Virus record (IMG/VR): IMGVR_UViG_3300020185_000013
Location: 62,001-126,000 of that record
Strand: one strand, 5' to 3'
Origin: a virus
Length of the DNA: 64,000 nucleotides
In this document: piece by piece, positions 1 to 64,000 of the stretch
Numbering within the stretch: position 1 is the stretch's first letter
Layout: each line of letters opens with the position of its first letter
Notes under the pieces: generated by a model
What the model was told of the DNA's origin: nothing
Databases searched by the model: none
Seen by the model: only the letters and a program-made list of their open reading frames with translations
Translations under genes and position numbers: made by a program

Positions 1-2
1 AT

Positions 3-809
3 GACGGTAAAGACGGAACTTACAAAGCGTTAGTTCGCTTCGTTCCAAATCCTGAGAATCCACGTAATTCTCTGATTCAAAAGTACGTACATTGGCTAAC
101 AGATGCTAATGGCAACGGTAAATTGGTAGACTCTCCATCAACAGTTGGTGAGAAATGCCCAATCGCAGATGTATTCTGGAAACTTCGTAACAGCGACAGT
201 GCAGTAGATCGTAAAGCTTCTGACAAACTAAAAAGACGTCAGCAGTACTACTCACTAATCAAAATTATTAAGGATCCACAGAATCCAGCACTAGAAGGAA
301 CTTACAAAGTATTCAAGTTCGGTTACAAGATCAAAGAAAAGATCGATGCTGAATTGAAGCCAGACTTCGGTGAACCAACACAAGTATTTGACCTATTTGA
401 AGGTAAAAACTTTGAGTTGATTATCACACGACAAGGCGAATACAACAACTACGATAAGTCTAAGTTCTCATCTTCCCGATCAGCAGTTAACGTTAATGGT
501 GAACCAGCTGAAAGAACAAAAGAATCAATGGCTGCAATCAAAGCAGAACTTGATGAAGCACCTTCACTCGCAACTTACGACTACAAAGCATGGGATGGTG
601 AAACTCGTGATTTTGTAAATGGAGTACTAAAAATGTATTTGAATCCTGGAGATGCAATCTCTGAGATCTCAACTTCATCAACTCCAAAGAAGTCGGCACC
701 AAAGAAAGAAAAAGTTGCTGAAGCTGTTGCTGCTCCAACAAGCAGTTCAACTACAGAAGTTTCAAGTGATGATGATTTAGATTCTTTCTTGAATGACCTC
801 GACATCTAA
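3..809 (+). CDS. 32: gp32-like single-stranded DNA-binding protein (5' partial)
   Basis: The frame is open from base 3, so the start lies upstream of the window; the ATG at 123 is internal. The product resembles T4 gp32, which coats ssDNA and organises replication and recombination proteins. Matching features are the K-C-P segment near base 151, the following block (YSLIKIIKDPQNP, then VFKFGYKIKEKID) that parallels the gp32 core, and a Ser/Ala-rich linker ending in an acidic tail (SSDDDLDSFLNDLDI) used in T4 for partner contacts. Only one Cys of the T4 zinc site (H-C-C-C) is visible, so the zinc-binding subdomain appears degenerate. The stop overlaps the primase start by 17 bases, implying coupled translation. 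Family call is secure; the lost zinc site is read directly from the sequence. Confidence 0.85.
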   Translation, partial: DGKDGTYKALVRFVPNPENPRNSLIQKYVHWLTDANGNGKLVDSPSTVGEKCPIADVFWKLRNSDSAVDRKASDKLKRRQQYYSLIKIIKDPQNPALEGTYKVFKFGYKIKEKIDAELKPDFGEPTQVFDLFEGKNFELIITRQGEYNNYDKSKFSSSRSAVNVNGEPAERTKESMAAIKAELDEAPSLATYDYKAWDGETRDFVNGVLKMYLNPGDAISEISTSSTPKKSAPKKEKVAEAVAAPTSSSTTEVSSDDDLDSFLNDLDI

Positions 810-1869
810 TCCACAGATAACTCAAGAGCTTAAACTAAAGATTATGAAAGCGCTGAAAGACGTTTGTCTGACAGCACATTCAAGTCCCAACAAGCAAATG
901 CTAAAGGACATGCCTGGTAGAATTACTATGGCATGTCCTTATTGTGGGGATTCGCATAGTGATGATACCAAGAAACGCGGTAACATGTATTGGGACACGC
1001 TTCAATATCACTGTTATAACTGTGGAACACATACTGATGTAAAGACTCTCTTAAAGGACCACGAGGTAAGACTCCCAAGTTCAGAGGATTCATTTACCAT
1101 TATTGACTATATCAAACACAACAGGTCTGTAACTTCACAGGCAGATACACTAACACACTCAGTATTTCAAAGTGTAAGTGACTTAGCAATAACAGTTGAT
1201 GAGTTTAAAAAAGGATTTGGTGCAAGAGAAATAGAACCTGGAGATTGGATTTGGCTCTACTTAAAAAATAGATTGCTTCATAAAAAGAGCGAAGAGTTTT
1301 TATTTAGTGCAAAGGACAATCGTTTATGGATTCTTAATTTTACTGGAGACGGTAAGATTATGTCAGCACAAAGTAGAAGAATGAAGGGTAAAGGTAGTCG
1401 TTACTTAACGTATGATTTACCTAAACTATATGAAGAGCTTGGTAAAGAACTTGAGCTCTCACAAGAAGATTTGGAAAAGGTAACAAAGTTATCGACACTG
1501 TTTGGTATTATGCAAGTAAACTTCCAGCGTCCAGTAACAATGTTTGAAGGTCCAATTGATGCTAAATTCATGACTAATAGTATTGCACTTGCAACCGCAG
1601 GTCGTAACACTGAAGAGTTCGATGAAATGGCAACGGTCCGGTATCTATTTGATAATGACGATACTGGTAAAAAGAAAATGATTGAGAAACTAAAAAAGGG
1701 AAGATCTGTATTTATGTGGTCTAAATTCTTAAAAGAAAATAAATTAGATACATATGATATAAAGGATCTAAACGACTTAGTTATCAAGTGTTTTGAGTTA
1801 AAGAATCCAGCAATTAAAAAGTTGGATGACTACTTCACCTCTAGCTCGTTAGATCTATGGTATATATAG
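793..1869 (+). CDS. 61: DNA primase (gp61-like)
   Basis: 358 residues, close to the 342 of T4 gp61, which makes RNA primers with the gp41 helicase. The N-terminus has a zinc ribbon (C48-P-Y-C51 and C74-Y-N-C77). A TOPRIM-type catalytic region follows, with E252-G-P-I-D and D287-N-D-D290. ATG 793 lies inside the end of gp32; no better start is visible. The C-terminus (SSLDLWYI) faintly resembles the S-L-D-F-L clamp-contact peptides of T4 proteins, but this is weak. Its position beside gp32, UvsY and UvsW fits a replication/recombination operon. Confidence 0.85.
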   Translation: MTSTSNPQITQELKLKIMKALKDVCLTAHSSPNKQMLKDMPGRITMACPYCGDSHSDDTKKRGNMYWDTLQYHCYNCGTHTDVKTLLKDHEVRLPSSEDSFTIIDYIKHNRSVTSQADTLTHSVFQSVSDLAITVDEFKKGFGAREIEPGDWIWLYLKNRLLHKKSEEFLFSAKDNRLWILNFTGDGKIMSAQSRRMKGKGSRYLTYDLPKLYEELGKELELSQEDLEKVTKLSTLFGIMQVNFQRPVTMFEGPIDAKFMTNSIALATAGRNTEEFDEMATVRYLFDNDDTGKKKMIEKLKKGRSVFMWSKFLKENKLDTYDIKDLNDLVIKCFELKNPAIKKLDDYFTSSSLDLWYI

Positions 1870-2072
1870 AAGATATTACAGATATGGTTGAAAAGGATCT
1901 AGATGATTTTTATAGTGATCGTGACCGATTTAAAGGTATGCGAATGCTGGTAGATTTCAACGCATCAGAATACGAACATGATGTACCGAAGCTTGATCTT
2001 GGAAAACCAAAATTTAAGAAGAAGTTAAAGGCTAGTAAGTTCATTAAAGGTAATAAGGGTTCGTTGTTTTAA
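1857..2072 (+). CDS. Small basic-tailed protein with C-terminal SLF peptide
   Basis: 71 residues, overlapping the primase end by 13 bases. No family recognised. The N-terminal half is acidic (VEKDLDDFYSDRDRF); the C-terminal half is rich in lysine (KFKKKLKASKFIKGNKG) and ends G-S-L-F. The terminal x-L-F recurs on the polymerase C-part, FEN1 and the gp33 candidate, so this protein may bind the sliding clamp. The role is inference; the ORF is supported by tight packing in the operon. Confidence 0.6.
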   Translation: MVYIEDITDMVEKDLDDFYSDRDRFKGMRMLVDFNASEYEHDVPKLDLGKPKFKKKLKASKFIKGNKGSLF

Positions 2073-2082
2073 ACAAGATTAG

Positions 2083-2508
2083 ATGTCGAATAAAGAAAAG
2101 ATTTTAGCACTTGATGGAAAACTAAGTGAACAAAGAAAGGAATGGACCTTAAAAATCCAAGATCTTTCTAAGTCGCTTCGTTATATCAACGGTATGGAGG
2201 ACACTATTGCAATGGTGCTCTCTAACCGCCAAATTATCATTGATCAGATTGCTTACATAAACATGAAGATCAAGGAACAAGAAAGAAGGATAAATGATAG
2301 GTACCGAGAAAAATATCTTGAGTACTATAATTTTGACTATAAATTAAGTGAGAAGCAAAAAGACCGTTTTATCGAAGCTGACCTAGCTGATGAAAACATA
2401 ATGCTCTCACATTTACAGAACCAATTAGACTTCTTTAAAGAATCGGTAAAGACCCTAGATAACATGGGATTTGCCATCCGAAACAGACTTGCATTAAAAG
2501 ATCTGTAA
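2083..2508 (+). CDS. uvsY: UvsY-like recombination mediator
   Basis: 141 residues against 137 in T4 UvsY, which helps load UvsX recombinase onto gp32-covered ssDNA. The C-terminal segment (FFKESVKTLDNMGFAIRN) parallels the T4 UvsY region with LDAIKSRGFAIK, and the remainder is predicted mostly helical and charged. It lies directly upstream of uvsW, the same order as in T4. Divergence is high, so the call leans on length, the RGFAIK-like motif and synteny. Confidence 0.7.
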   Translation: MSNKEKILALDGKLSEQRKEWTLKIQDLSKSLRYINGMEDTIAMVLSNRQIIIDQIAYINMKIKEQERRINDRYREKYLEYYNFDYKLSEKQKDRFIEADLADENIMLSHLQNQLDFFKESVKTLDNMGFAIRNRLALKDL

Positions 2509-2534
2509 GGCAAATAAAAAAACTGTGCCTATGA

Positions 2535-4043
2535 ATGGAGCTCAGTTTAACAGAGAATAAACAACTACTTAGAGTTGATGATGCTACTTCATTAGAGCTT
2601 GAACAGTTGAATATATCCTTGACCAAGAGAATAGAATCGTGGAGATTCAACCCTTTGGTCAAGAAAGGGGTATGGGACGGCTACATTACCTATATCAAGG
2701 ACGATAAGTGGATTCCTGCAGGTCTTTGGAAAGAGGTGATGGACGTCTGTAAAGAGTACAGGTTCGAGCTAAAGATTAATGGCATTAGTGAATTATTTGA
2801 CCGTGAAATTAATCCAGAATCATTTCAAAGTTGGGTAGAAGACTTCTTTGAAGATTCAGACATTACACCTCGTGACTATCAAGTCGAGGCTGCATATAAC
2901 ATTTTAAAGTTTAGAAAGTGTCTCTCAGAGCTTGCAACATCTGCTGGTAAGACACTGATATCATTCTTAACAGTTGCATATATTTTAGAGAAACAAAAGG
3001 CTGAAAAGATCCTGTTTATTGTACCAAACGTTTCACTTGTAATTCAAGCAAGTGAAGATTTTGCAGATTATAACTATCGAAACCAGGTAAACATAAAGAT
3101 TCAGCAAATTTATAGCGGTCAAAAGATCAGAGCTGGTAGAAACGTAGTGATTGGTACCTATCAATCATTAATTAAGAAGAAAGCCGAATACTTTGACCAA
3201 TTTGATGCTGTGATTATTGATGAAACACATAAGGCAAAATCACAGTCAATTAAAACGATCCTATCGAAGTGTAAAAATGCCGACTATCGATATGGCCTTT
3301 CTGGTACTATACCAAAGTCTGGAACCCTGGATCGACTAACACTAATGGCCTATACTGGTCCACTAATTACCGAAGTAAGTGCAAATTTCCTTCAGAATGA
3401 AGGTTATATTGCAAACTGTCGAGTAAAAGTTATTGAGATGGACTACGCAACCGAAGGCGCAAAGAACGCGTTTAAGGAAATGGCATTTAATAAATATGAA
3501 AGCAAAGACGTATTTAAATTTGAACAAAATTATATCATCAATTCGCCAGGCCGCCTCAACTTCATTTGTAACATTATTTCCAGAGTACGAGGTAATTCCC
3601 TTGTACTTTTCCATCGCATTGAGCATGGTAAGAAGATATATGAAAAGCTTAGACAGGAAAGTGATAAGACAATCTATTATGTTGATGGTGGAACTGACAA
3701 GGACATACGCGAAGAATACAAAAAGAAAATGGAAGCCGGTAATGAAGTTGTTATTGTCGCATCGTATGGTACCTTCTCGACTGGTATCTCGATCAAGAAA
3801 ATCCACAACATCTTCTTTACTGAATCGTTTAAGAGTGAGGTAATTATTCGTCAATCGATTGGCCGTGGATTGAGACAACATGAATCGAAGGACAGTGTTA
3901 CAATCATTGATTTTGTGGACGATATTAGTTCGCCAGACTGGGACAACTATCTTATTCGACATGCAAAGGCCAGACAAAAAATTTACAGAGAACAAAAGTT
4001 CAAATATGACATCAAAAAGGTTAAATTTGATGGAGATATATAA
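2535..4043 (+). CDS. uvsW: UvsW-like superfamily 2 recombination helicase
   Basis: 502 residues, essentially the length of T4 UvsW (503), which unwinds branched DNA and R-loops and promotes recombination-dependent replication. Visible motifs: Walker A T-S-A-G-K-T at 135-140, DEAH-type box D229-E-T-H, motif III-like LSGTIPK, and the C-terminal motifs VASYGTFSTGISIKK and RQSIGRGLRQH, all matching the UvsW pattern. ATG 2535 gives a start close to the UvsY stop. The final codons contain a late-promoter-like sequence (4034-4044) serving the next gene. Confidence 0.92.
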   Translation: MELSLTENKQLLRVDDATSLELEQLNISLTKRIESWRFNPLVKKGVWDGYITYIKDDKWIPAGLWKEVMDVCKEYRFELKINGISELFDREINPESFQSWVEDFFEDSDITPRDYQVEAAYNILKFRKCLSELATSAGKTLISFLTVAYILEKQKAEKILFIVPNVSLVIQASEDFADYNYRNQVNIKIQQIYSGQKIRAGRNVVIGTYQSLIKKKAEYFDQFDAVIIDETHKAKSQSIKTILSKCKNADYRYGLSGTIPKSGTLDRLTLMAYTGPLITEVSANFLQNEGYIANCRVKVIEMDYATEGAKNAFKEMAFNKYESKDVFKFEQNYIINSPGRLNFICNIISRVRGNSLVLFHRIEHGKKIYEKLRQESDKTIYYVDGGTDKDIREEYKKKMEAGNEVVIVASYGTFSTGISIKKIHNIFFTESFKSEVIIRQSIGRGLRQHESKDSVTIIDFVDDISSPDWDNYLIRHAKARQKIYREQKFKYDIKKVKFDGDI

Positions 4044-4044
4044 A
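4034..4044 (+). promoter_or_regulatory. Late-promoter-like motif GATATATAAAA
   Basis: GATATATAAAA lies about 33 bases upstream of the ATG at 4077 and inside the end of uvsW. It is one of about 15 near-identical copies ahead of structural genes in this window and resembles the T4 late element TATAAATA. Confidence 0.5.
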
Positions 4045-4076
4045 AGGTATGTTAATCAAAAAATAAGATATTACAA

Positions 4077-5594
4077 ATGGCTAAATTACATTCATTTGAA
4101 GACTACGCAAAAATAAGACAAGAGCAAGTTTCAGCTGAAATTGAAGCACAAAAAGAAGCTGCTAGAGAAGAAACAGTAAGAAGTTTTAAAGATCTTCTTG
4201 CAGAGTATGGTGTTACTAAGGTTTCAGAATTAGATGAAGATCAAAGAGAAGAATTCTTTGGTAAACTAGACGGAACTGATCTAAATGAATCACTATCTCT
4301 TGTAACAGAAGGTACTCGTTCTTTCTTTGGTAAAATAAGCAAGAAGTCAGGAGACATCGAAGCAGTGTATATGCACTACGATGGTTACCCAGAAAATATG
4401 TTACCCCTAATCCAAAAGGGTTATAGTGGTGCTAAGAAAAAGAACATTGATGTAGTTCTACAAAATGGTGCAGGATCTGGACTAGAAGCTGACCCAAAGA
4501 AAATTAACTATTATAATGACGGAAATGAGCCATTAACTGGTAACATTGGTTCAATTAGAGATTTTATCAGCGATGCAAAACAATCGTGGGCAGAATTTAT
4601 TTACCTATACGATGAGAGAGATGGTAAATGGTATATGGCTGATACTTATGAAGATGATAATATGGTTCCAGCTTTTGAAGCATTTATCGGTGAAGCAGTT
4701 GTAGTTACTGGTAAGAGAGATGCTAAAAGAGTTATGACAGCATACGTTAAATTCTTTGAGAAATATCCAGCTTTAAGTAAAAAGGCTATAGGTGTTCCAG
4801 TTAAACATCATGTCGGTGCTGTTAGAGAATTATATGCAGAAGCAATGATTGACGCTAACTTTTCTAGAGAGCTCCCAGCAACTAAAAGAGCAATTCCTGG
4901 CGTAGTTTACTCAATCGATGTCAAGGTTGCAGAATTAAATAATGCATCTATTAGAATTTCAGCAGGTAAATTAATGGATATCTGTGCAGCAAACGGTAGT
5001 ATTATATCAGGTGCAGCTAAATTCTCAGGTATAGCAATTGTTGAAGGTACTGCAATGTACTTAGATTCAATTGGATATACTAAAGAAGCTGAAGATTTAA
5101 TGGCTAGATTCAACAAAGCTTTTAATGAATCTGCTCAAACAATGGAAGAAAGAATTGCTGAAGGTAATGCATTTGGTTCCGCAAGAGCAAAGGCAATTGC
5201 TGCAGGTAAAAGCGAATTTGAAGTTGATGGTAAAACATACAAACTTAAAGGAGTAGATGCTGATGATAAAGAGAATGCTGAAGAGTTTGCAAATGAGTCT
5301 GAAATCAATGGAGAACATACAAATCCAGCTGGTTATCCATCTCCATCCGGAGACTCTGAAGATGTTGAAGAAACTGAAAGAGAAGAGGTTGAAGTAATGG
5401 GAGAGGCTAAAGTTACTGAAGCTGAAGTAAAATCAGATGATGAATTTAAAGAGTATGCATTCACAGTACTTCAAAAAGCATTTGGTGAAGACTTTGATGA
5501 TGCTAAAGCACAAGAAGTAGTTGATGGTATTCTTTCAAAATCTGATGGAGACTATGGAGCTGCTGTTGGTATGCTAACATCATCTTTAGGATAA
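4077..5594 (+). CDS. Probable virion-internal protein, multi-domain, function unknown
   Basis: 505 residues, no catalytic family recognised. The N-terminus (MAKLHSFEDYAKI) is a divergent form of the F-E-x-F/Y leader shared by neighbouring genes. A helical region with R-S-F-K-D-L-L-A-E-Y follows. Near residues 364-395 there is a block with G-K-S-E-F-E-V-D-G-K-T-Y that recurs in the 9240-11396 protein. After an acidic Glu-rich linker, the C-terminus forms a compact helical unit (AFGEDFDDAKAQEVVDGIL). It is preceded by a late-promoter motif and opens the internal-protein cluster. Virion location is inferred from context, not shown. Confidence 0.65.
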   Translation: MAKLHSFEDYAKIRQEQVSAEIEAQKEAAREETVRSFKDLLAEYGVTKVSELDEDQREEFFGKLDGTDLNESLSLVTEGTRSFFGKISKKSGDIEAVYMHYDGYPENMLPLIQKGYSGAKKKNIDVVLQNGAGSGLEADPKKINYYNDGNEPLTGNIGSIRDFISDAKQSWAEFIYLYDERDGKWYMADTYEDDNMVPAFEAFIGEAVVVTGKRDAKRVMTAYVKFFEKYPALSKKAIGVPVKHHVGAVRELYAEAMIDANFSRELPATKRAIPGVVYSIDVKVAELNNASIRISAGKLMDICAANGSIISGAAKFSGIAIVEGTAMYLDSIGYTKEAEDLMARFNKAFNESAQTMEERIAEGNAFGSARAKAIAAGKSEFEVDGKTYKLKGVDADDKENAEEFANESEINGEHTNPAGYPSPSGDSEDVEETEREEVEVMGEAKVTEAEVKSDDEFKEYAFTVLQKAFGEDFDDAKAQEVVDGILSKSDGDYGAAVGMLTSSLG

Positions 5595-5600
5595 AAAATT

Positions 5601-5642
5601 AAAAAAAGTTTGGCCTAGATTTTTCTATGTCAAACTTTTTAA
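5601..5642 (+). terminator. Hairpin terminator merged with promoter
   Basis: Perfect 10-bp stem AAAAAGTTTG (5603-5612) / CAAACTTTTT (5631-5640) with an 18-base loop holding TTTTTCTATGTC. The U-rich 3' arm leads straight into the promoter box at 5644. It would end transcription from the 4077 gene. Confidence 0.5.
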
Positions 5643-5651
5643 TTATATTTG
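5620..5651 (+). promoter_or_regulatory. Bacteroidetes-type promoter, TATGTC-N12-TATATTTG
   Basis: A TTTTTCTATGTC element is followed after 12 bases by TATATTTG (5644-5651), matching the Bacteroidetes -7 consensus TAnnTTTG. The ATG at 5659 lies 8 bases downstream, so the mRNA leader would be nearly absent. Confidence 0.6.
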
Positions 5652-5658
5652 TAACTGA

Positions 5659-6954
5659 ATGAAATTATTACTATCATATAGCGACTTTTTAGTTGAAAAG
5701 GCAAACCAAGACCTAAATGAGTGGAGAGATTCTCAACTTGTTATGGAAGGAGGTGCTGCTGGTCATATGTCACACCCGTTTGATGATAAATCTCTTACGT
5801 TTGGCGACTTTAAAAAACTAATCGAGGCAGGTCTTAAAGGAGAACTTAACTTCGAAGAAGAAGCAACTGAAAAGACGGATGGTCAAAACGTATTTGCAAC
5901 CATCCAGGATGGAGAGGTAAAGTTTGCACGTAATAAAACTGAGCTTAAGAATCCAATGTCACTGCAAGACTTTAAGAAAAAGTTTGAAGGTCATCCTAGT
6001 AAACTTGTTCAGGACACTTTCCAATTAGCTGCAGAGGATTTAGCGTCTCAACTAATTAAAATCTCACCAAAAGATCAAGAGAATTTCGATAATGGTAAGA
6101 ACTTCATGAATATGGAGTTAATCTACTCAAAGAACCCAAACGTTATTCACTATGACCGTGATGTAATACAGTTCCACGGCATTAAGATAACTGACGGTGA
6201 GGGTAATATCATTGGTGAAGACACAAAGCCAGCTAAGAGCATCGCAAGTGCTCTCGATAAAGTAGAGGCTACTATTGGTAAAACATTTACATTCATTCCA
6301 CCTCAAATTGTAAAACTTGGTAAAGATTTAGATTTTGAAGCTAATAAAGACAAGTTTATTAAAAAGGTAGAAGACCTACGTAAACAATATAACTTAACAG
6401 ATGCTGATGAGGTTTCTCGTTACCATGAAATGTGGTGGAGAGAGCAAATTGAATCTGTATTTGGAGATCTTCCACAAGACATTAAAGAGGGCCTACTATT
6501 AAGATGGGCATACGATGATAAGAAATCTCTAAACATGAGAAGTCTTGCTAAAACTATTACGCCAAAACAGGCAGATGCAGTTAAGCAATTCGATAAGAAT
6601 GATGTTAAGAAGAAATATAAAGAAAACATTAGACCGTTTGAAGATCTTTTCTTAGAACTAGGAAGTGTTATTCTTAAAAATGCTTCTAATTTTGTTGCAG
6701 CTAATCCAAGTGCAGAAATGCAAAGGCTACATAAAGAGCTTAGAGATGAAGCAGCTAAGATTAAAAAAGGAGGTAATATCGATCAAATCTCGAAGGTTGA
6801 AGCTGAATTAGCAAGACTTGACCGTATTGGAGGCATTGAGTCTATTATTCCAACTGAAGGTATTGTATTTACATATAAGGGCAAAATTTATAAATTAACA
6901 GGTACCTTTGCTGCAATTAACCAGCTAATGGGTATTATAAAATTTGGAAGGTAA
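5659..6954 (+). CDS. Ligase-like nucleotidyltransferase (KTDG motif) with putative capsid-targeting leader
   Basis: 431 residues. Covalent nucleotidyltransferase (RNA/DNA ligase and capping enzyme) motifs are visible: motif I E71-K72-T-D-G75, where K72 would carry the nucleotide; a motif III-like segment with M-E-L-I-Y near 152-156; motif IV E400-G-I-V403; and motif V with K412 (Y-K-L-T-G). The protein ends 19 residues after motif V, so there is no C-terminal OB domain. About 200 mostly helical residues are inserted between motifs III and IV. The N-terminus (SYSDFLVEKA) resembles the F-x-x-F-[LIV]-x-E leader of neighbours, suggesting packaging and cleavage by the prohead protease. Substrate (RNA, DNA or other) cannot be told from sequence. 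Confidence 0.7.
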   Translation: MKLLLSYSDFLVEKANQDLNEWRDSQLVMEGGAAGHMSHPFDDKSLTFGDFKKLIEAGLKGELNFEEEATEKTDGQNVFATIQDGEVKFARNKTELKNPMSLQDFKKKFEGHPSKLVQDTFQLAAEDLASQLIKISPKDQENFDNGKNFMNMELIYSKNPNVIHYDRDVIQFHGIKITDGEGNIIGEDTKPAKSIASALDKVEATIGKTFTFIPPQIVKLGKDLDFEANKDKFIKKVEDLRKQYNLTDADEVSRYHEMWWREQIESVFGDLPQDIKEGLLLRWAYDDKKSLNMRSLAKTITPKQADAVKQFDKNDVKKKYKENIRPFEDLFLELGSVILKNASNFVAANPSAEMQRLHKELRDEAAKIKKGGNIDQISKVEAELARLDRIGGIESIIPTEGIVFTYKGKIYKLTGTFAAINQLMGIIKFGR

Positions 6955-6955
6955 C

Positions 6956-7222
6956 ATGAAACATGTAAAATTATTTGAAGGATTTCTTAGTGAAAGAAAG
7001 GCTAGTCATTATATGGCTGAACTAGTTGACATACTATCAAACCCAGATTCAATGGAAATGATGCCAGAAGAATTTGTAGACTATCTTGTATCAAACTATG
7101 CAGTTGATGCCGATACAGCAGGAGACATTTTCGATATGTATTGGTCTCTAGGAGCTAAAGACAGATTTCATTACAATGATGATCAATGGATTAAGTTCCT
7201 TAATAAATTAGGAGTTAAGTAA
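6956..7222 (+). CDS. Small protein with capsid-targeting-like leader (MKHVKLFEGF)
   Basis: 88 residues from ATG 6956, which has one of the few clear ribosome-binding sites in the window (GGAAGG at 6945-6950); an upstream TTG at 6944 overlaps the previous gene and is less likely. The first 13 residues (MKHVKLFEGFLSE) match the shared leader, with a possible protease site after L-S-E. The remaining acidic, helical portion (EEFVDYLVSNYAVDADTAGDIFDMYW) is not recognised. It is probably an internal head protein by analogy with the T4 IPI-III proteins. Confidence 0.65.
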   Translation: MKHVKLFEGFLSERKASHYMAELVDILSNPDSMEMMPEEFVDYLVSNYAVDADTAGDIFDMYWSLGAKDRFHYNDDQWIKFLNKLGVK

Positions 7223-7224
7223 TC

Positions 7225-7374
7225 ATGAAACACGTAAAACTATTTGAACAGTTTCTAAACGAAGCTTCAGTTTTAGATCGTAACTCAATGATGGGTTGGA
7301 TCACAGCATATATTGACGGACCTAGAACAATGGTACGATGCAGGCACAGTAATGATCTGGCCAGCTTAATTTAA
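7225..7374 (+). CDS. 49-aa peptide gene with canonical capsid-targeting leader
   Basis: The ATG at 7225 opens a 49-codon frame beginning MKHVKLFEQFLNE, the clearest copy of the shared leader. Cleavage after L-N-E would release a 36-residue peptide (ASVLDRNSMMGW...). It sits between two leader-bearing or enzyme genes with 2- and 6-base gaps. It could be a functional mini internal protein or the remnant of a longer gene whose body was lost. The leader is nearly identical at nucleotide level to those at 11416, 12351 and 31037. Confidence 0.5.
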   Translation: MKHVKLFEQFLNEASVLDRNSMMGWITAYIDGPRTMVRCRHSNDLASLI

Positions 7375-7380
7375 ATTATT

Positions 7381-9219
7381 ATGGCGCTACAAAACTTAAA
7401 GACATATTATAGCGAGTCAAATACTAATGACTTTCAAGCGATGCTTAAACTTCCATGTGTTGTTACTGAGAAGTTACAAGCGTCGTCTTTTCATGTTCAA
7501 TCAACAGTAGAAGGCTACAATTACTTCAAGAGTGGAAGTAAAAAGCCAATGAATGCAGTCGATAGAACAATCGTAAAATACTACGAATCGGCAATTAGCC
7601 ACTTTGATTCAATCAGTGAAGATAACAAAGAGGAAATGCCAAAAGACTGGAAGTTTGGATTTGACTATATGATAGATTCAAAAACGGTAAATATCAAATA
7701 CGATAGAATACCAAAGAACAACTTAATGTTAACACACATTCAAGTTTTAAATCCAGCAGATCATTCTCTTATTAAAAAGGTAATTAGAGACCCAAAGATT
7801 CTTAATAAATGGGCTGATGTACTAGAGGTACAAAGACCACAGGTTCTATTTAGTGGAAGTTTAAATGAGTTCCAAAGAGAACAACTTTCTGAATTAATGG
7901 CTCTATCAGATGCTGAGTATGTTAAAGTATTTGAAGATATTACATTCTCAAGAAAAATGTACAATATCTTTAACCCAGCAATGAACTCAACTGCGTTAAA
8001 TGAGGGTCTTGATGGAACTATTGATTCAATTGTGATTAACTTTTTTGATTCTACTTCAGTTAAGAACTTTAAGATTTGTGAAGATGTTGTAATCAAGAAA
8101 GAAGAAAGAGAACCATCTCATATGTACCAGCTTTCACTTCTAGATCTAGTTGAATATTTTACAACATATGATATTGAAAGCATCGAATTAAACGAAGAGA
8201 AAGCAGATCAAAGATACATTGAATTAATTTCTAAACTATTCAATGCATATGTTTCAGAAAACGCTACCAAATATGTTGGAGTAACATTTGATTCAGCTGA
8301 TTTTGCTTCTTCTCCAGAATTTAAACTTAACACTAAGTTTATTAAGAACGAGAAGACAATTGAGTATGTTTCAAATGAGGTTCTCGAGGAACTATATAAA
8401 ATAGCGCTTGGCTCTTTTAGAAAAAGAAGGGTTAAAGAAACACAGATCATTAATGCTGATCTAATGAGACAGATCAACGAGATTGTCGATAAGATCGATA
8501 ATTCGATTATGGCAAAAAGCAATGAAGCATCGGTTATGACATTCAAAACGTATTTACAAAACCAAGGACTAAAACACCAGGAGAGCCCAATTACTGAAGC
8601 TCTTAATGTTAAATATCCTGAACAACAGAAGCTAGTTAATATGTTTGTTGGTAGATTCCAACCATTTACACTAGGACATGCAAAGGTATTAGAAACGATC
8701 CATAAGCAAAATGGACATCCAGTTGTAATCTTCCTAATTAAGTCTAAAACTAAGAAGAAAGAAGATGCATTCTCTAGACCTTATGATGAGGACACTCAAA
8801 TTGAAATGCTAAATAAGTTAAAGTCAAAATATCCAATCGAAAAGGTTTATGTACTACCAACCGCAGGCATCGACCATCTATTTAATGCAATGAGAGCAGA
8901 TGGATATGAGCCTGTACTATGGGGTACTGGAACTGATAGACTTAAAACATATTCGCATCAAGTCGATAAACCAGTTTATAGAGAAGATTTAGGTGTTAGA
9001 ACTGATTTTGGTCTATTCGAAATTCCAAGAACTGGTAAAAACATTTCAGCAACTCAGGTTAGAAATGCGATGTTAGCTGGAGATGAGAAACTATTTAAGA
9101 AGTTAACCCCAAGCGAAATCCATGGAATGTATGATGAACTAAAGGCTAAGCTAGAAAAGTCGATGGCTGCTAATGAAGCATCACTACTGACGTTCAACGA
9201 GTTTATTAAGAATATATAA
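7381..9219 (+). CDS. Fusion: ligase-like nucleotidyltransferase domain + NMN-adenylyltransferase-like domain
   Basis: 612 residues with two enzymatic parts. Residues about 25-235 resemble a covalent nucleotidyltransferase: E30-K31 followed by L-Q-A-S-S-F (motif I-like, lacking the canonical DG), a motif III-like F-D-Y-M-I-D-S, E208-G-L-D-G with I-D-S-I-V-I (motif IV), and N-F-K-I (motif V). Residues about 417-595 form a cytidylyltransferase/NMNAT fold: G-R-F-Q-P-F-T-L-G-H (the [H/T]xGH motif) and I-S-A-T-Q-V-R-N-A-M (the ISxTxxR motif), typical of NadM/NadR-type enzymes making NAD from NMN and ATP. Linkers hold leader-like segments (MTFKTYLQNQ; LLTFNEFIKNI at the C-terminus). Joint presence suggests nucleotide or NAD-linked end chemistry; packaging is inferred from the cluster. 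Confidence 0.7.
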   Translation: MALQNLKTYYSESNTNDFQAMLKLPCVVTEKLQASSFHVQSTVEGYNYFKSGSKKPMNAVDRTIVKYYESAISHFDSISEDNKEEMPKDWKFGFDYMIDSKTVNIKYDRIPKNNLMLTHIQVLNPADHSLIKKVIRDPKILNKWADVLEVQRPQVLFSGSLNEFQREQLSELMALSDAEYVKVFEDITFSRKMYNIFNPAMNSTALNEGLDGTIDSIVINFFDSTSVKNFKICEDVVIKKEEREPSHMYQLSLLDLVEYFTTYDIESIELNEEKADQRYIELISKLFNAYVSENATKYVGVTFDSADFASSPEFKLNTKFIKNEKTIEYVSNEVLEELYKIALGSFRKRRVKETQIINADLMRQINEIVDKIDNSIMAKSNEASVMTFKTYLQNQGLKHQESPITEALNVKYPEQQKLVNMFVGRFQPFTLGHAKVLETIHKQNGHPVVIFLIKSKTKKKEDAFSRPYDEDTQIEMLNKLKSKYPIEKVYVLPTAGIDHLFNAMRADGYEPVLWGTGTDRLKTYSHQVDKPVYREDLGVRTDFGLFEIPRTGKNISATQVRNAMLAGDEKLFKKLTPSEIHGMYDELKAKLEKSMAANEASLLTFNEFIKNI

Positions 9220-9221
9220 AA
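9210..9221 (+). promoter_or_regulatory. Late-promoter-like motif GAATATATAAAA
   Basis: GAATATATAAAA overlaps the stop of the preceding gene and lies about 19 bases upstream of ATG 9240; a variant of the repeated late motif. Confidence 0.45.
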
Positions 9222-9239
9222 AAACAAATTTTATAAAAA

Positions 9240-11396
9240 ATGTCAAATTTTAACGACTTTATTAACAACTTAGACGAGTCTAGAAAGATTACTCTAAAGA
9301 GAAGATATACTGAAAACCATCCGGCAATTGAGGCTGGAAAGGTTGCAAGAGTCAGAAATAAAATGCTAGAAGCTATTGCTGATGGTAAGATTACTCAAGA
9401 AGAATTCAATGCAATCTTAAAAGAGTTTTCTACAGATTCTGGAAAATGGATGCGTAGAAACGCAAAATACTTCTCGGTATCTGAAGATGGTATTTCACTT
9501 TCAACCTTTGGTAAAAGAGCACTTTCATCAGTTACAGTAAATGAAAGCGAAGAAATTCTATTCGAAGCAACCGTCGAAATGGACGCAATGGATCCAGATA
9601 ACAAAGACTTCTTAAAGTTCTTAAAGAAGCATAGAGTTAAGATTATTAATAAAGAAATGGAAGGTCCAGGTGGTGGAACTCCAGTTATTACAATGCAAGG
9701 TAAAAGAAAGGATCTTGAGGCAGTATTAGCAGACGAAGAGTTTGGTTGGGCTGATCTAGATCTAGCAGAATATATTGAAGAATCAGTAGTTACTGAAAAC
9801 TATGAAGTGATCTATAGCGATGGTGTAAGTGCTATGAAAAAATTCAGAAGTGAAAAACAAGCTCTTGACTTCATGAAGCAAACCATTGCTTCTAACAAGA
9901 AATTAAGAGATATAGCAGTCTACAAACCGGGTATGCATTCAACTACTCAAACTGAATTAGTTGTTAAATTCTGGGGAGATGGTTCTTATTTAGATAATGT
10001 TTCTAAGAAGGATCCAGAATTAGCTGCTAAGAAATTAGAAGAATCAGTAGATGCTGATCATGTTGAAGAGGGTAGAGCATTTGTTGCAGCTGCTAGAAAG
10101 GCAAAAGATGAAGGCAAGGAAGAATTTGAATATGATGGCAAAACTTACCCAGTAACTATCAAAGAAGAAACAGAAACAGAAGATATAAAAATGGAAAACA
10201 AAAGAATGTTTGAATCATTTACTAATTTTGTAAATAATTTATCAGTGAACGAAGATGTATTCGCTGATTTAGAAGCTGCTATTTCAGACATGGACTTTGA
10301 TGCATATCAAAACCTAGCATTTGAATTTGGAGTAGACGATGGAGATCCAAACCAAATGATGGATTTTATTTACAATGAGCTTGACAAGAAGGGAGCTAAA
10401 CTACTAATTAAGAACATTAATAAAGGAGTTTATGAATCTGTAGTTAACGAGGCATTTAGTTCAATGAAACTACAGTCAATCTTAACAAGTGCAGGTTCTA
10501 TGCCAAAAGATTTTGCTAAGGCTTTTTACCAAATGGCTAAAATCCAATTAGATAAAGTTCAAGATGTTGATATTATCGAAATAGATCCAGAGCAGGCTAG
10601 AAAAGAAAAGAGAAAAAGCGCAGTATACCTATACTTCACAACAAATGAAAAACCAAACCCATATGCTGGTAGAAATTCTTGGGGAGTTACAACAATTCCA
10701 GGAAACACACTGCTTGGAGCAACTAATGGTTCAAACGAATGGCTAGCTACAGATTACGCAAGATCTTGGGGATCTGATAGAACAAAGACGTTATCTAAAA
10801 CTAAGAGAAATGACGGATCTGGTTTCGGAAAAAGTGCAGCTAATGATACTTGGGGTTCAGGTATTTCAAGTCTATCTAAAGTTGCTGAACTTGCTGATAG
10901 AGCATACGTTCTAGACTTAGATATTTTAAGAGCAAGATATTCATCAACCGCAAAAAGAGATGAAAGAACCGCTGCTAAAAAAGGAGCAACTGCGTTCCAG
11001 AGTGATAAGGACTTCAAGAAACAAAATCTTGACAGATACCATACTATTTTAGCAGACAGAGCAGCTTCAATGCCAGTAGACAAAGAGGTTCTAAAAGCAA
11101 TTGATGTAGTTACCTCTCAAATTAAAGATGGTTTAGCTACTGGTGAAAAAGGAAAGTATGGAGACGTTATTATTGGAAAGGATCCTAAAGGCCGCGAGGT
11201 TAAACTAAGAGATGCTTCTAACGTAATGCAAAATCTTCTTGATGACTTTAACAGATATGTAGATTACACTGAGCAAGCAAAGCGTGAGGAAGAGGCAGGT
11301 TATGGTAGCGATTACTATGCAAGAGAAGTGAAGAACTATGCTAAGTCAATTAAAGACAGAATCTCTAAGATTGAAAAAATGGATTACGTTTGGTAA
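9240..11396 (+). CDS. Large multi-module probable internal virion protein
   Basis: 718 residues, no overall family recognised. N-terminus MSNFNDFINNLDES is leader-like. Residues about 278-312 contain G-K-E-E-F-E-Y-D-G-K-T-Y-P-V, the same block seen in the 4077 gene product. At residue 318 (base 10191) an internal Met begins MENKRMFESFTNFVNNLSVNE, a second leader-like sequence, so the gene looks like an in-frame fusion of two formerly separate internal-protein genes. Further x-x-E sites (for example Y-E-S-V-V-N-E-A) would allow multiple protease cuts. The C-terminal third (Y-F-T-T-N-E-K-P-N-P-Y, then long charged helices) is unrecognised. A late-promoter motif precedes it. Confidence 0.65.
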   Translation: MSNFNDFINNLDESRKITLKRRYTENHPAIEAGKVARVRNKMLEAIADGKITQEEFNAILKEFSTDSGKWMRRNAKYFSVSEDGISLSTFGKRALSSVTVNESEEILFEATVEMDAMDPDNKDFLKFLKKHRVKIINKEMEGPGGGTPVITMQGKRKDLEAVLADEEFGWADLDLAEYIEESVVTENYEVIYSDGVSAMKKFRSEKQALDFMKQTIASNKKLRDIAVYKPGMHSTTQTELVVKFWGDGSYLDNVSKKDPELAAKKLEESVDADHVEEGRAFVAAARKAKDEGKEEFEYDGKTYPVTIKEETETEDIKMENKRMFESFTNFVNNLSVNEDVFADLEAAISDMDFDAYQNLAFEFGVDDGDPNQMMDFIYNELDKKGAKLLIKNINKGVYESVVNEAFSSMKLQSILTSAGSMPKDFAKAFYQMAKIQLDKVQDVDIIEIDPEQARKEKRKSAVYLYFTTNEKPNPYAGRNSWGVTTIPGNTLLGATNGSNEWLATDYARSWGSDRTKTLSKTKRNDGSGFGKSAANDTWGSGISSLSKVAELADRAYVLDLDILRARYSSTAKRDERTAAKKGATAFQSDKDFKKQNLDRYHTILADRAASMPVDKEVLKAIDVVTSQIKDGLATGEKGKYGDVIIGKDPKGREVKLRDASNVMQNLLDDFNRYVDYTEQAKREEEAGYGSDYYAREVKNYAKSIKDRISKIEKMDYVW

Positions 11397-11415
11397 TCAA
11401 AAATAAAATAAAACG

Positions 11416-11733
11416 ATGAAACACGTACAATTATTTGAGCAGTTCGTAGATGGAACAAACTCAACAGTTAATGAAAATAAATACGCTAAAGCTGGCAAAT
11501 TAGGTTATAATGACCAATTCTTAGGAAGAAAATCTCTTTCTAAAACTTTAGCAGTAGACTTAGGTTTAAATCCAAACCACGAGTTTGGCGGTGGAGACTG
11601 GTTAGGTTTTGACTATGTATCACTTTATGCAACAGGTGGTAAAAAAGCAGGAACTATCTTAGATGACGCTTTAACAGGAAAGTACACTTACGACGAGTTA
11701 AAGGCTGCAGCTGCAGAATTCTTAGGACTATAA
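11416..11733 (+). CDS. Small protein with capsid-targeting-like leader (MKHVQLFEQF)
   Basis: 105 residues. The N-terminus MKHVQLFEQFVDG matches the shared leader at both protein and codon level. The rest (KLGYNDQFLGRKSLSKTLAVDLG, then a Gly-rich segment ending in a helix) is not recognised. It lies 19 bases after the previous gene and 6 bases before the next, consistent with one internal-protein transcription unit. Likely an internal head protein by context. Confidence 0.6.
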   Translation: MKHVQLFEQFVDGTNSTVNENKYAKAGKLGYNDQFLGRKSLSKTLAVDLGLNPNHEFGGGDWLGFDYVSLYATGGKKAGTILDDALTGKYTYDELKAAAAEFLGL

Positions 11734-11739
11734 TAAGTT

Positions 11740-12339
11740 ATGCCAAGTACATCTAAATCGCAACAAAGACTAATGGGAGTCGCATATGCTGTTAAATCTG
11801 GCGATATGCAAATCTCTGATGTTGATATGACATATAGAGATAAGGTAAAAGATCTTGTTGATGGTATGACACTCAAACAATTAAAAGATTTTGCAGAAAC
11901 TAAGCACGAAGGATTACCAGAAGTTGCAGAAAATATCACACCTGCTAACATCGGTGGAATGGGGCCAGTCATGCTCCCAACTTCATCAACAAATGGCTCT
12001 GGTGATGTTCCTGCAGGTCAAGGTGATGCGAAGCAAGAATATAAAAAGAAACGTAAAAAGATGAAATACGTAAAAACATTTGAATCTTTCTCTTCAGTCA
12101 ATGAAGAGTATATTGAACTTCCAAGTCTTGATGTACCTTCAACTGACCTAATCGAAGCATTTAAAGAGTGGTATAAAGATACTGCTGACAATTGGGAAGA
12201 ATTCAAAAACGACATGGCAGAAGATTCAGTTGATGAAGCTGCTAAGAATGCTCAAATGGAAATCTTAGCCTACCTTTCTAACGAGATGAATAACATTATT
12301 AGAGATAGAAAGTTTAAGGTTAGAATGGACCTTAAATAA
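11740..12339 (+). CDS. DUF3008-like protein fused to a second leader-bearing module
   Basis: 199 residues. Residues 1-60 (P-S-T-S-K-S-Q-Q-R-L-M-G-V at the start; L-K-D-F-A-E-T-K-H-E-G-L-P-E at the end) match the DUF3008 pattern of small phage and bacterial proteins of unknown role. Residues about 66-95 contain N-I-G-G-M-G-P-V-M-L-P and later G-S-G-D, a string also present in the major capsid protein N-terminal region. After a lysine run, an in-frame Met at base 12061 begins MKYVKTFESFSSVNEE, a second leader, so the C-terminal 93 residues may be a fused or separately initiated internal protein. Function unknown. Confidence 0.65.
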   Translation: MPSTSKSQQRLMGVAYAVKSGDMQISDVDMTYRDKVKDLVDGMTLKQLKDFAETKHEGLPEVAENITPANIGGMGPVMLPTSSTNGSGDVPAGQGDAKQEYKKKRKKMKYVKTFESFSSVNEEYIELPSLDVPSTDLIEAFKEWYKDTADNWEEFKNDMAEDSVDEAAKNAQMEILAYLSNEMNNIIRDRKFKVRMDLK

Positions 12340-12350
12340 AGAAACTAATT

Positions 12351-12881
12351 ATGAAACACATAAAATTATTCGAACAGTTTATCAACGAATCTCATTTTAC
12401 TGCAGGCGACAGCGTAGAATGTATTGATAGCGGAATGATCGGATCAGTTATTGGATCTACTGGAAATGGTGATGAAGAAATCTATATTGTCTCTATTAAT
12501 GGAGAAACTAAAGAGTATTCACCAGAAGAGCTAACACTGGTAGAGTCAGTACTTAATGAAATGGACTCAGAAGCTGCTTTACTTTTAGCAGATGAGGTTA
12601 GTGGTGAAGTATACACTGCAAAACTAAAAGGCAAATCAGCTACTATTAAAGCAACGACGACAACTAAAACTTGGGATGATGGTGTTCCAGTTCTAAAAGA
12701 TTTAGCTAGAGGCAGTGCAAAGTCAGTCAAGTTTGAACTATATCAAAGACCTTTTAAAGTGATTCATGACGTAGCTCACGATTGGTTCTACTTTACAGAT
12801 GGTGGAAAATGGTATGGTCTGCATAGTAATGATGGCTATTATGAACCAAGTGATTTACCATTTGAAATGACACTTGATTAA
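12351..12881 (+). CDS. Protein with canonical capsid-targeting-like leader (MKHIKLFEQFINE)
   Basis: 176 residues. The leader MKHIKLFEQFINES is close to the consensus, with a likely protease site after I-N-E. Residues about 15-60 (FTAGDSVECIDSGMIGSVIG, then EIYIVSINGETKEYSPEEL) look like a small beta-barrel of KOW/SH3 type. The C-terminal part (FKVIHDVAHDWFYFTDGGKWYGLH) is also beta-rich. It is the last gene of the internal-protein cluster and is followed by a strong terminator. Function unknown. Confidence 0.65.
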   Translation: MKHIKLFEQFINESHFTAGDSVECIDSGMIGSVIGSTGNGDEEIYIVSINGETKEYSPEELTLVESVLNEMDSEAALLLADEVSGEVYTAKLKGKSATIKATTTTKTWDDGVPVLKDLARGSAKSVKFELYQRPFKVIHDVAHDWFYFTDGGKWYGLHSNDGYYEPSDLPFEMTLD

Positions 12882-12903
12882 TTCACATTATTTAAAATAA
12901 TTT

Positions 12904-12933
12904 AAGCCGAGATTTTTTAGTCTCGGCTTTTTT
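12904..12933 (+). terminator. Intrinsic terminator of the internal-protein cluster
   Basis: Stem AAGCCGAGA (12904-12912) pairs perfectly with TCTCGGCTT (12921-12929) around an 8-base loop, followed by TTTTTT. Confidence 0.85.
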
Positions 12934-12944
12934 GTTTATATTAG
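12913..12944 (+). promoter_or_regulatory. Bacteroidetes-type promoter upstream of polymerase N-part
   Basis: TTTTTTAGTC within the terminator is followed after 14 bases by TATATTAG (12937-12944). The next gene starts at 13097, leaving a leader of about 145 bases. That leader holds a small TGAGA/TCTCA hairpin (near 13041-13054) and GGGTATATAAACAAC (13062-13076), but no ORF that I can support. Confidence 0.5.
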
Positions 12945-13061
12945 CTTAGGAAACAAGCGTGAACCTTCACATATAAGTAATGTACCCCTTGCCACAAATT
13001 ACAAAGCTACTCATATGGTAATCTCATATTTAGAGGCAAAGTGAGAAACTTCTCAAAAATC

Positions 13062-13076
13062 GGGTATATAAACAAC
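13062..13076 (+). promoter_or_regulatory. TATATAAACAAC motif before polymerase N-part
   Basis: GGGTATATAAACAAC lies 20 bases upstream of ATG 13097. TATATAAACAAC recurs at about 14527, just after this gene. It may be a late-type promoter variant. Confidence 0.3.
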
Positions 13077-13096
13077 ATAACTTTAAAAATAAGCGA

Positions 13097-14497
13097 ATGC
13101 TATTAGATATAGAACAAAAAGACCAAGAAATCATCGTCTCATATTACGATAAAGAAGGTAAAGTAGCATTTAAAAGATATCCAATCTCTCAGTTTGAAAA
13201 CTGGGTAGTCACTGAAGAAAAAGATAAGTGGAAAGACGGAACATTTAGAAACTGGGACGGTCGACCAATTAAAAGACAACGTGCCCGTAACTTCAACAAG
13301 TTCTCATTAGTGTATTTTATGGACTCTCTTCCTGAAAAAGATCAGGAAGAAATCTTTGCATTTAATATGCCAAAGACCTACTTTGTCGATATTGAGACTG
13401 AGATTGTTGATGGTTTCCCAAAAGCAGAAGAGGCAAAGAGTAGAATTCTTACCTTTTCGATTATCACACCTGATCGTAAGGCAATTGTGCTAGGTCTTGA
13501 TGATTTATCTAGCGAACAAATTAAGAAGATTGAAGATGACACACTGAAACACTTCAAGAAATACGATCAAGATTGGGAATTCAGTTACTATAAATTTAAG
13601 GACGAATACAATATGCTGTACACGTTCTTACATAAATTTATGCCAAAGTTCCCAATGATGACAGGTTGGAACTTTATTAACTATGACTGGCAATATATTG
13701 TTAATCGATGTAGGCGTTTACAAATTGACCTGACTGAAGTTGCGATCACTGGAGAACTTGATAAGACTGACTCAAGACCCCTACATATGGGTATTCTTGA
13801 TTATATGCAACTTTATGATAAGTATGACCGAAGTGTAAAAGTAAAAGAGTCAAATAAACTTGACTTTGTTGCTGGGCAGGTTCTTGACGTTGCAAAGATC
13901 AAGTATACGGGTGGTCTACAAGATTTATATGAGAATGACTTCCAAAAATACGTATTCTATAATGTAGTCGATTCTATTTTGGTATACTATATTGACCAAA
14001 AGCTAAAATCGATGGAAGTAATTATGACATTGGCAACTATTACAAAAATGCCATTGTATAAAGCAGCTTCTCCAGTTGCTGTAACCGAAGCATTGATGGC
14101 CCGTAAAATGGCTGAAATGAATCGTAAAATTGGAGTTGACTATAATCAAGAGGATAACAAAAAAGACGGCAAGTACGCAGGTGCATTTGTAAAACAACCA
14201 TTAGTTGGTTACTATTCTGGTGTAAGTGCATTTGACTTTGCGTCACTATATCCTTCAGTAATGAGACAATTTAACATCTCACCAGATGCTTACGTTGACC
14301 TTATTCCAGAGAATGAAATTGAAGAGCGTCGTAAAAACATAGATGAAATTGTTTGTGAAAATGGTGTAGTATATAAGAAAGAAGATTCGATCTTGAAAAA
14401 GATTCTTAGCGATTTATACGCACAGAGGAAACAATATAAGTCTATATCATATGATTATTATGAAAAGGCTCATGAACTTAAAAAAATATTTAAGTAA
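13097..14497 (+). CDS. 43A: DNA polymerase, N-terminal part (exonuclease and palm motif A)
   Basis: 466 residues, the first half of a T4 gp43-type family B polymerase. Proofreading exonuclease motifs are present: ExoI F-V-D-I-E-T (near 92-97), ExoII G-W-N-F-I-N-Y-D, and ExoIII Y-N-V-V-D-S. Polymerase motif A D-F-A-S-L-Y-P-S follows, and the protein stops in the fingers after Q-R-K-Q-Y-K. Motifs B and C are missing here and lie in the separate gene at 18376. The break is in the loop/helix region between motifs A and B, so the two chains could reassemble. Split gene 43 is known in Aeromonas T4-like phages 25 and 44RR. Confidence 0.9.
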   Translation: MLLDIEQKDQEIIVSYYDKEGKVAFKRYPISQFENWVVTEEKDKWKDGTFRNWDGRPIKRQRARNFNKFSLVYFMDSLPEKDQEEIFAFNMPKTYFVDIETEIVDGFPKAEEAKSRILTFSIITPDRKAIVLGLDDLSSEQIKKIEDDTLKHFKKYDQDWEFSYYKFKDEYNMLYTFLHKFMPKFPMMTGWNFINYDWQYIVNRCRRLQIDLTEVAITGELDKTDSRPLHMGILDYMQLYDKYDRSVKVKESNKLDFVAGQVLDVAKIKYTGGLQDLYENDFQKYVFYNVVDSILVYYIDQKLKSMEVIMTLATITKMPLYKAASPVAVTEALMARKMAEMNRKIGVDYNQEDNKKDGKYAGAFVKQPLVGYYSGVSAFDFASLYPSVMRQFNISPDAYVDLIPENEIEERRKNIDEIVCENGVVYKKEDSILKKILSDLYAQRKQYKSISYDYYEKAHELKKIFK

Positions 14498-14522
14498 CCA
14501 GGACCCAAACTTGTTGGATAGC

Positions 14523-14534
14523 AGAATATATAAA
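14523..14534 (+). promoter_or_regulatory. Late-promoter-like GAATATATAAAC after polymerase N-part
   Basis: GAATATATAAAC sits in the 121-base gap between the polymerase N-part and nrdB, upstream of the terminator at 14561, so what it would transcribe is unclear. Confidence 0.25.
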
Positions 14535-14560
14535 CAACTAGCTGGTAAAATCCAACAATC

Positions 14561-14590
14561 AAAAGGTCTAATTCACTTTAGACCTTTTTT
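14561..14590 (+). terminator. Intrinsic terminator after polymerase N-part
   Basis: Stem AAAAGGTCTA (14561-14570) / TAGACCTTTT (14579-14588) with an 8-base loop and a following T run. Confidence 0.8.
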
Positions 14591-14615
14591 AGTCTAAAAA
14601 ATAAGGTAATATTAG
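14585..14615 (+). promoter_or_regulatory. Bacteroidetes-type promoter for nrdB
   Basis: TTTTTTAGTC from the terminator tail is followed after 13 bases by AATATTAG (14608-14615). The ATG of nrdB begins 4 bases further on (14619), which implies a leaderless transcript. Confidence 0.5.
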
Positions 14616-14618
14616 AAT

Positions 14619-15623
14619 ATGTCACTATTTGAAGAACGAATTGAATTTAAACCATTTGAGTACCCGGTATACTACACCGAAGGTTGGCTCAAACAAGCAC
14701 AAGCATTTTGGTTACACACTGAAATCTCAATGCAAGGAGATGTTAAAGATTGGAATGAAAGATTAGAAGAACACGAAAAGAATTTAGTAGGAAATATATT
14801 ATTAGGATTTGCTCAAACAGAATGTGCAGTTTCAGATTACTGGACTGGTATGGTTACTAACTGGTTTCCAAAGCATGAAATTAAGCAAATGGCAATGATG
14901 TTTGGTTCACAAGAAACCATTCACGCAACGGCATATTCATACCTAAATGAAACACTAGGATTAGAAGACTTTACAGCGTTTCTACATGAACCAGCAACTG
15001 CTGATAAATTTGAACACTTAACTTCAGTTGAAGCTGATTGGTCTTATGAAGATTTAGCATCAAGTTCAGAAGCTAGAAAGCAGGTAGCTAGATCACTGGC
15101 AATCTTCTCTGCTTTTGCCGAAGGAGTTTCACTATATTCATCATTTGCAGTTTTATATTCATTCCAGATGCGTAACCTTCTTAAGGGGATTGGTCAGCAA
15201 ATGAAATGGTCAGTTCGTGATGAATCACTACACAGCAGAATGGGATGTCAATTATTCCGTCATATGTGTGAAGAATATACTGAACTAAAAGAAGAGGTAA
15301 GGGACGATGTTGTACGTGCTGCTGAATTAATGGTCGAAATGGAACATAACTTTATTAATAAAATGTTTGAAATGGGAGACCTTGAAAACATGAAGGCAGA
15401 AGACCTTAAACATTTTATCGTTAAAAGAGCAAATGAAAAGATTGCTGAACTAGGTTACAGTGATGGACCATTTATGAAGTACGATGAAGATAAAGCATCT
15501 GAACTTGATTGGTTCTACCACTTAACTGGAGGAACAACACACACTGACTTTTTTGCAATTAGACCGACTGATTACTCAAAAGCAGGAGAAGACGAAAACT
15601 GGGACGAAGACGATATCTTTTAA
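14619..15623 (+). CDS. nrdB: Ribonucleotide reductase class I, beta subunit
   Basis: 334 residues. Generates the radical used by NrdA to reduce ribonucleotides to deoxyribonucleotides for phage DNA synthesis. Predicted metal ligands are E68, E99, H102, E168, E202 and H205 (Q-T-E, E-T-I-H, F-A-E-G, D-E-S-L-H). Y106, four residues after H102, sits at the radical tyrosine position (Y122 of E. coli NrdB). The first ligand is Glu where E. coli has Asp. The gene is followed 17 bases later by nrdA; the pair is inserted between the halves of the DNA polymerase. The C-terminus is acidic (DENWDEDDIF), suited to docking NrdA. Confidence 0.93.
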   Translation: MSLFEERIEFKPFEYPVYYTEGWLKQAQAFWLHTEISMQGDVKDWNERLEEHEKNLVGNILLGFAQTECAVSDYWTGMVTNWFPKHEIKQMAMMFGSQETIHATAYSYLNETLGLEDFTAFLHEPATADKFEHLTSVEADWSYEDLASSSEARKQVARSLAIFSAFAEGVSLYSSFAVLYSFQMRNLLKGIGQQMKWSVRDESLHSRMGCQLFRHMCEEYTELKEEVRDDVVRAAELMVEMEHNFINKMFEMGDLENMKAEDLKHFIVKRANEKIAELGYSDGPFMKYDEDKASELDWFYHLTGGTTHTDFFAIRPTDYSKAGEDENWDEDDIF

Positions 15624-15640
15624 TCCCCAACACTATTTAA

Positions 15641-17482
15641 ATGATTAACTTTTTTAAAAATAATGACAAGAAAATGAGCGAAGACGCCAATGGTATTAAT
15701 CATGGTGAAGCTTTAGGCTGGGAACTCGGAGTAGATTTTCCAACATGGGCTAACACTGAAATCTATGTAAAGACAATTAGCAACGGTTACCTTTTAGAGG
15801 GTGAAACTCCAAAGGATGCATATTGGAGAGTTGCAACAACTGTAGCAAAAAGGTTACAAAAACCTGAAATGGCTAGCAAATTCTTTGACTATATCTGGAA
15901 GGGCTGGTTAAATCTTGCTTCTCCAGTACTTTCAAATACTGGAACTGAGCGTGGTTTACCAATCTCTTGTTTTGGTATTGATGTTGCTGATTCAATTCAT
16001 GATATTGGCTCAAAGAATCTAGAAATGATGCTACTTGCAAAACATGGAGGCGGTGTTGGTATTGGAATTAATCAAATTAGACCAGCAGGTGCTAAGATTC
16101 AAGGTAATGGTACAAGTGATGGTGTAGTTCCATTCTGTAAAATTTACGATTCAACGATCCTAGCGACTAATCAAGGTTCTGTTCGTAGAGGTGCAGCTTC
16201 AGTAAACATTGACATTGAACACAAAGATTTCTGGGAATGGCTAGAAATTCGTGAGCCAAAGGGAGACGTAAACAGACAGTCTCTTAATCTTCACCAATGT
16301 GTTATTGTTCCTGATGGTTTTATGGACAAAATCAAACAGGGAGACAAAGAGGCACGTAAAAGATGGGCAGCTCTATTAAGAAAGCGTAGAGCAACTGGAG
16401 AACCATACATTATGTTTAAAGGTAATGTAAATAATGCCAATCCAGATGCTTACAAAAACAATGGTCTTAAAGTTTACATGACCAATATCTGTTCTGAGAT
16501 TGCACTACACACCGATGAAAATCATTCATTCGTATGTTGTCTAAGTTCATTAAACCTTACAAGGTATGATGAGTGGAGAGACACTGATCTTATTTACACA
16601 GCTACTTGGTTCTTAGATGGCGTTCTTGAAGAATTTATCCAGAAGGCAAAATACATGCGTGGATTTGAGAACTCTATTCGCTCAGCAGAAAAGGGAAGAG
16701 CACTAGGACTTGGAGTTCTAGGATGGCACACTTACCTACAAGACAGAAACATTCCTTTTGAAGGACTAGCCGCACAATTTGAAACTCGTAAGATTTTTAG
16801 TGAGTTAAAGACCGAAAGCGAGAAAGCAAGTCGTGATATGGCGAAAGAGTATGGTGAACCTCTATGGTGTGTTGGTACTGGAATGCGTAACACTCACCTT
16901 AGAGCCGTAGCTCCTACTGTTTCTAATAGTAAACTAAGTGGTAACGTTTCTCCAGGTATTGAACCATGGGCAGCAAACGTATTTACTGAACAAACTGCAA
17001 AAGGAACATTTATCCGCAAGAACCCTACTCTTGAGACGGCACTTGAAGCAATTCGTAAAAACACAAAAGATACATGGGATAAGATCCTAGAAGACGGTGG
17101 AAGTGTTCAAGGAATTGACTGGATGGATAACTACTATGTACATCATGGAGAATTAGAGGGCATTCCAATCAATAAAGATGAATTGTCTGAAGAGGACATG
17201 AAAGATTTTATTCCGATGAAAGATGTTTATAGAACATTTAAGGAAATTAACCAAATGGAATTGGTACGTCAAGCTGGAGTTAGACAACAATATGTTGACC
17301 AGGCAGTTTCATTAAACCTAGCGTTCCCAAATACAGCGGATCCTAAGTTTATTAACCAAGTTCACCTTGAAGCGTACGATCAAGGTATAAAGACACTCTA
17401 TTACATGAGAACGGAGAGCGTTCTACGAGGAGACATTGCAACCAGAGCAACGGATCCAGATTGTTTATCATGTGATGGATAA
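15641..17482 (+). CDS. nrdA: Ribonucleotide reductase class I, alpha subunit
   Basis: 613 residues. Catalytic subunit forming the radical complex with NrdB. Visible motifs: active-site C110 (L-P-I-S-C), N282-I-C-S-E286 with the thiyl Cys and catalytic Glu, the downstream C-C-L-S-S-L-N segment, the Y-Y-M-R-T tyrosine-relay region, and a C-terminal C-L-S-C redox pair for re-reduction. No N-terminal ATP-cone is present, so dATP feedback inhibition may be lost; the protein is correspondingly shorter than E. coli NrdA. It follows nrdB directly and is closed by a set of hairpins. Confidence 0.93.
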   Translation: MINFFKNNDKKMSEDANGINHGEALGWELGVDFPTWANTEIYVKTISNGYLLEGETPKDAYWRVATTVAKRLQKPEMASKFFDYIWKGWLNLASPVLSNTGTERGLPISCFGIDVADSIHDIGSKNLEMMLLAKHGGGVGIGINQIRPAGAKIQGNGTSDGVVPFCKIYDSTILATNQGSVRRGAASVNIDIEHKDFWEWLEIREPKGDVNRQSLNLHQCVIVPDGFMDKIKQGDKEARKRWAALLRKRRATGEPYIMFKGNVNNANPDAYKNNGLKVYMTNICSEIALHTDENHSFVCCLSSLNLTRYDEWRDTDLIYTATWFLDGVLEEFIQKAKYMRGFENSIRSAEKGRALGLGVLGWHTYLQDRNIPFEGLAAQFETRKIFSELKTESEKASRDMAKEYGEPLWCVGTGMRNTHLRAVAPTVSNSKLSGNVSPGIEPWAANVFTEQTAKGTFIRKNPTLETALEAIRKNTKDTWDKILEDGGSVQGIDWMDNYYVHHGELEGIPINKDELSEEDMKDFIPMKDVYRTFKEINQMELVRQAGVRQQYVDQAVSLNLAFPNTADPKFINQVHLEAYDQGIKTLYYMRTESVLRGDIATRATDPDCLSCDG

Positions 17483-17570
17483 AGACGGTGAGGTTTGAAG
17501 ACCTCGTCTTAGGACCGTTACATCGTTAACGGATTTTAGCCAGGGAATTCGCTACTCCCTGGCTTTTTTA
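17483..17570 (+). terminator. Three consecutive hairpins ending in a strong terminator
   Basis: Hairpin 1: AAGAC...GAGGT / ACCTC-GTCTT (17482-17510, with a small bulge). Hairpin 2: CCGTTA / TAACGG (17515-17532). Hairpin 3: AGCCAGGGA (17538-17546) / TCCCTGGCT (17556-17564) followed by TTTTTT, a clear intrinsic terminator. The first two have no T tract and may be regulatory or protect the mRNA 3' end. Confidence 0.75.
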
Positions 17571-17583
17571 TGTGAAACAGTTT

Positions 17584-17604
17584 GGCTAGCCCTCATATAA
17601 TAAT
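17584..17604 (+). promoter_or_regulatory. CTCATATAATAA promoter-like motif before the sliding clamp
   Basis: GGCTAGCCCTCATATAATAA precedes the clamp gene (ATG 17631). CTCATATAA recurs before the clamp loader (37314) and before the gene at 54598, pointing to a second promoter class. Confidence 0.45.
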
Positions 17605-17630
17605 CAAATTCTTTAAACAAATAAAAAAAT

Positions 17631-18374
17631 ATGAAACTAGTAATTGATCGAGTTGACCAACACGCTTTGACTGATTTTATCAATCGTGTGAAGTTAATTG
17701 ATTCTTTCATCTATTTGAAGATGGACGAGAATCGCATTACTTCTGCAGTTTATCTTCCACAAAGAGATGCTGTGAAGTACCACGCAGTTAACACTGACAC
17801 AATCTTTAAGCTTTCATCAGTTCCGAAAACTGATAAACCAATAAAGATTGCATTCTTTGACGGTGCTAAAGTTATTGATGCTATTAAGCACTTCGATGCT
17901 GATGCAATTAAAGGTGAAATTCAGTTCATTGAAAACGATGAAGACATGGTTGCTTCAACACTTCGTCTATTCAATGATGAACTTGAAATCACATTGTCTT
18001 GTTCTGAACCATCTCTTGGTTTTAAAGATCTTACTCAAGAGCAAATTGAAGGTATCTTCTCGAAAGATGGTAGTGAATTTAACTTTGAATTGGACACTTA
18101 TTCAATTGGTAAAGTTAAGAACCTATTTAGTCTTGATAAAGACGAAACATTTGCAATCAATGCAAACGCTAAAGGCGTAAATGTTAAAGGTAAATCATTC
18201 AACGTTGTAATCAACCCAGAGAGCAATGGCAAAGGTGAAGTTACAGTATACAAGAAGTATTTGAACTTGCTTGACAAAGAAGAGCAAACAGTTTACATTT
18301 CTTCTTCAAAAGTTGTATTCGCATCAAAAGACAGCGAAACACTTCTAACTGTATCAACCTGCCAAAACGCTTAA
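17631..18374 (+). CDS. 45: Sliding clamp (gp45-like)
   Basis: 247 residues against 228 for T4 gp45. The trimeric clamp tethers the polymerase and, in T4, also activates late transcription together with gp55 and gp33. Assigned from overall length, the pattern of alternating beta strands, acidic and hydrophobic blocks typical of clamps, and placement directly upstream (1-base gap) of the polymerase C-part, as T4 places 45 near 43 and 44. Its Arg codons are mostly CGN (4 of 5), unlike the capsid gene. No catalytic motif exists in this family, so the assignment relies partly on synteny. Confidence 0.8.
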   Translation: MKLVIDRVDQHALTDFINRVKLIDSFIYLKMDENRITSAVYLPQRDAVKYHAVNTDTIFKLSSVPKTDKPIKIAFFDGAKVIDAIKHFDADAIKGEIQFIENDEDMVASTLRLFNDELEITLSCSEPSLGFKDLTQEQIEGIFSKDGSEFNFELDTYSIGKVKNLFSLDKDETFAINANAKGVNVKGKSFNVVINPESNGKGEVTVYKKYLNLLDKEEQTVYISSSKVVFASKDSETLLTVSTCQNA

Positions 18375-18375
18375 T

Positions 18376-19578
18376 ATGAACATAGAAGAGTTAAAGAATA
18401 AACCAACCGATCAATTAAGTAAAAGTGAAGCGGAGTTCCTCATAAACTATTATGAGGAACTTTCCGCTAAGTACACTGCTTATGAACAGGCGGTAAAGGT
18501 AACTTTGAACTCGATCTATGGTGCATTTGGTAACAAGTGGTTTCACTTCTTCAATATTGATATTGCAGAATCTATCACATTACAAGGTCAAAATGCGATC
18601 CTGTATTCTGAAAGTATTCTAAACAAGTACTTTCAAGAGTTCTTTCATAAGGATACGATGGTTCATGAACACTTCAATATTAAGGTAAAACACCAGCTTG
18701 AACGACCATCAGTAATCTATATCGATACTGATTCTTGTTATGTTCAGTTTGAAGAAATGTACAATTCAATTGAGTGGTTAGGAGAACCTCTTTCAATCGA
18801 TACATTTATCATTGAGATTTATGCCCTTAGACTAAAGGACTATATCATTAAAGCAATGGAAAAGTATGCAGAAAAGAGAAACACTGACAACTTCTTGGTA
18901 TTTGAACTTGAAACTGTAGCATATGGTGGTATTTGGATGAGTAAGAAAAAGTACATTCAAAATATTGCATGGGATGATAAACTTGAATCAACCGATCGTC
19001 ACCCTTCATTAAAGAAGATTAAGACAATCGGATTCGATACTATTCAGTCATCTACACCAACTTTTGTTAGAGGTAAATTAAATGAAGCTCTTAAAATCCT
19101 ATTTAAGAAGCATGAGAAACCAACAGCAGAAGATCTACAAGAACTTGTTACTTTCATGAAGCAAACGAAGAAAGAATTCAAACTTGCAGATATTGACGAT
19201 ATTGCGTTCAATAAGAGAACTAATAATATTGAAAAGTATATCGTTGATGACCAAATTGAACTTCAGTTTGGATCGAAATGTCCACCGAATGTAAAAGCGG
19301 CAGGATTCTACAATTACTTATTGAACAACAATAAAAAATATAAAAACAAGTATAAACTAATTGGTAACGGGGAGAAGTTAAGAATCTATCATGTGAAAGG
19401 TAATATAAGTGATATGTTCGCATATATGCCAAGTGAACATCCTTATGAGTTTGCTCCACCTGTAGATTATGACACTCAATTTGAAAAGTCGATGATTGAT
19501 CCACTTAATCGTGTACTAAAAGCAATTGGACTTCAGACTCTTGATACTAATCTAATTTATGCTTCAGCATTATTTTAA
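18376..19578 (+). CDS. 43B: DNA polymerase, C-terminal part (motifs B and C, thumb)
   Basis: 400 residues, the second half of the gp43-type polymerase. After a 35-residue helical extension, motif B K-V-T-L-N-S-I-Y-G-A-F-G and motif C Y-I-D-T-D-S appear, then the KKKY block and thumb region, ending near the T4 C-terminus. The last residues Y-A-S-A-L-F resemble the T4 gp43 clamp-binding tail (S-L-D-F-L-F-G). No core motif is lost between the two genes, so a functional split enzyme is likely. It lies 3.9 kb downstream of the N-part, with nrdB, nrdA and the clamp in between. Confidence 0.9.
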   Translation: MNIEELKNKPTDQLSKSEAEFLINYYEELSAKYTAYEQAVKVTLNSIYGAFGNKWFHFFNIDIAESITLQGQNAILYSESILNKYFQEFFHKDTMVHEHFNIKVKHQLERPSVIYIDTDSCYVQFEEMYNSIEWLGEPLSIDTFIIEIYALRLKDYIIKAMEKYAEKRNTDNFLVFELETVAYGGIWMSKKKYIQNIAWDDKLESTDRHPSLKKIKTIGFDTIQSSTPTFVRGKLNEALKILFKKHEKPTAEDLQELVTFMKQTKKEFKLADIDDIAFNKRTNNIEKYIVDDQIELQFGSKCPPNVKAAGFYNYLLNNNKKYKNKYKLIGNGEKLRIYHVKGNISDMFAYMPSEHPYEFAPPVDYDTQFEKSMIDPLNRVLKAIGLQTLDTNLIYASALF

Positions 19579-19580
19579 TT

Positions 19581-19748
19581 ATGGACTTAGAACAGCAAAT
19601 TATCGACCTACACAAGCAATATCCAAACGATATGGAGCTTGGAGAACAAGTAAGAATAATGGCTTGGTCATTAATGAAGAAAGAAAATGACCCAAACCAA
19701 CTAAGCCTCTGGAGTGAAGAGGAACTCGATGCTTTAGGGAATGCTTGA
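19581..19748 (+). CDS. Small protein, 55 aa, unknown
   Basis: ATG 19581, two bases after the polymerase stop, opens a 55-codon frame (MDLEQQIIDLHKQYPNDMEL...). It is helical, acidic and contains W-S-L-M-K-K and L-S-L-W-S-E-E-E-L. It overlaps the next small ORF by 8 bases. A similarly sized helical ORF follows FEN1 at 39632. Supported by tight packing and coding-like composition only. Confidence 0.5.
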   Translation: MDLEQQIIDLHKQYPNDMELGEQVRIMAWSLMKKENDPNQLSLWSEEELDALGNA

Positions 19749-19929
19749 TTATAATCAACTTTCAGAAGAGCAAAAACAAATCGTACGAGAATATCAAGCG
19801 ATTCACTCACGGCTGCATGAACTTGAGGAACAAATGGAAACCTTAAGTGCTGAAGCCAAACAATTGATAGGACAGCTAGAAGCTCTCCGAGAAAAAGATA
19901 AAAAAATTAATAACAATGGCGAAAAGTAA
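19741..19929 (+). CDS. Small coiled-coil protein, 62 aa, unknown
   Basis: 62 residues, almost entirely a charged heptad-type helix (HELEEQMETLSAEAKQLIGQLEALREK). It overlaps the preceding small ORF by 8 bases and the uvsX start by 14, implying translational coupling. No family recognised. Confidence 0.5.
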   Translation: MLDYNQLSEEQKQIVREYQAIHSRLHELEEQMETLSAEAKQLIGQLEALREKDKKINNNGEK

Positions 19930-21025
19930 ACAATTTAGCTTTGATGACATTAATGCTGAGCTAGCAAACTTGAATCCACTTGGATCAGTTATGTCAAACT
20001 CTAGTTTTAGTGATGTTACTGAGTGGATTGACACAGGTAATTATCACCTTAATGCATGTGTTTCAGGTTCTCTATTTGGTGGATGGCCAAACAACAGATC
20101 ATGTTCGATTGCAGGACCTTCTGGTACAGGTAAAACCTATCTGATCCTAAACTCTATTCGTAGAGCAATCGATATGGGCTACAACATTATCTTCTATGAT
20201 TCAGAAGCAGCAGTTGATAAAACCCTTATGAAAAAGTTTGGTATTGATACTGATAAAGTAAACTACCAACCGATTAATACGGTACAGGAGTTTAGATCTT
20301 CAGTAACTACAATTACGAAGAGAATGCAAGAGGCAAAGAGAGGCGGTGCAGAACTTCCAAAGATGATGATTATTCTTGATTCTGCTGGTAACCTTGCAAC
20401 TCAAAAAGAGATTGATGATGCAGTTAGCGGTTCTGAAAAGAGTGATATGACGCGTTCAAAGATCTTGAAGTCAATCTTCCGTATCATTATGACACCAATG
20501 GCTGACCTTAAGATTCCATTCTTATTCACAAACCATACGTACCAGACACAAGACTTTATCTCTCGTCAGGTTGCAGGCGGTGGAACAGGACCAGAATATG
20601 CAGCTTCTATTGTACTATTCTTAGGAAAAGCACAACTTAAAGATTCTAGTGGTGAAAAAGCTGGTATTATCGTTAGCGCAAAACCAAATAAGAATCGTTT
20701 TGCTAAACCGCATCCAATCAAGTTCCACCTACATTTTAGCGAAGGAATGAACCGTTATGTGGGATTAGAACAATACATCGATTGGGAAGAGATCGGTATT
20801 GCAAAAGGTACAATTGAAAAAGGCGAAAAGATACCTAAAAAGACAGCACGTAATTGGATCTGTAAGCATCTTGATGAAACAGTACCAAACAATGAATTCT
20901 TTACTGAAAAAGTATTTACTCAAGAGGTCCTAGAAAAGATCGAGAAGAAGATTCACCCACTATTTAACTATAATACTGAGGTTGAATTTGATTTTGATGA
21001 GTTAATGGAGGAAACTGAAGACTAA
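19916..21025 (+). CDS. uvsX: UvsX-like RecA-family recombinase
   Basis: 369 residues (T4 UvsX 391). Strand-exchange protein that works with UvsY and gp32 in recombination-dependent replication. Walker A G-P-S-G-T-G-K-T at 67-74, Walker B-like M-M-I-I-L-D-S, and the L2-region block Q-V-A-G-G-G-T-G-P-E-Y match the T4 UvsX family. The C-terminus is acidic. It lies upstream of the gp41 helicase as in T4 (uvsX-40-41 region). Confidence 0.92.
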   Translation: MAKSKQFSFDDINAELANLNPLGSVMSNSSFSDVTEWIDTGNYHLNACVSGSLFGGWPNNRSCSIAGPSGTGKTYLILNSIRRAIDMGYNIIFYDSEAAVDKTLMKKFGIDTDKVNYQPINTVQEFRSSVTTITKRMQEAKRGGAELPKMMIILDSAGNLATQKEIDDAVSGSEKSDMTRSKILKSIFRIIMTPMADLKIPFLFTNHTYQTQDFISRQVAGGGTGPEYAASIVLFLGKAQLKDSSGEKAGIIVSAKPNKNRFAKPHPIKFHLHFSEGMNRYVGLEQYIDWEEIGIAKGTIEKGEKIPKKTARNWICKHLDETVPNNEFFTEKVFTQEVLEKIEKKIHPLFNYNTEVEFDFDELMEETED

Positions 21026-21056
21026 TTTCTTCTATAAGCTTAAATAATTTAGACCT

Positions 21057-22373
21057 ATGCAATTCGGACAAGACTTCGAGAAAATATTCTTTAGAATCTC
21101 ATTAGAGAAGCCTAAGTATCTTCAATCAATTAAAAGCGGTTACTATACCTCTGAAGAAATTGATATTTTGAGCTATCTTGCTAATAAGTTCTATGTTAAG
21201 TTTAAAGAGACTCCAGGAAAAGAGCAACTTAAACTTCTAGTACAAAATTACAAGAAGGCAAAAGAAAAGATTACTGACGGTATTCTTGATGTTATCTTTG
21301 ATGTTGATCTTGCCCAATATGATGAAGAATGGCTTACCTCAACTGCAGAATCTTGGATTAAGTGGAGAACATTTGATACCACTCTGATTGATACAATCGA
21401 GTATATTAAGACAACACAGGTTACACCCGACAATGCGGATAGTATTATCCAAAAGGTAAAAGGGTTAATTAACGAGAGAAACAATATAACATTTAACTCA
21501 GACCTTGGTCTAGACTTCTTTAATCCAGAAGATCACGATCAAAAAGAAGCTGAAAAAGTTAGCTCTGGTTATAACTTCGTCGATCGAGTACTTGGCGGTG
21601 GTTATGATAAAGGTGGTAACCTAGTAGTTTATGCTGGAGAGCAAAACATTGGTAAATCAATCTACTTGGCAAATGATGCTGCAAGTTTTGTAAAAATGGG
21701 AGTTAACACTGTTGTAATTACAGCAGAAATGGCAGCTCACAAATTTGTAAAACGTATTGGTTCTAATCTTCTATCAATTAATATTAGTGAATATTCTGAT
21801 AAGGCAAAACAAAAAGAGTACATACAACGTCGACTTGAAACAGTCGGTGATGGTTTTACTCCTCCAGGCCAGTTATTCATTAAGCAAATGCCAACATCAC
21901 AAGCAACGGTTCTTGATATTGATGCATACATTACTCAACTTGAAGAAGAAAAGCAGATTAAGATTGGAGCAGTTGTAATTGACTACATTAACATCTTGGC
22001 AAACTATCGTAATCCAAACAGTGAGAACACTTACTTAAAGATTAAACAAATTGCAGAAGATTTAAGAGCAATGGGTCAACGTCATGATTGGTTAATTGTA
22101 ACAGCAACTCAGATTACAAGAGGAGGTTATAATTCAAGTGACATCTCAATGGGAGATATTGCAGAATCAGCTGGTCTTTCACACACTGCCGATGTAATGT
22201 ATGGTATTATTCAAGATGATTTAATGCGTGCAAGTGACGAATACTGGCTCAAAATCTTAAAGATGAGAGATGGTGAAGGAAAAGGAACAAAATGTAAACT
22301 AAACATTAACTGGAATTATATGCGTCTGGTAGAAACAGAAGATATAACAAACAGTAATCTACACGGAATATGA
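21057..22373 (+). CDS. 41: Replicative DnaB-type helicase (gp41-like)
   Basis: 438 residues. The N-terminal domain is helical; the RecA-like motor has Walker A G-E-Q-N-I-G-K-S at 194-201, Walker B A-V-V-I-D-Y-I-N, and the T-A-T-Q-I-T-R-G-G motif. It forms the hexameric helicase that unwinds the fork and recruits the gp61 primase found at 793. The stop overlaps the next gene by 4 bases. Confidence 0.9.
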   Translation: MQFGQDFEKIFFRISLEKPKYLQSIKSGYYTSEEIDILSYLANKFYVKFKETPGKEQLKLLVQNYKKAKEKITDGILDVIFDVDLAQYDEEWLTSTAESWIKWRTFDTTLIDTIEYIKTTQVTPDNADSIIQKVKGLINERNNITFNSDLGLDFFNPEDHDQKEAEKVSSGYNFVDRVLGGGYDKGGNLVVYAGEQNIGKSIYLANDAASFVKMGVNTVVITAEMAAHKFVKRIGSNLLSINISEYSDKAKQKEYIQRRLETVGDGFTPPGQLFIKQMPTSQATVLDIDAYITQLEEEKQIKIGAVVIDYINILANYRNPNSENTYLKIKQIAEDLRAMGQRHDWLIVTATQITRGGYNSSDISMGDIAESAGLSHTADVMYGIIQDDLMRASDEYWLKILKMRDGEGKGTKCKLNINWNYMRLVETEDITNSNLHGI

Positions 22374-22810
22374 TAGAAAGAGATAAAATATTTGACAATA
22401 ATTTTGAATCACCAGACTTTGAGATTTTACCTAATTTCTCATTTGATTTGGACCCTTCTTGGAAAGACGATCGATCTGAAGAGGACAAGATTCATTATGA
22501 TATGATCGCACGAGAAATACACAAGCTGGTTACGGCCTCTAGATTTAAGATCTTTAATGAAATCGACGACCACGGGAGAAGCGTAAAATTAAAAAAGGTT
22601 GAAATCAACGACGTATATGGATATATTGTCGGTGAGATGCTAACAAAATACAGTAGAATTGACCTATTCAGCGAACTATGTGTCTATTTTGATATTAACC
22701 CAACTAAGTTTTATAATTCACTTTCAAACATTTACAAAGAAGATTTAATTGAAGAGCTAGACCTCAAGACAGGAGTCCTTGGAAAGAAGAACATTAACAA
22801 GTTATTCTAA
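22370..22810 (+). CDS. Candidate late-transcription coactivator (gp33-like)
   Basis: 146 residues between the helicase and gp47 genes, with 4-base and 1-base overlaps. The C-terminal half is a helical block (EMLTKYSRIDLFSELCVYFD, then LIEELDLKTGVL) whose spacing resembles T4 gp33, and the last residues N-I-N-K-L-F occupy the place of gp33's clamp-binding tail. T4 gp33 links RNA polymerase to the clamp for activated late transcription. The N-terminal acidic/aromatic region is extra. No strong sequence identity can be claimed; an alternative is an unrelated clamp-binding accessory protein. Confidence 0.45.
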   Translation: MIERDKIFDNNFESPDFEILPNFSFDLDPSWKDDRSEEDKIHYDMIAREIHKLVTASRFKIFNEIDDHGRSVKLKKVEINDVYGYIVGEMLTKYSRIDLFSELCVYFDINPTKFYNSLSNIYKEDLIEELDLKTGVLGKKNINKLF

Positions 22811-23919
22811 TGATTGATTCTAAAGTTTTTAACGAGGGTGCAAACAGGGTTTGGATCCTCGGAGATTTACACTTCGGAGTTCGGGCAAATTCTCAAGAAT
22901 GGCTCGATATCCAGAAAGAATTCTTTGAAAAGTACTTTATACCAACTCTTAAAGAGCATGTAAAGCCAGGTGATGTATTGGTTCAGGTTGGAGATACGTT
23001 TGATAACCGACAGTCGATCAATATTAAGGTACTAAACTATGCTGTAAATCTGTTTGAAAGGTTAGGTAATATTTTACCAGTTCATGTTATTTGTGGTAAC
23101 CATGATATTTGGGCTAAGAAGAGTAACGAAATTACTTCAATTGATAGTTTGAAATGGATCCCAAATGTACAGATCTATAAAGAACCTCAATTGATGGACT
23201 GGAATGGTCGTAAGGTTTTAATGATGCCATGGAGACGTGATACTGCACATGAAACTGAAACACTTGCCGAATTTCCGACTGCTGAAATAGTATTTTGTCA
23301 TTCTGAAGTAAGTGGAATTTACCTAAATGCAAAAGTAAAGAACGCGCACGGTACTAGACCTAATGTTTACTCAAAGTATACTCGAGTTTACAGTGGACAT
23401 ATTCACTATCGACAAGAGAATGGAAAGCTCTTATTGGTCGGTACTCCATATGAATTAACACGCTCAGATAGAGGTAATCAAAAAGGATTCGATCTAGTTG
23501 ATTTAGAAGACATGTCAGAAACATTCTTCCCGAACAACATATCACCAAAGTTCTTGAAGTTTAATATCACGAAGTTATTCGATATGACTCTCGGTGAATT
23601 TAAGGATCAGATTAGAAATAATTTTATTGATTTATATGTTCCAAGTAAAATTGCAACATCTAATTCGTTAAGTGAATTAATTAATAAGATTCAAAATATT
23701 GGTCGAAGATTAGAACCGAACATTTATCAAGAGACTGATATTATTGATAAGGACTTCCACGATCTTGATGACGAGATCTATAAGAATTACAATATATTAA
23801 ACCTTTGCGAATCGTACGTTGAAAACTTAAATTATGACGACGATACGAAACAAAAGTTAAAATATAAACTAAAACAGTTACACGACCTTTGTGCGTATAA
23901 CCACGATATTGACAGATGA
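22810..23919 (+). CDS. 47: Recombination nuclease subunit (gp47, SbcD/Mre11-like)
   Basis: 369 residues. Mre11-type phosphoesterase that with gp46 resects DNA ends and helps degrade host DNA. Metal-binding motifs: G-D19-L-H21, V-G-D-T-F-D-N (60-66), G-N-H-D (96-99), C-H-S-E, and G-H-I-H (196-199). It overlaps the gp46 start by 4 bases, as expected for a stoichiometric complex. Confidence 0.92.
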   Translation: MIDSKVFNEGANRVWILGDLHFGVRANSQEWLDIQKEFFEKYFIPTLKEHVKPGDVLVQVGDTFDNRQSINIKVLNYAVNLFERLGNILPVHVICGNHDIWAKKSNEITSIDSLKWIPNVQIYKEPQLMDWNGRKVLMMPWRRDTAHETETLAEFPTAEIVFCHSEVSGIYLNAKVKNAHGTRPNVYSKYTRVYSGHIHYRQENGKLLLVGTPYELTRSDRGNQKGFDLVDLEDMSETFFPNNISPKFLKFNITKLFDMTLGEFKDQIRNNFIDLYVPSKIATSNSLSELINKIQNIGRRLEPNIYQETDIIDKDFHDLDDEIYKNYNILNLCESYVENLNYDDDTKQKLKYKLKQLHDLCAYNHDIDR

Positions 23920-25586
23920 GAATAGACTCTATAGCATTTAAGAATTTTGCAAGTTACGGAAATAAGGTACAACGAATAGAATTTGAGGATGATTTCTCAG
24001 AATTGTTTTTGACCTTAGGAAAGAATGGAGATGGAAAGACAACAATTGCAAATGCTATCATCTTTGCCCTATATGGTAAAGTTGAAGGTGTTAAGTTAGG
24101 TGATCTTCCAAACCGAATCAATGGTGAGCTTTGGGTACAGATCAAACTTAAATGTGGAACTATTGAAGTTGACATTGAGAGAGGACTAAGTCCAACTATC
24201 TTTAATGTTAAACTAAATGGTGTAGAATTCGACAAGGCTGGTAAAAAGAGCGTTCAAGACTATCTTGAAGAAGAGGTATATGGAATTCCTTACCATGTAT
24301 TTAAGAACATTATTATCCTATCAATTAATGATTTCAAATCGTTCTTAACAATGAGTAATAGCGATAAGAAACAAATCATTGATAAGATGTTTGGTTTCTC
24401 TGTATTAAATGATATGCAGCAGAAAATCAAAGATGAGAGAAAGAATGTCAGACTTGAAATAGCAGGCTATGAATCAGAATTGAACCAAATTATGGAATCA
24501 ATTCAATCAGTTCGTCATAAATTAAATACTCTACTTGAAGAATCTTCTCAAAAGAATAAGGAAAAGATTGAAGAGCTTAAGAATCAGCTGACCCAATTAA
24601 ATGAAGATGCTAAAGGTCTTAAACTTGAAAAGGACGAGCTAACCAAAATTATTGGTGAGTCAAAAGAAGAATATGACGATGCTAGATCTGAAGCTTCAAA
24701 ACTAAAGCACGAGATTGAGTATCTGAAAAAGAAGATCGATCTTTATGAGGGTGGTAACTGTCCAACATGTGAGACCAAACTTGATAGTGAATGGCATACT
24801 CAAAAACTTGACGAGTTCCAGGACCAGTTAAAAGAAAGTGCAACTGGAATTAAGGAACAAAAAGACAAGATGGATGCTACTAAGGGCAGAATCGATGAAC
24901 TTTCAAATCAAAAGAAAGGAATTGAATCAAAGGCATCCAATATTAAATATGAGATGCAGTCTCTTAAGAATGAACTAGTCAAAATTAAAGATACGTCAAG
25001 CAGTGATCAGTTCGAACATTTAAAAAAGCTAATCGAAGATTTTGAAGATAAAGAAGCTAAGAAGTCTGCTGAATCAAGTAAATTGTCGAATGATTATCAA
25101 TTTATGGAAATGGTTGAGAACATCCTGGGTGAAGACGGTGTTAAAAACTTAGCAGTAAAAACAATTCTGCCAGGTTTAAATACTAACATTGCCGCGATGA
25201 CACAAACAATGCACTTACCATTCCATATTAAATTTGATGAGAAGTTTAATTGTATTATTAATCATTTAGGAGAGGAGATTAACCCAATGACCCTTTCTAC
25301 CGGTGAACGTAAAAAAGCAGACTTTATTATTATCATTGCGATTATTAAAATCTTAAAGTTACGTTTCCCACAACTAAACCTACTATTCCTTGATGAATTG
25401 TTAAGTTCGGTTGATAATGACGGAGTACACAATATCTTAAAGATCCTATCACAGGTTATTAAAGAGAACAAGATTAATACATTTGTAATTAACCACACTG
25501 TATTACCGCATGAAATCTTTGATAAGAAGGTACAGATCTATAGAGAGAATGGTTTCTCTAAATTCGAAATCGAAAGAATTGAGTAG
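23916..25586 (+). CDS. 46: Recombination nuclease ATPase subunit (gp46, SbcC/Rad50-like)
   Basis: 556 residues (T4 gp46 560). N-terminal ATPase lobe with Walker A G-K-N-G-D-G-K-T (35-42), a long coiled coil with a zinc hook C282-P-T-C285, and a C-terminal lobe with signature L-S-T-G-E-R and Walker B L-L-F-L-D-E (D493). Works with gp47 on DNA ends. Followed by a late-promoter-like motif. Confidence 0.93.
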   Translation: MRIDSIAFKNFASYGNKVQRIEFEDDFSELFLTLGKNGDGKTTIANAIIFALYGKVEGVKLGDLPNRINGELWVQIKLKCGTIEVDIERGLSPTIFNVKLNGVEFDKAGKKSVQDYLEEEVYGIPYHVFKNIIILSINDFKSFLTMSNSDKKQIIDKMFGFSVLNDMQQKIKDERKNVRLEIAGYESELNQIMESIQSVRHKLNTLLEESSQKNKEKIEELKNQLTQLNEDAKGLKLEKDELTKIIGESKEEYDDARSEASKLKHEIEYLKKKIDLYEGGNCPTCETKLDSEWHTQKLDEFQDQLKESATGIKEQKDKMDATKGRIDELSNQKKGIESKASNIKYEMQSLKNELVKIKDTSSSDQFEHLKKLIEDFEDKEAKKSAESSKLSNDYQFMEMVENILGEDGVKNLAVKTILPGLNTNIAAMTQTMHLPFHIKFDEKFNCIINHLGEEINPMTLSTGERKKADFIIIIAIIKILKLRFPQLNLLFLDELLSSVDNDGVHNILKILSQVIKENKINTFVINHTVLPHEIFDKKVQIYRENGFSKFEIERIE

Positions 25587-25596
25587 GATATATAGT
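25586..25596 (+). promoter_or_regulatory. Late-promoter-like motif GGATATATAG
   Basis: GGATATATAG begins at the gp46 stop and lies about 25 bases upstream of ATG 25620, where the run of structural genes begins. Confidence 0.5.
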
Positions 25597-25619
25597 ATAT
25601 CTGAAAAATTATCATATAG

Positions 25620-26435
25620 ATGGCAACATATAACCTTAAATTCAACAAAGACGACAGTGTAGTTAGGCACCTAATTATTGGCCTACTCGCTGACTTGAAT
25701 CAAAAGTTAAGTTTCCATCGTCAGGTTTCGAATGATAATAGAGTCGAGGTAGATGTACCATTCTACTATTCTATTACAGGAGACGAAAACTTCTTACGTG
25801 ATGAATTTCTATTCACAACGATCGGTGGAGTAAATTGTGTACCTGATGGACAAAAAGCAGATGGTAATTACGACCAAGTTCCAAGAGGAATTATCAATAT
25901 AACTTCACTTAATGTCGATCCTTCAAAACTGGTAAACAAGAGAAATCTTGGTCAATACTCAGTCCTTGATAAGGACGGTGTAATGCAGAGTTATGTTGCT
26001 GAATTTAGTATGATTCCAATCGTGTTAGGATTTGATGTTACAATTGTAGTTTCAAGTCAACTTGACCTATTTAAAGTTACTGAGGCGATCATTAAAAAGA
26101 TGTACCGTGCTAATTACTATAATGTAGAAGTTGGACATCTTGAAGAGGGACTTTACAGAGTTTCTTCAGAGTATGCAGTACCTGATGATTATAGTTTAGA
26201 AAGACCGGTTGAATTCGGATTTGGCGAGAAAGAGGACTTTAGAGTTACCTTTCCTCTAGAAATCAATTCATTTATTCCATCATTTGACTTCTCAACTGCA
26301 AGGCATGCTGGTAATAGAATGGAAGTTATTGGAAGCTTTAATAATACACAAAATGGAGAAGTTGAAGGACCAGATGCTCCACTACTAGGAGACAACTATA
26401 GTGTTACTGGTCGAGAAGTTCCATTTAAAGAATAA
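25620..26435 (+). CDS. 15: Tail terminator/sheath stabiliser (gp15-like)
   Basis: 271 residues against 272 in T4 gp15, the hexameric ring that caps the tail tube and sheath and joins the neck. The order of conserved segments agrees: an N-terminal helix (HLIIGLLADLNQKLSFHRQV) followed by V-D-V-P-F-Y-Y, a central N-I-T-S-L-N-V-D-P block with Q-Y-S-V, then Y-V-A-E-F-S-M-I-P-I and a helix with V-T-E-A-I-I-K-K-M, and finally F-R-V-T-F-P-L-E-I-N-S-F-I-P, where T4 has S-L-T-F-E-V-N-G-W-M-Y-P-P. Identity is low, so this is a pattern-level call supported by the late promoter. Confidence 0.65.
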   Translation: MATYNLKFNKDDSVVRHLIIGLLADLNQKLSFHRQVSNDNRVEVDVPFYYSITGDENFLRDEFLFTTIGGVNCVPDGQKADGNYDQVPRGIINITSLNVDPSKLVNKRNLGQYSVLDKDGVMQSYVAEFSMIPIVLGFDVTIVVSSQLDLFKVTEAIIKKMYRANYYNVEVGHLEEGLYRVSSEYAVPDDYSLERPVEFGFGEKEDFRVTFPLEINSFIPSFDFSTARHAGNRMEVIGSFNNTQNGEVEGPDAPLLGDNYSVTGREVPFKE

Positions 26436-26441
26436 ATACTT

Positions 26442-26452
26442 GATATATAAAG
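26442..26452 (+). promoter_or_regulatory. Late-promoter-like motif GATATATAAAG
   Basis: GATATATAAAG lies 20 bases upstream of ATG 26472, directly after the gp15-like stop. Confidence 0.55.
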
Positions 26453-26471
26453 AAAATTAAAAAACCATAAA

Positions 26472-27686
26472 ATGGCTACAGTTAAGAAAAATATCTTCAC
26501 GATTTGCTTTGAGTCTGGCGAGAACTCTAAAGTAGTTTATACTGCTGGAAAATTCTTCAACGTAACAGAGAGCGGAGTTTCACCAATGTCGACTGCAAAC
26601 AATCCACTATTGGAAGACCTAGCATATTCACTGAAGAACTTTAATGTAACAGAAGAGGGCTTAAGCTTTTACTACGATTTAAAATCTAAGTCTATCAAAA
26701 GAATCACTGAAGGAATTGTTTCAGCAGAGTTTCAGCAAGAAAAAATGAATGAGTCGGTTGAGTCTTTCAACGAATTGATCGAGCTTAACGCAAAACTTTC
26801 TGAAGTAGAAGCTCTAAGAAAAGAGCACAAACTTGCTGGTAACGAAGCTGCAGTTTCTGAAGCGATCAACATTATTTCGGAAATCAAAGCATCGATTGCT
26901 AAGGTTAAGGAAACAGCAACAGTTACTCTATACAGATACGTTGCAGAAGAAAATAAAGTATACGTTAACAATACTGAAACAGCTCTAGAAAATTTCACAG
27001 AGAATATGTTTGCTGCTGGTTACATTAACTACGCAGACAAAGCAATTCTAAAAAAGTTCGAAGCCGCTGCAAATAACTTTGATAAGTATTCAGTCGCTGA
27101 AAACCTAACAGAAATTACTGAAGATGTAATTACTGTTTCAACATTTAGAGTTAACGAAAAAGCTTTCGTTTACAAGAACAACGTAGAAACGACAATTACA
27201 GAATTTAAAGAACTATCTGCGGTAGCAGCTATCGATTATATTTCTGAAAAGACAGGAGAAGATGTATCATTCATGTTCGAAGACGTCCTACAGGCAAAAC
27301 TAGAATTAAGATCTAGATTAGATGCTAAAATCGAAGAGACTTTAGGGTTAATCGCGTTCTTAAAAGATCAGAGAAATATTCTAGCAGAGGCTAATAAGAA
27401 TATCCCAGAAATTAAAGAAGCTGATAAATTAATTAGTTCTGAAATTGCTAACTTCGAAAGAATCATTTCTATTTTAGAGAATGATGAGTTAACAAGAAAC
27501 GACGGATTTACAAGTGGCATACTAAGCACTGAATATGAAGGCCATGCAGCTGGAACAGAAGTAAAAGTAGATGCATTAGACTATACAACTGCTGGTAAAG
27601 ACGATATGATTACAGTTGTTATCGGAGAAAGCAATGTTAAAGTACTGAAAAAACATGTTGAGATTAGTTCTAAAGAAACAATCTAA
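26472..27686 (+). CDS. Probable virion structural protein, unknown
   Basis: 404 residues, no family recognised. Composition is Glu/Lys/Ala-rich with long helices (for example residues about 90-150 and 280-345) and three repeated beta-type snippets: L-Y-R-Y-V-A-E-E-N-K-V-Y-V-N-N-T-E-T near 157, and S-T-F-R-V-N-E-K-A-F-V-Y-K-N-N-V-E-T near 222, which look like an internal duplication. It has its own late-promoter motif and terminator, indicating a strongly expressed single gene. A capsid decoration or tail role is possible. Confidence 0.55.
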   Translation: MATVKKNIFTICFESGENSKVVYTAGKFFNVTESGVSPMSTANNPLLEDLAYSLKNFNVTEEGLSFYYDLKSKSIKRITEGIVSAEFQQEKMNESVESFNELIELNAKLSEVEALRKEHKLAGNEAAVSEAINIISEIKASIAKVKETATVTLYRYVAEENKVYVNNTETALENFTENMFAAGYINYADKAILKKFEAAANNFDKYSVAENLTEITEDVITVSTFRVNEKAFVYKNNVETTITEFKELSAVAAIDYISEKTGEDVSFMFEDVLQAKLELRSRLDAKIEETLGLIAFLKDQRNILAEANKNIPEIKEADKLISSEIANFERIISILENDELTRNDGFTSGILSTEYEGHAAGTEVKVDALDYTTAGKDDMITVVIGESNVKVLKKHVEISSKETI

Positions 27687-27709
27687 TAAACATAGTTATT
27701 AACAATAAG

Positions 27710-27743
27710 AAAAGGGCCAATTGGAAACAATTGGCCCTTTTTG
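27710..27743 (+). terminator. Strong intrinsic terminator with GAAA tetraloop
   Basis: Stem AAAGGGCCAATTG (27711-27723) pairs perfectly with CAATTGGCCCTTT (27728-27740) around a GAAA loop, followed by TTG. Confidence 0.9.
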
Positions 27744-27768
27744 TCTATAATCTAAAACAAAATAAATT

Positions 27769-27945
27769 ATGAGTTTATTACAGATACTTATTATTCTTGC
27801 CTTTGGCCTTTGGGGCTACAAGAATTTTGAAAATAAAAATAGAGAGCCATGGAGAGGATTCTTATGGGGATTCTTTTTAGGCCTGATTGGTGTCGCTATT
27901 ACCTATATGTTTATCACTAAAGAAATCGAAGAAAATAATGGCTAG
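27769..27945 (+). CDS. Small two-helix membrane protein, 58 aa
   Basis: ATG 27769 opens a 58-codon frame. Two hydrophobic segments (LLQILIILAFGLWGY and FLWGFFLGLIGVAITYMFI) flank a short charged loop (NFENKNREPWRG). The acidic C-terminus overlaps the gp55 start by 8 bases. Topology suggests an inner-membrane protein; it might affect lysis or superinfection, but nothing in the sequence settles this. It follows a terminator, so it probably has its own promoter nearby (TCTATAATC at 27743-27751 is a possible -10). Confidence 0.55.
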   Translation: MSLLQILIILAFGLWGYKNFENKNREPWRGFLWGFFLGLIGVAITYMFITKEIEENNG

Positions 27946-28312
27946 AAAAAAGAACTACCTAAACAATAGAGACCTTTATGATGAAATCGTAAAGTCAAAG
28001 GAACAGGATCAGCTTACACCAAAGGCTGAAAAAATGCTTGTTATGTTGGCTGAACGCGCAATTCGTAAATTAACCTATGTTAGTGAAGACGATAGAAACG
28101 ATTGTTTACAATTTGCGCTATTAGATTTATTAAAGTATTGGAGAAACTTTAACCCAAAGTATACGAATGCCTTTGCATACTTTACTGAGATTGCAAAGCG
28201 TGGATATGCGAAAGGTTGGAATAAAATCCACCCTAAAAAATACAAGTCTACCCTATCGCTTGATAAAAATAGCGGAAGCTCAGATCATGAGGGTGGATTG
28301 TTCAATATCTGA
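27938..28312 (+). CDS. 55: Late sigma factor (gp55-like)
   Basis: 124 residues from ATG 27938; an upstream in-frame start at 27887 lies inside the membrane-protein gene and adds no conserved residues. The N-terminus (KKNYLNNRDLYDEIV) parallels T4 gp55 (YNYVNNKELLQAII). The core (DCLQFALLDLLKYWRNFNPK, then NAFAYFTEIAKRGYAKGW) matches the gp55 region that recognises the late -10 element. The C-terminus E-G-G-L-F-N-I is placed like the clamp-binding peptide of T4 gp55 (S-L-D-F-L-Y-E). Shorter than T4 gp55 (185). It would direct RNA polymerase to the GATATATAAA motifs. Confidence 0.75.
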   Translation: MARKKNYLNNRDLYDEIVKSKEQDQLTPKAEKMLVMLAERAIRKLTYVSEDDRNDCLQFALLDLLKYWRNFNPKYTNAFAYFTEIAKRGYAKGWNKIHPKKYKSTLSLDKNSGSSDHEGGLFNI

Positions 28313-28788
28313 TGTCAATAAAGAATGTAAAACCAACTAAAAATTCAGGATTTAACCAAGGATATTTCACACCAACATACCCGCAGAAATACCTTGGCAA
28401 ACCTCCTATTATCTACAGGTCATCATGGGAACGCAAATTTATGATTATGTGCGACTCTAGAGATGATGTCGTGGCGTGGTCCAGCGAACCTGTAGAGATT
28501 AAATATTGGTCTACATTAGATTCTAAAGTCAGAAAGTATTACCCTGATTTTTATATGAAAGTACAAAAAGGTGAAGGTATCTTTGAAGAATTTCTGGTAG
28601 AGATTAAACCATCAGAACAACTTAAAAAACCACAACCTCCAAAAAAGAATTCTAAAAAGGCTCTTAACTCATATAAGTTTTTAGCCGAACAGTTCGTTAT
28701 TAATCGCGATAAATACATATATGCTAAAAAGTGGGCGGAAGAAAGAGGTTGGCGATTTATTGTCTTAACTGAAAAGACACTTAAATAA
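28312..28788 (+). CDS. 4: Head completion protein (gp4-like)
   Basis: 158 residues against 150 in T4 gp4. Signature segments: Y-R-S-S-W-E-R-K-F-M, V-V-A-W-S-S-E-P-V-E-I-K-Y, Y-Y-P-D-F-Y, L-V-E-I-K-P, and C-terminal W-R-F-I-V-L-T-E-K. The E...D...E-x-K arrangement resembles a nuclease-type fold; in T4 the protein is needed for head completion before tail joining. It is linked to gp55 and the next gene by 1-base overlaps. Confidence 0.75.
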   Translation: MSIKNVKPTKNSGFNQGYFTPTYPQKYLGKPPIIYRSSWERKFMIMCDSRDDVVAWSSEPVEIKYWSTLDSKVRKYYPDFYMKVQKGEGIFEEFLVEIKPSEQLKKPQPPKKNSKKALNSYKFLAEQFVINRDKYIYAKKWAEERGWRFIVLTEKTLK

Positions 28789-29387
28789 TGGGTGAAATCA
28801 AACGACAAATCAGAAAACTAAGTAAAGGCGCCGGTGGTAAACCATTGGCTAGAAGATCTGCTGAAAAGTGGTTTAGTGCTGGCAAAAGAAAAAGGTCAGA
28901 TAAGTCAGTATCTTCAACCGGTCAAAGATTTAGACCTGGTAAAATTTATGTGTTTGAATATAAGACACCAAAGGGAATAGACCGTTTAGAATGGTGGGAT
29001 CAGAATCCGGTTGTACTTGCATTAGATCCATATAAGGGAAACGACGTTGGAATTAACCTTAACCTTTTACCAGTTACAGTAAAAGAAGAAATGCTAGACT
29101 TGGTATATGACAGAATGCAGGGTCAAATTAAAAGTCAAACAATGGGATCTAAATCTGGAGATGCGCAAAGACAAGGACAGATACAATTTAGTTATGAAGG
29201 TGCAAGGTCATTCTTAAAAAGATATGGATATGATTTTGCAATTAGACAATACATACCGAATCTAAAGTCAAATCAAGCAGTAATTGCTTATGAAAATTGG
29301 GCAAATATTGCACTTTGTGATTTTATAGATTTAAATGGAAGTAGTGTTGCTAGTGTCAGAGCCCAATTTAGAAAACATAACAGATAA
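28788..29387 (+). CDS. Conserved T4-like phage protein next to gp4, unknown
   Basis: 199 residues with a very basic N-terminus (about 35 residues rich in Lys/Arg) and a core beginning P-G-K-I-Y-V-F-E-Y, then L-E-W-W-D-Q-N-P-V-V-L-A-L and G-I-N-L-N-L-L-P. This style of core occurs in uncharacterised proteins of other T4-like phages. T4 places gp53 after gp4, but the sequence does not look like gp53. A structural or DNA-binding role in head or baseplate is possible. Confidence 0.5.
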   Translation: MGEIKRQIRKLSKGAGGKPLARRSAEKWFSAGKRKRSDKSVSSTGQRFRPGKIYVFEYKTPKGIDRLEWWDQNPVVLALDPYKGNDVGINLNLLPVTVKEEMLDLVYDRMQGQIKSQTMGSKSGDAQRQGQIQFSYEGARSFLKRYGYDFAIRQYIPNLKSNQAVIAYENWANIALCDFIDLNGSSVASVRAQFRKHNR

Positions 29388-29390
29388 CAA

Positions 29391-29401
29391 GAATATATAC
29401 T
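29391..29401 (+). promoter_or_regulatory. Late-promoter-like motif GAATATATACT
   Basis: GAATATATACT lies about 25 bases upstream of the portal ATG (29425). Confidence 0.4.
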
Positions 29402-29424
29402 AAAGAATATAATATTAACCTACA

Positions 29425-31020
29425 ATGGCAGGATTTACTAATAACAACAATGGTCCATTAAGTACCAATAAAAGACCTTTTAGACTTTCAGATTCTCTGA
29501 GAGCTCTTTCGTCGTTTGGTATGAGATATGACGACCTTGTATTAAGACAGTCTCAAGCAATTGGTCCAATGGAGGATCAAATAGGTTATGGTCAAATGAA
29601 CCCACTTGGATGGGACAATGATGATATCTATGGAGCTTTTGCTGCTCTTTCAATGACCGATATTAACCTAAAGAAAAACATTCCATTCTTTGATAAAGAC
29701 TATGTTGGAAAAAGAGACGACTTAAGAAGATTCTCGATGAATGATGAGATTGAGGATATCTTAGACATTTTAAGTGATGAGACGATTGTTTATGATGATA
29801 AGAATTTCTTTTGTCAACCTGAAATTTTAGGAATGGATGCATCTGGAGATGTTGAAAAGGACCTTAACAAATACTTTAAGCAAATCTATCAATACTTTGG
29901 ATTCACTCAAGATCAATCAGCATGGTACTATTTTAGAAAGTTCTTAATTGATGGTTACCTTGCATTTGAAATTATCTATTCACCGGATCAAAAGACCGTA
30001 ATTGGTTTTAAAGAACTTGATCCAATCACACTAGTACCTGGTTATAATAAAGAGGACGGTAAGAAAGTTTGGATTCAATATAAGGACGATCCAATCAAGC
30101 AGAGAAAACTATACGATTCTCAAATTGTATACATCTCATATTCGTCAATTACAACCGCATCTAGAGTTTCATACGTTGAAAGATTGGTTAGATCGTATAA
30201 CCTTCTTCGCATCATGGAACACACTCGAGTGATTTGGGCTACAACTAACTCGAGCTTTAGAATGAAATTCATTATCCCAGTTGGGGGTAAATCTAAAACA
30301 CGTGCTAAACAATCGCTAGCTCAATTGATGCATTCATATAAAGAGAATGTTGAATTTGATTGGGATAGTGGAACTCTACAAACTGATGGTAAACCAATGC
30401 TACAGTTTAATAAAGAGTACTGGCTACCAAGTAAAGAGGGAGAGAGCCCTGAAATTGAAACACTTGGAGGAGACGGACCAGACCTATCAGATACAGAAGC
30501 ACTAAAATACTTTGCTGATAAACTAAAACACGTTTCAAAGATTCCGTATTCACGTTTCCTATATGAAGACGGCGGTGGTGATTTCAATATGGCTGCTGAT
30601 GGTATGATTCGCGATGAAATTAAATTCTCTAAATTCGTTAAGCGTTTAAGATCTACATTCCAAGAGATTTTGGTTAAGCCATTATACTTGCAAATGTGTC
30701 TTAAGTACCCTGAATTTGAGAACGATCCACAATTCAAAACTCAAGTTGCTCTAAGATTTAACGAAGAGAACGTATTTGCTGAACTTAAGAATTACGAAAT
30801 AATGGAGCGTCGCCTAGACTTTATTGGTCAAATGCGCGATAGTCTAGTAGAAACCAATCCAGAAACAATGGATGAAGAATACTTCTTCGATATGGACTTC
30901 CTAGTTAAGAAATACTTAAAAATCAACGATGATGATTTAGCAGCTAATGCAGCAGCAAAAGCATCGAAAGCAGCAGAAGAGGCTGGAGAGGAACCAGAAG
31001 ACGAAATGGGCGGATTCTAA
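29425..31020 (+). CDS. 20: Portal protein (gp20-like)
   Basis: 531 residues (T4 gp20 524). Twelve copies form the vertex through which DNA enters and leaves and which nucleates the head. Diagnostic segments: D-E-I-E-D-I-L-D-I-L-S-D-E, the D-P-I-T-L-V-P region, the R-V-I-W-A / F-I-I-P-V-G crown region, W-L-P-S-K-E-G-E-S-P-E-I-E-T-L and Y-F-A-D-K-L-K-H-V-S-K-I-P-Y-S-R. The C-terminus is an Ala/Glu-rich tail. Position before the core protein, protease and capsid genes reproduces T4 order 20-67/68-21-22-23. Confidence 0.92.
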   Translation: MAGFTNNNNGPLSTNKRPFRLSDSLRALSSFGMRYDDLVLRQSQAIGPMEDQIGYGQMNPLGWDNDDIYGAFAALSMTDINLKKNIPFFDKDYVGKRDDLRRFSMNDEIEDILDILSDETIVYDDKNFFCQPEILGMDASGDVEKDLNKYFKQIYQYFGFTQDQSAWYYFRKFLIDGYLAFEIIYSPDQKTVIGFKELDPITLVPGYNKEDGKKVWIQYKDDPIKQRKLYDSQIVYISYSSITTASRVSYVERLVRSYNLLRIMEHTRVIWATTNSSFRMKFIIPVGGKSKTRAKQSLAQLMHSYKENVEFDWDSGTLQTDGKPMLQFNKEYWLPSKEGESPEIETLGGDGPDLSDTEALKYFADKLKHVSKIPYSRFLYEDGGGDFNMAADGMIRDEIKFSKFVKRLRSTFQEILVKPLYLQMCLKYPEFENDPQFKTQVALRFNEENVFAELKNYEIMERRLDFIGQMRDSLVETNPETMDEEYFFDMDFLVKKYLKINDDDLAANAAAKASKAAEEAGEEPEDEMGGF

Positions 31021-31036
31021 AAAAGATAAATAGTTT

Positions 31037-31408
31037 ATGAAATACGTAAAATTATTTGAGCAGTTCATCAAAGAGAACACAGCAAAACCAAATCCAGATT
31101 CGGATGTTGTTGCTGATGACATCACACTTGAAGATGAAAGAGTTATTAGCTCAGCTGAAATCATTGGCGCTATAATTAATAGTGAAAGTGAAAAAGAGCT
31201 AGAGGATTACTTTTATGATAAATATGGTCAAACTGCATTTAGAGCAGGAGAACTAGCTGGGATTAAACAACTTTGGAATGAATACCAAGCCGAAGTTAAA
31301 GAATTAGAAGCTGAAGAGGAAGGAGAGGCTCCGGCTACAGAAGGAGAACCTGAAGCTGAAGGAGAATCTGAAGATGGTGCAGCTGACGATATTCTAGACG
31401 ACCTATAA
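31037..31408 (+). CDS. Acidic prohead core protein with capsid-targeting leader (gp67/68 position)
   Basis: 123 residues starting MKYVKLFEQFIKEN, a canonical copy of the shared leader with a possible protease site after I-K-E. The middle is helical and the C-terminal 40 residues are Glu/Asp/Ala-rich, ending D-I-L-D-D-L. Location between portal and protease is exactly that of the T4 prohead core proteins gp67 (PIP, very acidic) and gp68. This is the best contextual link between the leader and head assembly. Confidence 0.65.
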   Translation: MKYVKLFEQFIKENTAKPNPDSDVVADDITLEDERVISSAEIIGAIINSESEKELEDYFYDKYGQTAFRAGELAGIKQLWNEYQAEVKELEAEEEGEAPATEGEPEAEGESEDGAADDILDDL

Positions 31409-31428
31409 AAGTTTATCATAATAAAAAG

Positions 31429-31440
31429 ATATATAAAAAA
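31429..31440 (+). promoter_or_regulatory. Late-promoter-like motif GATATATAAAAA
   Basis: GATATATAAAAA lies 18 bases before the start of the protease-scaffold gene. Confidence 0.55.
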
Positions 31441-31457
31441 ACAATAAAACTCAAAAT

Positions 31458-33458
31458 ATGGAAAATATGAAGGATCTTTTGATTGTAGAGATGTCATCGA
31501 ACGCTCTTTCTGTAGAAAATACAGAATCAAAAGACTATGTTTTGGAGGGTATCTTTGGTGAAATTGATGTCAAAAACAAGAACCAAAGAATTTATACTGA
31601 GGACGAATACGTACCTCAAATTGAAGCTCTTCAGCAGAAAATCAAGTCAGGTAAACTGTTAGGTGAATTAGATCACCCATCACAGTTTGATGTTTCTTTA
31701 AAGAACGTTTCACACGTTATCGAGGAACTATACTATGACGGTGAAAAGAAGCAAGTAAGAGGTCGTATCAGACTTTTAGATACTGATGCTGGTCGCCAAG
31801 CAAAAGCATTAGTTGATGCGGGCGTACCTCTACAAATCTCATCAAGAGCAGCTGGTGCAGTTGAATCAAATGGTCAAGTAAAAATCAAACAACTATTTAC
31901 TTATGACCTAGTAGCTGATCCAGGATTTGAAAACGCTGAACTAAAGCGCGTTAACGAATCTTACGGTTTTACTACTGAAGGTGGCTTGTATATTTATGAG
32001 ATAAATAAAGAACAAGAAAACATTACAACAACTCAAATTATAGAAAATCAAGAAATGGCAGACTTTGTAAAAGCTGACGACTTCAACAAGTACACTGAGT
32101 ACCTTGCAAATGAAATCAAGTCGTTAAAAGAAGCAATCGAAACAACGAACCAGCCTGTTGAGAGTGAAGTATCTGAAGCAGATCTAAACGCTGTTAGAGA
32201 GCACAACGACCACATTGTTGAGAACTTTAACAATCTTTCAGAGTACGTTAAGTACCTTGCAGAAAAGCTAGATCAATCAATTCAATACTCTGAGCATGTA
32301 GCTGAAAAAGCTGATCAAGGAATTCAGTACTCTGAAGAAGTAGCTGAAAAACTAGACCAGTCAATCCAATACACTGAGCATTTAGCAGAGGGTATGGAAA
32401 AGGTAAAAGAATACGCTAACTATTTAGCTGAAGCTCACAATGAGAACACAACTTCAGGCGAAAAGTTAATCGAGTACGTTGACTACCTAAAACAAAATCT
32501 ACAGTCAGTAACTGAATACGCTCAGTACATTGCTGAATCTATCAACGAAAATCTAGTAGTTGAAGAATTAGGCGAAGGATCAGATGATGAAGGTGCTGCT
32601 AAGGATATGGAAGAAATCGAAAAGAAAGATTCTGAAGTTGGTAACAACGCTGAAGAAGGAGATGTAGAAGGAGAAGAAGTAGCTCTACCTGCAGAAGAAA
32701 TCGAAGCAGAAGACACAAAAGTAAATACTGAAGCTGATAAGAAAACTACAGATACTTCAGCTGAATTAGAAGCAGATCTAGAAGGAGATGCAGACGATGC
32801 TGGTAAAGAAGTAGTTGAATCTTCTGAAGAAGTTGAAGAAACTGAAGAAGTAGCTGGAGAAGAATCTGCTAAAGACATGGAAGAAATCGAAGATGAGCAC
32901 GAAGAAGAAATGGAAGAAGAAGTTTCTGCTGCTGAGGCTTACAAAAACGAAATCTCTAGCAAACTAAGCTCACTAGTTGAAGCTGCTACGAAGAAAGAAA
33001 ACGAAAATCCATCATTCTTTAAAATCGTTTCTTCAAACGTTCAAGAAAAGTACAACGCACTTAACGAAGATGCTAAGACTGAAGTTAGAAGAGCAGTTTC
33101 TAAGAGAGGCTTTATGACTGAATCACAAATCGAATCAATCATCGAAAGCTCTAATCTAATCGTAGAAAACAGAAATGCTGAACCGTTCTTCATTACTGCA
33201 ATGCCAGTAGAATACAAAGAAGCATGGGAAACTCTATCTGAATCTAAGAAGAATCAAATCATGGCTCAATCTAAGTACCACAAACTTGGAACTGAGTACC
33301 AGGTAAGAAACTTCTGGCAAACAAGAGACCTTAGAGAGACTGCTCCAGTAATGGAAAAGCTTGAAATGGTTAAAGAATCTAAAGAAGAAGAAAAGAAAGG
33401 TCTAGGATATGATATAACTTCATATGCTGAACAATTCAAAAAGAGATTCAATAAATAA
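31458..33458 (+). CDS. Prohead protease fused to scaffold (gp21-gp22-like)
   Basis: 666 residues, against separate T4 gp21 (212) and gp22 (269). Residues about 25-170 are a gp21-type serine protease: L-E-G-I-F, then G-E-L-D-H73-P with the catalytic His, Q-I-S-S-R-A-A-G with Ser128/129, and the Y-D-L-V-A-D154-P-G-F segment. Residues about 200-365 are heptad repeats built on Y-x-E-x-x-A-E-K-x-D-Q-S-I-Q (coiled coil). Then a Glu-rich acidic stretch (about 370-490) and a C-terminal helical domain rich in gp22-like charged segments. E-rich x-x-E sites abound for self-processing. The leader L-I-V-E-M may be a first cleavage site. An alternative start at Met 4 (31467) is possible. Confidence 0.85.
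   Translation: MENMKDLLIVEMSSNALSVENTESKDYVLEGIFGEIDVKNKNQRIYTEDEYVPQIEALQQKIKSGKLLGELDHPSQFDVSLKNVSHVIEELYYDGEKKQVRGRIRLLDTDAGRQAKALVDAGVPLQISSRAAGAVESNGQVKIKQLFTYDLVADPGFENAELKRVNESYGFTTEGGLYIYEINKEQENITTTQIIENQEMADFVKADDFNKYTEYLANEIKSLKEAIETTNQPVESEVSEADLNAVREHNDHIVENFNNLSEYVKYLAEKLDQSIQYSEHVAEKADQGIQYSEEVAEKLDQSIQYTEHLAEGMEKVKEYANYLAEAHNENTTSGEKLIEYVDYLKQNLQSVTEYAQYIAESINENLVVEELGEGSDDEGAAKDMEEIEKKDSEVGNNAEEGDVEGEEVALPAEEIEAEDTKVNTEADKKTTDTSAELEADLEGDADDAGKEVVESSEEVEETEEVAGEESAKDMEEIEDEHEEEMEEEVSAAEAYKNEISSKLSSLVEAATKKENENPSFFKIVSSNVQEKYNALNEDAKTEVRRAVSKRGFMTESQIESIIESSNLIVENRNAEPFFITAMPVEYKEAWETLSESKKNQIMAQSKYHKLGTEYQVRNFWQTRDLRETAPVMEKLEMVKESKEEEKKGLGYDITSYAEQFKKRFNK
32240..32560 (+). 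repeat. Heptad repeats in the scaffold region
   Basis: At least five imperfect copies of a roughly 14-17-residue unit (consensus Q-Y-S/T-E-x-x-A-E-x-x-D-Q-S-I) lie within the protease-scaffold gene. They are consistent with an elongated coiled-coil scaffold rod. Confidence 0.6.
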
Positions 33459-33472
33459 GGATATATAAAAAG
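33459..33472 (+). promoter_or_regulatory. Late-promoter-like motif GGATATATAAAAAG
   Basis: GGATATATAAAAAG immediately follows the protease-scaffold stop, about 80 bases before the capsid ATG. The long leader (GGGCGACAGAAGCAGAAAG at 33484) is unusual among the late genes here. Confidence 0.55.
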
Positions 33473-33551
33473 ATATCGACGATAGGGCGACAGAAGCAGA
33501 AAGCCCAAATATGTCGAGTTTAAACAACAAACAAAAACAAAAATCTGAAAA

Positions 33552-35009
33552 ATGGCAAATTTAATTAATGAGGCAGAAATCAGAAGTACTTGGGCTCCTG
33601 TAATTGAGGAAGCAACTGGTATCAATGATTCTAACAAGCTGGCTTGGATGTCAACTTACTGTCACAACCACAAGCTATACGAAGATGCTAACATGATGAG
33701 CTTAGGTTCAGTTGGTTCTTTCAATAGCATGAACATCGGAGGTATGGGCGCTGTAGTTCTACCAGACACGGCAACTGGATTTGACGCACAAAGAGGTTCT
33801 GGAGACAAAGCTCCAACTCTACTTCCACTAGCAATGCAAGTTGCTGCACAAACAATCGGTCTAGATTTAGTACCGGTAATCCCAATGGCAGGTCCAATGG
33901 GTCTTTTATCTTACCTAGACTTCGTATACGAAGGTGGTAGAACTGATAACGACGTAACTCCAACTTACGTAAAAGTTGATGGTACTGGCTTATCTGTTAA
34001 AAACGACGGTCTATCTCCAGCATCTGATTACGCAGTATTAGTTGGTACTTCACGTCTAGACGGTGTAGGTATCTACAAAATCACTGAAGCTGGTGAAGCT
34101 GCAGTAGCAGCTGGTGGTACTATCGCAGGTCTATTCAACGGTACTAAGATTGTAGTATCTCTAGTAGCTGCTCTAAACGACCACATCCCAGGATTCTCTG
34201 GTAATGAGAACGCTGATGAGGATCTACTAGATGCTTCTCCATTCTCAAGAGAAGTTGGTGAAAGAACTCCTGATAACATCATGGGTCTTTCTCTATTCAG
34301 CAAATCAGTTGAAGCTGAGACTTTCCAAGTTGCAGCTGCAGTAACAAGAGAGCAAGTTCAAGACCTTAAGCAATTCGGTGTTGACGCAGTAGCTCAAGTT
34401 GAAGCAGTTTTAACTAACGAGTTAACTCAGTCAATCAACTCTTACATCCTAGGTACTATGAGATCTATGGCTGAATCTAAATTAGGTGCTCTAGCACTTG
34501 ATTACTCAATCGTTGGTGGTAACACTTACGGTGATCACAACAGAAGAATCTTAACTCACGTACTTGCTGCAGCGAACTTAATCGCTAACAGAGGTCGTAG
34601 AGGTGCAGGTAACTTCGCAGTAGTTGATGCTAAAGTAGCTTCAGCTCTACAAGGAGTTGCTGGATTCGTTCCAAACCCAATGGCTAACACCATTTCACAA
34701 GTTGCAGGTGCAATCTACCCAGTAGGTTCTGTAGCTGGTATCAATATCTACACTGATCCAAGACTTCCATTCGATGGAAAACAAGTTGCGGGAGAGGAAA
34801 CTCACGAAGTTCTAGTAGGTAGAAAAGGTGATGGTAACGGTGCAGGTCTAGTATTCATGCCATACCTAATGGCTGAATCAGTACAGACTATCGCTGAAGG
34901 TACAATGGCTCCTAAGGTAGCTGTTAAATCTAGATTCGCTCTAGTAAAAGCAGGTTTCCACCCAGAGACTCAGTACCACAAATTTAACATCACAGGTCTA
35001 GAACTATAA
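33552..35009 (+). CDS. 23: Major capsid protein (gp23-like)
   Basis: 485 residues (T4 gp23 521). The N-terminal 45 residues resemble the T4 delta-piece (N-E-A-E-I-R-S-T-W-A-P-V-I-E-E), with a plausible protease cut after K-L-Y-E44. Next come N-I-G-G-M-G-A-V-V-L-P and the HK97-fold body with conserved stretches P-M-A-G-P-M-G-L, a G-R-R-G-A-G-N-F-A-V-V block and C-terminal F-M-P-Y-L-M / S-R-F-A-L-V-K-A-G-F-H-P. Of 16 Arg codons, 14 are AGA, matching the phage tRNA-Arg(UCU). Own late promoter upstream and a strong terminator downstream. Confidence 0.92.
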   Translation: MANLINEAEIRSTWAPVIEEATGINDSNKLAWMSTYCHNHKLYEDANMMSLGSVGSFNSMNIGGMGAVVLPDTATGFDAQRGSGDKAPTLLPLAMQVAAQTIGLDLVPVIPMAGPMGLLSYLDFVYEGGRTDNDVTPTYVKVDGTGLSVKNDGLSPASDYAVLVGTSRLDGVGIYKITEAGEAAVAAGGTIAGLFNGTKIVVSLVAALNDHIPGFSGNENADEDLLDASPFSREVGERTPDNIMGLSLFSKSVEAETFQVAAAVTREQVQDLKQFGVDAVAQVEAVLTNELTQSINSYILGTMRSMAESKLGALALDYSIVGGNTYGDHNRRILTHVLAAANLIANRGRRGAGNFAVVDAKVASALQGVAGFVPNPMANTISQVAGAIYPVGSVAGINIYTDPRLPFDGKQVAGEETHEVLVGRKGDGNGAGLVFMPYLMAESVQTIAEGTMAPKVAVKSRFALVKAGFHPETQYHKFNITGLEL

Positions 35010-35039
35010 TCTTACGATTAATTAGTATAACCTATATTG

Positions 35040-35069
35040 AAAGGGTCTCTTCGGAGACCCTTTCTTTTT
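35040..35069 (+). terminator. Strong terminator after the capsid gene (TTCG tetraloop)
   Basis: Stem AAAGGGTCTC (35040-35049) / GAGACCCTTT (35054-35063) around TTCG, followed by CTTTTTG. Confidence 0.92.
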
Positions 35070-35071
35070 GT

Positions 35072-35081
35072 GATATATAAG
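35072..35081 (+). promoter_or_regulatory. Late-promoter-like motif GATATATAAG
   Basis: GATATATAAG directly follows the capsid terminator and lies 22 bases upstream of ATG 35103; terminator and promoter are back to back. Confidence 0.5.
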
Positions 35082-35102
35082 GGTATATTAAGCCAATTCA
35101 GT

Positions 35103-35789
35103 ATGATTAGTATTATTATGCTTTCGAACCTCATGTCATATGAAGGTTCTAGAAAGGATCCAGAGGCTAAATTTATTAGAGCTGTTGATTCCTACTTAAA
35201 TCAAACAACATCATATCCAAACGAATTAATTATTGTTAGCGATGGTTGTGATATTACCAATCAATTGTATCAAGAACATTTTAGTGAAACTGGAAGGGTC
35301 AAGCTGATTAAAATGCCCAAATCAGAAGAGGGTGTTTTTCCAGGTACTTATCGACAGGTTGGAATAGACAGTGCCCAATATGAAATTATATCCTATTTAG
35401 ATAGCGATGATATTTTACTACCTAATAGAATTAATCAATGTGTTAATTTATTAAGAGCATCTGGTAAAAAAATGATTCTAGACCAATATTACATTTTTCC
35501 AGATACTCAACGTGTTAATTCAGAACACCTACAAACTGCTAAAATAATCTCTAAATTTACTCTATATGGTATTAATTTTAGAAGAGTTAAGTCAATGTGG
35601 AAAGGATCGACTGCACAGCTAGTACATTATAAAGACATAAAATCAAAATGGACTGATGCTAAAAGAGGCGAAGATGCTAATTTTATAAACTCAATATGTG
35701 GCGAGTTTATGTATAATAAAAACCAACTTATGCTACCAATTGATGGATATGCAGTATGTCACCATCCAATATTTGGGTTTGATGTTTAA
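35103..35789 (+). CDS. Glycosyltransferase family 2 (GT-A fold)
   Basis: 228 residues from ATG 35103; the in-frame ATG at 35037 is rejected because it lies within the capsid terminator and before the promoter motif. N-terminal I-S-I-I-M-L-S-N-L and L-I-I-V-S-D-G-C-D bind the sugar nucleotide, and Y-L-D-S-D-D provides the DXD metal motif; V-G-I-D-S-A is also typical. Expressed as a late gene from its own promoter between capsid and an internal-type protein, so it may glycosylate virion proteins or act on packaged substrates; it could also modify host surface sugars. Confidence 0.75.
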   Translation: MISIIMLSNLMSYEGSRKDPEAKFIRAVDSYLNQTTSYPNELIIVSDGCDITNQLYQEHFSETGRVKLIKMPKSEEGVFPGTYRQVGIDSAQYEIISYLDSDDILLPNRINQCVNLLRASGKKMILDQYYIFPDTQRVNSEHLQTAKIISKFTLYGINFRRVKSMWKGSTAQLVHYKDIKSKWTDAKRGEDANFINSICGEFMYNKNQLMLPIDGYAVCHHPIFGFDV

Positions 35790-35800
35790 GATATATAGAC
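35789..35800 (+). promoter_or_regulatory. Late-promoter-like motif AGATATATAGAC
   Basis: AGATATATAGAC overlaps the glycosyltransferase stop and lies 22 bases before ATG 35822. The same motif plus ACTATAA occurs at 43267. Confidence 0.5.
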
Positions 35801-35821
35801 TATAAATAAAAGAATACAAAA

Positions 35822-36772
35822 ATGAAGCTATCTAAGAAATTGATGCTATTTGAAGAGTTTACCGAGGTAAAGACTGATGTTGATGTTAAGGTAGACACTA
35901 ATGTAGATTTAGGGGCTAAAGGTGAAATCATCCAGGATGTCGATACTATTATTTCTAAACTTGAAGATCTTGCTAACAATCTAGGTTCTGATAGAGTTGG
36001 AACTACTGAAACTGCAAATGAGTCTAATGAAATTCTTGTTGAAGGCGCCGCTGATCAATTAATGAGCGCCGAATTATATATGTTACCATTAGTAGCTGCC
36101 GGTTTAGTTGGAGGTGCAGCAGTTGGAGTTGGAGTTCTTATAACAAAGGCAATAAAGAGAAAAAAGATCAAGAAGCTTTTTAGTAAAGAGATTGAAAAGC
36201 CTAGACTAGAAGCCATGAAGCTTAAAATTCAAAAGGCTAAATTAGAAGGCGATGCTAAGAAAAAAGCTGAAGATAAAATTAAGGATCTTGAAACTGGGGC
36301 ATCTACAATGCAAAGTTCACTCGGTGAAAAGTACCCAAATTCAAAAGATCTTTTAGCTGCTCTTAATGCTGATCTTAATTTTAAGATAACATCTACCCTT
36401 ATAAAATCAGGAGCTCTTTCCACATCAGAACTTGAAAAGGCTAAGCAAACTAATGCAAACGCACAGAAAACTATTGAAACTGCAAATGCAAATGCAGCTG
36501 AACAAAAAGAAAAAGGAAAAGATTTAGCAGCAAACGCGACTGACGAAGAAAAGGATAAAATCAGAAAGGCTGCAGAAGAGGCTAAAGAAAAAATGAATGA
36601 CAAGGAAGACAATCCAAAGGTTAAAGCTGCTGAGGATAAAATTAAAGAATATGAAGATGCTATTGAACAACTGAGTAGTAAAAAAGATAAAGCATCTCAA
36701 GATAAAGTAGGAATATTACAAGCAGCGCTTGCTAATAAAAAGAAAGAATTAGAGAAGTTAAAAGAATCTTAA
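35822..36772 (+). CDS. Membrane-anchored coiled-coil protein with leader-like N-terminus
   Basis: 316 residues. N-terminus MKLSKKLMLFEEFTEVK is a variant of the shared leader with a possible cut after F-T-E. One strong transmembrane segment lies at about residues 85-107 (YMLPLVAAGLVGGAAVGVGV), followed by K-R-K-K and a long Lys/Glu/Ala coiled coil to the end. A late-expressed, packaged protein with one membrane segment could act at DNA entry, but that is speculation. The stop overlaps the minus-strand gene end by 4 bases. Confidence 0.6.
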   Translation: MKLSKKLMLFEEFTEVKTDVDVKVDTNVDLGAKGEIIQDVDTIISKLEDLANNLGSDRVGTTETANESNEILVEGAADQLMSAELYMLPLVAAGLVGGAAVGVGVLITKAIKRKKIKKLFSKEIEKPRLEAMKLKIQKAKLEGDAKKKAEDKIKDLETGASTMQSSLGEKYPNSKDLLAALNADLNFKITSTLIKSGALSTSELEKAKQTNANAQKTIETANANAAEQKEKGKDLAANATDEEKDKIRKAAEEAKEKMNDKEDNPKVKAAEDKIKEYEDAIEQLSSKKDKASQDKVGILQAALANKKKELEKLKES

Positions 36773-37278
36773 TCTAATCGCTTTTTAGCATTTTTACGAG
36801 CTAATTTAAGGAACTCCTGTCTCTCATTGAGCAGGAGTTCTTTGCATTTCTTGCGAAACTCAATTGAACTCTTAAGAATACGGCTATCAACCATCGGAGC
36901 CTTTAAAATGTCATGGTATTCTGGATGGATAAAGTTTTCTAGGTCGAAATTCATAAATTTGGCCCTAATTGGTTTACCAGATATCGCACAAACCCAATCG
37001 ATTTGATTATAGTTGTTCTCAAGTGTCTGCTTATCAACCGCTGCACTGCTTTCCCAATCCCAATATAACTTTAATGCCGCAGAATCTTTTACCGAAGGTC
37101 TCTGTATTTTAAGAGCACACTCAACAAATTGATCGCTTTCAGCCCATCGGTAGATATGCTTGTGTTTAATTAAAAACTGTCGAAATGATTTTGGCAAATA
37201 CTGAAGGACAATCCCAAATCTGGCCCCCTTCTTATTAGAGCTTCTTACGATATTAATCTTCGAGTAACTTATTGCCAT
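36769..37278 (-). CDS. Only minus-strand gene; unknown
   Basis: 169 residues from the minus-strand ATG at 37278; a further in-frame start at 37302 would add 8 residues (MFPRINTN). No family recognised. The protein is basic and aromatic (for example Q-Y-L-P-K-S-F-R-Q-F-L-I-K-H-K-H-I-Y-R-W) with N-Q-I-D-W-V-C-A-I-S-G-K-P-I in the middle and a basic C-terminal helix. It is convergent with the 35822 gene and divergent from the clamp loader, so it is an inserted or inverted accessory gene. Coding is supported by length and by lack of a better + strand frame. Confidence 0.6.
   Translation of the reverse strand: MAISYSKINIVRSSNKKGARFGIVLQYLPKSFRQFLIKHKHIYRWAESDQFVECALKIQRPSVKDSAALKLYWDWESSAAVDKQTLENNYNQIDWVCAISGKPIRAKFMNFDLENFIHPEYHDILKAPMVDSRILKSSIEFRKKCKELLLNERQEFLKLARKNAKKRLD
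36808..36845 (+). terminator. Possible terminator for the 35822 gene inside the minus-strand gene
   Basis: GAACTCCTG (36811-36819) pairs with CAGGAGTTC (36832-36840) around a 12-base loop, followed by TTTGCATTT. It lies 36 bases past the + strand stop, within minus-strand coding sequence. The T tract is short. Confidence 0.4.
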
Positions 37279-37305
37279 ATTTGTATTTATTCGTGGAAAC
37301 AAAAT

Positions 37306-37325
37306 GGCCTAGGCTCATATAATTA
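37306..37325 (+). promoter_or_regulatory. CTCATATAATTA promoter-like motif before the clamp loader
   Basis: GGCCTAGGCTCATATAATTA precedes ATG 37340 by 15 bases. It shares GGC-TAG-CTCATATAAT with the site before the sliding clamp gene. Confidence 0.45.
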
Positions 37326-37339
37326 GCAAAGACTTTTGT

Positions 37340-38296
37340 ATGCAATCAATAAATCAACTCTTTACAGAGAAATACCGTCCAAAAAATTTGGATGAGTTGA
37401 TCCTACCGGATCGAGTTATGAATAAGTTCAAAGATGGCTTAGTACAGAACATGTTATTTGCAGGTTCACCAGGTACTGGAAAGACATCGACTGCGAAAGC
37501 AATTGTAAATCAATTTGAACTTCCATACCTCTATATTAATGCATCTACCGATACTTCAGTTGAAGTTATCAGAACCCGAATCATTGACTTTTGTTCTACT
37601 GTTTCGATTATGGATAAAGCAGGATTATTTAAGGTAGTGATTCTTGATGAGGTTGATGGTGTAAGTGATCAGTTCTTTAAAGCACTTCGCGCAACAATGG
37701 AAACATTCGCAAGTAATAGTCGCTTTATTGCAACTTGTAATTACATCAATAAGTTACCAGATCCAATTCTTTCACGTTTTGAAGTAATTAACTTTGACTT
37801 TGATAAGGAAGAAGAGGCTGAATTAACAAAGAAATACATTCGTCGAGTGTATGATATCTGTGGAAAGGAAGAAATGACAATTGAAAAACCAGCACTGGTT
37901 GAATTTGTTCGTCGTAATTTCCCAGATCTTCGCAACACTCTTAATAAACTACAAGGCTTCAAAACACAAGGTACAAATAATATTACCGTAACCGATGTGA
38001 AGAAGTTTAATTCAGTTTATAAAGACGTATTTGAGTTAATTTTTAATGAAACGGATCCAGCAGAAAATTATAAAGTGTTGGTGAGTAACTACTCAAACCG
38101 GGTAGATGATGTATTGGCGGCATTAGGCGCCGAATTTGTGGAATACATACAACAAGAGAAACAACAAAGCGTTAAGAACATACCGCAAATTATTGTATCA
38201 GTTGCACAACACCAAGCACAAAGAGTACATGTGATTGACCCGGTAATAACGATGTTAAGTTGTGTGTATTCTCTACAGACGATTATAAGATCTTAA
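37340..38296 (+). CDS. 44: Clamp loader large subunit (gp44-like AAA+ ATPase)
   Basis: 318 residues (T4 gp44 319). Loads the gp45 clamp at primer ends. N-terminal T-E-K-Y-R-P, Walker A G-S-P-G-T-G-K-T (42-49), Walker B I-L-D-E-V-D (102-106), sensor region A-T-C-N, and the arginine-finger segment P-I-L-S-R-F are visible. The promoter class is shared with the clamp gene. The small-subunit partner (gp62) is not obvious; the 39805 gene is a weak candidate. Confidence 0.92.
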   Translation: MQSINQLFTEKYRPKNLDELILPDRVMNKFKDGLVQNMLFAGSPGTGKTSTAKAIVNQFELPYLYINASTDTSVEVIRTRIIDFCSTVSIMDKAGLFKVVILDEVDGVSDQFFKALRATMETFASNSRFIATCNYINKLPDPILSRFEVINFDFDKEEEAELTKKYIRRVYDICGKEEMTIEKPALVEFVRRNFPDLRNTLNKLQGFKTQGTNNITVTDVKKFNSVYKDVFELIFNETDPAENYKVLVSNYSNRVDDVLAALGAEFVEYIQQEKQQSVKNIPQIIVSVAQHQAQRVHVIDPVITMLSCVYSLQTIIRS

Positions 38297-38307
38297 AAAA
38301 ATATTGC

Positions 38308-38345
38308 TACAGATTTTTTTATGTCAAGAAAAATGATTATATTAG
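38308..38345 (+). promoter_or_regulatory. Bacteroidetes-type promoter, TATGTC-N12-TATATTAG
   Basis: ATTTTTTTATGTC (38313-38325) then 12 bases and TATATTAG (38338-38345); ATG of the nuclease gene at 38367. Confidence 0.6.
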
Positions 38346-38366
38346 ATCTGTAAAAACAACATAACA

Positions 38367-39632
38367 ATGAAAGTGGGAAAACATACATTACTTATCGACG
38401 GTAATTACTTCATCTTTAGTAGATTGTTCGTAATGCCAAGACCAAAAAGCGGAATGCTTCTTGGTGATGACAAAGCAAAGGCACAGTTTATGCGTAAGCT
38501 GTCAATTGACTTTGCATCTGAAATGCGTAAACTTCAAGGGTTTGTCGATGATGTTGTAGTCACCGTCGATTCTAAATCTTGGCGCAAAGACCTATACCCA
38601 CAAGCTGATTATAAAGGTACTCGTAAACAGGACAGCTCAGTTAATTGGGAAGCTGTTTATGATGTATATGTAAATTTCCAAGAAATCTTAAAATCAAAGG
38701 GTGTTACAGTTCAACAAACTTCAGGTGCAGAAGCAGATGATGTTATTTTCGGCTGGTCAGTAACTCTTAATGATCGTGGTAAATCTTGTATTGTATGGAC
38801 TGGTGATCGTGATTTGATTCAACTTGTTAATCACTCAACTGCAAACGATGCTCATACAATCTGGTACTACAACTCTAAAAAGAGTCTTTATGTCTACCCA
38901 GGATTTCAAGCAGATATGGATCGCTTAGCATCTGATGCTCTTAGTGATGATGAAATGCTATTTAATATGAGTGGTTCGCATGTAACTCGTGATGACTACC
39001 AACGTCAAATCCTAGCATGGATTCAAAAGAATAAGATTCAAACTACAGAAGTTGATTGCGATGAGTTTATCTTTAAAAAGGTTCTAGTTGGCGACAGTAG
39101 CGATAACATTGCTTCAGTTGTAACATGGCAAAAAGAAATGAAGAATGGTAAACTTCGCAACTACTCAATTACCGATAAAATGGCAGAAAAGATTTGGGAA
39201 CAATATGTCAAAGAATTCGATACTTTCGAAATTGACTACTTATTCTCAGATGCTCAAAAAAGTAGATTGTCAGACATTATCCATCGAGTAGTTGGTAAGA
39301 GTTCACCTGCTTTAATTAAAACGGCTCTCAGTAGTAATATTGGACTAATGGTTCTACATAACCACATTATACCAGAAGCAATCCAAAAGGCAATCTATAA
39401 AGAGATTGACTCTTTATGGGAAGGAGCTGTTGAAAATATGAATGTTCTATTCGATAAGGATAAGATTCTAGAAGGAACTCATTGGTTGGATGGTTCAAGC
39501 GAACCTGCTGGTATGGATCCTTTTGCTGGCATGGATATTCCTCAAGAGCCAAAACCAATGAAGACAATTGGCAAAAAGAAGGATGAAACAAAAGCAAAGC
39601 CAAAGACTAAAAACTTAAATAACCTATTCTAA
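38367..39632 (+). CDS. rnh: 5'-3' exonuclease / RNase H (FEN1-like)
   Basis: 421 residues, longer than T4 RNase H (305). Removes RNA primers and flaps during lagging-strand synthesis. FEN-family acidic residues: L-L-I-D11-G-N, A-E-A-D-D (121-125), T-G-D-R-D (145-149) and V-G-D-S-S-D-N (241-247, H3TH region); R-K-D-L-Y-P / Y-K-G-T-R-K forms the arch-like motif. A roughly 80-residue tail rich in Lys and Pro ends in N-L-N-N-L-F, a candidate clamp-binding peptide. The stop overlaps the next small ORF by one base. Confidence 0.88.
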   Translation: MKVGKHTLLIDGNYFIFSRLFVMPRPKSGMLLGDDKAKAQFMRKLSIDFASEMRKLQGFVDDVVVTVDSKSWRKDLYPQADYKGTRKQDSSVNWEAVYDVYVNFQEILKSKGVTVQQTSGAEADDVIFGWSVTLNDRGKSCIVWTGDRDLIQLVNHSTANDAHTIWYYNSKKSLYVYPGFQADMDRLASDALSDDEMLFNMSGSHVTRDDYQRQILAWIQKNKIQTTEVDCDEFIFKKVLVGDSSDNIASVVTWQKEMKNGKLRNYSITDKMAEKIWEQYVKEFDTFEIDYLFSDAQKSRLSDIIHRVVGKSSPALIKTALSSNIGLMVLHNHIIPEAIQKAIYKEIDSLWEGAVENMNVLFDKDKILEGTHWLDGSSEPAGMDPFAGMDIPQEPKPMKTIGKKKDETKAKPKTKNLNNLF

Positions 39633-39802
39633 TGATACCAACGCTTGAAGAACAAATTCACATCGAAGAGATTTTAGCTGAAGCAAGAGCTTATGGTCTT
39701 GATTGGGAAGTTAAGTCTTGGGCGATGCAATTCATGAAAGATAACCCTGAAATGCCACTAGTAGATGCATATCAACTTGCATATATGGAGTGGGTTAAGT
39801 AA
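39632..39802 (+). CDS. Small acidic helical protein, 56 aa
   Basis: 56 codons from ATG 39632, overlapping the FEN1 stop by one base and ending 2 bases before the next ATG. Helical, with W-E-V-K-S-W-A-M-Q-F-M-K and an aromatic C-terminus. Size and W-x-x-M-K pattern faintly recall the 19581 ORF. No family known. Confidence 0.45.
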   Translation: MIPTLEEQIHIEEILAEARAYGLDWEVKSWAMQFMKDNPEMPLVDAYQLAYMEWVK

Positions 39803-39804
39803 CT

Positions 39805-40233
39805 ATGCTAGACGAAACTAAACTATTTGACTTCGTGAAAATAATGTTCACGAGGCCAGCAGACTATAAGAAAATAAAACAAATCAACAAGAAGCGACAT
39901 CACTTTATGATTAATCGCTTCTTTTCTATCAAATACCCAGCAAACTCACAGTTATTTAATGTTAATGGTATTAATGGTGGAAATGTAGTTGAGAGTTGGT
40001 CAATCGTTGCTTCTCGATTTAAGAGCGTTCCCGGTTGGATCTACACTAAAACCAAAAAGGCACCAGCCAATAAACAGGATAAATATATTCCAGATCCTGT
40101 TGCTGTTCGGCTTTTTATGGAAAAGAATGAGATCGGAAAAAGGGAATTCGAAGAATTAAAAACCTTTGCAAAAGATCAATTGTATGACGATTTGCAAAAA
40201 ATTGAGAAGCAAATAGATGTTTACTCCAAATAA
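39805..40233 (+). CDS. Unknown replication-cluster protein; weak gp62 (clamp-loader small subunit) candidate
   Basis: 142 residues. Contains H-F-M-I-N-R-F-F-S-I and later V-P-G-W-I-Y-T-K-T-K-K, an N-R-F-x-S ... P-x-W ... K-K layout somewhat like divergent gp62 proteins of T4-like phages. Neighbours (gp44, FEN1) support a replication role, and no other gp62 candidate is seen in the window. The assignment is tentative. It overlaps the next gene by 17 bases. Confidence 0.5.
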   Translation: MLDETKLFDFVKIMFTRPADYKKIKQINKKRHHFMINRFFSIKYPANSQLFNVNGINGGNVVESWSIVASRFKSVPGWIYTKTKKAPANKQDKYIPDPVAVRLFMEKNEIGKREFEELKTFAKDQLYDDLQKIEKQIDVYSK

Positions 40234-40867
40234 AAACAACTTTACTGAAATTGTCGACATTGTACTATACCGCTATAATTCAGTGGATAGTAAACTGTGG
40301 TCTCTTATTAAAAGAGAATCTGGTCATAAGAAATTAGACCAGGATAGTTTATTAGTTAGTGCGGAGGCTATTAATAGAATTATATTAATTCACTTTAGAT
40401 CTGAAGTAAACAAGTTTCAGTCTATTGAAGGTGCAATGGTGTATAAAGAGGCTACCACTATTTACTTTATGTGGAAAATGCTGAATGAAATCAAATCACT
40501 AAAGTGGATCAAAATTAACCTTATTAAAAATGCCAACTATTCAAGAGTTGTAAACATGGATGAGATGAAGACGATTAAGTTTTCAATCAAAACAATTAGA
40601 GGAACGTTTAGAACCTTTGATTACTTTGCAAATAGCCAACTTCCTCTCGTTAATCATATTTTATATAAGTCAAAAATACTAGGAGCAAATCAACACTATC
40701 GAGTTGTCAGAATGTCGAGCTTTTTATCAGCACTTGATAATTTTCTAATGAACAACAATAGCAGTGAATTTGCACTTCCAGTCAGTACAATTATTAACGA
40801 ACTCGAAGATTTTGAGAATGACGATCCAGAAGTTCTCATTATTACTGATTATGATTCAGATATATAA
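40217..40867 (+). CDS. Unknown protein, 216 aa
   Basis: 216 residues, mixed helix/strand, no family recognised. Features are a Lys/Asn/Ile-rich body (E-A-T-T-I-Y-F-M-W-K-M-L-N-E-I-K) and an acidic C-terminus ending Y-D-S-D-I. It overlaps the previous gene by 17 bases. A late-promoter motif overlaps its stop. Confidence 0.5.
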   Translation: MFTPNKNNFTEIVDIVLYRYNSVDSKLWSLIKRESGHKKLDQDSLLVSAEAINRIILIHFRSEVNKFQSIEGAMVYKEATTIYFMWKMLNEIKSLKWIKINLIKNANYSRVVNMDEMKTIKFSIKTIRGTFRTFDYFANSQLPLVNHILYKSKILGANQHYRVVRMSSFLSALDNFLMNNNSSEFALPVSTIINELEDFENDDPEVLIITDYDSDI

Positions 40868-40869
40868 AG
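40859..40869 (+). promoter_or_regulatory. Late-promoter-like motif GATATATAAAG
   Basis: GATATATAAAG overlaps the preceding stop and lies 19 bases before ATG 40888. Confidence 0.5.
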
Positions 40870-40887
40870 AAAATATATCTAATCAAC

Positions 40888-41274
40888 ATGCTTAAAATTG
40901 GTAAAAGAGAGGGACTAGTATACATTTCAGTTATTTTATGGGTGTTAATGGGGATCCTTGGCGCTATTAAAGGTGCCGATTTACAACAACTTGCAGTTTA
41001 CTTTGGTTCTCTAACAGCATATGTTGCGACCTATATCTGGGCAGAAACTAAAAGACCATCTGAAAAGACAGGTATTTTAGAGAAGGGTCCAAGCTCAAGA
41101 AGAGAAATGATGATATATGTTGTTACTGGAATATGGGCAATTGCTGGAGTAGTTGCTATCTGGTACGCTGCTAATTTAACAGATCTAGCAGTTTACTTTA
41201 CATCACTTACCGGTTTTGTAGCAAGTTGGATTGCAGGAGAAGTTTACACTCCACAAGATAAGATTAAGAAATAA
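40888..41274 (+). CDS. Four-helix membrane protein from a duplicated two-helix unit
   Basis: 128 residues. Two homologous halves (about residues 10-54 and 74-120), each with two hydrophobic helices: L-A-V-Y-F-G-S-L-T-A-Y-V-A in the first and L-A-V-Y-F-T-S-L-T-G-F-V-A in the second, preceded by similar V-I-L-W-V-L-M-G / T-G-I-W-A-I-A-G stretches. The joining loop is polar (KRPSEKTGILEKGPSSRRE). Late expressed; a holin or membrane-anchored virion role is possible but not shown. The stop overlaps the next ATG by one base. Confidence 0.6.
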   Translation: MLKIGKREGLVYISVILWVLMGILGAIKGADLQQLAVYFGSLTAYVATYIWAETKRPSEKTGILEKGPSSRREMMIYVVTGIWAIAGVVAIWYAANLTDLAVYFTSLTGFVASWIAGEVYTPQDKIKK

Positions 41275-43229
41275 TGGCAAATAGTTTTACCGCAACACAG
41301 ATCGGCGATTCATTTGTCGCTAAAACCAAAGACCCACAGCATAATGCACTGAGCATTAGTGCATGGGAAATACTAGTTGGTGTTAGTAATGACAATACAG
41401 TTGGTAAATTACAAGTTACTGACGGGTCAACCTCTGTAGTTGGAGTTGGTACAAATTTAACCCTGCAAAGTGGAGACCAATTCATTATTGGTAACTTAAC
41501 ATTTACGGTTGATAATGTAATTGACGCAAATAATTTCACAATCACTGAAATTGCTCCAGTAACTGGACTATTTAACTTTTATTTACCAGAAAATTCAAAC
41601 AATTATTTTAACTATCAATTTAGATGGTCTCAAAGTAATCTTCCAGATGGAGGTCAATTTAGTGAGTTTAGAGAGTTAACTAGTAACACAGGCCCAAATG
41701 ACCTATTAGGACTTACATTCGACCCAGAAATTCCAGTTTGGATTGATGTTAGATTTGAAGCTGAAAGACTTTCACAGGGAAGTTCAATTAGTCTATTAAG
41801 TTGGAGATTTGATTACTTAACGACTGAAGGTGTTGTAGTTTCATGTCCTAACTGGTGTGGAGAATGTACTGATCCATATGCAATGGACGGCTGTGCAAAT
41901 ATTGTAATTGACTGTGATGATGCACTATACAATCCATATAACTTAAGAAAGCCCTATTCATATTACAGACAGCTAAGTGCTCTCACAAATCAAATGTGGG
42001 GTCATGAAGTAAGATACTTTAGAGTTGAACCAGACCAGAGAAGTAGAGACGTGATTCTAATGGAGTACTCACTATACAATGTTGTAGAAGAGGCAGTGAT
42101 GAAGGTAATGGTTCCAGATAATGCATTTCCAACTAGAGAATTTAACTTCGATATTTTTGGAATGGACTTTGAAGAGTTTGAAATCCACGTTACTGGTGAA
42201 GCATTTACAACAGCATTTGGAACAGGAATGGAACCAAGAAGTAGAGACTACCTATTCTTTCCAATCTTAAATAGAATGTATGAGGTAAGTACAGTTGCAC
42301 TTGCCGACCAATTCAATGCTCAGTTAACCTATTGGAGAGTTCAACTTAGAAAATGGGAGGACAGAACAAGTTCAATTCATACCGATACTACAATTGAACA
42401 AGAGGTTGATGATTTAACAACTGGAATTGAAGAGGTATTTGGAGAAGAGATTCAACAAGAATTTGAAAAGGTTACAAAACCACAGCAGTTTAAAACTGTT
42501 TACCAAGAACTTGACGATTCTATTAGATACAGTAAACATCCATCACTTCAAATCCAGGATGCTGAGATTAGAAACAAGTGGACAATGATTTCAAAGAATA
42601 ATTATATGTTGAATAAGGCAGATGTTGGAGAAAGATACGCTCTAACATATAATGCCCTTTCAAAATTAACCACTTCTGAGAATCTGGCGATTACTGCTTG
42701 GTTTAGACCACAGTTTACGGCAGCAGATACTGCAAACTATGTGTTCATCGATGGTAGAGCAGACTCTGATTTTACTAAGGGACTTGCGGTTGCAACTACA
42801 CAGACTGAAATGAATGTAACCATTAACGGAGTAAACTATCAACTAGTGTACCCGAATAAATTGGAGTTTAATGTTTGGTATGCAGTCGTTGTGAATGTTA
42901 ATAATACACACGGTGATTTAAGTCTAAATGTTTATCGACTGGATCCAAATTCAAATCTTGGCCTTGCACATAAGAAGAATTCAACATTTACTAATTTTGT
43001 AGATCAGACATTTACGCTACCTTCTACTGAATGGAATGCAGAAAAAGGATGGAGCCTTTCAGCAGCTCCACTAAACGTAACAAACATTAGATTGTTCGAA
43101 AAGGTAATTGAGGCAGAGCAGCACATGAATGTTCTACAACAATATGTAGTTCGTGATGCTGATCTAGCGATTATGACTGATAACGCAATTCCATCAATTC
43201 AACTAAGACAATACAGCAACCCAAGGTAA
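41274..43229 (+). CDS. Neck protein (gp14-like) with extra N- and C-terminal domains
   Basis: 651 residues. A central block (about 235-365) with R-Y-F-R-V-E-P, F-N-F-D-I-F-G-M-D-F, and R-D-Y-L-F-F-P-I-L-N-R-M-Y-E-V-S followed by Y-W-R-V-Q-L-R-K-W resembles T4 gp14 (256 aa), a neck component joining head and tail. The N-terminal ~180 residues are beta-rich. Residues about 470-640 look like a LamG/concanavalin-type jellyroll (L-A-I-T-A-W-F-R-P, V-F-I-D-G-R, W-Y-A-V-V-V-N-V). A cysteine-rich stretch (C-P-N-W-C-G-E-C) is at about 191-198. The fused lectin-like part could be exposed on the neck. Confidence 0.55.
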   Translation: MANSFTATQIGDSFVAKTKDPQHNALSISAWEILVGVSNDNTVGKLQVTDGSTSVVGVGTNLTLQSGDQFIIGNLTFTVDNVIDANNFTITEIAPVTGLFNFYLPENSNNYFNYQFRWSQSNLPDGGQFSEFRELTSNTGPNDLLGLTFDPEIPVWIDVRFEAERLSQGSSISLLSWRFDYLTTEGVVVSCPNWCGECTDPYAMDGCANIVIDCDDALYNPYNLRKPYSYYRQLSALTNQMWGHEVRYFRVEPDQRSRDVILMEYSLYNVVEEAVMKVMVPDNAFPTREFNFDIFGMDFEEFEIHVTGEAFTTAFGTGMEPRSRDYLFFPILNRMYEVSTVALADQFNAQLTYWRVQLRKWEDRTSSIHTDTTIEQEVDDLTTGIEEVFGEEIQQEFEKVTKPQQFKTVYQELDDSIRYSKHPSLQIQDAEIRNKWTMISKNNYMLNKADVGERYALTYNALSKLTTSENLAITAWFRPQFTAADTANYVFIDGRADSDFTKGLAVATTQTEMNVTINGVNYQLVYPNKLEFNVWYAVVVNVNNTHGDLSLNVYRLDPNSNLGLAHKKNSTFTNFVDQTFTLPSTEWNAEKGWSLSAAPLNVTNIRLFEKVIEAEQHMNVLQQYVVRDADLAIMTDNAIPSIQLRQYSNPR

Positions 43230-43266
43230 TTAATGTGGGACCAATATTGGATCTCAAGGTAAACTT

Positions 43267-43278
43267 GGATATATAGAC
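43267..43278 (+). promoter_or_regulatory. Late-promoter-like motif GGATATATAGAC
   Basis: GGATATATAGAC followed by TATAA lies 15-26 bases upstream of ATG 43293; the same extended motif occurs at 35789. Confidence 0.5.
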
Positions 43279-43292
43279 TATAATATAATATT

Positions 43293-43952
43293 ATGAGCGA
43301 TAAGAAACGAACAATAAGTGACCAGGCTGACGAAATACGCAGAGAACTGGATGACTTGATTGGAGATAATGAAAGTTTAGACATAGATCAGGATCCTACC
43401 GATACTGCAATTATGAAGCAACCAACATCGCTCCCTCCAGTAAATTACGGGGATATCAAGTTAAAATCAACAAATAAGGCAAAGAAGACAATCACAAGTC
43501 TAATGAAGTTCTATCTTGATTCAGATATCATTGAGAAGGACGAATATATTCAAGCTAAGAAAAAGATGGATGAGATGACAATGTCCTCTCTAATCTATCA
43601 GCTTCAAGCCGGTGAAAGAGCACTAACAACACTATTAGAAACTATTGAAGCAGGGGAACTTGCACCAAGAATGTTTGAGGTGTTAGCAACCTTACAGAAA
43701 TCAATGCTCGACATTATTAAGTCACAAACAATGTACTTAATGGCAGCTGAAGAATCAACAAAGAGAATTGCCCGCGACATCGAAATCTATAAGAAACGAG
43801 ATGATACTCGAGAAATTGAAGAGAGCGGAGGTGATGTTGGAAATAAAAACATTCAGAGAGGTACTAAAGACCTAATGGCTGCAATTCAAGCTGGAATTAA
43901 GAACGGTACTAATGAAGAAGACATTGAAGACGTAGAAATTACAGAAGATTGA
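43293..43952 (+). CDS. 16: Terminase small subunit (gp16-like)
   Basis: 219 residues (T4 gp16 164). Recognises DNA for packaging and stimulates gp17. The central helical hairpin (PRMFEVLATLQKSMLDIIKS) parallels T4 gp16 ([20 protein letters not shown]), with acidic N- and C-terminal tails as in the family. Position just upstream of gp17 supports it, although one unrelated gene intervenes. Confidence 0.78.
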   Translation: MSDKKRTISDQADEIRRELDDLIGDNESLDIDQDPTDTAIMKQPTSLPPVNYGDIKLKSTNKAKKTITSLMKFYLDSDIIEKDEYIQAKKKMDEMTMSSLIYQLQAGERALTTLLETIEAGELAPRMFEVLATLQKSMLDIIKSQTMYLMAAEESTKRIARDIEIYKKRDDTREIEESGGDVGNKNIQRGTKDLMAAIQAGIKNGTNEEDIEDVEITED

Positions 43953-43953
43953 T

Positions 43954-44358
43954 ATGAAACCCGTAAAAATATTCGAGAAATATAAATTAGATAAAGATAT
44001 TCAATTTATAATTGATGAAATTTTATCAGAAAATGGTTATGATAGTTGGGAAGATTTCCTAGAAGATCAATCATTAGGAGATTGTCAAGGTATTATATCA
44101 GAAGTTTCAAATATAATTAAGTCAAATAAACTAAAGGGATTTAAGTCTGTTTTTGGTGAAATTGAAATAATAGATATGGCACATGACGAAAATGATTTAG
44201 GTAAAATTATGACACATCATTGGATCATGTATAAAAAAGAGATTTTAGATTTTAGTAAAGGCACATTAAAAGATTTTATTGATTCAAATGATTATACTTC
44301 AATATATGCAGATACAGATGCATTAGACTTTAATCCTATCAGAATAACTAATATATGA
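43954..44358 (+). CDS. Unknown leader-like protein inserted between terminase subunits
   Basis: 134 residues beginning MKPVKIFEKYKLDKD, a divergent form of the shared M-K-x-V-K-x-F-E leader, without a clear F-[LIV]-x-E cleavage site. The body is acidic and helical/strand mixed; not recognised. It follows gp16 with a 1-base gap and overlaps the gp17 start by 4 bases, interrupting the usual 16-17 pair. May be an added head-associated gene. Confidence 0.55.
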   Translation: MKPVKIFEKYKLDKDIQFIIDEILSENGYDSWEDFLEDQSLGDCQGIISEVSNIIKSNKLKGFKSVFGEIEIIDMAHDENDLGKIMTHHWIMYKKEILDFSKGTLKDFIDSNDYTSIYADTDALDFNPIRITNI

Positions 44359-46184
44359 GCGATTACGTAGGAGATAATAGATGGATCCCGAAAGAAGAGG
44401 GTGATGTACAGTCAGATAGAATTGTTTGGTCTACTAGACAAGTGGACGACCTGATGGTTGCACTTGACCAGGGTTATCGTCCAAAAGTTAAAATGCCCTT
44501 TTATGAGGGTAAGCAATTCTTAAGAAAGGGTAATATTGTCTTTGAATATACTGATGATGAAATTGCAGAACTTGCAAGATGCGCAACTGATATTGTATAT
44601 TTTGCTGAGAAATATGCGGTAGTAATGACCGATGATGGTATTAAAAGGGTAAAACTTCGTGAATACCAAAAAAGGATGCTACGTAATTTCCAAAGTGAAA
44701 GATTCAATATTGTACTTGCATCAAGACAGATGGGTAAAACCGTAACAGCATCGATTTATAATGCATGGTATGTTACATTTAATACTGATAAGAACACTCT
44801 TCTACTTGCAAATAAAAGTGATACGACAAAAGAAATCATTGATAAGGCAAAAGTAGTACTTGAGAACCTTCCATTCTTTATGAAGCCAGGTATTATTAAG
44901 TACGATGTAATGAATGTTCGTTGTGATAATGGTTGCCGTTTAATTGGACAATCTACAACGGCAAAGGCAGGTATTGGTTTTACCATTCATAACCTGTACA
45001 TTGATGAGTTCGCACACATTCACCCATCGATTGCCGATTCTTTTTATGAAAACGTTTATCCTACACTATCAGCTTCGAAAGTATCAAGACTAACGATTAC
45101 TTCGACTCCAAATGGTTTCAATAAATTCTATGAAATCTATGCTGCCGCTGAACGTGGTGATAATGAGTATTCCTCAATGCGTATCGACTGGTGGGAACAC
45201 CCAGAACGCGATGATGCATGGTACCAACGAGAACTTGGAAACCTTGGTTCAATTGAAGCATTCAATAAGCAATATGGTAATGAATTCGTAAGTTCTTCAA
45301 ACCTGTTAATGGATCCTGTCGATATGAAAAGGATGAGAAAGAGAATGAAGAAATATGTCTATCATGACCTAGAAGAATTTGAAAACATTGGAATTGACGT
45401 TGAAGGATTTTTAGCATGGGATCCTGAATTTGATATTGAAGATGCAAGATTTAGTGAAAACTTCTGGCTATTTGATGTTGATATTGCTGAAGGAAATGGC
45501 GGTGACTATTCAGTAATTAATGTGTTCCAAGTTTCTCCAATGGATTTTAAAGAGATTGAAAATGTTAATAATCCAGGAGCAATGTATGATTTCTTTAAAT
45601 TAAAGCAAGTTGCCCGTTTTAGAAGTAATGAGCATGTAATTGAAGATTTTGCAAAAGTACTATATACACTTGCACTAGACGTATTCTACAATGAGAACGT
45701 AAAAATGATCGTTGAATATAACACATATGGTTCAGTTCTATTCCAGTACTTAAGAACAGTTTTCCCACAACGCAATGACTTTGATGAAGAGATGGTGATT
45801 AGATTTAGACACCGCCACGATGCAAGAACCCTAAAGCCTGGTATTAAACTAAAATCAGATAATAAAGCAATCTTTTGTCAAAACTTTTCAAAGCTCTACA
45901 AAAATAATAGAATTGACATAACCGATGATGAAACCATTTCTGAAGCAAGTTTATTTGGTGTCCTACCAAATGGAAGTTATGGTGCTCAAATGGGTAACGA
46001 TGACCTTATTATGACATGTATTACAGCAACTGAATTCTTTAATACTACCGATTACGCCGATTACATTGAAGAGCTTCTTGATTTTGTCGACTCGGAACTT
46101 CAATCAAAAATGGAAGAAGTCTTATATAAAGACATGGAAAGTGATGGTGATCTTCAATATGATATTTACGATCTATTGAAATAA
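44355..46184 (+). CDS. 17: Terminase large subunit (gp17-like)
   Basis: 609 residues (T4 gp17 610). DNA-packaging motor and headful nuclease docked on the portal. ATPase: Walker A S-R-Q-M-G-K-T (123-129), Walker B L-Y-I-D217-E218. Nuclease domain begins F-D-V-D-I-A-E-G (D374, D376) with further acidic residues (E-Y-N-T-Y-G near 457; G-N-D-D-L-I near the C-terminus). All domains are present and near T4 length. Confidence 0.94.
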   Translation: MSDYVGDNRWIPKEEGDVQSDRIVWSTRQVDDLMVALDQGYRPKVKMPFYEGKQFLRKGNIVFEYTDDEIAELARCATDIVYFAEKYAVVMTDDGIKRVKLREYQKRMLRNFQSERFNIVLASRQMGKTVTASIYNAWYVTFNTDKNTLLLANKSDTTKEIIDKAKVVLENLPFFMKPGIIKYDVMNVRCDNGCRLIGQSTTAKAGIGFTIHNLYIDEFAHIHPSIADSFYENVYPTLSASKVSRLTITSTPNGFNKFYEIYAAAERGDNEYSSMRIDWWEHPERDDAWYQRELGNLGSIEAFNKQYGNEFVSSSNLLMDPVDMKRMRKRMKKYVYHDLEEFENIGIDVEGFLAWDPEFDIEDARFSENFWLFDVDIAEGNGGDYSVINVFQVSPMDFKEIENVNNPGAMYDFFKLKQVARFRSNEHVIEDFAKVLYTLALDVFYNENVKMIVEYNTYGSVLFQYLRTVFPQRNDFDEEMVIRFRHRHDARTLKPGIKLKSDNKAIFCQNFSKLYKNNRIDITDDETISEASLFGVLPNGSYGAQMGNDDLIMTCITATEFFNTTDYADYIEELLDFVDSELQSKMEEVLYKDMESDGDLQYDIYDLLK

Positions 46185-46197
46185 AACCAAATCACAA

Positions 46198-46212
46198 GGA
46201 TATATAATATAG
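46198..46212 (+). promoter_or_regulatory. Late-promoter-like motif GGATATATAATATAG
   Basis: GGATATATAATATAG lies 23 bases before the tail sheath ATG (46235). Confidence 0.55.
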
Positions 46213-46234
46213 AAAAAAAACAAAATATAGAATT

Positions 46235-49138
46235 ATGGCATTAAGTCCTCAATTACAGCAATTCAAGAGCTCTGGTGTTTACCGTCTTGAATTCGACAAA
46301 TCTCAAACCGTTAACATTCCGGCAGAGACTATTAGACTTGTTGTTGGACACTCAAAGAAGGGACCTTACAATACTCCTATCTTTGTAGAAGACACTGAAA
46401 CTTTTATTCAGATCTTCGGTTCAATTGATAAATCTTTAGAGAGAAAAGGAATGTATTTCCACAGATCTGCGATCGAAACTCTTACAAGAGGTCCTATCTT
46501 AGCACTGAACTTAACTTCAGCTAACGATACTGACAAGGCGTACTGGGTTTCTCCAACGACTAACGGTTCTGTTCAAGGAAATCCTGCTATCACTGGAGAA
46601 GCTCTTTATAGAGACATTTTTAACAGAGATAAGTTTTGGATTCCACAAGATGAAAAACTTCTAAACATTGCAGGAAATACTTCAGCAACGTCTGATAACG
46701 CAATTTCATTTACAAACATCAAACAAGATCCAATCACTGTAGTAGTTACTCAGGCTGGAGATACTAGAGGCTTTGATGTTACTGCAAGAGAATGGTACGG
46801 AGAAGGAAACGCTCCAGAAGGAGTTGACGATCTAGACTACATCTCAGATTACATGGTAGATGTTTACGTATTTAAAGGTAGATTCGTAACTTCTGAGTTA
46901 AACAACGATCCAACTTATGGTAACTACTTTAACTCGAATGGTATTATCCCTGAGCAATTCGGTGCATTCGCTAACCTAAGAGAAGTATCTCTACTAGCAA
47001 AATACACTGGTTCTCTAATTCCAGACTTCCAAGATAATGAAGGAAGACAATACTACATCGAGACAATCATTAACTCTGAATCAAGAAGAACTGGTCTTTT
47101 TGCAGCAGTTAACGAAGATGCACTTGATAGAATTGATTTCGTTGGTGAGGCATTCGATATCCACCAAGATTACGAAATGCTATCACATGTAGTTGTTCAA
47201 CAACAACCAAACCAACTAAACGATCCAAGAGCTGCTGCTTTTGAAAACATCGTTTCAGTTAATGGCGATACAATGGAAATCTCAGTAGCTGCTGGTAACT
47301 TTGCAACAATGCAAACTGCGGGTCTAGTTGCTGGTAACTTCTTAGTAGCATCAATTGCTGGCGAATACACTGAAATTCTTTCAGTTTCACACAATGCAGG
47401 TACAGGAATCGCAACAGTTGTTTGTGAAGACGATATCAGCAAAACTTACTACGAAAAATACTCAGCAGGGATCGATCCAGCTCCTTATGCTGCTGCAACT
47501 TTCGTAGGTTCAGACCTAGTATTAAACTACGCTGGTCCATTCACTGGAACTGCAGCAACATCTTACCACGATCTAGCAGCAGGAGCTTACTTACCTTCAG
47601 TTAATGCTGGAGAATATGCTAAAATCCTATCAGTTTCTGATGATGGTAACGGTACAGTAACTATCGTACCTGTAGGTAACGGTCAGTTCTCAGCAGATTT
47701 AGCTGACGCTACCGGTGCTAATTCACCAATGGATGTATATGACCAAGCAGTTAACACAGTATTCGATCTATTCGAAATTGGTGTTAATGAAAGAACATAC
47801 TTCTTCCCAAGCACTAGCGGTACTGGTTGGACATTTGAAAACGCAGCAACTGCTGGAGAATTCAAATACACTTACACTGTTCCAGCTGGACAGCCTGAAG
47901 ATACTCAAATTAAAGATGGTATCAAAGTTGGAATGTATCTTCCAATTCAAGGTAGCGATAAACTTGCAAGAATCCTTGAAATCAGAAGAAAATTCGAAGC
48001 TGGTGTAAATGGTGGAACTGATGATAGATACACCTACACATTTATCTGTCACAGAGACGTACCAGTAGAACCAAACTACGCGTTAGGTTCATTCAACTCA
48101 GCATCTGATGCTTACAAAACTTTTGTTCTTGAAGCAGCAGAAAATAGCGAGAAAACAATTAGCGAACTTCTAGCAGTTTTAATTCCAGGTAATGGAGTTT
48201 CTAACACACTAGCAGATAAAGACGCAATCACGTTCAGATACCTAGTAGATACTTTTGGTTCTTACGACTCGGCTAGCGGAATCTTAAACAAGAGAGAATT
48301 TACTCTACTTGCTAAAGAGAGACAAAATGTTTCTGCAATTCTAAACGCACCGATGGTAAAAGAATTTAAAGCTTCCATGGATCCATCATTTATCGATGAG
48401 AACACTGGAGAATTCAAGACTAGCTACATTCCAACTGGAGGTAACCTAAACTTGAACCCACAGTCTCTATATACTCTTCCATCAATCAACGATGGAGCTA
48501 GTTATGGATTCTACTTCTCACCAGGTCTAAACGTAGTAGAGAATGGAAGAACTAAAGTAATTCCACCAGCAGCATTCGCATCAAATAACTTTATTGATAA
48601 GTATACTGAATCTTTACCATGGTCGATCGTTGCAGGTCCAAGACGCGGAGTACTAAGCGGTAGTGGAGTACAAGGAGTTGAATATGCATTTGATAAAAAT
48701 GATAGAGATAACCTAGAGCCATTCGGAATCAACCCAGTTGTATTCGAAAGAGGTGCTGGAATCGTAATCAAAGGTAACAAGACTGCACAGCAAACAATTC
48801 AATCAGCATTATCTTCTGCTCACGTAAGAGAGGTATTGATCTACATTGAAGATGGTCTAGCTGCAATCTTACAGAACTACCTATTCGAGTTCAACACTGC
48901 TCAAACTAGATTAGAGATTAAAACTCTAGCTGACTCATTCATGGAATCAGTTAAGAAAGACCAAGGTATTTACGACTACAGAAATATCATGGACACTTCA
49001 AACAATACAACTGATGTAATTGATAACAATATGGGTGTCCTAGATACTTACGTTGAGCCAGTTAAAGGTCTTGAAATCCTAGTTTCTAGAGTAACAGTAC
49101 TAAATACTGGAGACATTGAATCAGGTAATTTCTCATAA
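46235..49138 (+). CDS. 18: Tail sheath protein (gp18-like), enlarged
   Basis: 967 residues, about 300 more than T4 gp18 (659). Contractile sheath subunit. The N-terminus (S-G-V-Y-R-L-E-F-D, then V-G-H-S-K-K-G-P) and the C-terminal domain (S-L-P-W-S-I-V-A-G-P-R-R-G, R-E-V-L-I-Y-I-E-D-G-L, then long helices) follow the sheath pattern. Extra length is in the middle: residues about 350-475 hold two related beta modules sharing A-G-E-Y-x-x-I-L-S-V-S, and a third looser copy (K-L-A-R-I-L-E-I) near 575. Such protruding insertions decorate the sheath surface in other phages. Own late promoter. Confidence 0.9.
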   Translation: MALSPQLQQFKSSGVYRLEFDKSQTVNIPAETIRLVVGHSKKGPYNTPIFVEDTETFIQIFGSIDKSLERKGMYFHRSAIETLTRGPILALNLTSANDTDKAYWVSPTTNGSVQGNPAITGEALYRDIFNRDKFWIPQDEKLLNIAGNTSATSDNAISFTNIKQDPITVVVTQAGDTRGFDVTAREWYGEGNAPEGVDDLDYISDYMVDVYVFKGRFVTSELNNDPTYGNYFNSNGIIPEQFGAFANLREVSLLAKYTGSLIPDFQDNEGRQYYIETIINSESRRTGLFAAVNEDALDRIDFVGEAFDIHQDYEMLSHVVVQQQPNQLNDPRAAAFENIVSVNGDTMEISVAAGNFATMQTAGLVAGNFLVASIAGEYTEILSVSHNAGTGIATVVCEDDISKTYYEKYSAGIDPAPYAAATFVGSDLVLNYAGPFTGTAATSYHDLAAGAYLPSVNAGEYAKILSVSDDGNGTVTIVPVGNGQFSADLADATGANSPMDVYDQAVNTVFDLFEIGVNERTYFFPSTSGTGWTFENAATAGEFKYTYTVPAGQPEDTQIKDGIKVGMYLPIQGSDKLARILEIRRKFEAGVNGGTDDRYTYTFICHRDVPVEPNYALGSFNSASDAYKTFVLEAAENSEKTISELLAVLIPGNGVSNTLADKDAITFRYLVDTFGSYDSASGILNKREFTLLAKERQNVSAILNAPMVKEFKASMDPSFIDENTGEFKTSYIPTGGNLNLNPQSLYTLPSINDGASYGFYFSPGLNVVENGRTKVIPPAAFASNNFIDKYTESLPWSIVAGPRRGVLSGSGVQGVEYAFDKNDRDNLEPFGINPVVFERGAGIVIKGNKTAQQTIQSALSSAHVREVLIYIEDGLAAILQNYLFEFNTAQTRLEIKTLADSFMESVKKDQGIYDYRNIMDTSNNTTDVIDNNMGVLDTYVEPVKGLEILVSRVTVLNTGDIESGNFS
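47290..47700 (+). repeat. Duplicated beta module inside the sheath gene
   Basis: Two copies (about 47320-47430 and 47575-47680) encode A-G-x-x-L-x-S-x-x-A-G-E-Y-x-x-I-L-S-V-S followed by a G-T-x-T-I/V-V strand. They are diverged in DNA but aligned in protein. Confidence 0.55.
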
Positions 49139-49139
49139 A

Positions 49140-49150
49140 GATATATAAAA
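49140..49150 (+). promoter_or_regulatory. Late-promoter-like motif GATATATAAAA
   Basis: GATATATAAAA immediately follows the sheath stop, 16 bases before the tail tube ATG (49166). Confidence 0.55.
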
Positions 49151-49165
49151 TAAAGAACATTAACA

Positions 49166-49723
49166 ATGGCATTACCACACTATAGAGAAGATCAAACAAG
49201 CAAGAAGAACAAACACTTCGAACCGGTACAGAGTAACCTGTTTGAGGTAAGTATTCTTCCACCAGATGGAGTAGCTGGCGCAGACCTATTACTCCAGCAT
49301 ATTAACTCGATCGGAGGTCTTGAGGCTTTATATCGTGAAGTTGCTGCAGTAGAACAAAAATACAAGTTCGCTACTAGATCTTATGCTGGTATGCCGGACG
49401 GTACTGCAGTTGACATCACAGTTAACTTCTCACTGAACCTTAATGATTCAAACCAAGCTTACGTTTATAAAACACTAAGAGAATGGTACAGAAAACAATA
49501 CAATCCAGAAACCGGTGAAATGGGTCTGAAAAAGGATTACGTTGGAACTCTTGTAATCGTTCAATTTAACAGAGCTGGTGATATCTACAGAAAAGTAACT
49601 CTAGAAGATTGCTTCATTACTTCCGCATTAGGATTTACTGGAGAGCTTAGCTACGAGACTACTGACCCTGCAGCTCTTGAAGTTGTATGGAGATGTGATA
49701 CTTTCTCTGAAGAAATTAACTAA
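49166..49723 (+). CDS. 19: Tail tube protein (gp19-like)
   Basis: 185 residues (T4 gp19 163). Forms the inner tube of the contractile tail. Recognisable segments: N-L-F-E-V-S-I-L-P-P, Y-A-G-M-P-D-G-T-A-V-D-I-T-V-N-F, the W-Y-R-K-Q-Y-N-P-E-T-G helix/loop and the C-terminal A-L-G-F-T-G-E-L-S-Y-E-T-T-D-P strand. Directly after the sheath gene as in T4, and closed by a strong terminator. Confidence 0.9.
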   Translation: MALPHYREDQTSKKNKHFEPVQSNLFEVSILPPDGVAGADLLLQHINSIGGLEALYREVAAVEQKYKFATRSYAGMPDGTAVDITVNFSLNLNDSNQAYVYKTLREWYRKQYNPETGEMGLKKDYVGTLVIVQFNRAGDIYRKVTLEDCFITSALGFTGELSYETTDPAALEVVWRCDTFSEEIN

Positions 49724-49737
49724 GATAGATAAGTAAA

Positions 49738-49770
49738 GGGGAAGGATCCTAGGTCCTTCCCCTCTTTTTG
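49738..49770 (+). terminator. Strong terminator after the tail tube gene
   Basis: GGGGAAGGA (49738-49746) / TCCTTCCCC (49754-49762), 7-base loop, then TCTTTTTG. Confidence 0.9.
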
Positions 49771-49801
49771 CACAGAAAACATATTAAAATATCAACATAT
49801 T

Positions 49802-50029
49802 ATGTCTATAAAAAATCATAAGTTAACTAAGAAACTTCAAGTTCTCTTAACGGAAGATGAAGTTACTCAGGTTAATAGACTGATACTGATGGATGCGATT
49901 GAAACTGAGACCCGTCCCATTTCCGTCAGTGCATTCATTAGAGGTCTCATACAAAAGGAATTAGAGAATAAAATTCCAGAACAAAGGTCAATAACTAAAG
50001 AACAAATTCGAAAAATCAATAACTCATGA
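49802..50029 (+). CDS. Small ribbon-helix-helix-like protein
   Basis: 75 residues. K-K-L-Q-V-L-L-T-E-D-E-V-T-Q-V-N-R-L forms a possible strand and helix, followed by I-S-V-S-A-F-I-R-G-L-I-Q-K-E-L, which resembles the second helix of ribbon-helix-helix DNA-binding proteins. It overlaps the next gene by 4 bases. In a tail-gene region it might instead be an assembly factor; the RHH reading is by pattern only. Confidence 0.5.
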   Translation: MSIKNHKLTKKLQVLLTEDEVTQVNRLILMDAIETETRPISVSAFIRGLIQKELENKIPEQRSITKEQIRKINNS

Positions 50030-51006
50030 GTGAAGAAATCAACAGAAATGGCGAAGATCTAGCAAGAGAGCTAGAAGCTAGAGAAAGACAAGCTTCAACT
50101 CCATCTGATCAAACTGCATCAATGGAAGAAGCAATTAACAAACAGGGCTTAGGTTCTGTTAACATGGACAAATTTAAACCAGATTCGGCAATTGCACCGG
50201 ATTTAGCACTGGGATGGTATGAACTACCAATGACTAGCCTGCCATCTGAAGGCAGATTTTACCCAGCGGATATGATAATTAAAATTAGATCTGCTAAAGT
50301 TGCTGAAATCAGACACTTTTCAACAATTGATGAAAATAATCTTTTAGACGTTGATGAAAAATTAAATGCAATTGTAGAATCATGTACAATGGTTACTTCA
50401 AAAACAGAAAGAGTATCATATAAAGATATTTGTGAAGAAGACCGTTTTATCTTAATTCTATCAATTAGAGATTTAACTTTTCCAGAACCTGAAAATAGTT
50501 TAAAGGTTGATTGGTCAGATAAAAATGGCAAATCACACGAAGTAGAAATTAAGAGAGAATACTTTGATTACTTTAGAATTCCTGAAGATATTGAAAAGTA
50601 TTATAGTGCAGAATCTAGAGGCTATGTTATTAGAACTAGAACTTATGGCGAAATCTTCATGAAACCACCATCAATTGGAGTAATGCAAGAAATCACTAAG
50701 TACATTAAAGAACGTAGAGATAAAGGTCAATCAATCGATCAATCGCTTATTCAAGTAGCTCCATATGTTGCTACAGATTGGAGAAGATTTAATCAAAAAA
50801 GACTTTTTGAACTAGAAGTAGAGATGAATGGTTGGGATAATAAAAAGTACTTATTACTTTATAAATTAGCAGAAAAAGTAAAAGTTGGTATTAAGCCAGA
50901 AATGACCTTAACGATTGAAGGCGAGGAGGCTTTCATTCCAATTAACTTTCGCGACGGCATCAAGTCTCTTTTCATTGTTCAAGATCTCGCTGGAGAACTT
51001 CTTTAA
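50026..51006 (+). CDS. Baseplate hub assembly protein (gp26-like)
   Basis: 326 residues. The segment L-P-S-E-G-R-F-Y-P, then I-K-I-R-S-A-K-V-A-E-I-R-H-F-S-T, followed by I-V-E-S-C and D-R-F-I-L-I-L-S-I-R-D-L-T-F, matches the T4 baseplate protein family that includes gp26. The N-terminal 60 residues are disordered and Glu/Gln-rich, making the protein longer than T4 gp26 (208). Location between tube and tape-measure-like genes supports a tail role. Confidence 0.6.
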   Translation: MSEEINRNGEDLARELEARERQASTPSDQTASMEEAINKQGLGSVNMDKFKPDSAIAPDLALGWYELPMTSLPSEGRFYPADMIIKIRSAKVAEIRHFSTIDENNLLDVDEKLNAIVESCTMVTSKTERVSYKDICEEDRFILILSIRDLTFPEPENSLKVDWSDKNGKSHEVEIKREYFDYFRIPEDIEKYYSAESRGYVIRTRTYGEIFMKPPSIGVMQEITKYIKERRDKGQSIDQSLIQVAPYVATDWRRFNQKRLFELEVEMNGWDNKKYLLLYKLAEKVKVGIKPEMTLTIEGEEAFIPINFRDGIKSLFIVQDLAGELL

Positions 51007-51061
51007 GATTAGGTTTTGGATTTATAAACACCTACATCTACAGCCAAGTGAACTTAACAAT

Positions 51062-51223
51062 ATGGAATACTACGAGTACCATTATATTGTCAAAGACCTT
51101 GCTGAATATGTTAAGAAAGAAAACGAAGCACAAAAAGGACAACAGGATCAAGCAGGCTCAGCAATGGGCAACATGAAGGTACCAAATATAAAAGTACCTA
51201 AAATGAGCGTTCCTAAATTCTAA
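51062..51223 (+). CDS. Small protein with K-V-P-K tail repeats, 53 aa
   Basis: 53 residues from ATG 51062; longer in-frame extensions upstream would overlap the gp26-like gene heavily. N-terminus M-E-Y-Y-E-Y-H-Y-I-V, a Gln/Lys linker, and a C-terminus of repeats K-V-P-N-I-K-V-P-K-M-S-V-P-K-F. The same tail type ends the 53861 gene product. By size and position it could correspond to the gp51/gp28-type hub helper region, but no homology is evident. Confidence 0.5.
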   Translation: MEYYEYHYIVKDLAEYVKKENEAQKGQQDQAGSAMGNMKVPNIKVPKMSVPKF

Positions 51224-51226
51224 TCG

Positions 51227-51256
51227 AGAAAGGAGAGCTTAAGCTCTCCTTTCTTT
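51227..51256 (+). terminator. Perfect palindromic terminator
   Basis: Bases 51227-51254 form a perfect inverted repeat centred on CTTAAG (arm AGAAAGGAGAGCTT), followed by TT and directly by the late motif at 51257. Confidence 0.85.
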
Positions 51257-51269
51257 GATATATAATACT
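51257..51269 (+). promoter_or_regulatory. Late-promoter-like motif GATATATAATACT
   Basis: GATATATAATACT abuts the palindromic terminator and lies about 31 bases upstream of the GTG start at 51300. Confidence 0.5.
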
Positions 51270-51299
51270 AGATTATAGGTCTAAAAATAAAAGAACACT

Positions 51300-53861
51300 G
51301 TGACCGAAAAGCAATTTACAGCAATATTATCACCGGCACAAAAGCTAGCAAGCGTTGCGTCAAATATTGAAGAAAAAGTAACTATGATGTATGAGCTTTC
51401 AGTAGAAAGCTTAAAGCAGAATGAAACACAAGTTACTGAATTAAAACAGCAAACTTCTATTCTTAAGGACATTAAAGACCTTTTAAAAGGTCAGAATAAG
51501 GTCATTAACGAAGGAGGTAAAAAGGGCAGTGGATCTTTTGCAGGGTTGGATAAGTTAAATAAAGACACTGTTGGTATAGCAGCAATGGCAATGATAGGAA
51601 TATCAGCGGCAATTGTTGCAAGTGCTGCAATGTTTACTTTAATCCCCAATGTTTCACCAGCACAATTATTAACGGCACTAGCGATTTCAGTTGCCTTTAT
51701 TCCAATGTCAATCGCATTTTCTAAGATTGCGAGTATTTTAGCAAGTGTAAAAGGAACAAAAAGTGCTACTCTACCAACTGGATTAAAGCTAACCGGATCT
51801 GATAATTCTGGATTCATGCAATTAGCAGGGGCTGCTCTACTTTCAATGGTAGGTATGTCATTTGCAGTCGCAATGTCATCTTGGATATTACAATTAGTTA
51901 TGCCAGTTTCAATGGCTCAAGTTGGTACGGCATTCTTTATAGGACTTGCAATGGTAGGACTTGCATATGGATATGCTCAAGTCGTAAAGGCTCTTGCTGG
52001 AGTTAAAGAAAAAAGAACTGGAAAGGTAAACTCTGGTGACATATTCTCAATGGTTGGAGGCGCTTTAATTTCAATGGTAGGTATGGCAGTTGCAGTTACC
52101 ATGTCATCTTGGATATTACAAATGGTTATGCCAGTTTCAATGGCTCAAGTTGGAACTGCATTCTTTATAGGACTTGCAATGGTAGGTATGGCATATGGAT
52201 ATGCTCAAGTTGTCAAGGCTCTTGCTAGAGTTAAAGAAAAAAGAACTGGAAGAGTTAATAGTAAAGACCTATTTTCAATGGTTGGTGGTGCGCTGCTTTC
52301 AATGGTTGGTATGGCAGCTGCTGTTACTGTATCTTCATGGATAATGCAAATGATTGTTCCAGTTTCAATGGCACAGTTGGGAACTGCATTTGCAATAGGT
52401 ATTGTAATGATAGGCGCAGCATATGCATATAGCTTAATTGCTAAATCTACTAAAAGATTAAAGATTAAAGACGTGCTTATGGCTACTGCTACAATTCCAT
52501 TAATTGCAATTGGATTAACTGCAGCTGCATGGATCTTTACATTTTTACCAGATACATTTAAAGCTCCTCCATTAGAATGGACTCTTAAGGCTGGAGCAGC
52601 ACTTGTTGTTTTTGGATTAACATTCGTTGCAATGGTAAAAACAGTAGCTAAACTACCACTCAAAGACATATTAATGGGCGTTGTTGGCATGGCTGCAGTT
52701 GCTGTAGGTATTCTTGCAGTTGCTTGGATCTTTAGTATTCTACCAGATACATTTACTGAAGTCCCAATGGGATGGGTACTTGGATCAGTAGTTGCCCTAA
52801 TTGGATTTGGTGTTGTAGTCGGTGTTATTGGTGCTATTATTATGGCTACAGGAGGTACTGGTCTTGCAGCAATTGCTCTAGGGGTTGTCGGAATGATTAT
52901 AATTGCAGCTGGTATACTTGCAGTTGCATGGATATTATCATATGTACCTGCTGGTAAATTGGCTGAGGTTGCAAAGGGGTTAACTGACGCGCTACTGACT
53001 CCAGTAAATGGTATTGTTGATATTCTTGCTCGTTTAAAAAATGAAATTGGAGTTGAAAATCTTGTTCCTCTTGCAGGAGGTATTCTTGCAATTTCAGGAT
53101 CTCTTATTGCTCTTGCAGCTGCCACTGCTGGAGTTGCAGTTGCTGGACTTGGAGCCTCTATTGCAGAAGCTGGATCAGCCATAATTAGTATGGTTACTGG
53201 AACTAAAAAACCAGATGGACCAATACAAATTCTAGAAAAATTGACAGACATGGCCTCGTCAATCCAAAAAAGTGCTAATGCCATGAAACCATTATCTGAA
53301 AGTTTTAAAAGTCTTATTGACCTAGCAACTGTCGATAATATCAATAAACTCAGAGACCTGTCGCTAGCTCCATTGTTGCTTCAAGGTCCAATGTATCAAG
53401 CGACTGGTATGCATATGTATCAATATTTTCAAGAGTACCCAAAATTCTTAAAAGACGTTGCAAAAGGTTTTGAAGCTATTAAAACTGCACAGTCTGGAAT
53501 GGATATGCAAATAATGGATAAGACAACTGAAATGATTAAGGCTCTTGCATATCTAAGTGAATTTGGAGGAGACAATGCAATGGAAAAACTTGGAGAATCA
53601 TTAGTTAATGCAGTTAGCGAGCTGTCAGAAATGATTAATAAGTTTGGATTTGAGATTGCTACTCAGACTAAAAATGGTGCTAAATCTTCAGGTGCTCTTG
53701 AAAAAGCAACGGGAGCTATTTCTAGCTTTGTTTCTAAATTTACAGGAGATGGTAGCGACTCTTCATCAACTCCTCAAATCTCTAACTCTGATATGGGAGA
53801 GGTTGTTGATGCAATTGAAGAACTACAAAGAATAGTTAAGAGAAATAAAGGATTTGCATAA
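51300..53861 (+). CDS. Tape-measure-like tail protein with tandem hydrophobic repeats
   Basis: 853 residues with a GTG start (51300), the only clear non-ATG start among large genes. N-terminal coiled coil (about 20-65), a Gly-rich linker, then about 450 residues of alternating hydrophobic helices. Three tandem units of about 76 residues share S-M-V-G-M, S-S-W-I-L-Q, P-V-S-M-A-Q-V-G-T-A-F and A-Y-G-Y-A-Q-V-V-K-A-L. Two further units (F-T-F-L-P-D-T-F and F-S-I-L-P-D-T-F) follow. The C-terminal 200 residues are helical and polar. Hydrophobic, repetitive, helical proteins in the tail region are typical of tape measures that set tail length; T4 gp29 is shorter (590) and sequence similarity is not evident. 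Confidence 0.6.
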   Translation: MTEKQFTAILSPAQKLASVASNIEEKVTMMYELSVESLKQNETQVTELKQQTSILKDIKDLLKGQNKVINEGGKKGSGSFAGLDKLNKDTVGIAAMAMIGISAAIVASAAMFTLIPNVSPAQLLTALAISVAFIPMSIAFSKIASILASVKGTKSATLPTGLKLTGSDNSGFMQLAGAALLSMVGMSFAVAMSSWILQLVMPVSMAQVGTAFFIGLAMVGLAYGYAQVVKALAGVKEKRTGKVNSGDIFSMVGGALISMVGMAVAVTMSSWILQMVMPVSMAQVGTAFFIGLAMVGMAYGYAQVVKALARVKEKRTGRVNSKDLFSMVGGALLSMVGMAAAVTVSSWIMQMIVPVSMAQLGTAFAIGIVMIGAAYAYSLIAKSTKRLKIKDVLMATATIPLIAIGLTAAAWIFTFLPDTFKAPPLEWTLKAGAALVVFGLTFVAMVKTVAKLPLKDILMGVVGMAAVAVGILAVAWIFSILPDTFTEVPMGWVLGSVVALIGFGVVVGVIGAIIMATGGTGLAAIALGVVGMIIIAAGILAVAWILSYVPAGKLAEVAKGLTDALLTPVNGIVDILARLKNEIGVENLVPLAGGILAISGSLIALAAATAGVAVAGLGASIAEAGSAIISMVTGTKKPDGPIQILEKLTDMASSIQKSANAMKPLSESFKSLIDLATVDNINKLRDLSLAPLLLQGPMYQATGMHMYQYFQEYPKFLKDVAKGFEAIKTAQSGMDMQIMDKTTEMIKALAYLSEFGGDNAMEKLGESLVNAVSELSEMINKFGFEIATQTKNGAKSSGALEKATGAISSFVSKFTGDGSDSSSTPQISNSDMGEVVDAIEELQRIVKRNKGFA
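51810..52440 (+). repeat. Three tandem ~228-bp repeats in the tape-measure-like gene
   Basis: Units begin near 51810, 52041 and 52269. Units 1 and 2 are nearly identical over long stretches (for example TTTCAATGGTAGGTATG and ATGCCAGTTTCAATGGCTC), unit 3 more diverged. The DNA-level similarity implies recent duplication. Confidence 0.75.
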
Positions 53862-54565
53862 TGGCAAATGACTCACTTCATTTTAATTCTCCAGGTAGCA
53901 CATTCTCTAAAATAAATGCGAATGGTAATCCAAGTGCAATTAATCCTCCACCAACTCAAATAACTTCTCAAATTGATACAACATCTGGCATAAATAAGTC
54001 AATTTCTCAGACTGAATCAGCAGCTGATCAAAAAAATGCTGAATATAGATCTATTAGAGAAAAAGAGATGGTTGATCCAAGCGTGCAGGCAAATTCAGAA
54101 ATTAATAATAATATTAAGAATCCTAAACCTGTAAACTTTGAAAACACAACAGATACTGATATAAGTCCGAAATATGGTAGTTTAGAGCCTCAACCTAGAA
54201 GTCCAAATATTGATATTATTGAAACTAAAACTTCAAGAAATAGTTCAGATACTGAACAGGGTTTGATAGAAAGGACTGCAATGTCAAAAATGAATACTTG
54301 GATGTCTGACGCTGGATCTAATTCTCAAGAAATCAAAGGTGTAGAACCAAAAGATCCAGATACAAAGACACAGAAGAGTAAAAAGACTGGAGTAGGAATG
54401 GTACCTGCTCTTGATAGAAATCGAGAGAAAACTTCTATTCCAGACTCTAATAAAAGACCTCAGCCTTCTAACCCTAACATTGGGAGCGGCCCAGCACCAA
54501 CAAAGCCAGTTGGCCCAAAGTTAAAAGTTCCTAAAATTTCTGTTCCAAAAATGAAACTACGTTAA
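53861..54565 (+). CDS. Disordered Pro/Asn/Ser-rich protein with K-V-P-K tail
   Basis: 234 residues, low complexity (Asn, Ser, Pro, Lys), no predicted globular domain, ending K-L-K-V-P-K-I-S-V-P-K-M-K-L-R. This tail repeats the pattern at the end of the 51062 product. It overlaps the previous stop by one base. Probably a tail or baseplate linker or assembly protein; the function cannot be assigned. Confidence 0.55.
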   Translation: MANDSLHFNSPGSTFSKINANGNPSAINPPPTQITSQIDTTSGINKSISQTESAADQKNAEYRSIREKEMVDPSVQANSEINNNIKNPKPVNFENTTDTDISPKYGSLEPQPRSPNIDIIETKTSRNSSDTEQGLIERTAMSKMNTWMSDAGSNSQEIKGVEPKDPDTKTQKSKKTGVGMVPALDRNREKTSIPDSNKRPQPSNPNIGSGPAPTKPVGPKLKVPKISVPKMKLR

Positions 54566-54570
54566 ATTAG

Positions 54571-54582
54571 CTCATATAACTA
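54571..54582 (+). promoter_or_regulatory. CTCATATAACTA promoter-like motif
   Basis: TTAGCTCATATAAC precedes ATG 54598 and shares CTCATATAA with the clamp (17592) and clamp-loader (37314) upstream regions. Confidence 0.4.
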
Positions 54583-54597
54583 CCAAACAGTTTAAAT

Positions 54598-54840
54598 ATG
54601 GTACTTACACAAAATAACGTTTACGACAGCTCAACAGTAGAGGCAAGCTCTTATAACTATAAAGAGCAAATATTAACAGTCTTATTTAATCACGCAACCT
54701 ACGTATACTACAACGTGGATGCAGAAGCATATCAAAACTTTGCGACTGCAGATTCTCAAGGTCGTGCCTTGAACCTGTTCATTAAGGGCAAATACGAATT
54801 TGAAAAAATTAATGAAACAAAACAGGAGGAAACTGTATAA
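54598..54840 (+). CDS. KTSC-domain protein
   Basis: 80 residues. The pattern I-L-T-V-L-F-N-H-A-T-Y-V-Y-Y-N-V, then Y-Q-N-F-A-T-A-D-S-Q-G-R-A-L-N-L-F-I-K-G-K-Y is characteristic of the KTSC domain, a small fold in phage and bacterial proteins of unclear role. It precedes the tRNA gene by 13 bases and shares a promoter class with clamp genes. Confidence 0.7.
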   Translation: MVLTQNNVYDSSTVEASSYNYKEQILTVLFNHATYVYYNVDAEAYQNFATADSQGRALNLFIKGKYEFEKINETKQEETV

Positions 54841-54853
54841 ATACTAAACGAAT

Positions 54854-54927
54854 GGACTCGTAGCTCAGCTGGATAGAGCATCTGCCTTCTAAGCAGACGG
54901 TCACAGGTTCGAATCCTGTCGGGTTCA
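54854..54927 (+). tRNA. tRNA-Arg (anticodon UCU)
   Basis: 74-nt cloverleaf: acceptor GGACTCG / CGGGTTC with discriminator A, D arm GCTC-AGCTGGATA-GAGC, anticodon arm TCTGC-CTTCTAA-GCAGA with anticodon TCT reading AGA, and T arm ACAGG-TTCGAAT-CCTGT. CCA is not encoded. AGA is the dominant Arg codon in the capsid gene (14 of 16), so this tRNA probably supports late gene translation. Confidence 0.95.
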
Positions 54928-54959
54928 CTAATAAAAATCCCAGACGTGTACTTTAATTT

Positions 54960-55544
54960 ATGGCTGACTTAAATGTAATTATTATCGACAACTTTTACGA
55001 CGATGCAATGGCAGTTCGTGAAATGGCTCTTAACATGGACTTTGGAGTTGATGGAAACTATCCAGGTCATAGAACCTCTCCAGCATATACGGAGTCGACT
55101 AGACGATTAATTCAAGCGGCCGTAAGACCGGCAGCAGGTGAGATCACTTATTGGCCTGAAGATTATACCGGAGCATTCCAATATACAACGTCGCGAGACA
55201 GAAGTTGGATTCATGCAGATGATGGTACAACTTGGGCTGGAGTGATCTACCTAACGCCTGATGCACCGCTTTCGGCAGGAACTGGTCATTTCAGACATAA
55301 AGCTACAGGTCTAGACAAGGCACCGAAGAATCCCGACGGTAGTGTTAATAGAGAATTGTTGGCAGAAATCAATAAGGACTCTCAAGACATGACTAAATGG
55401 GAAATGACTGATCGAATTGCCAATAAGTTTAACCGATTGATTCTTTACCGCGGTGATATCTTCCATATGTCACTTGACTATTTTGGACAGGACATGCATG
55501 ACGGTCGACTATTTCAAACCTTTTTCTTCAGTACTGAGAGATAA
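54960..55544 (+). CDS. Fe(II)/2-oxoglutarate oxygenase-like protein
   Basis: 194 residues. R-S-W-I-H85-A-D-D-G-T-T-W-A-G-V-I-Y-L-T-P-D-A-P with a distal G-D-I-F-H169-M and a downstream Arg (D-G-R-L-F-Q) resembles the H-x-D...H...R facial triad of prolyl-hydroxylase-type dioxygenases, common in marine phages. The substrate is unknown. N-terminal D-N-F-Y-D-D-A-M-A-V-R is also typical of this group. Located just after the tRNA. Confidence 0.65.
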   Translation: MADLNVIIIDNFYDDAMAVREMALNMDFGVDGNYPGHRTSPAYTESTRRLIQAAVRPAAGEITYWPEDYTGAFQYTTSRDRSWIHADDGTTWAGVIYLTPDAPLSAGTGHFRHKATGLDKAPKNPDGSVNRELLAEINKDSQDMTKWEMTDRIANKFNRLILYRGDIFHMSLDYFGQDMHDGRLFQTFFFSTER

Positions 55545-55618
55545 TGGACAATAATTTTATCTACTGGGAAGAGTCTTGGAATTCTGAAGACTCTAATGAG
55601 CAGGAGACTGAAAAGTAA
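55544..55618 (+). CDS. Possible 24-aa acidic peptide
   Basis: ATG 55544 overlaps the preceding stop by one base and opens a 24-codon frame (MDNNFIYWEESWNSEDSNEQ...). Acidic and Trp-containing. Supported only by the overlap; could be non-coding. Confidence 0.3.
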   Translation: MDNNFIYWEESWNSEDSNEQETEK

Positions 55619-55627
55619 AGTGCTTTT

Positions 55628-55660
55628 TATTTTTTAGTCTTGTTTTTTTGTTTATATTAG
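55628..55660 (+). promoter_or_regulatory. Bacteroidetes-type promoter with near-leaderless start
   Basis: TTTTTTAGTC then 13 bases and TATATTAG (55653-55660). The ATG begins at 55665, only 5 bases after the box, so the transcript would start at or next to the ATG. Confidence 0.6.
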
Positions 55661-55664
55661 CAAT

Positions 55665-56351
55665 ATGAGAATAACATTTATAAGCGACACTCACACTAAA
55701 CACCGACAGTTAAACCTGCCAGGTGGAGACTTGCTTGTTCATGCAGGTGACTTAATGAACAGCGGATATCTTAAGCATGAGATCACAGACTTTTGTAAGT
55801 GGTTTGAGGCTCAAGACTATGATCGGTGTCTGTTTATTGCCGGAAACCATGATCGTCTATTTGAGACTCTCCCAGAAGAGGTCGCAGAAATTGTAAACGA
55901 ATATGGTATACATTATCTTCAGGACAGCCAATATCTATATGGAGACTTTCCAGATGAATTAGTAAAGATTTACGGTTCTCCATGGCAGCCTGAATTTTAT
56001 AATTGGGCATTCAATCTTCCAAGATGTGGCACTGAATTAGAAAAGGCTTGGGAAGCAATTCCAGAAGATACTGATATCCTAGTTACTCATGGTCCTCCAC
56101 AAGACCACCTTGATGTCAGCGGACCACCTTGGAACACTCCACATTTAGGGTGTGAGTTACTGCGAGTAAGAGTAGATAAGATCAAGCCGAAGATCCATGT
56201 GTTTGGTCATATCCACGGGAGTGCTGGTTATAAATTTCATGACGGTACTCACTTTATCAATGCTTCAGTATTGAATGAAGAATACAACGTAGTTAACCAG
56301 CCAATCACAGTAGATTGGGATCCAGTAACAAACGAACTACAATTTGTATAA
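55665..56351 (+). CDS. Calcineurin-like metallophosphoesterase
   Basis: 228 residues with all family motifs: S-D8-T-H10, H-A-G-D-L, G-N-H-D-R (around 59-63), V-T-H-G and G-H-I-H-G. Similar stand-alone enzymes act on nucleotides or small phosphoesters. Intact catalytic residues contrast with the degenerate relative at 60266. Probably an early accessory gene judging by its promoter. Confidence 0.85.
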   Translation: MRITFISDTHTKHRQLNLPGGDLLVHAGDLMNSGYLKHEITDFCKWFEAQDYDRCLFIAGNHDRLFETLPEEVAEIVNEYGIHYLQDSQYLYGDFPDELVKIYGSPWQPEFYNWAFNLPRCGTELEKAWEAIPEDTDILVTHGPPQDHLDVSGPPWNTPHLGCELLRVRVDKIKPKIHVFGHIHGSAGYKFHDGTHFINASVLNEEYNVVNQPITVDWDPVTNELQFV

Positions 56352-56377
56352 ATGTTAATAACTTTCTTAAAAAACTT

Positions 56378-56418
56378 ACCACGGCATTTTTCTATGTCGT
56401 GGTTTTGTATTATATTTG
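56378..56418 (+). promoter_or_regulatory. Terminator-promoter module, TATGTC-N12-TATATTTG
   Basis: ACCACG (56378-56383) / CGTGGT (56398-56403) hairpin whose loop holds TTTTTCTATGT; TATATTTG at 56411-56418. The leader to ATG 56444 is about 20 bases. Hairpin plus T tract probably ends the upstream message as well. Confidence 0.6.
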
Positions 56419-56443
56419 TATAGTAAGTTAAAGATAAATCATT

Positions 56444-56680
56444 ATGGCCAAGAAAAAAGAAAAACAGGTAATCGCAGTTAAGAGTCCTAAAGTTGGAGAA
56501 CAATATGCTTTTTATTTTGCTGGAGGTAAAATGCACGGTACATTAGTTTCAAAAAATGAAAAGTTGACTAATCATTATAGCGAGCCTTGGTTTACATTTG
56601 AAGTTGAAAAGGGAAGCTACGGTCATGAAAGAACAATGAAATATCCAGTTTCAATTTATGACATTACGGGTAAGGTCTAA
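56444..56680 (+). CDS. Small protein, 78 aa, unknown
   Basis: 78 residues with a basic N-terminus (MAKKKEKQVIAVKS) and a beta-rich body (V-G-E-Q-Y-A-F-Y-F-A-G-G-K-M-H-G-T-L-V) suggestive of a small barrel. Own promoter module upstream and a hairpin downstream. No family recognised. Confidence 0.55.
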   Translation: MAKKKEKQVIAVKSPKVGEQYAFYFAGGKMHGTLVSKNEKLTNHYSEPWFTFEVEKGSYGHERTMKYPVSIYDITGKV

Positions 56681-56691
56681 AAAATAATTTG

Positions 56692-56741
56692 AAAAAACTT
56701 GCACAAAAGTTTTTTTATGTCAAGTTTTTTGTTTATATTAG
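56692..56741 (+). promoter_or_regulatory. Terminator-promoter module, TATGTC-N12-TATATTAG
   Basis: AAAAAACTTG (56692-56701) / CAAGTTTTTT (56721-56730) hairpin with TTTTTTTATGT in the loop, then TATATTAG at 56734-56741. Leader of about 25 bases to ATG 56766 contains GTATAAGTTAAAGATAA, as at 56419. Confidence 0.65.
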
Positions 56742-56765
56742 TAGTATAAGTTAAAGATAAAGTTT

Positions 56766-57056
56766 ATGTCAGTTCAAAAAATTATAGTTCACACTCAGTA
56801 TTTAGAAAACTATGGCTTCCATGAAGGAGGCGAGCATTGGAAGCCTAAAGGCGGTTATGACTTCTATGTCATGATGGACCTTGATCTTGTTATGTACAGT
56901 GATCCTAAAGCGATCTTCAGTGAGATGCTGAAAGCCAAGTGTAATGAACTTAATAAGTTTGAATACATAGACTATAGTGTCCAGTGGGAAGAACCTGAGC
57001 TCCTGGGTACTCAAGAAGATTACATTCAGGTCAATCAAAAACTTGAAACAATTTAA
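56766..57056 (+). CDS. Small phage protein, 96 aa, unknown
   Basis: 96 residues. H-T-Q-Y-L-E-N-Y-G-F-H and H-W-K-P-K-G-G-Y-D-F-Y-V form a pattern I associate with uncharacterised proteins of large phages; the C-terminal part is acidic/aromatic. Single-gene unit with its own promoter. Confidence 0.55.
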   Translation: MSVQKIIVHTQYLENYGFHEGGEHWKPKGGYDFYVMMDLDLVMYSDPKAIFSEMLKAKCNELNKFEYIDYSVQWEEPELLGTQEDYIQVNQKLETI

Positions 57057-57069
57057 ATAAATCACCACA

Positions 57070-57104
57070 GGATTTTTTTATGTCAAGAATTTTGTTTATA
57101 TTAG
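57070..57104 (+). promoter_or_regulatory. Bacteroidetes-type promoter, TATGTC-N12-TATATTAG
   Basis: GATTTTTTTATGTC then 12 bases and TATATTAG (57097-57104); 24 bases to ATG 57128. No strong hairpin here, unlike 56378 and 56692. Confidence 0.6.
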
Positions 57105-57127
57105 TATAGTAATTAGAAGTTAACAAT

Positions 57128-57520
57128 ATGAAAGTACAACAATTCACCAAAACAAATCTTCGTCAAATCAACGACGAAATGCAACAAGCAATGAAAGCCG
57201 TAGCCGCTAAGTACGGACTTGAAATCAAACTGGGAAACACTCGTTTTTCTGGAAATAATGCAAGCTCAAAATTTGAGATGATGACCATTTCAGAAAGCGG
57301 AAACGTAATGACGAAAGAAGCTCTTGACTTTAATCGTTATAAGAATTATAAAGACATCAATGCTAATTTGTTCGACTCTTTCCAATACCAGGGTAATACT
57401 TACACAATCATAGGTTATAAGCCTAGAAGTAGCAAATACCCAATCTTGGCTAAGTGTTCCGAAGACGGCAAAACATATAAACTACCTATTAACCTTGTAA
57501 ATCGTTACACTAATGGATAA
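57128..57520 (+). CDS. Small phage protein, 130 aa, unknown
   Basis: 130 residues. N-terminal helix (QINDEMQQAMKAVAAKYGLE) then a beta-rich domain (Y-Q-G-N-T-Y-T-I-I-G-Y-K-P-R, Y-P-I-L-A-K, Y-K-L-P-I-N-L-V). It overlaps the next gene by 8 bases. Not recognised beyond a general resemblance to hypothetical phage proteins. Confidence 0.55.
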   Translation: MKVQQFTKTNLRQINDEMQQAMKAVAAKYGLEIKLGNTRFSGNNASSKFEMMTISESGNVMTKEALDFNRYKNYKDINANLFDSFQYQGNTYTIIGYKPRSSKYPILAKCSEDGKTYKLPINLVNRYTNG

Positions 57521-57851
57521 TGTATTAGAAATCATCAAAGACAAAGAAGAAGCTAGCTATATGACTAGCGGAACTCACCTCCAAGACCATCTGTATGGAG
57601 TAACATATGCTCAATTGGTAAAAGCATTCGGACAGCCACTGTATGGTCCTGAGGATAGCGGAGATGGCAAAGTACAATTTGAATGGATATTCAAACATAA
57701 CGGAGAAGTATTCACCCTGTATGACTGGAAGACCTACGATATGGAGTACACGATTAACGAATTGACTACTTGGAATATTGGCGGAAAAACATATGCTGGC
57801 AATTTCACTGAAGATATTATGAACATGATAAACGAAACTGTAAATGCCTGA
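57513..57851 (+). CDS. Small phage protein, 112 aa, unknown
   Basis: 112 residues. T-H-L-Q-D-H-L-Y-G-V-T-Y-A-Q-L-V-K-A-F-G-Q-P followed by F-E-W-I-F-K and Y-D-W-K-T-Y resembles a family of uncharacterised phage proteins. It overlaps neighbours by 8 bases on each side, indicating an operon with the glycosylase. Confidence 0.55.
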   Translation: MDNVLEIIKDKEEASYMTSGTHLQDHLYGVTYAQLVKAFGQPLYGPEDSGDGKVQFEWIFKHNGEVFTLYDWKTYDMEYTINELTTWNIGGKTYAGNFTEDIMNMINETVNA

Positions 57852-58707
57852 ATTAGCAGAACTTAAACTAACCGCCGATTATATCAATAAGGCGTCAAAA
57901 GGTCGTACTTATACTGATATTAAAAAGAATCCAGCACATAAGGGCAAAGTATTTGAGGTACCATACAACGAGTTTAGTATTAGCGCAAAGAGCCGTGGAA
58001 AGGAAATGGTTCTCTATATTCATGACCTATTGACTGAAAATAATTTACCAGTTCGATGGACAATGGGAATGGCTGGTCACTTCAGGCTTTCGAAAACTGG
58101 AGAGGAGAATAAACATGCACATATGATGTTTACGTCAACTGATGGTTATACCTTGAGTTTTGTGGATGTACGTCGTTTTGGGAAATGGAAGCCAGGTTTT
58201 GAATGGTCAGATAATCGAGGACCAGACCCAACATCTGAAGAGGAAGCATTTAAACAAAACATTTACGATAACTTGCATAAACGTGAATTTGACAAGCCAC
58301 TTAATGAGGTACTAATGAATCAAAAGTACTTTAATGGGATCGGCAATTATTTACGTGCTGAAATTATCTATCGAATGGAAGACCTATATCCATTCACCGA
58401 TACCAGAACAGTGATTGAGAATCGAGGAGATGAGTTGTTTATGCTATGTAAAGCAGTTCCAGACCTAGCCTATGTTATGGGCGGTGGAGAAATCAAGGAC
58501 TGGAAGAATCCATTTAAGAATGAGACCGACTACATGCGAACACGTTCCGACTTCTTTTTATGCTACGGAAATGAAACAATGTCACAAGTTGTGGATAAAA
58601 CAGGTAGAAGATTTTGGTATCATCCTAAATGGGACACTATTGATATGAACTCTGAATGGGACCATTATTCAGGATTACCAAACCCTAAAGCATACGAAAA
58701 CATATGA
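57844..58707 (+). CDS. Fpg/Nei-family DNA glycosylase/AP lyase, zinc finger degenerate
   Basis: 287 residues. Begins M-P-E-L-A-E, with P2/E3 as the catalytic N-terminus of formamidopyrimidine-DNA glycosylase and endonuclease VIII. The H2TH helix region reads M-N-Q-K-Y-F-N-G-I-G-N-Y-L-R-A-E. The C-terminal finger has one Cys (L-C-Y-G-N-E) but the later pair is replaced (G-R-R-F-W-Y-H-P-K-W), so it is a zincless finger candidate, while the R of G-R-R is kept. It would remove oxidised bases from phage DNA. Overlaps both neighbours. Confidence 0.82.
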   Translation: MPELAELKLTADYINKASKGRTYTDIKKNPAHKGKVFEVPYNEFSISAKSRGKEMVLYIHDLLTENNLPVRWTMGMAGHFRLSKTGEENKHAHMMFTSTDGYTLSFVDVRRFGKWKPGFEWSDNRGPDPTSEEEAFKQNIYDNLHKREFDKPLNEVLMNQKYFNGIGNYLRAEIIYRMEDLYPFTDTRTVIENRGDELFMLCKAVPDLAYVMGGGEIKDWKNPFKNETDYMRTRSDFFLCYGNETMSQVVDKTGRRFWYHPKWDTIDMNSEWDHYSGLPNPKAYENI

Positions 58708-59177
58708 AATTAATACTAGTAGGTAAAGCAGCGTCTGGAAAAGACTATCTAAAAACAAAACTTCGCAACAAAGGATTCGTATCTGGTGTAAGTCACACCA
58801 CACGACCACCTAGAGTTAATGAAGTTGACGGAGTTGATTATCACTTTGTTAGCGATGAAACATTCCAACAAATGGTTCAGAACGGAGAGTTCATCGAATA
58901 CATGTCATTTAATGGTTGTTATTATGGTCAAACTGAAGAAGACTATAACAAAGCTGATGTTATGATTATGAGTAAAGATGGATTAGATCTTTTACCCCAA
59001 AAGTTTAGAGAGCAGGCAATTGTTGTCTATCTTGACATTCCTAGAAAAGCCCGCATTGAGCGCTTAAACTCTAGAAATGATATTAACGATAGCGTACATC
59101 GTAGATTACAGGCAGATGAAGAACAATTTAAGGACTTCAAAGACTACGATATCCGCATTACCAATGATAATTTTTAA
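58704..59177 (+). CDS. Guanylate kinase-like nucleoside monophosphate kinase
   Basis: 157 residues. P-loop G-K-A-A-S-G-K-D (7-14), GMP-binding H-T-T-R-P-P-R (31-37) with D-G-V-D-Y-H-F-V, and an E-Y-M-S-F-N-G-C-Y-Y-G segment, all typical of guanylate kinase. It is shorter than cellular enzymes (about 200) with a trimmed C-terminus. It could supply GDP/dGDP for phage DNA synthesis alongside the ribonucleotide reductase. ATG overlaps the glycosylase stop. Confidence 0.85.
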   Translation: MKLILVGKAASGKDYLKTKLRNKGFVSGVSHTTRPPRVNEVDGVDYHFVSDETFQQMVQNGEFIEYMSFNGCYYGQTEEDYNKADVMIMSKDGLDLLPQKFREQAIVVYLDIPRKARIERLNSRNDINDSVHRRLQADEEQFKDFKDYDIRITNDNF

Positions 59178-59189
59178 GAATATATAAAA
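59178..59189 (+). promoter_or_regulatory. Late-promoter-like motif GAATATATAAAA
   Basis: GAATATATAAAA follows the kinase stop, 27 bases before ATG 59216, an isolated late motif in the accessory region. Confidence 0.4.
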
Positions 59190-59215
59190 TCCGAATTTTT
59201 TAATTTTTCACAAAT

Positions 59216-59746
59216 ATGAGTAACATCGAAACACTACAAAACAAAAGAACTGAACTTGAAAAACAAGTTGAAGAATTGCAATTGCGTAATGCAGAGCATG
59301 AGTTCGAAATTGATCTAGAAGAGCGCAGAATCGTTAAGACGGTTATGGATCACCTAGATAAAGGCTACACTTGGAAGACTCAAAATGCTGCAGTTGTAGT
59401 AACCCTTTACGATCGCTTGAAAAAGCAACACAAAGAACTTACTTCTGAAGATGAAGGTGCAGTTGTAAAACTTCGCGGTCATGAATTGAATGGTCTTTAC
59501 CAAGCACTACTTGGAGTTGAAGGAACTGGAGTTGAAAACGCTCGCAGATTCATCAAAATGCTAACAATGGTTGGTGAAGCAGTTACTGACGCAATGAAAG
59601 TTCTAGGTGAAATGAACAAAGAGGTTCAAGATCTACATGGTGAACTTTCTGAACTTGACCAAGACATTCAAGCACTTCAAGCTGCTGAAGCTACTGAAAG
59701 CGTAGAACCAGAACTAGAAGTAGTTACTGATGAAACAGAAAAGTAA
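59216..59746 (+). CDS. Coiled-coil protein, unknown
   Basis: 176 residues with coiled coils at both ends (ETLQNKRTELEKQVEELQLR; QDLHGELSELDQDIQALQA) and a central helical/strand part containing L-R-G-H-E-L-N-G-L-Y-Q-A-L-L. The tail is acidic. It overlaps the next gene by 17 bases. No family recognised. Confidence 0.55.
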   Translation: MSNIETLQNKRTELEKQVEELQLRNAEHEFEIDLEERRIVKTVMDHLDKGYTWKTQNAAVVVTLYDRLKKQHKELTSEDEGAVVKLRGHELNGLYQALLGVEGTGVENARRFIKMLTMVGEAVTDAMKVLGEMNKEVQDLHGELSELDQDIQALQAAEATESVEPELEVVTDETEK

Positions 59747-60266
59747 GAGCCAAAAGCGAATCGAGCTTTTAGATCTTGTTTCTGAATCAATCACACAGGA
59801 TGATGTCTTTAATGTAATTGACTATAGAAATAAGAGTGAGGATCAGATAAAGCAATTTATCTATCCTCACCTTGTTGATGACCTTGCACAGTACATGGTA
59901 CAGGAACAGGGAATCGATAAAGCAGTTGCAAAGGACAAAATCAAAAAGTCACTTAAATGGGAGGGTAATGTCAATACGACAATTAACCATATCCTGTTTA
60001 TGGGAACTCAGAATCGACCAGATATGATTCTTGAGATTAATGGACTTAAGATTGCGATTGAATTTAAGAGAGGAGATAAGGGCTCAGATTTAAGATCTGG
60101 GATAGGCCAATCAATGGTCTATTCAACTCACTATGACTTTGTCTTGTACCTATTTATAGATACGTCAAAGGATAAGAGAATCGTAAATGCCAGAGGAGGA
60201 GTCAATGAAACTGAATTCGTTGAGCTTTTATGGGATCAGTTTAATATTAAATTCGTTACAATTTAA
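59730..60266 (+). CDS. PD-(D/E)XK nuclease-like protein
   Basis: 178 residues. The core R-P-D98-M-I-L-E-I-N-G-L-K-I-A-I-E111-F-K113 followed by G-Q-S-M-V-Y-S matches the PD-(D/E)XK nuclease motif with a downstream Q-x-x-x-Y, as in type I/III restriction subunits and phage nucleases. The N-terminal half is helical (I-Y-P-H-L-V-D-D-L-A-Q-Y). It may cut host or competitor DNA. Overlaps neighbours by 17 and 1 bases. Confidence 0.65.
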   Translation: MKQKSKSQKRIELLDLVSESITQDDVFNVIDYRNKSEDQIKQFIYPHLVDDLAQYMVQEQGIDKAVAKDKIKKSLKWEGNVNTTINHILFMGTQNRPDMILEINGLKIAIEFKRGDKGSDLRSGIGQSMVYSTHYDFVLYLFIDTSKDKRIVNARGGVNETEFVELLWDQFNIKFVTI

Positions 60267-60781
60267 TGCGAAGATTTGTAATCTCTAACCTACAACTAGG
60301 TAGACCAAATGCGATCAAAAACTACGATCGCCCATTTGATAATGTAGATCAGATGGACTCACACATTATTAACCAGTGGAACTCTGTTGTTAAGGACGGA
60401 GACCTAGTATATCATATTGGTAATTTTGCATGGGATCCTAAGACTGTACAGAATGCAATCAGTAAATTGAATGGAACTATTTGGTTTATTCCAGGAGAAC
60501 TGGATGGGGCAGTTCTAGAGCTTGGCTCAAAAAAGATGCTATCTGACGGTAGTTCTGTGTGTGAAAGAATCATGCCACTCCATAAAATGAAAGTTACCCT
60601 TTCATACTGGCCAATGAAAGAATGGCCAAACAAATCTGACGGCTATTGGTCAATAATTGGTCATCCTGGAAAAGAGTACAAGTCTGACCCAAAAGAGATG
60701 ACAATTAATGTTAGTGCTGACCTGTGGAAGTTTAAACCACAGGAACTACAACCCCTGCTAGGTATTTTCCAAGACCTGTAA
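60266..60781 (+). CDS. Catalytically degenerate metallophosphoesterase-like protein
   Basis: 171 residues with the layout of the small phage metallophosphoesterase family (N-R-P-F after the first motif, W-N, a D-x-V-Y segment, L-N-G before the G-N-H-D position) but with metal ligands replaced: S-N8-L-Q10 for S-D-T-H, I-G-N53-F for L-G-D-F, G-E-L-D (77-80) for G-N-H-D, and G-H-P-G for G-H-x-H. It is therefore probably a non-enzymatic binding protein. The frame is intact and packed between genes, so it is not a decaying pseudogene by reading-frame criteria. Confidence 0.65.
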   Translation: MRRFVISNLQLGRPNAIKNYDRPFDNVDQMDSHIINQWNSVVKDGDLVYHIGNFAWDPKTVQNAISKLNGTIWFIPGELDGAVLELGSKKMLSDGSSVCERIMPLHKMKVTLSYWPMKEWPNKSDGYWSIIGHPGKEYKSDPKEMTINVSADLWKFKPQELQPLLGIFQDL

Positions 60782-60825
60782 CTTTTTTTGATTTTTTTCA
60801 CAAAAAGTTTTTCCGTTTGGAAAAA

Positions 60826-60839
60826 AAGGTTTATATTAG
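60826..60839 (+). promoter_or_regulatory. Bacteroidetes-type promoter for the sigma factor gene
   Basis: TATATTAG (60832-60839) followed by CATAGTAAAATAAAAAC; ATG 60860. Upstream there is a T/A-rich stretch with TTTTTTCACAAAAAG and TTTTTCCGTTTGGAAAAA (inverted repeat) but no TATGTC, a divergent version of the module. Confidence 0.5.
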
Positions 60840-60859
60840 CATAGTAAAATAAAAACAAT

Positions 60860-61471
60860 ATGAGCAAGAACAAAAAATCGTACAAAGCATTAGGACTAGA
60901 ATTCTACAACACTCGCACTGAAAAAGCTTACAGTGAACTTTATAAGCGCGTTCGACCAGGACTTAAAAGCTACATTTGGAATATATTGAAAGACGAAGAA
61001 GCAGTTGAAGATGTTCTTGCAAATACACTGCTTAAGCTTTGGACTAAAATTGACCAATACAAACCAGAATACCAAATCACAACTTGGTTATATCGTATTG
61101 CATTCAATGAAAGCTTAGGTTACATTCGCGAACGTAATAAAAAGTACAGCATTGATGGTATGCGAGAGCTTGGAATTGAAGTAAACAATAATTCAACTCT
61201 TAACGAATCTCTTTCAGTTCTAATTGAAGATGCAGAAATGCTGCGTACTGAATCTGATTTTTGGGAAGAAGAAAACGAACTAATGGCTCAATATGAACTT
61301 GCACTTCGTTGTATTCAAGCCCTAAAACCAATGTATCGTGATATTCTATCAGATCGATTAATTGGTAAAATGAAATATGAAGATATTGCGTCAAAATATA
61401 ACGTGCCTTTACAGACAGTTAAGAACCGTATTCGTAGAGGTAAATCTCTCGTTGCAGAATCAATGAAATAA
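60860..61471 (+). CDS. ECF-type RNA polymerase sigma factor
   Basis: 203 residues with sigma regions 2 (A-V-E-D-V-L-A-N-T-L-L-K-L-W, then T-T-W-L-Y-R-I-A-F-N near residues 50-90) and 4 (C-I-Q-A-L-K-P-M-Y-R-D-I-L, then M-K-Y-E-D-I-A-S-K-Y-N-V-P-L-Q-T-V-K-N-R helix-turn-helix near 150-195). A 50-residue acidic linker separates them. Bacteroidetes encode many ECF sigmas, so acquisition from the host lineage is plausible. It could drive a middle class of phage promoters or reprogram host transcription. T4 has no such protein. Confidence 0.85.
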   Translation: MSKNKKSYKALGLEFYNTRTEKAYSELYKRVRPGLKSYIWNILKDEEAVEDVLANTLLKLWTKIDQYKPEYQITTWLYRIAFNESLGYIRERNKKYSIDGMRELGIEVNNNSTLNESLSVLIEDAEMLRTESDFWEEENELMAQYELALRCIQALKPMYRDILSDRLIGKMKYEDIASKYNVPLQTVKNRIRRGKSLVAESMK

Positions 61472-61472
61472 T

Positions 61473-62408
61473 ATGGAAGGTAAAAAGATCTTCATTACAG
61501 GTGGAGCCGGATATCTCGGCTCCAACCTTGTTTCTAGGTATTATGATAAAAATGAAATCACCGTATATTCTCGTGATGAGGCAAAACACTATTACCTCAA
61601 GAAAAGGTTTCCAAATGTCAACTGCGTTGTTGGTGATATCCGCAACTTTGACTTAATGAAAAGAGCGGCTAAAGGACATGATATTGGTATCTTTGCTGCT
61701 TCTTTAAAACAGATAGGTGCGGTCGATCAGAATGTCGAAGAGGCGGTTCGTGTAATTGTTGATGGCGCAATTAATTCTCGCAGAGTTGCGGAAGAGGTTG
61801 GCATGGAGGCTGCATGTTTTATCTCATCAGATAAGTCTAGAGCAGCAACCACACTATACGGTGCTATGAAATTTGTTGCAGGAGAAAGCTTTATTGTTAA
61901 CTCACATAGAACTGAAACCCGTTTATCTTCTGCTATTTATGGTAATGTACTTAATTCAACTGGTAGTGTCATCCCGTTAATGTGGGATGCAATTAAAAGA
62001 GGATATGAGTTAACACTTTACTCCGATAAGATGACCAGGTTTATGATCGATATCAACGAGGCAATGGATCTTATTGAGATGGGACTTGAAGTTGATGGTT
62101 ATAATGTTGTACCAAATCTAAAAGCATTTCTTATTAAGGACCTATTTGAAATCTTTGCTGATAAGTTCGGTCTTAAATATAAGATGGGAGTACCTAGAAT
62201 TTCAGAAAAGCTACACGAAATGATGATTTCAGCTGAAGAGGCTCCGAGAACCTATTTTAACCAGGAAAAGAATGCCTTTTTCATGCACTATGAAAATTTA
62301 GCACAGGATCCAATTAACTTTGAATTTACAAGCGATAATGTCGCAGTTTCTAAGCTAGAATTAGAACAAATTTTACAACAACATAATTATTTTAAAGATG
62401 AGCTATAA
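61473..62408 (+). CDS. NAD-dependent sugar epimerase/dehydratase (CapD-like)
   Basis: 311 residues. Extended SDR enzyme: N-terminal G-G-A-G-Y-L-G-S (10-17) binds NAD(P), and Y129-G-A-M-K133 is the catalytic Tyr-Lys pair. S-D-K-S-R-A-A-T-T-L-Y-G-A-M-K is typical of polysaccharide 4,6-dehydratase/5-epimerase proteins. Begins 2 bases after the sigma stop and overlaps the methyltransferase by 11 bases. Probably part of a nucleotide-sugar pathway modifying a glycan. Confidence 0.82.
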   Translation: MEGKKIFITGGAGYLGSNLVSRYYDKNEITVYSRDEAKHYYLKKRFPNVNCVVGDIRNFDLMKRAAKGHDIGIFAASLKQIGAVDQNVEEAVRVIVDGAINSRRVAEEVGMEAACFISSDKSRAATTLYGAMKFVAGESFIVNSHRTETRLSSAIYGNVLNSTGSVIPLMWDAIKRGYELTLYSDKMTRFMIDINEAMDLIEMGLEVDGYNVVPNLKAFLIKDLFEIFADKFGLKYKMGVPRISEKLHEMMISAEEAPRTYFNQEKNAFFMHYENLAQDPINFEFTSDNVAVSKLELEQILQQHNYFKDEL

Positions 62409-63636
62409 AAAAAGAACAGAGTGTGCTGTCTGTAGAAACAAGGAATTAAAGACCATTATGAAATATGGCGAGGTTCCATTAGCTGGATATTTTCCATCTG
62501 ATCTAGACGTTGTGATGGATTTTACATATAACATGGATCTTGTCTATTGTGAGAGTTGTACATTGGTACAAACTGACTCAATGGTCGACGCTAGCGTTCT
62601 GTTTGAAGACTACAGATATATGTCTTCAATTGGATTAACGGGTCATTTTAATTCGGTTGCTAAAATGTTAGTCAATGATTATAACCCAAAAGATGTCCTA
62701 GAAATAGGCTCGAATGATGGCGTATTGTTGCTACCATTACAAGAACTTGGAGTAAACGCGGTTGGGGTAGATCCTGCTTCAAATGTAGTTGATGTTGCGA
62801 TTGAGAAAGGATGTAACGTTTACAAGGATTACTTTTCTGAAGAATTTGTAAAACAGAATAGCCTAGAAAATAGCTTTGATATGATTGTGAGCAATAATTG
62901 CTTTGCGCATATTGACGATATCCATTCTATTGTAAGAGGGGCAAAACTTGCCCTGAAAGCAGATGGTAGAATGTCAATTGAAGTTCATTATATTAAAGAC
63001 TTAATTAATAAGACTCAATACGAAACAGTATACCACGAACACCTATACTATTATTCTGTAACTGCTCTAAACAATCTATTTAAGCAGTACGGAATGACGA
63101 TTGAAAGAGTAGACTTTATTCCAATTCATGGAGGTTCTATTAGAGTAATCGTTAATAATCAGGATCTTGAATTGAGTAATCAAATTAACAAGATATTAAG
63201 TGAAGAGCGGGAATTAGGCTTAACTTCATTTAATCACTTTAAACATTTTGGAGATATTTCAGTCGAGCACATTAATTCAGTAAAGAATACAATTATCCGT
63301 TTAAAAAATAGCGGCGCAAAGATTGCCGGATATGGTGCATCTGGAAGGGGTAATATCTTTTGTAAGCTCTGTAATTTAACACCTGACTTAATTGACTATA
63401 TTGTTGATGAATCTCCAGAAAGAATGTGGAGATTTACACCAAACACTGGCATTCCAATCTTACCAAAAAGTGAACTAGAAAATAATAGACCAGACTACAT
63501 ATTCATATTTGCATGGAACTATTCAAAAATGATAATCGACAAGCTAAAAGGACAGGGCTTTAAGTTTATTATCGCATTTCCAGAACTTGTTATCGTCGAA
63601 GACTCTAAAGAGCTAGACGAAAAAGTATTTATATGA
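62398..63636 (+). CDS. Sugar C-methyltransferase (TylCIII/NovU type)
   Basis: 412 residues in three parts: N-terminal zinc ribbon (C9, C12, C51, C54), central SAM-binding domain with V-L-E102-I-G-S-N-D-G108, and a C-terminal domain with A-G-Y-G-A-S-G-R-G-N. The E-V-H-Y / Y-H-E-H-L-Y-Y-Y segment is typical of dTDP-4-keto-sugar C-methyltransferases. Together with the flanking dehydratase and reductase it implies synthesis of a branched deoxysugar. Confidence 0.85.
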   Translation: MSYKKRTECAVCRNKELKTIMKYGEVPLAGYFPSDLDVVMDFTYNMDLVYCESCTLVQTDSMVDASVLFEDYRYMSSIGLTGHFNSVAKMLVNDYNPKDVLEIGSNDGVLLLPLQELGVNAVGVDPASNVVDVAIEKGCNVYKDYFSEEFVKQNSLENSFDMIVSNNCFAHIDDIHSIVRGAKLALKADGRMSIEVHYIKDLINKTQYETVYHEHLYYYSVTALNNLFKQYGMTIERVDFIPIHGGSIRVIVNNQDLELSNQINKILSEERELGLTSFNHFKHFGDISVEHINSVKNTIIRLKNSGAKIAGYGASGRGNIFCKLCNLTPDLIDYIVDESPERMWRFTPNTGIPILPKSELENNRPDYIFIFAWNYSKMIIDKLKGQGFKFIIAFPELVIVEDSKELDEKVFI

Positions 63637-64000
63637 TCAGTTTAGACCGTAAATTAAAGGTACTTATTTTAGGACATAGTGGAATGCTTGGCCATATGGT
63701 TAAGCTCTATCTTGAGCAGTTTTACGAGATTGAAACAATTGACCATCGCTGGCCAGGATTTCAATTTAGAGAAGCTGTTCATCATTCGGATGCAGATTAC
63801 TTAATAAACTGTATTGGCGCAATTCCACAACGGACTGATAATTTTCATGTTAACATTGAATTGCCTATTTGGTTAGATAGTAACTTTAACGGTCGTATAA
63901 TTCACCCTAGTTCTGACTGTACTGTAGTAGAAGATGAATATAGCATGTCAAAGGTAAGTTCAGAAGACTGGCTCATGCAACATGGACTACGAACTAAGAT
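63633..64000 (+). CDS. RmlD-like dTDP-sugar reductase (3' partial)
   Basis: Starts at ATG 63633, overlapping the methyltransferase stop (ATGA), and runs off the window after about 122 codons. K-V-L-I-L-G-H-S-G-M-L-G-H-M-V is an NAD(P)-binding Rossmann start; L-I-N-C-I-G and I-I-H-P-S-S-D-C-T-V fit dTDP-4-dehydrorhamnose-reductase-like SDR enzymes. The Y-x-x-x-K motif appears as Y-S-M-S-K. Third gene of the sugar cluster. Confidence 0.75.
   Translation, partial: MISLDRKLKVLILGHSGMLGHMVKLYLEQFYEIETIDHRWPGFQFREAVHHSDADYLINCIGAIPQRTDNFHVNIELPIWLDSNFNGRIIHPSSDCTVVEDEYSMSKVSSEDWLMQHGLRTK

Follow-up and report, generated by a model that had tools for sequence, protein, structure and literature searches.

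A T4-type prohead protease fused to a scaffold-like protein, with a likely nested start for the scaffold part

Introduction

The T4 core contains several-fold more of the scaffold gp22 (about 576 copies) than of the protease gp21 (72-100 copies), and the two are encoded by separate genes in the order 20-67-(68)-21-22-23. In the viral DNA analysed here (the window, a stretch of 64,000 nucleotides taken from a viral record of 130,479 bases, where it spans positions 62001-126000), a single ORF of 666 amino acids occupies exactly the 67/68-21-22 slot. A sequence-only reading of this DNA had taken it for a protease and a scaffold in one polypeptide, forced by the fusion into a 1:1 ratio. Given the excess of gp22 over gp21 in T4, some device for making extra scaffold is expected. 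Is the fusion real and, if so, how could such a gene supply more scaffold than protease?

A gp21-type protease fused to a second domain

The ORF lies between gp20 and a small acidic ORF on one side and gp23 on the other:

29425-31020, plus strand: portal protein gp20 (Portal_T4, PF07230)
31037-31408, plus strand: small acidic ORF in the gp67/gp68 position, no family match
31458-33458, plus strand: protease-scaffold fusion ORF, 666 aa, ATG start, fused in 95 of the 95 loci with both parts
31458-32000, plus strand: T4 gp21-type S77 protease domain, residues 1-181, with H73, S128 and a conserved D154 (Pfam, PDB 5jbl)
33552-35009, plus strand: major capsid protein gp23 (PF07068)

The N-terminal domain resembles T4 gp21 in both sequence and fold. 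Residues 26-138 match Pfam Peptidase_S77 (PF03420, 51.5 bits for a cut-off of 27), and the T4 gp21 structure (PDB 5jbl) matches residues 28-137 by sequence (E 9e-7) and is the top match of a fold search with the predicted model (E 3e-6). H73 and S128, the catalytic His and Ser, are invariant across 40 relatives; they align with alanines in 5jbl, which are probably the mutated active site of that construct. The earlier assignment of the N-terminal ~170 residues to the gp21 protease is thus borne out, and the conserved IVE11 and IYE181 motifs of the fusion are consistent with a putative activity at L/I-X-E.

The fusion of this protease to a scaffold-like protein is real, and it is not unique to the source phage. 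When IMG/VR was scanned with the family alignment, at least 572 contigs were found to encode relatives, and 100 loci were examined. Protease and scaffold part share one ORF in 95 of these; of the other five, three are cut off by the contig end so that they begin within the scaffold part, and two retain just protease fragments where the contig ends. All 95 loci that hold both parts are therefore fused, as the sequence-only reading had proposed for this one. Metagenomic huge phages of 462-735 kb carry versions of 632-807 aa (LR756500-LR756504 and LR745206), which share the junction Met discussed below. The cultured Tenacibaculum phages PTm1 and pT24 also have protease and C-terminal domain in one frame (564 and 527 aa, annotated 'prohead core scaffolding protein and protease' and 'prohead core scaffold', respectively), located between the portal and capsid genes in PTm1. 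In the other cultured T4-like phages inspected, gp21 is short and separate: gp21 and an annotated gp22 are two genes in RB43, P-RSM4, S-CAM8, UB and phiM12, and RM378 has a short separate gp21 gene. A protease tree computed without the Tenacibaculum phages places the fused sequences in one group (support 95/86), a topology subject to long-branch caveats.

Two further loci may be mentioned. Prevotella phage Lak-A2 (L008:5917-7671) has a 584-aa ORF with a protease domain, an acidic region and a C-terminal domain that looks similar to the tandem units described below, but it lacks repeats and a clear junction start, and no gp23 was seen among the genes next to it. On a contig binned as SAR324 (L118:5001-6227), the gene version ends at 408 aa, after the repeats, and is truncated or frameshifted.

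The C-terminal part as a probable scaffold

Downstream of the protease, the following features were found:

32055-33458, plus strand: scaffold-like product, 467 aa (position, helical repeats, acidic region, C-terminal helix)
32244-32552, plus strand: 14-residue helical repeats, residues about 263-365, several with L/I-A-E (autocorrelation maximum at lag 14)
32553-32927, plus strand: acidic region, residues 366-490, predicted disordered (structure model)
33003-33344, plus strand: C-terminal helical domain of two tandem units, residues 516-572 and 574-629 (hhalign; pLDDT 70-86)
33417-33455, plus strand: C-terminal helix with a basic/aromatic end, KKRFNK (structure model)

The two tandem units match each other with an hhalign probability of 94% (E 1.2e-7). 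The 14-residue repeats are most evident in the huge phages ('YSEYIAENLDKNI'), and L/I-X-E motifs are over-represented in the scaffold part relative to shuffles (z 2.2-4.3). A structure model built with 7 sequences was poor (pLDDT 40); with 40 sequences the model was better (mean 57.6), the improvement concerning the protease and the C-terminal domain, and the protease alone matched a solved structure. The C-terminal helix with its KKRFNK end is possibly a capsid-binding tail.

From its position, repeats, cleavage motifs and composition, we infer that the C-terminal part is the scaffold: it sits where gp22 would be, its 14-aa repeats are rich in L/I-X-E, and no other gp22 was found in the six records searched. 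The 130-kb record and five others (123-234 kb) yielded neither a separate gp22-type scaffold (phrog_237) nor another copy of the fusion, so the claim that a separate gp22 gene is lacking holds for this record and five relatives. Like gp22, this part lies directly upstream of the gp23 gene and is predicted to be helical; it may, as gp22 is, be cut into fragments, and the cleavage motifs are enriched in it. Homology to gp22 is nevertheless not established. Compared profile to profile with gp22 of eight T4-like phages, the C-terminal part gave no significant match, either as a whole or after splitting into units (best pairwise E 0.002, hhalign probability 13%). Searches with the phrog_237 and phrog_38259 profiles gave no gp22 profile match, and when 39 C-terminal domains were compared with PHROGs, the scaffold family phrog_38259 appeared in 3 members only (best E 2.4). 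Matches in tblastn that run from gp21 on into gp22 of RB43-like phages were discounted, their score coming mostly from the protease.

The lack of significant profile similarity to gp22 is one argument for seeing in the C-terminal part a mere appendage that targets or inhibits the protease, with another, unrecognised protein acting as scaffold. There is a precedent in SPN3US gp245, which loses a C-terminal region believed to have a role in targeting the enzyme (PMC5694885), and other genes without assigned function lie near gp23 (for example 35822-36772). We nonetheless consider a mere tail very improbable, because (i) the size of the part, its gp22 position, its 14-aa helical repeats with repeated cleavage motifs and its acidic segment do not fit it, (ii) no gp22 family member occurs in six records and (iii) separate internal initiation of a tail, for which evidence follows, would make little sense.

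A probable internal start at the junction

Two features mark the boundary between protease and scaffold part:

32001-32054, plus strand: A-rich linker, residues 182-199, presumed initiation region of the internal start (codon shift, open frame)
32055-32057, plus strand: internal ATG, codon 200 (Met200), proposed start of scaffold alone (context rank, conservation, synonymous constraint)

Starts in this phage have no Shine-Dalgarno sequence and are rich in A, with maxima around -13, -12 and -3 that match initiation in Flavobacterium johnsoniae (PMC6847099). The sequence-only reading had raised the possibility of an internal start, and a strong start context is indeed present at 32055: in a start-context model trained on 114 other starts of the phage, this ATG ranks second among 691 in-frame internal ATGs. 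(The only one to outscore it, at window position 10191 (G000:C1:72191) in the ORF G000:C1:71240-73396, could be another nested or mis-called start.) Among 78 distinct homologues, the junction Met is in the same column in 77 and about three residues earlier in the remaining one; it scores best of all internal ATGs in 74 and first or second in all 78, with a median context score at the 75th percentile of true starts.

The nucleotides around this Met are constrained beyond the protein that they encode. Over 35 pairs, synonymous sites are more conserved at residues 193-202 (z 6.73) than anywhere else in the gene; this test replaced an earlier one with 4-6 pairs, which was weak and had other peaks. 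The next separate region, a weaker peak close to the end of the gene at residues 617-628 (window 33306-33341, z 4.4), counts as a point against the internal start. In the last eight codons before the Met, 90% end in A where 58% are expected, and Ile is encoded by ATA in 71% of cases as against 11% elsewhere, whereas ahead of three other conserved Met positions the share of A-ending codons stays close to expectation (53-62% vs 48-58%). The linker itself varies in length from 12 to 28 aa across homologues (61% A in the close group), but it is open in frame 0 in 78/78 and in each other frame in just 2/78. That it stays open despite this variation argues that the fusion is also selected, and its start-like codons then place the same DNA under two constraints, as an open linker and as an initiation region. 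The conservation of the fusion, the invariant Met and the nucleotide-level constraint around it are direct observations.

Could the 666-aa protein nevertheless be the only product, with protease and scaffold made 1:1 and separated by autocleavage alone, as the sequence-only reading had it? The ORF is continuous in all relatives, P2 and lambda have protease and scaffold in one gene (PMC8508860), and in PTm1 and pT24 the junction of the fusion has neither a Met nor a start-like or A-rich context, so a nested start is not needed by every fused phage. But the same two phages imply that the fusion as such does not require the Met, and an obligate fusion gives no reason for an invariant Met, a start-like context and a constraint exactly at the junction. 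We therefore regard it as improbable, and an enforced 1:1 ratio is not supported in the face of this strong comparative evidence for an internal start. Internal translation initiation at Met200 is strongly supported by the comparison of sequences, and the gene most likely gives two co-terminal products, the fusion and, by internal initiation, the scaffold alone.

A promoter-like motif inside the ORF

Scaffold alone might also be transcribed separately, and two motifs bear on this:

31428-31435, plus strand: GATATATA, late-promoter-like motif upstream of the fusion (score 16.0)
32000-32007, plus strand: GATAAATA, late-promoter-like motif inside the ORF (motif score)

Of the 23 copies of GATATATA in the genome, 18 lie at most 70 nt upstream of genes, and the motif may be the late promoter of the source phage's group, a variant of T4 TATAAATA. 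The sequence-only reading had seen no late motif inside the ORF, which proves wrong: GATAAATA lies 47 nt before the ATG at 32055 and has by far the best promoter score in the ORF. Its score is exceeded at only 21 of 130,463 positions on the plus strand, 18 of them training sites, and is reached nowhere on the minus strand.

The scaffold-only protein could thus come mainly from an internal late promoter rather than from internal initiation on the long mRNA, a reading that could hold together with the explanation that we prefer. We think it rather unlikely as the main source: the motif is common to close relatives and present in only 27/78 homologues, many homologues retain the Met and the A-rich region with a weak motif or none, and the best promoter site of the ORF falls at the junction in just 33/78. 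In addition, GATATATA is associated with gene starts more closely than GATAAATA, whose sequence is in part dictated by the conserved IYE-I-N codons. An internal promoter was accordingly rejected as a general mechanism; GATAAATA may add a scaffold transcript in the subgroup of the source phage and is not the conserved device.

A model for one gene with two products

T4 gp21 cleaves after L/I-X-E (PMC9026906), and two such motifs flank the protease domain on both sides:

31482-31490, plus strand: I-V-E, residues 9-11, putative N-terminal autocleavage site ((I/L)xE in 78/78 sequences)
31992-32000, plus strand: I-Y-E, residues 179-181, putative protease/scaffold release site ((I/L)xE in 76/78 sequences)

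The conserved IYE site, 12-28 residues upstream of the junction Met, probably frees the protease from the scaffold. We thus propose the following model. Translation from 31458 would yield the 666-aa protease-scaffold fusion, and initiation at ATG 32055, in an A-rich context devoid of Shine-Dalgarno sequence that is typical of Bacteroidota, would yield the 467-aa scaffold alone. The short product would supply most of the scaffold, the fusion, a minor constituent of the prohead core, would be carried there by the scaffold part common to both products, and the ratio of the two starts would set the protease dose. After assembly, the protease would release itself at IVE11 and IYE181 and then cut the scaffold at its numerous L/I-X-E motifs, which would make room for DNA in the head. 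That both proteins are made and in what ratio, that the cleavages occur, and that the C-terminal part acts as scaffold is what we infer. As a whole (one gene, two in-frame co-terminal products, autocleavage and a scaffold role), we hold this to be the best explanation of the locus and a probable one.

Relation to known systems

Compared with T4 genes 21 and 22, the locus has the same S77 protease, gene order and L/I-X-E motif; it differs in that T4 has two genes, where here there is one ORF with a proposed internal start. The arrangement is also reminiscent of two more distant systems. The lambda C protease belongs to a family unrelated to S77, and the lambda capsid lineage is different. In herpesvirus UL26 the release site lies upstream of the nested start, as IYE does here, and UL26.5 is expressed from its own promoter, whereas here the internal promoter-like motif is not conserved. 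In lambda C/Nu3, protease and scaffold are in one gene with the scaffold gene overlapping in frame (Shaw and Murialdo 1980, cited in PMC8508860); the likeness is that of a protease and a scaffold in one frame, a co-terminal internal-start product being what we propose here. Herpesvirus UL26/UL26.5 likewise makes protease and scaffold from overlapping genes, whose common C-terminus binds the capsid protein (PMC8539031). We take these parallels as a functional likeness.

It is tempting to speculate that a T4-type head system evolved a nested protease-scaffold gene like those of herpesviruses and lambda, here equipped with an internal start as well as an internal late promoter, and we advance this tentatively, as possible rather than probable. 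If true, T4 with its separate genes, the Tenacibaculum phages with just a fusion, and the source lineage and huge phages with a fused gene and a nested start would represent the steps of the process, and the scaffold that is missing in several huge-phage groups would be accounted for by the nested gene. It would be a way for a T4-like phage to fuse protease and scaffold yet keep control of their ratio. The locus offers a concrete scaffold candidate for abundant phages that probably infect Bacteroidota and for metagenomic phages of up to 735 kb, and the comparison with lambda and herpesviruses becomes testable in cultured relatives. Starts of the Bacteroidota type, devoid of Shine-Dalgarno sequences, can conceal nested genes from annotation. 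In the literature searched (open-licence papers only), we found no account of a T4-like protease-scaffold fusion or of its nested start, and the nested start seems undescribed.

Outside the window, the record also encodes a ribosomal protein bS21 (G000:C1:9247-9399; PF01165, E 8e-12). Since bS21 is also found in Bacteroidetes phages (PMC9723584), its presence supports a Bacteroidota host, which is probably that of the phage lineage.
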